The notes below the pieces were generated by a model. It worked only from the letters and a program-made list of their open reading frames with translations, searched no databases and had not been told where the DNA came from. A program made the translations under genes and the position numbers. A stretch of 15,270 nt of DNA from an uncultured bacterium (GTDB taxonomy: Bacteria > Planctomycetota > UBA1135 > GCA-002686595), in contig CADEGS010000097.1 of NCBI GenBank assembly GCA_902826945.1, forward strand, positions 1 through 15,270, given 5' to 3'. This document shows, one piece after another, positions 1-15,270 of this stretch (position 1 is the first letter of the stretch; every line of letters begins with the position of its first letter).

Positions 1-1
1 G

Positions 2-157
2 GAGCAGCGCGCCAAGAAGGCCGCCTCGAAGAAGACCGCCGGGCGCGCGCGCACCCCGACGTCGAAGAAGGGCAGCGCCTCCAAGAAGGGCGGCGCGCGC
101 AAGCCCGCGCGGCCCTCGCAGCGCGGCGGGACGAGCCGCCGCCGACGCAAGGGCTGA
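2..157 (+). CDS. C-terminal tail of an unidentified Lys/Arg/Ala/Ser-rich protein (5' end outside window)
   Basis: An open frame enters from the left edge and stops at TGA 155-157, giving 51 residues. They are almost entirely Lys, Arg, Ala, Ser, Gly, Thr and Pro, with repeated SKK and AKK units and a final SRRRRKG. Such unstructured basic tails bind nucleic acid non-specifically. They occur on several bacterial proteins, such as pseudouridine synthases, topoisomerases, helicases and histone-like proteins, so the parent protein cannot be named from the tail. It ends 10 bases before the next gene in the same direction, which suggests a shared transcript. The frame is supported by G/C at third positions and by the compact spacing; function is unknown. 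Confidence 0.5.
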   Translation, partial: EQRAKKAASKKTAGRARTPTSKKGSASKKGGARKPARPSQRGGTSRRRRKG

Positions 158-167
158 CGCGCCGGTC

Positions 168-800
168 GTGGAGCGGGCCAGCCAGCCGGCGCGCGTCGTG
201 CTCGCCTCGGCCTCCCCGCGGCGGCGCGAGCTGCTCGCGCGTGCGGGCCTGGCCTTCGACGTGCTGCCCGCGGACGTGGACGAGTCCCTGGCGCCCGGGA
301 CTCCGGCCGAGGCCGGCGCGCGCGAGCTGGCGCAGCGCAAGGCGCTGGCGGTGCGCGCGCGCCTCGCGCCCGGCGCGCAGGCCCTCGTGCTGGCCGCCGA
401 CACGATCGTCGTGCTCGGCCTGGGCGCGGGCGAGCGCCTGCTCGGCAAGCCGGCCGGCGACGAGGAGGCGGCGCGCATGCTGCGCTCGCTCTCCGGCTCG
501 CGCCACCGCGTGATCACCGGCGTGTGCGTGGCGCCGGCCGGCGCACGGCCGTGCCTGACCGCCAGCGAGACGACCTGGGTGCGCATGCGGCCGCTCGCGG
601 AGCACGAGGTCCTGAGCTACGTGCGCTCGGGCGAGTGGCGCGACAAGGCCGGCGGGTACGCGATCCAGGAGACGGCCGAGCGCTTCGTGACCGGCCTGGA
701 GGGCGGCGGCTTCGACAACGTGGTCGGCCTGCCGGTCGCGCTGGCGCTCGAGCTCCTGGGCCGCGCCGGGCTCGCCGCCGCGGAGCCGCCGGCGGGCTGA
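168..800 (+). CDS. maf: Maf family nucleoside triphosphate pyrophosphatase
   Basis: Maf proteins are cytoplasmic pyrophosphatases that hydrolyse non-canonical or surplus NTPs to NMP and PPi. The 210 residues match the usual family length. Visible signatures are the N-terminal [12 protein letters not shown] loop (residues 12-23), DVDES (36-40), the AADTIV segment with the putative catalytic Asp78, GKP (93-95), the [11 protein letters not shown] strand (109-119), DKAGGYAIQ (159-167) and the closing FDNVVGLPV. The DKAGxYxIQ form resembles the YhdE branch, which acts on dTTP, UTP and related nucleotides, more than the YceF branch. That substrate assignment is inference. The start is GTG at 168, the only one that leaves a normal short N-terminus. 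No good ribosome binding site is visible, and the gene lies 10 bases behind the preceding one. Confidence 0.95.
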
Positions 801-802
801 GC

Positions 803-831
803 TTGCCGGCGGCGCGGGGGCCCGCTACCTT
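803..831 (+). promoter_or_regulatory. Predicted housekeeping promoter for rpmE-prfA
   Basis: TTGCCG (803-808) and TACCTT (826-831) are separated by exactly 17 bases. The -10 is preceded by GC, giving GCTACCTT. The same GCTACCTTG string occurs in the promoter predicted upstream of the ETF-quinone oxidoreductase. Transcription would start near 838, leaving a leader of about 60 bases before rpmE. This rests on motif and spacing only. Confidence 0.55.
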
Positions 832-865
832 GATCGCCCTTTTCGCCCGTCCTACGAGGCGCCCC

Positions 866-885
866 GCGGTGACCCAGACCACCGC
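866..885 (+). promoter_or_regulatory. rpmE leader: Small hairpin in the rpmE leader
   Basis: GCGGTG (866-871) pairs with CACCGC (880-885) around an 8-base loop and ends 15 bases before the rpmE start codon. L31 mRNAs in several bacterial groups carry structured leaders that let the protein control its own translation, so this hairpin could act that way. The stem is short for such a GC-rich sequence and may be coincidental. No Zur-like palindrome was seen here. Confidence 0.25.
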
Positions 886-900
886 CAGCGAGAGCCGACG

Positions 901-1113
901 ATGAAGAGCGACATCCACCCGAACTACACGGATTGCACGGTGACGTGCGGCTGCGGGAACTCGTTCCAGACGCGCGCCACGGTCAAGCAGCTGCGGATCG
1001 AGATCTGCAACCTGTGCCACCCCTTCTACTCCGGCAAGCAGAAGTTCGTGGACACCGCCGGTCGGGTGGACAAGTTCCTCAAGAAGTACGGCCAGGCGAA
1101 GGGCGCGAAGTGA
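901..1113 (+). CDS. rpmE: 50S ribosomal protein L31, zinc-binding type
   Basis: This 70-residue protein is a component of the large ribosomal subunit and helps form a bridge to the 30S head. It carries the cysteines of the zinc-containing C+ form: CGC at residues 16-18 and CNLC at 36-39, followed by the signature [17 protein letters not shown]. The N-terminal MKSDIHPNY is also typical, so the ATG at 901 is secure. A promoter with 17-base spacing lies upstream. The gene is followed 39 bases later by prfA, a common bacterial order. Because the zinc ligands are intact, a zinc-free paralogue may exist elsewhere in the genome, but none is in the window. Confidence 0.98.
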
Positions 1114-1152
1114 GCGTCCGCCGCGCCGCGCGCGGCCCGGCTCGCACCCGCC

Positions 1153-2235
1153 ATGGAGCTCGCTCCCGCGATCGTCGCCAAGCTGCGTGAGCGCGCCGGC
1201 CGCTACGAGGAGCTCGGCCGGCTCCTGACGGACCCGGCCGTGGCCTCCGACCCGCGGCGCTTCCCCGACCTCCTGCGCGAGCAGGGACAGCTCGAGGGCG
1301 CGCACCGGCTGGCCGGCGAGCTCGACGAGCTCGAGCGCCGGCGCGGCGAGGCCGAGGCGCTCGCCGCCGACCCCGGCGCCGATCCGGAGCTGAAGGAGCT
1401 CGCGCGCGAGGAGCTCGCGCAGCTGCGTGAGCAGGCGCGCCGCGTGGACGAGGCGATCGTGGGCGAGCTCGTCTCCGACGCCGACCTCGATCGCACGCGC
1501 GTGATCGTCGAGATCCGCGCCGGCACCGGCGGAGACGAGGCCACTCTCTTCGCCGCCGACCTCTACCGCATCTACCAGCGCTTCGCCGAGGAGCGCGGCT
1601 GGAAGACGGAGCTCTTCTCGGTCAAGCCCTCCGAGGTCGGCGGCTACAAGGAGGCGATCTTCAGCGTGTCGGGCGAGGGCGCCTGGCGCCTGCTGCGCTT
1701 CGAGGGCGGCGGGCACCGCGTGCAGCGCGTGCCCGAGACCGAGAGCCAGGGCCGCATCCACACCTCGGCCGCGACGGTGGCGGTCCTGCCCGAGGCGGAG
1801 GAGGTCGAGGTCGAGCTGCGCAACGAGGACCTGCGCATCGACACCATGCGCGCCGGTGGGGCCGGCGGCCAGCACGTGAACAAGACCGAGTCCGCCGTGC
1901 GCATCGTCCACGTGCCGACGAACACGACCGTCGTGTGCATGGACGAGAAGTCGCAGCACAAGAACAAGGCGCGCGCGCTGCGCGTCCTGCGCGCGCGGCT
2001 GTTCGAGATGGAGCGCAGCCGCATCCACGCCGAGCGCGCGCAGGAGCGCAAGCAGCAGGTCGGCAGCGGCGACCGCAGCGAGCGCATCCGGACCTACAAC
2101 TTCCCGCAGAACCGCTGCAGCGACCACCGCCTCGGAGAGAACTTCTCGCTCGAGCAGGTCCTGGCCGGCCGCCTGATGCCGATCCTCGGCGCCCTCGAGG
2201 AGCGCGACCGCATGGAGCGCATCCAGAACCTCTGA
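1153..2235 (+). CDS. prfA: Peptide chain release factor 1
   Basis: RF1 recognises UAA and UAG in the ribosomal A site and triggers hydrolysis of peptidyl-tRNA. The protein has 360 residues, the normal length. The codon-recognition PxT tripeptide is present as P194-E195-T196 within [18 protein letters not shown], which distinguishes RF1 from the SPF-type RF2. The catalytic GGQ is at residues 238-240 in [19 protein letters not shown]. The C-terminal [20 protein letters not shown] segment is also conserved. The PET variant, where E. coli has PAT, is a tolerated middle-position change. The ATG at 1153 has no obvious ribosome binding site. prmC, two genes downstream, encodes the methyltransferase expected to modify Gln240. 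Confidence 0.98.
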
Positions 2236-2241
2236 GCGCCC

Positions 2242-2269
2242 TTGCGCCGCCCGGGCGCGCGGGGAAACT
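2242..2269 (+). promoter_or_regulatory. Weak candidate promoter upstream of the membrane protein gene
   Basis: TTGCGC (2242-2247) and GAAACT (2264-2269) are 16 bases apart in the 82-base gap after prfA. The -35 half is fair and the -10 half matches consensus at only three positions. It could give the membrane protein and prmC some independent expression, but simple read-through from the rpmE promoter is equally likely. Confidence 0.2.
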
Positions 2270-2317
2270 GGAGCCCCCGCGGTCGCCAGACGGCGCGGAC
2301 CCTTCCCCTCGAGAGCC

Positions 2318-3187
2318 ATGAGCCAGCCCAGCGACCTCGACCTCCCCGACCTGCCCGACGACGTCGGCCCGCTGGCCGCTCTGCCCGACGACGTCGAGCC
2401 GCAGGCCGCCCCGGCGGGCGCGGTCGCTCCCGGCGGCGAGCGCGCGCTGCGACCGCTGGACAAGGCGCCGCAGCACCTGCGCCTGGCGGCGCTGGTCGTC
2501 GTCGCCGGCTCGCTCGTGCCCTGGATGGGGCACGAGGGAGGCTGGGTCACCGCGGCGGCGGCGAAGCTCGTGGCCATGCTCGGCGCCTGGCTCTACTGGC
2601 AGCAGGTGCGTCACGACTGGGGGCCGCCGCTCGGCGGAGCGCTCGGCAAGCTGGCCTCGCTGCGGCTCTCCTTCGGCAAGCAGGAGAAGCCCAAGCCGCC
2701 GCGGCGCAACGCGCCGGCGAGCGCCGCCGCGCCCTCGAAGCCGCCGGCCGTCCTCACGATCGTCGCCATCGCGGTCGCCTTCGGCGTCGGCGCGCTGTGG
2801 ATGCCGCTCGCGGACCCGACCCCCGGAGTGCGCGCGATGGCGGGCGCGGCCGAGGTCGGGATGCTCGCCTGGGCGGCCTTCACCTGGGTGCACATCGCCG
2901 CCTTCGAGCGCTGGGGCCCGTTCAACCCGCTCTTCCCGCTGATGTTCCTCGGGATCCTGTTCGCCGGCCTCTCGCGCGTGGTGACGGCGATCGGCAGGGG
3001 CTTGGGGAGCCTCGACTCGATCCTCACGCTGCTCGGCGGCGCGGCGGTCGCGGCCGGCGGCGGCCTGGCCGCCTACACGATCGTGGAGGCGCTGCGGCAG
3101 GCGAAGCGCGAGGGCGACGAGAAGAAGAAGGCCGCCAGCGAGGCGCGCCGCACGGCGCGCCGCGGCGCCTCGAGCAGTGCCCGCTGA
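2318..3187 (+). CDS. Uncharacterised six-helix inner membrane protein between prfA and prmC
   Basis: I do not recognise a family. The 289-residue protein begins with an acidic, Pro/Asp-rich segment containing LPDDV twice (residues 12-16 and 22-26). Six hydrophobic stretches follow at about 54-70, 76-94, 144-163, 173-195, 203-224 and 234-256. A Lys/Pro/Ala-rich loop (about 121-143) separates the first two helices from the last four. The C-terminus (260-289) is a strongly basic Lys/Arg/Ala tail. The positive-inside rule would place the loop and tail in the cytoplasm, where the tail could contact RNA, DNA or lipid headgroups. The ATG at 2318 is the first in frame after prfA. The stop lies inside prmC, so the two genes overlap by 11 bases and are probably translated in a coupled way. 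Confidence 0.85.
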   Translation: MSQPSDLDLPDLPDDVGPLAALPDDVEPQAAPAGAVAPGGERALRPLDKAPQHLRLAALVVVAGSLVPWMGHEGGWVTAAAAKLVAMLGAWLYWQQVRHDWGPPLGGALGKLASLRLSFGKQEKPKPPRRNAPASAAAPSKPPAVLTIVAIAVAFGVGALWMPLADPTPGVRAMAGAAEVGMLAWAAFTWVHIAAFERWGPFNPLFPLMFLGILFAGLSRVVTAIGRGLGSLDSILTLLGGAAVAAGGGLAAYTIVEALRQAKREGDEKKKAASEARRTARRGASSSAR

Positions 3188-4088
3188 GGCGGCGGGCGGT
3201 CCCGAGGAGGCCCCGCGGCGCGGCGCTGCGCGGCGCGAGGAGCCCCCGCGCACCGCGCGCGAGATGCTCGGCCGCGCGCGCGGGTTCCTCGAGCAGCGCG
3301 GCGTCGAGGGCGCGCGCCTGGAGGCGGAGATCCTGGTCGCGCACGCGCTCGGCCTCGACCGCCTGCACCTCTTCCTGGAGCTCGAGCGACCCGTGGCGCG
3401 GGCCGAGCTCGAGCGCGCGCGCGAGCTCCTCGTGCGCCGCGGCCGCGGCGAGCCCAGCGCCTACCTGACCGGCCTGCGCGAGTTCTACGGGCGCACCTTC
3501 GCGGTCGGCCCCGCGGTGCTGATCCCGCGGCCCGAGACCGAGCTCGTGGTGGACCTCGCGCGCGAGCGGCTGGCGGGCGCGCCGGCGCCGCGTCTGGCCG
3601 ACCTGGGCACGGGCTCGGGTTGCCTGGCGATCACGCTCGCGCTGGAGCTCGAGAAGGCCGAGGTCGTCGCGAGCGACGTCTCCGCGCCGGCGCTCGCGTG
3701 CGCCGCCCAGAACGCGCAGCGCCTGGGCGCGCGCGTGCGCTTCGTCGAGGGCGACGGCCTGGCCGCGCTGGCGCCGCACGCGCCCTTCGACTGGATCGTC
3801 TCGAACCCGCCTTACGTGGACCCGGCCGAGGCCGGCGCCCTCGCGCGCGAGGTGCGCGAGCACGAGCCGGCGGGCGCGCTCTTCGGCCCGGCCGGCGACC
3901 CCGACCGCTGGGCGCGCACGCTGGCCGCGGAGGCCGGCCGCCTGCTGCGCCCGGGCGGGGGGCTCTTGGTCGAGCTCGGTCAGGGGCAGGCCGCGCGCCT
4001 GGCGCCGGCGCTCGCGCGCATGCCGCATGCGCTGCACCGCGACCTCGCAGGCGTCGAGCGCGTGCTCGAGGTGCGCGTCCCGCGCTAG
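3177..4088 (+). CDS. prmC: Peptide chain release factor N5-glutamine methyltransferase
   Basis: PrmC (HemK) uses S-adenosylmethionine to methylate the glutamine of the GGQ motif in RF1 and RF2, which speeds peptide release. The N-terminal helical domain is recognisable from about residue 26 (TAREMLGRARGFLEQRGVEGAR). Then come LIPRPETE, the SAM-binding DLGTGSGCLAI (about 142-151) and the catalytic NPPY at 210-213 in IVSNPPYVDP. The annotated start is GTG 3177, inside the last codons of the membrane protein gene. It adds about 25 low-complexity residues before the domain. ATG 3264 would begin in the middle of the first helix and is less likely. The substrate gene prfA lies just upstream. Confidence 0.95.
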   Translation: MPAEAAGGPEEAPRRGAARREEPPRTAREMLGRARGFLEQRGVEGARLEAEILVAHALGLDRLHLFLELERPVARAELERARELLVRRGRGEPSAYLTGLREFYGRTFAVGPAVLIPRPETELVVDLARERLAGAPAPRLADLGTGSGCLAITLALELEKAEVVASDVSAPALACAAQNAQRLGARVRFVEGDGLAALAPHAPFDWIVSNPPYVDPAEAGALAREVREHEPAGALFGPAGDPDRWARTLAAEAGRLLRPGGGLLVELGQGQAARLAPALARMPHALHRDLAGVERVLEVRVPR

Positions 4089-4104
4089 CGTCGTCGCTCG
4101 GGCA

Positions 4105-4548
4105 TCAGGGGCCCGGCAGGGCCTCGATCGATTCGAGGAGAGGCCGGAGCGCCTCGGGCGGATCGCCTTCGTAGTGGAGGGTGAAGGCCTCCGCGGGGGT
4201 GGCGAGGGTCAGGCTGCAAGACCAGTTGCCAGGCTCGCCCCGGCGCAGATCGAGGAGGCCGATGCGCTCGGCCGTGGCGAAGAGGGGCTCGACGAGCGAG
4301 GCGTCCACCTGGAGCCGCTCCCGGCGCTCGTCCTCCGGCGCCGTCGCGCTCTCCACCCAGCGCTCGATGCGCCCGTCGCGGAACGCCGTCGTGCCGGAGT
4401 AGGTCCCGGCGATGCCGCCTCCGCAGCCGTGGGAGATGGCGGTCGCGGCAGCGTAGCGCGGGTCTCGCCCGCGCCCGCAGGCGAAGAGCAGGAAGAGCAG
4501 CGGCAGGAGGGCGCGCACGCGCATGAGGGAGCGTCGGCGGCGCAGCAA
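4105..4548 (-). CDS. Small predicted lipoprotein, distantly emfourin-like
   Basis: A 147-residue protein begins with a basic n-region, a hydrophobic core and a lipobox ending LLFAC-G, so it is probably lipidated on that Cys. After the signal, GGIAGTYSG, a DASLVEPLFATAERIGLLDL helix and a C-terminal LHYEGDPPEALRPLLESIEAL are visible. This pattern (GG-A-G strand, sheet, helix with 'A..iGllDL', then 'P..LrPLL') recalls emfourin, the protealysin inhibitor family, but that is a low-confidence impression. The start chosen is TTG 4548, preceded by a purine-rich AGGGAGCGGGG. ATG 4524 is the alternative and gives 139 residues. It follows the PilZ gene by 10 bases on the same strand and converges on prmC with 16 bases between stops. 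Confidence 0.75.
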   Translation of the reverse strand: MLRRRRSLMRVRALLPLLFLLFACGRGRDPRYAAATAISHGCGGGIAGTYSGTTAFRDGRIERWVESATAPEDERRERLQVDASLVEPLFATAERIGLLDLRRGEPGNWSCSLTLATPAEAFTLHYEGDPPEALRPLLESIEALPGP

Positions 4549-4558
4549 ACCCCGCTCC

Positions 4559-4948
4559 CTAGGCCTCGTCCGAGCGCAGGCGCACGTACTCCGCCAGCGC
4601 CTGGCGGTTGCGCTGGTCGACGTCGTTCAGGAAGACGGCGATCTCGAAGTGGTCGACGTGCGCCGACAGCGGTTGGCAGCGCACCACGACGCCGCGGCCC
4701 TGCACGCGGCGCACGGCCGAGCCGGGCACCGGCGGAAGCTCGAGCGAGAGCCCGAGGATCGTCATCTCCGGCACGCGTCGGTCGAGGAACAGGCAGATGC
4801 CGGCCGTGGACAGGTCGCGCAGGCGCGCGGCGTGGCTCCCGTCGGCGAGCTCGACGGTGACCGGGCAGTCCAACTCGACGCGCGGCGTCCGCCGGCGCTC
4901 GGCCGGGTGGGAGGGGCGGTTCTCTGGATGGGTCAGGGAGGTCGTCAT
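4559..4948 (-). CDS. PilZ domain protein (predicted c-di-GMP receptor)
   Basis: The 129-residue protein is essentially one PilZ domain. The c-di-GMP binding signatures are present in order: RRTPR (Arg19 to Arg23, RxxxR) and DLSTAG (residues 45-50, DxSxxG), followed by the expected beta-barrel strands (ILGLSLELP, RGVVVRC, HFEIAVFL). PilZ proteins couple cyclic di-GMP to motility, secretion or surface behaviour. No cyclase, phosphodiesterase or motility gene is nearby to indicate the target. The start ATG 4948 gives a short leader before the domain. ATG 4996 in the same frame would add 16 Pro/Arg-rich residues. Neither has a clear ribosome binding site. The lipoprotein gene follows directly and is probably co-transcribed. 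Confidence 0.88.
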   Translation of the reverse strand: MTTSLTHPENRPSHPAERRRTPRVELDCPVTVELADGSHAARLRDLSTAGICLFLDRRVPEMTILGLSLELPPVPGSAVRRVQGRGVVVRCQPLSAHVDHFEIAVFLNDVDQRNRQALAEYVRLRSDEA

Positions 4949-4984
4949 GGAGGGCGCGCGCGAACGTGGCCGGGGGGCCGCCCG

Positions 4985-4990
4985 AGGGTA
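4985..4990 (-). promoter_or_regulatory. Weak candidate -10 element for the PilZ gene
   Basis: Read on the minus strand this is TACCCT, of the TANNNT form used by other promoters in the window. It lies about 36 bases upstream of ATG 4948. No matching -35 was found at 16-18 bases. If real, it would place the alternative start at 4996 outside the transcript. Confidence 0.18.
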
Positions 4991-5051
4991 GGACATCGCG
5001 CGCGGCGGCGCCCGTGGAAAGCCGGTCCGCGCCCCGCGTACGGGCCCGCAC

Positions 5052-5080
5052 GTGAGCCGGGCGCGCCGGTCCGCTAGACT
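5052..5080 (+). promoter_or_regulatory. Predicted housekeeping promoter for ssb
   Basis: GTGAGC (5052-5057) and TAGACT (5075-5080) are separated by 17 bases. The -10 is again preceded by GC, giving GCTAGACT. The predicted start near 5087 leaves about 30 bases before the ssb ATG. Confidence 0.5.
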
Positions 5081-5116
5081 GCCCCCGGACCCACAGCCCC
5101 GAGCGAGGACCCCGCC

Positions 5117-5542
5117 ATGGCCAGCTACAACAAAGTGATCTTGATGGGCAACCTGACGCGCGACCCCGAGGTGCGCTACGCGCCCAGCGGCGCCGCGATC
5201 GTCAAGTTCGGCCTGGCCGTGAACCGCCGCTTCCAGGACGCCGAGGGCAACTGGCAGGAGGAGCCGACGTTCGTGGACATCACGATGTTCGGCAAGCGCG
5301 GCGAGGCCTTCGCGCGCTTCCACACCAAGGGCAAGCCGGCCTTCCTGGAGGGCTCGCTGCGCCTCGACACGTGGGAGGACAAGAACGGCGGCGGGAAGCG
5401 CAGCAAGCTCTACGTCGTGGCGGAGAACTGGGAGTTCGTCGGCCCCGGCAAGGAGGGCGGCGGCGGCGGCGGTGGCGGCGGGAGCGGCGGCGCGAGCCGC
5501 TCGTACGAGCCGGCGGGGGAGCTGGACGAGACGCCGTTCTAG
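5117..5542 (+). CDS. ssb: Single-stranded DNA-binding protein
   Basis: SSB coats single-stranded DNA during replication, recombination and repair and recruits partner proteins through its C-terminal tip. The 141-residue protein starts MASYNKVILMGNLTRDPEVRY, the classic first strand of the OB fold, and continues with VKFGLAVNRRF and the TFVDITMFGKRGE segment. After residue 112 comes a glycine-rich linker with nine consecutive Gly. It ends DETPF, a version of the acidic DDDIPF partner-binding tip. The ATG at 5117 is preceded by GAGCGAGGA. It is a single gene with its own predicted promoter and is not next to rpsF or rpsR. It converges on the radical SAM gene across two strong hairpins. Confidence 0.98.
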   Translation: MASYNKVILMGNLTRDPEVRYAPSGAAIVKFGLAVNRRFQDAEGNWQEEPTFVDITMFGKRGEAFARFHTKGKPAFLEGSLRLDTWEDKNGGGKRSKLYVVAENWEFVGPGKEGGGGGGGGGSGGASRSYEPAGELDETPF

Positions 5543-5598
5543 AGGAGACGGGAGGGAGCTCGGGCAGGCCTGCGGCGCCACGGCGCTCGCGCGCCGGC

Positions 5599-5641
5599 CG
5601 CGGCCATGCGGCCGCGTCGAGGGCCGCGGCGCGCGGCCCTC
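5599..5641. terminator. Paired GC-rich hairpins between convergent ssb and radical SAM genes
   Basis: Two perfect inverted repeats lie back to back. CGCGGCC (5599-5605) pairs with GGCCGCG (5610-5616) around ATGC. GAGGGCCGCG (5619-5628) pairs with CGCGGCCCTC (5632-5641) around three bases. There is no T-run on either side, so these would be stem-only, bidirectional terminators or mRNA-end stabilisers. The right arm of the second stem overlaps the stop codon of the minus-strand radical SAM gene (5640-5642). Confidence 0.6.
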
Positions 5642-6626
5642 AGCACGTCCTGCAGCGGTCCGGCAGGTCGCCCGACATCAAGCGACGGCGGAAGGCGCGG
5701 TAGGGCTCGCCGTTCCAGATCGCGGCGCCGTCCTGCTCGAAGGCGTTGCCGAGCTTGATCTCGCGGCTGTCGTAGTAGTTGCAGCAGGGCGTCACGTCGC
5801 CCTCGACCGTGACGTAGCTCATCTGCTGCGGCCAGTAGCAGTTCACGCGCTCCGCGTGCGTCCACGAGCCGTACGACCACACCACGCGCACCTTGCCGCG
5901 GTAGGGGGGCAGCGAGCGGATCCACGCGCGCTCCTCGTCGCCGAGCTGCAGCTCGGCCAGCGCGTCGTTCGAGCTCGCGTTGAGCTTGGTGAACATGATC
6001 GTCTCGACGCCGAGCTCCTCCGCGATGGCGAGCATGCGCGGCACCTGCTGCAGATTGGCCTTGCTGAGCACGGTCATGATGCCGACCGTCGGCGTCTTCG
6101 AGCCCAGCGCGGCCTTGGCCTCGAGCAGGTTCGTGACGCAGCGCTTGTAGCGCTTGAGCGTGCCGCCCTTGCGCAGGCGACGGAAGGTCGCCTCGTCGGC
6201 GCCGTCCATCGAGAAGTTCACGAGGTCCAGGCCCGCGCGCACGATCTCGAAGGCCGTGCCGCGCTCGATCTTGGAGGCGTTCGAGAACGTGTGCACGCTC
6301 AGGCCGCGCGCGGAGGCCTCGCGGACCAGCTCGATCACGCAGGGGTTCAAGAACACCTCGCCCAGGCCCTGGAGCTCGAGCTTCTTGACCGTCGGGTAGG
6401 CGTCGAGCACGCGCCGGAACTGCTCCAGCGTCATTTGCTTCTCGGGCCGGTCGTACTCGGCCATCGAGAGCGGGCAGGAGTCGCAGCGGAAGTTGCAGAT
6501 CGAGGAGGTCTCTATCTGCAGCGCCGACACCGGCTGGGGGTTGTAGCCGGTGCGCTGGGCCTCCAGCCAGTCGGGGGAGCGCATGTCGGCGGCGGGGTGC
6601 GAGCCGCCCGGTTCGGCGTTGACCAT
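5640..6626 (-). CDS. Radical SAM protein with abbreviated SPASM-like C-terminus
   Basis: The 328-residue protein carries the radical SAM CxxxCxxC cluster motif as C44-NFR-C48-DS-C51, followed by strands typical of the partial TIM barrel (LELQGLGEVFLNP, VHTFSNASKI, LVNFSMDGADEATF). The C-terminal part resembles a SPASM auxiliary-cluster domain: NCYWPQQMSYVTVEGDVTPCC, then LGNAF, IWNGEPYRAFRRRL and a final DRCRTC. Family members modify peptides or proteins, or act on small molecules. No precursor peptide or partner gene is visible nearby, so the substrate is unknown. The chain ends exactly at the last Cys, whereas related proteins usually run on for several residues. The start chosen is ATG 6626. 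A GTG at 6665 would overlap the predicted promoter. Confidence 0.9.
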   Translation of the reverse strand: MVNAEPGGSHPAADMRSPDWLEAQRTGYNPQPVSALQIETSSICNFRCDSCPLSMAEYDRPEKQMTLEQFRRVLDAYPTVKKLELQGLGEVFLNPCVIELVREASARGLSVHTFSNASKIERGTAFEIVRAGLDLVNFSMDGADEATFRRLRKGGTLKRYKRCVTNLLEAKAALGSKTPTVGIMTVLSKANLQQVPRMLAIAEELGVETIMFTKLNASSNDALAELQLGDEERAWIRSLPPYRGKVRVVWSYGSWTHAERVNCYWPQQMSYVTVEGDVTPCCNYYDSREIKLGNAFEQDGAAIWNGEPYRAFRRRLMSGDLPDRCRTC

Positions 6627-6655
6627 GGTGCTGGATCGGCGGGGAAAGGCCGGCG

Positions 6656-6664
6656 AGTGTAGCA
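6656..6664 (-). promoter_or_regulatory. Predicted extended -10 promoter for the radical SAM gene
   Basis: On the minus strand this reads TGCTACACT, an extended -10 (TGn) joined to TACACT, about 30 bases upstream of ATG 6626. No convincing -35 was found, as is usual for extended -10 promoters. It shares GCTANNNT with the other promoters of the window. Confidence 0.42.
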
Positions 6665-6706
6665 CGCGCGGCTCACAGGTCCGGCCGCCTCGCGCGCAGA
6701 CCGCGC

Positions 6707-6735
6707 TTGCCAGCGAGCGCGCGGCCCGCTGGGAT
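6707..6735 (+). promoter_or_regulatory. Predicted promoter for the moaD-moaE fusion gene
   Basis: TTGCCA (6707-6712) and TGGGAT (6730-6735) have 17-base spacing. The -35 matches consensus at five of six positions and the -10 is weak. The start would fall near 6742, which favours ATG 6764 over the in-frame upstream start at 6707. It lies divergently from the radical SAM promoter. Confidence 0.42.
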
Positions 6736-6763
6736 GGGGTCCGCCCCGCGGGGCCCTCCCGCC

Positions 6764-7486
6764 ATGCGCGTCGTCGTCCGCCTCTTCGCCGGCCTGCGCG
6801 AGCGCGCCGGCACCGAGCGTCTGGTCGTCCTGGACCTGCCCGAGCCGCTCGACGTCGCGCGCCTGCGCGCGATCGTCGCCGAGCGCTGGCCCGAGCTCGG
6901 CGGCCTGGAGGGCGTGCGCGGCGTCGTGGGCACGCGCTGGGTGGCCGACGACACGCCGCTCGAGGACGGCGCGGAGGTGAGCCTGCTGCCGCCGGTTTCC
7001 GGCGGCAGCGGCCGCGACGAGGCGCTGGCGCGCGGCGTGTTCGAGGTGCGCGCGGAGCCGCTCGACCCGCTCGAGGTCCAGCGCCGCCTCGCGCACCCCT
7101 CGTGCGGCGCGATCGTGCTCTTCACCGGCACGACGCGCGCGACGAGCCGCGGGCGCGCGGTCGAGCGGCTCGACTACGAGGCCTTCGCCGCCATGGCCGG
7201 CGCCGAGATGGAGCGCGTCTTCGCCGAGTGCCGCGCCGCGCACGGGCCGCCCGCGGCCCCCGCGGGCGACGACCCCGCGCAGCACGAGCTCGCGATGCTC
7301 GTCCTGCACCGCACGGGCACCGTCGGCGTCGGCGAGCCTTCGGTGGTGATCGGCGTCGCCAGCCCGCACCGCGACGCGGCCTTCCGCGCCTGCCGCTTCC
7401 TCATCGACGAGCTCAAGGCGCGCGTGCCGCTGTGGAAGAAGGAGGTCTACGGCGACGGCCATGCGTGGATCGGCGAGCGCTCGTAG
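6764..7486 (+). CDS. moaD/moaE: Single-chain MoaD-MoaE fusion (molybdopterin synthase)
   Basis: Molybdopterin synthase inserts two sulfurs into cPMP to make molybdopterin. Normally MoaD carries the sulfur as a C-terminal Gly-Gly thiocarboxylate and MoaE is the catalytic subunit. Here both sit in one 240-residue chain. Residues 1-81 are a ubiquitin-like MoaD (MRVVVRLFAGLRERAG to VSLLPPVSGG), with the Gly-Gly pair at 80-81. MoaE follows from about 90, with GAIVLFTGTTR (115-125), LDYEAF, HRTGTVGVGE and LKARVPLWKKE. Lys218 and Lys225 correspond by spacing to the essential lysines of E. coli MoaE. A Pro/Ala-rich insert lies at about 161-174. The Gly-Gly is internal, so it would need proteolytic release, as reported for the mycobacterial fusion MoaX. 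No other molybdenum cofactor gene is in the window. Confidence 0.95.
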   Translation: MRVVVRLFAGLRERAGTERLVVLDLPEPLDVARLRAIVAERWPELGGLEGVRGVVGTRWVADDTPLEDGAEVSLLPPVSGGSGRDEALARGVFEVRAEPLDPLEVQRRLAHPSCGAIVLFTGTTRATSRGRAVERLDYEAFAAMAGAEMERVFAECRAAHGPPAAPAGDDPAQHELAMLVLHRTGTVGVGEPSVVIGVASPHRDAAFRACRFLIDELKARVPLWKKEVYGDGHAWIGERS

Positions 7487-7499
7487 CCGCCCGGGCGGC
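7486..7499. terminator. GC-rich perfect palindrome at the moaD-moaE stop codon
   Basis: GCCGCCCGGGCGGC is a perfect 14-base palindrome beginning on the last base of the TAG stop. It could fold as a short hairpin at the end of the message. It has no T-run, and palindromes this short are common at such GC content. Confidence 0.25.
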
Positions 7500-7505
7500 G
7501 GGCGT

Positions 7506-7534
7506 TTGGAGCGGGCTCGCGCGGCTGCTACCTT
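7506..7534 (+). promoter_or_regulatory. Predicted housekeeping promoter for the ETF-quinone oxidoreductase and pepA genes
   Basis: TTGGAG (7506-7511) and TACCTT (7529-7534) are separated by 17 bases, and TGC before the -10 makes it an extended -10 (TGCTACCTT). The 16 bases from GCTACCTTG onward match the rpmE promoter at 14 positions. The transcript would begin near 7541, about 54 bases before the ATG. Confidence 0.58.
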
Positions 7535-7594
7535 GCTCACCCGCGGCCCGGCGCGAAGCGGATCGGGCGAGGGCATCCGCAGGGGCGCATCCGT

Positions 7595-9295
7595 ATGAGC
7601 GACAGGGCCGGCCTGAGTCTGAACCGCGAGGGCGTCGAGCGCGAGGAGCTCGAGGTCGACGTGTGCCTGGTGGGCGCGGGGCCGTCCGCGCTCGCCTGCG
7701 CGATCCACCTGAAGCGCCTGCTCGACGCGGCGGGCAAGGGCGACGCCACGCTGCTCGTGCTGGAGAAGGCCGAGGACGTCGGCTACCACGTGCTGTCGGG
7801 AGCCGTCATGGACCCGCGCGGCATGGCGGAGCTCTTCCCCGACTGGCGCGAGCGCGGCTGCCCGGTCGAGGCCGAGGTGCGCTTCGACTGCGTCGACTGG
7901 CTGCGCGCGGGCGGCGGCCGCCTGCGCCTGAAGGGCCCGCTCGTCCCGCCGCCGCTGCGCAACCACGGCAACTCCATCGTCAGCTTGTACCGCGTCGTGC
8001 GCTGGCTGAAGGAGCAGGCGGAGGCGCTCGGCGTGGAGGTCTATCCCGGCTTCGCGGCCTCGCGCGTCCTGTACGACGGCTCGCGCGTCGTCGGCGTGCA
8101 GACGCGCGACGCCGGCATCGCCAAGGACGGCAGCGCCAAGCCGCAGTTCCAGCCCGGCATGGACGTCAAGGCGCGCGTGACCGTGTTCGCCGAGGGCACG
8201 CGCGGCAGCCTCGCGAAGGGGCTGATCCGCCGCCTGCACCTCGACTCGGGGCGCAACCACCAGCTCTACGAGGTCGGCGTCAAGGAGATCTGGCGCATCC
8301 CCGAGGCGCGCGGCGCCGAGCTCCTGGGCTCGGTGATCCACACGATGGGCGAGCCGCTGGGGACCTCGGGCTACGGCGGCGGGTGGATCTACGGGCTGTC
8401 GGAGAGCCGGCTCTCGATCGGCTACGTCGTCGGCCTCGACCACGCCGACCCGCGCCTCGACGGGCACGCGCTCTTCACGCGCTGGAAGGAGCACCCGCAG
8501 GTGCGCGCGCTGCTGGAGGGGGGCGAGGTCCTGCGCTACGGCGCGAAGACGATCCCCGGCGGCGGCTACTGGGCGATGCCGGAGCTGGCCGGCGACGGCT
8601 TCGTCCTGACCGGCGACACGGCCGGCTTCGTGAACATGGCGCGCCTCAAGGGCATCCACCTGGCGATCAAGTCGGGCCTGATGGCGGCCGAGGCGATCGC
8701 CGAGGCGCTGGCGAAGGACGACACCTCGGCCCAGGGGCTGGCCGGCTACGCGCGCCGCTTCGAGGCCTCGTGGGCCAAGGACGAGCTGTGGCGCGTGCGC
8801 AACTTCCGCCAGGCCTTCCAGTCCGGCTTCCTGACCGGGATGGTGGACGCCGGCCTGCAGCTCGCGAGCGGCGGGCGCGGGCTCCTGGCGCGGCGCAAGG
8901 CCACGGCCGACCACGAGACGACGCAGGGGCCGGCCGCCGGGCGCTTCGAGCAGCCGGTCTTCGACGGCAAGCTCGGCTTCGACAAGCTGACCGACGTCTA
9001 CCACTCGGGCACGATCCACGAGGAGGACCAGCCCTCGCACCTGGTCGTGGTCGAGCCGGACGTGTGCGTCACGCGCTGCACGCGCGAGTACGGCAATCCC
9101 TGCCAGCACTTCTGCCCGGCCGCGGTCTACGAGTGGCCGCACGCGGACGCCGCGGCGGCGCGCGCGGCGGGGGGCGTGGTGATCAACGCCTCGAACTGCG
9201 TGCACTGCAAGACCTGCGACATCGCCGATCCCTACCAGATCATCGAGTGGACCGTGCCCGAGGGCGGCGGCGGTCCCAAGTACGTGGACATGTGA
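7595..9295 (+). CDS. Electron transfer flavoprotein-quinone oxidoreductase
   Basis: This membrane-associated iron-sulfur flavoprotein passes electrons from reduced ETF, loaded by acyl-CoA and related dehydrogenases, to the quinone pool. The 566-residue length fits bacterial members. The N-terminal FAD-binding motif is VCLVGAGPSALACAIHL (GAGPSA at 27-32, with Ala where many members have the third Gly). GYHVLSGAVMDPRG, GYGGGWIYGLSE and the second FAD segment GDTAGFVNMARLKGIHLAIKSG follow. The C-terminal ferredoxin-like domain has the four [4Fe-4S] ligands C507 (FCPAAVYEWP), C535, C538 and C541 (CVHCKTC), then the typical ending WTVPEGGGGPKYVDM. The etfA and etfB genes are not in the window. pepA follows after 10 bases and is probably co-transcribed. 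Confidence 0.97.
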   Translation: MSDRAGLSLNREGVEREELEVDVCLVGAGPSALACAIHLKRLLDAAGKGDATLLVLEKAEDVGYHVLSGAVMDPRGMAELFPDWRERGCPVEAEVRFDCVDWLRAGGGRLRLKGPLVPPPLRNHGNSIVSLYRVVRWLKEQAEALGVEVYPGFAASRVLYDGSRVVGVQTRDAGIAKDGSAKPQFQPGMDVKARVTVFAEGTRGSLAKGLIRRLHLDSGRNHQLYEVGVKEIWRIPEARGAELLGSVIHTMGEPLGTSGYGGGWIYGLSESRLSIGYVVGLDHADPRLDGHALFTRWKEHPQVRALLEGGEVLRYGAKTIPGGGYWAMPELAGDGFVLTGDTAGFVNMARLKGIHLAIKSGLMAAEAIAEALAKDDTSAQGLAGYARRFEASWAKDELWRVRNFRQAFQSGFLTGMVDAGLQLASGGRGLLARRKATADHETTQGPAAGRFEQPVFDGKLGFDKLTDVYHSGTIHEEDQPSHLVVVEPDVCVTRCTREYGNPCQHFCPAAVYEWPHADAAAARAAGGVVINASNCVHCKTCDIADPYQIIEWTVPEGGGGPKYVDM

Positions 9296-9305
9296 GGCGC
9301 CCGCG

Positions 9306-10772
9306 ATGAAGGTCACGCTGCACGACGCGCGCAGGGCGCTGCCGAGGAGCGAGCTCCTGTGCGTCCTGGCGCCGGAGGCGAAGAGCGTCGCGCTGCCCGC
9401 GGGCGTCGAGCTCTCCGCCTCCGCCCGGGCCGACTTCCGCGGCGAGTTCCGGCAGACGCGCTGGACCGACGCGCCCGCCGGGCCGGCTCGCCGCGTGCTG
9501 CTCGTCGGGCTGGGGAAGGCCGGGGCGCTGGACGCGGAGAAGCTGCGGCGCGCGGCGGCGATCGCGGTGAAGCAGGCCGAGGCGATGAAGGTCCCCGCGG
9601 CCGCGCTGTGGCTCGCGGCGGAGACCGAGCGCGCCGCCGGCGGCGCCGAGGCGGCCGGGCGCGCGCTGGCCGAGGGCGCGTGCATGGGCAGCTACGCGCT
9701 GACGCGTTTCAAGAAGAAGCCGGCGGAGCGCGCGCTCGCGCGCGTGCTCCTGTGCGGCGGCGGGGCGGCCTTCGCGCGCGGGGCGCGCGAGGGCGAGGTG
9801 CTGGCGCAGGCCAACCTCCTCGCGCGCGAGCTGCAGGACGCGCCCGCGAACCGCATGCGCCCGCGCGACCTGGCCGCCGCGGCGCGCAAGGTGGCGGCGC
9901 GCAGCCCGCGCATCGCCTGCCGCGTGCTGGGCGAGCCGGAGATGCGGAAGCTCGGCATGGGCTCGCTGCTGTCGGTGTCGCGCGGCTCGGCCGAGCCGGC
10001 CTGCCTGATCCACCTGACGCACCGGCCGAAGGGTCGCTCGCGCGGGCGCGTCGCGGTCGTCGGCAAGGGCCTGACGTTCGACGCCGGCGGCATCAGCCTC
10101 AAGCCGGCGGCGAAGATGGAGGAGATGAAGTACGACATGTCGGGCGGCGCGGCCGTGATCGGCCTGTTCCACGCGCTGGCGCGGCTCGACCTGCCCCTCG
10201 AGGTGCACGGGCTGGTGCCGGCGGCCGAGAACCTGCCCGACGGCAAGGCCAACAAGCCCGGCGACGTCGTCGTCGCGATGGACGGCACGACGATCGAGGT
10301 GCTGAACACGGACGCCGAGGGGCGCCTGGTGCTGTGCGACGCGCTGGCGTACGCCGTCCGGCGCATCGAGCCCGACACGATCGTCGACCTGGCGACCCTG
10401 ACCGGCGCGGTGATCATCGCGCTCGGGCACGAGCTCAGCGGCGTGATGGGCAACGACGAGGCGCTGCAGCAGGCGCTGATCGCCTCGGGCAAGGCGGTGG
10501 GCGAGCTGGTCTGGCCGCTGCCGCTGCTCGACTGCCACAAGGAGCAGATGAAGGGCAGCGTGGCGGACCTGCGCAACATCAACGCCGGGCAGGGCAACGG
10601 CTCGAGCGCCGGCGCGGCCTTCCTGTCCGGCTTCGTCGGCGACGTGCCGTGGGCCCACCTCGACATCGCGGGGACGGCCTGGGGCGCGCTGGAGCGCGAC
10701 TGGGTCGGCGGCGGCGGCGGCACCGGCGTCGGCGTGCGCCTGCTCGTCCACTACCTCCAGAGCCGCGCCTGA
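9306..10772 (+). CDS. pepA: Leucyl aminopeptidase, M17 family
   Basis: M17 aminopeptidases are hexameric two-metal enzymes that remove N-terminal residues from peptides in the cytoplasm. Some also bind DNA. The 488-residue protein has the variable N-terminal domain followed by the catalytic core. Metal and active-site motifs are GKGLTFDAGGISLKP, MKYDMSGGAAVIG, the signature NTDAEGRL from Asn334, and DLATLTGA. The end, WAHLDIAGTAWG to GGTGVGVRLLVHYL, is also typical. The ATG at 9306 follows GTGAGGCGC, a modest ribosome binding site overlapping the end of the preceding gene. The link to the quinone oxidoreductase is probably organisational rather than biochemical. Confidence 0.97.
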   Translation: MKVTLHDARRALPRSELLCVLAPEAKSVALPAGVELSASARADFRGEFRQTRWTDAPAGPARRVLLVGLGKAGALDAEKLRRAAAIAVKQAEAMKVPAAALWLAAETERAAGGAEAAGRALAEGACMGSYALTRFKKKPAERALARVLLCGGGAAFARGAREGEVLAQANLLARELQDAPANRMRPRDLAAAARKVAARSPRIACRVLGEPEMRKLGMGSLLSVSRGSAEPACLIHLTHRPKGRSRGRVAVVGKGLTFDAGGISLKPAAKMEEMKYDMSGGAAVIGLFHALARLDLPLEVHGLVPAAENLPDGKANKPGDVVVAMDGTTIEVLNTDAEGRLVLCDALAYAVRRIEPDTIVDLATLTGAVIIALGHELSGVMGNDEALQQALIASGKAVGELVWPLPLLDCHKEQMKGSVADLRNINAGQGNGSSAGAAFLSGFVGDVPWAHLDIAGTAWGALERDWVGGGGGTGVGVRLLVHYLQSRA

Positions 10773-10851
10773 GCCTCGCGCGGCGGATTCCCGCCGGGCT
10801 CGTGCAACCCTCGGGGACCGCCGCGCCACCCAGGGAGCGGAGGAAAGCCCC

Positions 10852-11382
10852 ATGCCGCCGCGCCCGATCGCGTTCCTGACCCCGCTCCTCGTCCTGGTCC
10901 CGCTGCTCGAGCGCTCCCCGCGCGGGGAGGAAGGAGCCGCGCCGCCGCCGGCGCGCGTCGCCTTCGAGCGGCTCAAGGCGCTCGAGGGGGACTGGAGCGG
11001 CGCGAGCACGCTGGGCTGGAAGGACGAGGTGCGCTTCGACGTCATCGCCGGCGGCTCGGTCGTGATGGAGACCTCGCGCTTCGAGGCGCACCCGGGCCAG
11101 ACGATGGTCACGATGTTCCACCTCGACGGCGAGCGCTTGCTCTTGACGCACTACTGCGTGGCCGGCAACCAGCCGCGCCTGGTCGCGACCGAGATCGCCC
11201 CCGACGGGCGGCGGCTCGCCTTCGGCTTCCTCGACGCGACGGGGATCGCCTCGCGCGAGCAGGGGCACATGGACGCCGTCCTGCTGCGCCTGGAGGACGG
11301 GGTCGTGGAATCGCGCTGGAGCTGGTACGAGGACGGCCGCTCGCGCCCGATGGAGGAGATCCGCCTGGAGCGTCGGCCGTGA
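10852..11382 (+). CDS. Exported lipocalin/DUF1579-like protein of unknown function
   Basis: The 176-residue protein opens with a hydrophobic segment (about residues 6-19), so it is probably exported, though no clean cleavage site or lipobox is evident. The mature part starts with FERLKALEGDWSG and alternates strands: VRFDVIAGGSVVMETSRF, then MVTMFHLDGERLLLTHYCVAGNQPRL, and a final SRWSWYEDGR. This 'G.W.G ... GGsvv.E ... MvtmyhlDg..L.lTHYC.aGNQPR' pattern recurs in exported beta-barrel proteins of the lipocalin-like/DUF1579 kind. That placement is from memory of the pattern and the ligand is unknown. The start is well supported by GGAGGAAAG (10839-10847). A possible weak -10, AACCCT preceded by TGC, lies at 10806. 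It precedes the ECF sigma gene by 75 bases and might belong to the same unit. Confidence 0.82.
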   Translation: MPPRPIAFLTPLLVLVPLLERSPRGEEGAAPPPARVAFERLKALEGDWSGASTLGWKDEVRFDVIAGGSVVMETSRFEAHPGQTMVTMFHLDGERLLLTHYCVAGNQPRLVATEIAPDGRRLAFGFLDATGIASREQGHMDAVLLRLEDGVVESRWSWYEDGRSRPMEEIRLERRP

Positions 11383-11457
11383 GCGGTCGCGCGCGAGGCG
11401 GCGGGAGGTGCGGCGCTGGTCGCTGAGGACGCCCAGGCCGCGGAGGAGCGCGAGCTC

Positions 11458-11997
11458 GTGCAGCGCTTCCTCGCGCGGCGGGACGAGGACAGCTTCCTCG
11501 CGCTCTACCGCCGGCACGCGGACGCGCTCTACCGCGTCCTCGCACGCGTGCTCGGCGGCGCGGACGTCGACGACGCCTTCCAGGAGACCTGGCGCCGCTC
11601 GGTCGATCGCCTGGCGAGCTTCGGCGGGGGCTCGCGCCTGCGCACGTGGCTGTGCGGCGTCGCGCTGAACTGCGCGCGTGAGGCGCTGCGCGCGCGCGGC
11701 GCCGGCCCGGGCTGGGAGGTCGTGGAGCTCGACGAGCTGGGTGCGCCGGACGCGGTCGTGCCGCTCTCCGAGGAGCGCGAGGCGCTCGAGGGAGCGCTGG
11801 CGCGGCTCGCGCCCGGCTACCGCGCGGTGCTCGTGCTGCACGACGTCGAGGAGCTGACGCACGCGGAGATCGCGCGCGTGCTCGGCATCCGCTCGGGCAC
11901 GTCGAAGAGCCAGCTCGCGCGCGCGCGAGCGGCCGTGCGGCGCGCGCTCGCCGACGCGCGCGAGGAGCCCGTGCGGCGGGCAGGAGGAACGGCATGA
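11458..11997 (+). CDS. ECF-type RNA polymerase sigma factor
   Basis: The 179-residue protein has the two-domain layout of extracytoplasmic-function sigma factors, which redirect RNA polymerase to stress or envelope promoters. Region 2 spans about residues 10-80 (DSFLALYRRHADALYRVL, then DAFQETWRRS at 39-48 and LRTWLCGVALN at 61-71). Region 4 spans about 108-163, with the helix-turn-helix EELTHAEIARVLGIRSG followed by TSKSQLARARAAVRRAL. There is no C-terminal extension of the ECF41 or ECF42 type. The start is GTG 11458, since no ATG exists in frame after the previous stop, and GGAGGAG (11442-11448) is correctly spaced. Its TGA overlaps the ATG of the next gene by four bases (ATGA), so the two are translationally coupled. 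Confidence 0.93.
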   Translation: MQRFLARRDEDSFLALYRRHADALYRVLARVLGGADVDDAFQETWRRSVDRLASFGGGSRLRTWLCGVALNCAREALRARGAGPGWEVVELDELGAPDAVVPLSEEREALEGALARLAPGYRAVLVLHDVEELTHAEIARVLGIRSGTSKSQLARARAAVRRALADAREEPVRRAGGTA

Positions 11998-12602
11998 AGA
12001 GCGACGACACGGCGGGGGACGCCTCCCGCGACGAGCTGGAGCCGGAGCCGCTCACCGCGGCGGAGCGCGCGCGCTGGCGCGCGCTGCGCGAGGGGCCGCG
12101 GCCGCCCCCGGCGCTCGAGCGTGCGCTCGTGCGCGAGCTGCGCGCGCGCGGCGCGCTCGCGCCGGCGCGGGCGCCGCGCCTGCGCCGGCTGGCGGGCCTC
12201 GCGGCCGCGGGGCTCCTCGGGCTGGTCGCGGGCCTCGCCTGGCGCGCCGCGCCCGGCGCGGAGCATGCCGACGACGGACGGCGCTACCTGCTGCTCGTGC
12301 GCCGCGATCCGGCCGCCCCGGAGCTCGACGCGGACGAGACGGCGCGGCGCGTGGCGGAGTACGGGCGCTGGGCGCGCTCGCTGGGCGCGCGCCTCGCAGA
12401 CGGCGCGCACCTCGCCGACGAGCGGCTCCTGCTGCACCGTGGAGACGACGGCGCCGTGGAGGTCGAGGCCGCGCCTCCCGACGCGCTGGGCGGTTTCTTC
12501 CTGCTGCGCGCGCCCGCGTCGAGCGCGGCGATCGCGCTCGCCAGGACCTGTCCGCATCTGGCCCACGGAGGTCTCCTGGAGCTGCGGCCGCTCGACGGCT
12601 AG
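11994..12602 (+). CDS. Membrane-anchored YCII/DGPF-like domain protein, putative anti-sigma partner
   Basis: The 202-residue protein sits in the anti-sigma position, overlapping the ECF gene by four bases, with a strong AGGAGGAA ribosome binding site. Residues 1-60 are charged and helical and presumably cytoplasmic, but lack the zinc anti-sigma HxxxCxxC motif. A single transmembrane segment (about 66-83) follows RLRR, predicting N-in topology. Residues 97-200 then read like a YCII/DGPF domain: RRYLLLVRRDPAAPE, AEYGRWARSLGARL, LGGFFLLRAP (165-174), ALARTCPH and a closing GGLLELRPL. The DGPF tetrapeptide usual just before the LGGF strand is missing and replaced by a short AAPPDA link. YCII proteins are normally soluble and cytoplasmic, so a membrane-tethered outer domain would be unusual. 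Anti-sigma function is inferred from position only. Confidence 0.85.
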   Translation: MKSDDTAGDASRDELEPEPLTAAERARWRALREGPRPPPALERALVRELRARGALAPARAPRLRRLAGLAAAGLLGLVAGLAWRAAPGAEHADDGRRYLLLVRRDPAAPELDADETARRVAEYGRWARSLGARLADGAHLADERLLLHRGDDGAVEVEAAPPDALGGFFLLRAPASSAAIALARTCPHLAHGGLLELRPLDG

Positions 12603-12627
12603 GCGCCCGCCCCCAGGATCTTTTTTT
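12574..12627 (+). terminator. Candidate T-tailed terminator after the ECF/YCII-like operon
   Basis: TCCTGG (12574-12579) can pair with CCAGGA (12613-12618), closing a large GC-rich loop that contains smaller self-complementary pieces. TC and seven consecutive T (12621-12627) follow. A seven-T run is conspicuous in this GC-rich sequence and fits intrinsic termination just past the stop codon. The long loop makes the exact fold uncertain. Confidence 0.4.
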
Positions 12628-12628
12628 C

Positions 12629-12644
12629 CGCCCCCGAGGGGGCG
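12629..12644. repeat. GC-rich inverted repeat beside the T-run
   Basis: CGCCCCC and GGGGGCG flank a two-base GA centre; a realistic fold is six pairs around CGAG. It follows the T-run, so on the plus strand it is not a classical terminator. On the minus strand the stem is followed by A rather than T, so it does not serve there either. It may protect the RNA end or insulate the next promoter. Confidence 0.4.
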
Positions 12645-12674
12645 ATGGGGGAGGCACGGACCGGTCCATGGCCC

Positions 12675-12703
12675 TTGACCAGGAAGACGCAATTGATGAT
12701 ATT
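12675..12703 (+). promoter_or_regulatory. Strong predicted promoter for the first secreted protein gene
   Basis: TTGACC (12675-12680, five of six matches) and GATATT (12698-12703, four of six) are 17 bases apart in a locally AT-rich patch, which is unusual here. The predicted start near 12710 gives a leader of about 33 bases before ATG 12743. It rules out an in-frame ATG at 12668, which would lie upstream of the transcript. Confidence 0.65.
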
Positions 12704-12742
12704 GGGGGCCGTGCCAGCGGCCCGCGAGACGGGCCGCCTCCC

Positions 12743-13798
12743 ATGCGTCCGCCCCCCACATCGATCGCCGCCGCGCTCGCGGCGACGCTCCTCGCCTCCC
12801 TCGGCCATGCGAACGAGTACCGGCCGGGCAGCGTGCTCGTGTTCCCCGTGCAGCGCTCGGGTCTCGACCTGGGCGGCTGTCCGTCGAGCTGCTTCTGGAC
12901 GATCGTGTCGGTCACGAACGTCAACACGTTGCCGGCGACGCCTTCCAGCCTGGGCGGATCGACGAACGTCAAGTTCGAGTACCTGAACACGATCCGCGAC
13001 CCCGCGCGTCCGCTGCAGCCCGCGCACTGCTTCGTGAACGACGTGGTCGAGTTCCTCACGCCCGCGGACACGTTCAGCGTGCTGACGAGCTGCCACAACG
13101 CCTCGCACGAGGCCGGCTACGTCGTCGTGCACGCGCAGGATCCGTCGCTGTTCGACACGGCCTGGTCGTGGGACTACTTGATCGGCTCGGAGATGATGCT
13201 CACCGCCACGGGCGGGATGTTCTTCCTGAACGCGATCCCGTTCAGCTCGCCCCTGCCCGACCGCGCGCCGACGGACCTCGACGGCGACCGCCAGCTCGAC
13301 TTCGACGGCGCCGAGTACCAGGGCGCGCCCGACCTGCTCTTCGTCGACTCGTTCATCGCGCCGCTCAACGCGTCCTTGGCCCTGATCAACCTGACCGGCG
13401 GCGTGGACTTCGTCGCGACGGCGAAGTTCGACGTGTGGAACGACAACGAGTTCGCGTTCTCGACCACGGTGACGTTCCGCTGCTGGTTCAACGAGCCGCT
13501 GGTGCGCATCAGCCCGATCTTCACCCAGGGGTACCTGCTCGCGAACACGCCGAACGACATCTCCGAGCTCGACGTGAACTGCGATGGGCGGGGCGAGCTC
13601 GAGACCGGCTGGCTGCGCATCGACGGCCTGGTGGCGACCTCGACGGCGGAGACGATCCAGGACCCGGCCTTCCTCGGCGCGCTGACCGCCGGCCCGGACA
13701 ACGTGTTCGACACCGGCAGCATGCTCTGGGAGAGCGAGGGGAAGCAGCTCAACGGGGACTTCGTGAAGTTCGGGGTCGATGATCGTGAGCATCCCTGA
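12743..13798 (+). CDS. Secreted protein with calcium-type DxDxDG loops, paralogue 1 (complete)
   Basis: The 351-residue protein has a signal peptide (MRPPPTSIAAALAATLLASLGHA, probable cleavage before NEY) and a predominantly beta mature part. Landmarks are PGSVLVFPVQ (28-37), FWTIVSVTNVN (51-61), GGSTNVKFEYLNT (71-83), HCFVNDVVEFLTPADT (95-110), CHNAS (117-121) and AWSWDYLIGSEM (140-151). DLDGDRQLDFDG (178-189) looks like a calcium-binding EF-hand or thrombospondin type 3 loop, and LDVNCDGRGE (276-285) resembles a second, dockerin-like one. Six Cys lie in the mature part, consistent with export and disulfides. The function is unknown; I associate this style of protein with Planctomycetota but cannot verify it. 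The end shows no PEP-CTERM or other sorting signal. A close paralogue follows at 14562. Confidence 0.88.
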   Translation: MRPPPTSIAAALAATLLASLGHANEYRPGSVLVFPVQRSGLDLGGCPSSCFWTIVSVTNVNTLPATPSSLGGSTNVKFEYLNTIRDPARPLQPAHCFVNDVVEFLTPADTFSVLTSCHNASHEAGYVVVHAQDPSLFDTAWSWDYLIGSEMMLTATGGMFFLNAIPFSSPLPDRAPTDLDGDRQLDFDGAEYQGAPDLLFVDSFIAPLNASLALINLTGGVDFVATAKFDVWNDNEFAFSTTVTFRCWFNEPLVRISPIFTQGYLLANTPNDISELDVNCDGRGELETGWLRIDGLVATSTAETIQDPAFLGALTAGPDNVFDTGSMLWESEGKQLNGDFVKFGVDDREHP

Positions 13799-14066
13799 GG
13801 CGGCTGGCGCGACCCCGCCGGCGGGCCGGACGGGGGAGCCTGTGTCCGAGCGGGCCGGTCCATTCCGGGCCTGGCCCCTGGGATCCTGGCTCGCGCGGCT
13901 TCCGGGCGGGGTCCGCGAGCGATTCCGCGCGTCGGGCCGGGCCTGTGCGAGGCGCATCCGGCGGCTCGCGTGCGGATGGCGCACGCCGCCCGGCAAGACG
14001 TTCCCACGGCATTTGCGGAGCTTCCGGCGAGAGGCGACTGGCGCTCCCGAGAAGATCGGGGAACAA

Positions 14067-14095
14067 TGGAACCACGCGGACGGCTCCTCTAGCAT
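14067..14095 (+). promoter_or_regulatory. Candidate promoter for paralogue 2 or a small RNA
   Basis: TGGAAC (14067-14072) and TAGCAT (14090-14095) have 17-base spacing, and the -10 has the TANNNT form. A start near 14102 would leave about 460 bases before the next ATG, so the transcript would have a long leader or encode a separate RNA. No better -10/-35 pair was found closer to 14562. Confidence 0.32.
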
Positions 14096-14289
14096 GAGGG
14101 CCGTCCGGCACCCGGCTCGCGAGAGCTGGGGAGGGACGCGAGCGGCGCACGGCTGGCAAGAACCGGGCGCGGCGCGCGAACCGTCCTTCCGAGCGCACCT
14201 GGCGCGCGCGGAGGGTTGGCCGAACAGCTCTCGCCGAAGAAGGAAACCCCACGGAGATGCACGCCTTGAGAGACCGCACCCGACCGAGC

Positions 14290-14314
14290 CGGCGCGATCG
14301 CCCCGATCGCGCCG
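14290..14314 (+). repeat. Perfect inverted repeat in the spacer between the paralogues
   Basis: CGGCGCGATC (14290-14299) and GATCGCGCCG (14305-14314) form a perfect ten-base-pair stem around GCCCC. A second stem, AGCTCC (14319-14324) with GGAGCT (14333-14338), follows at once. There is no T-run. Tandem stems like this suggest folded RNA or a protein-binding site rather than a simple terminator. Confidence 0.5.
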
Positions 14315-14561
14315 CCGAAGCTCCTCTCGAACGGAGCTCCGACCGCGCACCCTACGCGGTCTCGCGGAGCGCGCGCGGCCTCTGAGGCCCGGCAACTCCG
14401 GGAGCATTCGAGACAGGAGCACCCTCCCGATGGAGGAGGTTCCCGCCCCGACGGGCCCGCGTGCTGCGCTGCGCGAGCGACGCGACCCGCGACCCTGAAG
14501 GGCAAACATCTGCAGATTCGCTAGTCACCCAAACCGCACCATGCACAGGAGAGGCGACACC

Positions 14562-15270
14562 ATGAGAGTGCTCGCAGTCATTTCGGCGGCGGCTGCCGCC
14601 ACGGCGGCTTTCGCCCCGACGAGCTTCGCTGACGGGCGCAACCCCGGCAGCGTCCTCGTCTACCCGGTCCAGTACTCCGGAGAGCAGGAGATCGCGACGG
14701 AAGGCAACTACTTCTGGACGATCACCTGCGTCACGAACTCCAACCTGACGCCGGCGACCCCCTTCAGCTTCGGCGGCTCCACGAACGTGCAGTTCGACTA
14801 CGTCAACACGCTTCGTGACCGGCTGTTCCCCCTGAAGCCCCTGCACTGCTTCGTCAACGACGTGGTCGAGTTCCTGAGCCCGGCCGACACGCTGTGCGTG
14901 CTGACCAACTGCCACAACGCCTCGAGCGAAGCCGGCTACCTGGTCGTGCACGCCCAAGATCCGGCCAAGTTCAAGACCGCCTGGTCGTGGGACTACCTGC
15001 TGGGCTCCGAGATGGTCGTGACCGCCACCGGCGGCATGTACTCCATCAACGCGATCCCCTTCACGTCCCCGCTGGCCGACGCGGCCGAGACGGACCTGGA
15101 CGGTGACGGCCAGCTGGACTTCGACGGCTCGGAGTACGAGGGCGTGCCCGACGTGCTCTTCATCGACAGCTTCCTGGCGGTCGCCGGCTCGTCCCTCGCC
15201 CTGATCAACCTGACGGGCGGCGTGGACTTCGTGGCCACGACCAAGTTCGACATCTGGAACGACAACGAGT
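14562..15270 (+). CDS. Secreted protein with calcium-type DxDxDG loop, paralogue 2 (3' end outside window)
   Basis: The 236 visible residues begin with a signal peptide (MRVLAVISAAAAATAAFAPTSFA, cleavage probably before DGRN). They align almost without gaps to paralogue 1: NPGSVLVYPVQ, YFWTITCVTNSN, GGSTNVQFDYVNT, HCFVNDVVEFLSPADT, CHNASSEAGYLVVHAQDP, AWSWDYLLGSEM, TDLDGDGQLDFDG and ALINLTGGVDFVAT are shared nearly verbatim. The calcium-type loop is closer to consensus here (DGDGQ rather than DGDRQ). The two differ most in the signal peptide and in the short segment after PVQ, where paralogue 1 has GGCPSSC and this copy has EIATEGNY. The ATG is preceded by AGGAGAGG (14547-14554), the best ribosome binding site of the pair, suggesting high expression. 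Function unknown. Confidence 0.88.
   Translation, partial: MRVLAVISAAAAATAAFAPTSFADGRNPGSVLVYPVQYSGEQEIATEGNYFWTITCVTNSNLTPATPFSFGGSTNVQFDYVNTLRDRLFPLKPLHCFVNDVVEFLSPADTLCVLTNCHNASSEAGYLVVHAQDPAKFKTAWSWDYLLGSEMVVTATGGMYSINAIPFTSPLADAAETDLDGDGQLDFDGSEYEGVPDVLFIDSFLAVAGSSLALINLTGGVDFVATTKFDIWNDNE

Follow-up and report, generated by a model that had tools for sequence, protein, structure and literature searches.

Organization of the locus

In the window, by which we mean the whole stretch of 15,270 nucleotides that was analyzed, a leucyl aminopeptidase gene (9306–10772, forward strand; Peptidase_M17) precedes a set of three genes on the same strand, interpreted here as a putative operon. A predicted ECF promoter (10804–10832, forward strand), composed of a -35-like GCAACC (10804–10809), 17 bases, and a -10-like CACCCA (10827–10832), sits between the aminopeptidase stop and the first gene of the set (10852–11382), which gene encodes an exported calycin barrel protein of 176 amino acids whose signal peptide was recognized by eye. 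The Pfam matches of that protein to HutF_N and Tet_JBP were weak and below cut-off, and both were dropped as its identity. The second gene (11458–11997) encodes a short sigma factor, and the third (11994–12602) a candidate membrane anti-sigma factor of 202 amino acids that comprises a two-helix N-terminus, a transmembrane (TM) segment, and a YCII domain. These last two genes share an ATGA overlap, which feature had been pointed out in a preliminary description of this DNA and was seen again in the coordinates of the open reading frames (11994 versus 11997).

Judged by its domains, the product of 11458–11997 is an ECF sigma factor: the Pfam scan gave 40.6 bits for Sigma70_r2 and 61.8 bits for Sigma70_r4_2, both above the cut-offs, and the TIGR02937 sigma70-ECF model scored 76 bits against a cut-off of 42.9. 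The protein ends 20 residues beyond region 4 with no long extension, and the hallmark of ECF42, a long C-terminal extension (TPR/DUF6596), was absent from it in Pfam, DUF6596 being present in both of the ECF42-type controls scanned (L001 and L049), one of which also had weak TPR matches. In a quick sigma tree, one branch with an SH-aLRT support of 100 split the 53 ECF42-type from the 38 anchored-type sigma factors of the survey given below, the window sigma lying on the side opposite to ECF42. By tree position and by domain make-up, this sigma factor accordingly falls outside ECF42, as the preliminary description had held on account of the lacking extension.

As to the surroundings, a sigma-70-like site occurs at 12675, 3' of the operon. 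Two tandem downstream paralogues, at 12668–13798 and 14541–15270 (the latter running off the end), are 78 percent alike over 300 nt, and both read as exported; for the product of 12668–13798, searches of Pfam and NCBIfam returned no family. Upstream, 6707–7486 is by eye a single reading frame resembling a fusion of MoaD and MoaE, both subunits of the molybdopterin synthase, and 5640–6665 on the minus strand encodes a radical SAM protein with a SPASM domain.

Survey of homologous loci

With the window anchor as query, at least 9 proteins, itself included, were found at E ≤ 0.01, and a profile search returned at least 31 at E ≤ 0.001, about 8000 candidates being scored in each instance. A zf-HC2 zinc anti-sigma domain was present among the precomputed annotations of at least six relatives (P0005, P0007, P0008, P0021, P0028, and P0029) and above cut-off in all three of those six that were scanned. 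Since in these relatives a zinc anti-sigma domain stands ahead of the same TM-YCII portion, the anti-sigma reading is more than positional. P0023 (407 amino acids, sigma region 2 plus YCII) was considered as a sigma–YCII fusion, but we take it instead for a frame-shifted pair of neighboring genes, because on reading its sequence the sigma pattern is gone after region 2 and is followed by a zinc-type N-terminus and YCII.

Searches by phylum, in which the best 7, 14, 8, or 18 candidates per genome were scored depending on the search, gave genomes with a profile match in at least 29/396 for the phylum of an Acidobacteria MAG, at least 26/392 for that of a Planctomycetota MAG, at least 52/395 for that of a Gemmatimonadaceae MAG, and at least 14/195 for that of a Corallococcus genome, the loci of one of these searches coming from the best 30 of 59 places. 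A search with a 9-row alignment had yielded 19 loci, with a soluble YCII in most. Three of the four phylum samples contributed anchored loci; the fourth, that of Corallococcus (G004), gave loci of the soluble class or duplicates. Among 154 genomes from the class of G756, at least 20 had a match, with two further anchored loci: L250, whose gene order is that of the window, and L251 (in G1414). The latter has a longer N-terminus that by eye resembles class I but has no zinc motif, perhaps a further type, and the exported partner family adjoins it.

The fetched loci together with the window made 112 non-redundant matches, of which 38 were anchored, 53 soluble or ECF42-type, and 21 neither. The classes were set by the position of the sigma gene, so that upstream or downstream is no finding within them: the 38 anchored proteins follow a short sigma factor (tail of 0–14 residues) encoded just upstream, whereas the 53 soluble ones have a long sigma factor (tail of 200–289 residues) just downstream. 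The YCII start codon was taken as that nearest to the sigma stop. Hydropathy matched this split, reaching 1.3 in 35/38 anchored proteins versus 0/53 soluble ones; three anchored proteins score below 1.3, and that of L120 shows no TM segment. The value was also reached in 5 of the 21 matches of neither class: in the exported YCII of L002, at L071, where the contig breaks off, and at three loci in which no sigma was found (L084, L088, and L090). The survey of homologous loci called for earlier therefore recovered a membrane YCII after a short sigma at 38 loci, and the arrangement is, as had been proposed, unlike that of ECF42.

The ETF-QO of the window is nearest, among 16 genomes compared, to that of G756 (75 percent), a genome belonging to the Planctomycetota MAG phylum sample, whose locus L069 holds a zinc-type YCII anti-sigma candidate and the exported partner family as in the window.

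Fold, anchor, and N-terminus of the membrane protein

In single-protein Pfam scans the YCII scores were 18.6 and 20.0 bits, the gathering threshold being 24, which three of eight relatives passed. A 24-row profile found the soluble YCII protein PA1349 (1s7i) at 2e-11, and the predicted structure has the YCII fold; this fold evidence was drawn from the pdb_via library, absence from which carries no meaning. The reading of residues 97–200 as YCII is thus upheld, and by fold and profile similarity the outer domain (residues 96–200, 12279–12593) appears to belong to the YCII (PF03795) superfamily. The domain has TCPHL..GG..ELR and is without DGP[FY], and the wider motif DGP[FYV] was found in 0/38 anchored proteins, the window included, versus 49/53 soluble ones, which difference places the window domain outside the DGPF subfamily. 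That loss of the motif argues for a changed pocket in the anchored YCIIs.

The single TM segment described earlier (residues 65–84, 12186–12245) is borne out by a hydropathy of 1.62 and by a helix in the model, modelled at low confidence only. Lysines and arginines number 5 before it and 3 after, and a charge bias for an inner N-terminus occurs in 35/38 anchored proteins and is reversed in none. The predictions, which agree with the topology claimed at the outset, hence describe a protein with one TM segment, N-in/C-out and YCII outside, whose gene is coupled to that of the sigma factor.

Before the TM segment the model has two helices (22–33 and 39–51), which make up the proposed sigma-binding segment (residues 22–51, 12057–12146) and have pLDDT block means of 87–92 over residues 21–50; the three-helix bundle plus fourth helix of class I (ASDI) was not seen in it, and the zinc-free N-terminus falls short of the length of a class I anti-sigma fold. 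A Pfam scan of the window N-terminus gave no domain match. The Hx3Cx2C zinc motif, optional in class I, is absent from the window protein, as stated before, and present in 5/38 anchored proteins; a loose P..L[E..] motif recurs in the N-termini of 28/33 zinc-free ones.

Sigma-factor phylogeny and origin of the fusion

A careful tree was built from 63 sigma factors, comprising 38 of the anchored type, 21 paralogues from 8 genomes, and 4 of the ECF42 type; the final tree excluded L201 (18 percent filled), and L185 yielded no sigma match. All 33 zinc-free anchored-type sigma factors, that of the window among them, fell in one clade with support of 99/99, the five zinc-type ones occupied two other places, and a single clade of all 38 was rejected (p-AU 0.005). 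Since the zinc types thus accompany other sigma lineages, YCII has probably been joined to anti-sigma factors more than once; on three or more occasions, it seems, the TM-YCII portion was either combined with a different anti-sigma N-terminus or exchanged from one sigma lineage to another. The YCII-domain tree was poorly resolved, with the window YCII on its soluble side, zinc-type domains among soluble ones, and no single clade for either the zinc-free anchored or the soluble YCIIs; the domain is too short for that tree to decide the origin.

In 7/8 genomes it is the sigma factor beside the anchored YCII that matched the window sigma best, the exception being G1136, of the zinc type. At 17/23 paralogous sigma loci, a protein with a TM segment (hydropathy ≥1.4) is encoded no more than 30 bases downstream of the sigma gene; the N-termini of these proteins are short or of the zinc type and their outer parts are of other kinds, and the order is the usual anti-sigma arrangement. 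The placement of the window protein where an anti-sigma factor belongs is therefore corroborated by its tight coupling and by its occupying the same slot as the anti-sigma-like genes of paralogous ECFs.

A promoter-like motif and the exported partner proteins

The regions upstream of the operons have in common the motif GCAACC[C/T]T-N15-CAC(TCA). At a spacing of 17 it was found on the sigma strand at 25/36 loci (shuffled mean 0.74, maximum 3; other strand 2), and at a spacing of 16–17 at 27/36 (shuffled mean 1.0, maximum 6; other strand 5/36), these counts being post hoc, as the motif was first spotted by eye in these loci and the spacing was widened once L166 and L250 were seen. The 36 loci are those with enough sequence, L154, L167, and L168 having too little upstream DNA, and L170, of the soluble class, was excluded. 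The motif was present at 27/31 zinc-free loci and at 0/5 zinc-type loci on the sigma strand (L149, of the zinc type, matched on the other strand), which absence at all five indicates that it follows the sigma clade. A first scan, over another region, had given 30 matches at 39 loci (153 kb; shuffled mean 3.45, maximum 7), and the 53 ECF42 loci gave 7 in 294 kb, about the shuffled density. In L142 and L164 there are sites in both orientations, the partner gene of L164 being divergent.

In the window, the site at 10804–10832 is the sole match to GCAACCNTN15CACYCA on both strands with up to two mismatches and has itself none, two mismatches being a tolerance at which 43/200 window shuffles also had a match. 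In 26 whole genomes, the exact GCAACCNTN15CACTCA occurred 17 times in 14 genomes, 12 of these sites being at an anchored-YCII locus, and was absent from the other 12 genomes; the reversed pattern occurred once. Two of the five off-locus sites read as inside genes, and three (L239, L241, and L246) precede by 6–9 bases the first possible start of exported-looking genes: one encodes a DUF1579 protein (E 1e-34), another gives a weak alpha/beta-hydrolase match that stays under the cut-off, and the third has no family. With the motif ending so close to the start, transcripts might be leaderless at these three sites. The motif is associated with these loci, and we infer that its use would depend on the sigma factor; the simplest reading of the sequences is that the three-gene operon would be autoregulated, with a very small regulon. 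The literature that mentions TGCAACC together with ECF factors includes work on Streptomyces sigma E (PMC6767563).

Exported partner proteins were found at 28/38 anchored loci versus 0/53 ECF42 loci, where, with mostly 1.5 kb per side, the absence is local; both exported families were absent at 10/38 anchored loci, 3 of which are cut by contig ends. For the partner family of the window, close members lie at such loci in 8/10 instances and distant members in 0/20. These neighbor families are those that an iterated profile search confirmed, the all-versus-all families containing many reading frames in the wrong frame. Glyoxalase-domain proteins adjoin some anchored loci. An alignment of the partner family (A5) has invariant T-H-Y-C and G-H-M-D residues (His100 and His139), a possible haem or metal site in what would be a nitrobindin-like barrel. 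In L002, from the Acidobacteria MAG RBC046 (5233–6345), a second YCII with an apparent signal peptide stands directly before the sigma gene, the order being motif, exported YCII, sigma, and membrane YCII.

Proposed mechanism and alternatives

We consider it quite probable, from the sequences and models, that the window encodes an ECF sigma factor paired with a transmembrane anti-sigma factor, with an extracytoplasmic YCII sensor and a motif-driven operon of its own. In the resting state, the sigma factor would be held at the membrane by the pair of cytoplasmic anti-sigma helices; the exported barrel protein, or else a small molecule, might act on the YCII outside; and the sigma factor, freed by a conformational change or by proteolysis, would transcribe its own operon, of exported partner, sigma, and anti-sigma, from GCAACC-N17-CACTCA-like sites, and in some species also a few other exported proteins. 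By analogy with CnrY, whose two helices bind and cover both sigma domains (PMC7406223), an N-terminus of two helices could in principle be enough for sigma binding.

Alternatively, the membrane YCII could be an enzyme, or could bind a ligand, and be no more than co-expressed with a sigma factor controlled only via its own transcription. This explanation would be favored by the fact that no anti-sigma domain was detected in proteins of the zinc-free type and by the enzymes among YCII relatives, such as ClcF and TftG; but the relatives in which a zinc anti-sigma domain precedes the same TM-YCII, the tight coupling in the anti-sigma slot, and the conservation of a short N-terminus, with two helices predicted in it, render it improbable. 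A positive role for the anchor, in which the membrane YCII would recruit or activate the sigma and not inhibit it, would accord with the ECF42 YCII partners, thought to be regulatory, whether positively or negatively (PMC8999054), but is very unlikely given a window sigma without an extension for such contact and the anti-sigma-type domain of the zinc-type relatives. Of equally slight probability is a cytoplasmic YCII sensing an internal signal, for which the lack of a TM segment in ECF42-type partners and the modest charge bias of the window protein might speak, but against which stand the N-in bias of the anchored proteins and the exported-looking genes at the locus, one of them, in L002, itself a YCII.

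Relation to known systems

ECF42 sigma factors have a soluble YCII/DGPF partner encoded beside them (PMC8999054 and PMC6180224). The window type shares with that system a YCII-fold protein beside an ECF sigma and a glyoxalase link, glyoxalase-like genes responding to RpoE10 in S. meliloti (PMC6180224); it differs in having a short sigma of another clade, encoded first, and in that its YCII is anchored and lacks the DGP motif. In Caulobacter Q9A8M4_CAUVC, YCII is likewise tied to ECF control, but fused to the sigma itself (PMC8999054). The class I anti-sigmas RsiW, RskA, and RseA are similar in having an N-terminal domain, a TM segment, an outer C-terminal part, and a sigma-coupled gene, as well as the zinc motif of some YCII relatives, but the window type has two predicted helices instead of the three-helix bundle and a YCII outside. 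The likeness to CnrY-type (class II) proteins is in helix count alone; CnrY is not known to carry a YCII domain. In SigG1–RsfG of ECF56, RsfG binds the sigma directly, whereas the window partner reads as exported and out of the sigma's reach.

Among the titles listed on YCII, DGPF, or PA1349 together with sigma or anti-sigma factors, and on outer sensor domains, we found none on a YCII anti-sigma; it is plausible that the membrane YCII anti-sigma pair is new to the literature, and it may fall in an existing ECF group. We lean toward a new transmembrane anti-sigma class with YCII outside, assembled at least three times (one two-helix and two zinc types), with a GCAACC-N17-CACTCA regulon and an exported protein that may be part of the sensor. 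The system would then be a membrane-anchored, outward-facing counterpart of the soluble YCII/ECF42 circuit, with YCII joined to anti-sigma N-termini more than once and a regulon of a few exported proteins, whether barrels, glyoxalase-like, or of other kinds. The window type also offers a very short, zinc-free candidate anti-sigma N-terminus, perhaps useful as a tool with its sigma/promoter pair. In the anchored lineage, the YCII fold in the place of an anti-sigma sensor domain suggests a regulatory role, perhaps in ligand sensing, for YCII as a module of sigma circuits, and the window operon with its candidate promoter is a compact test case for it.
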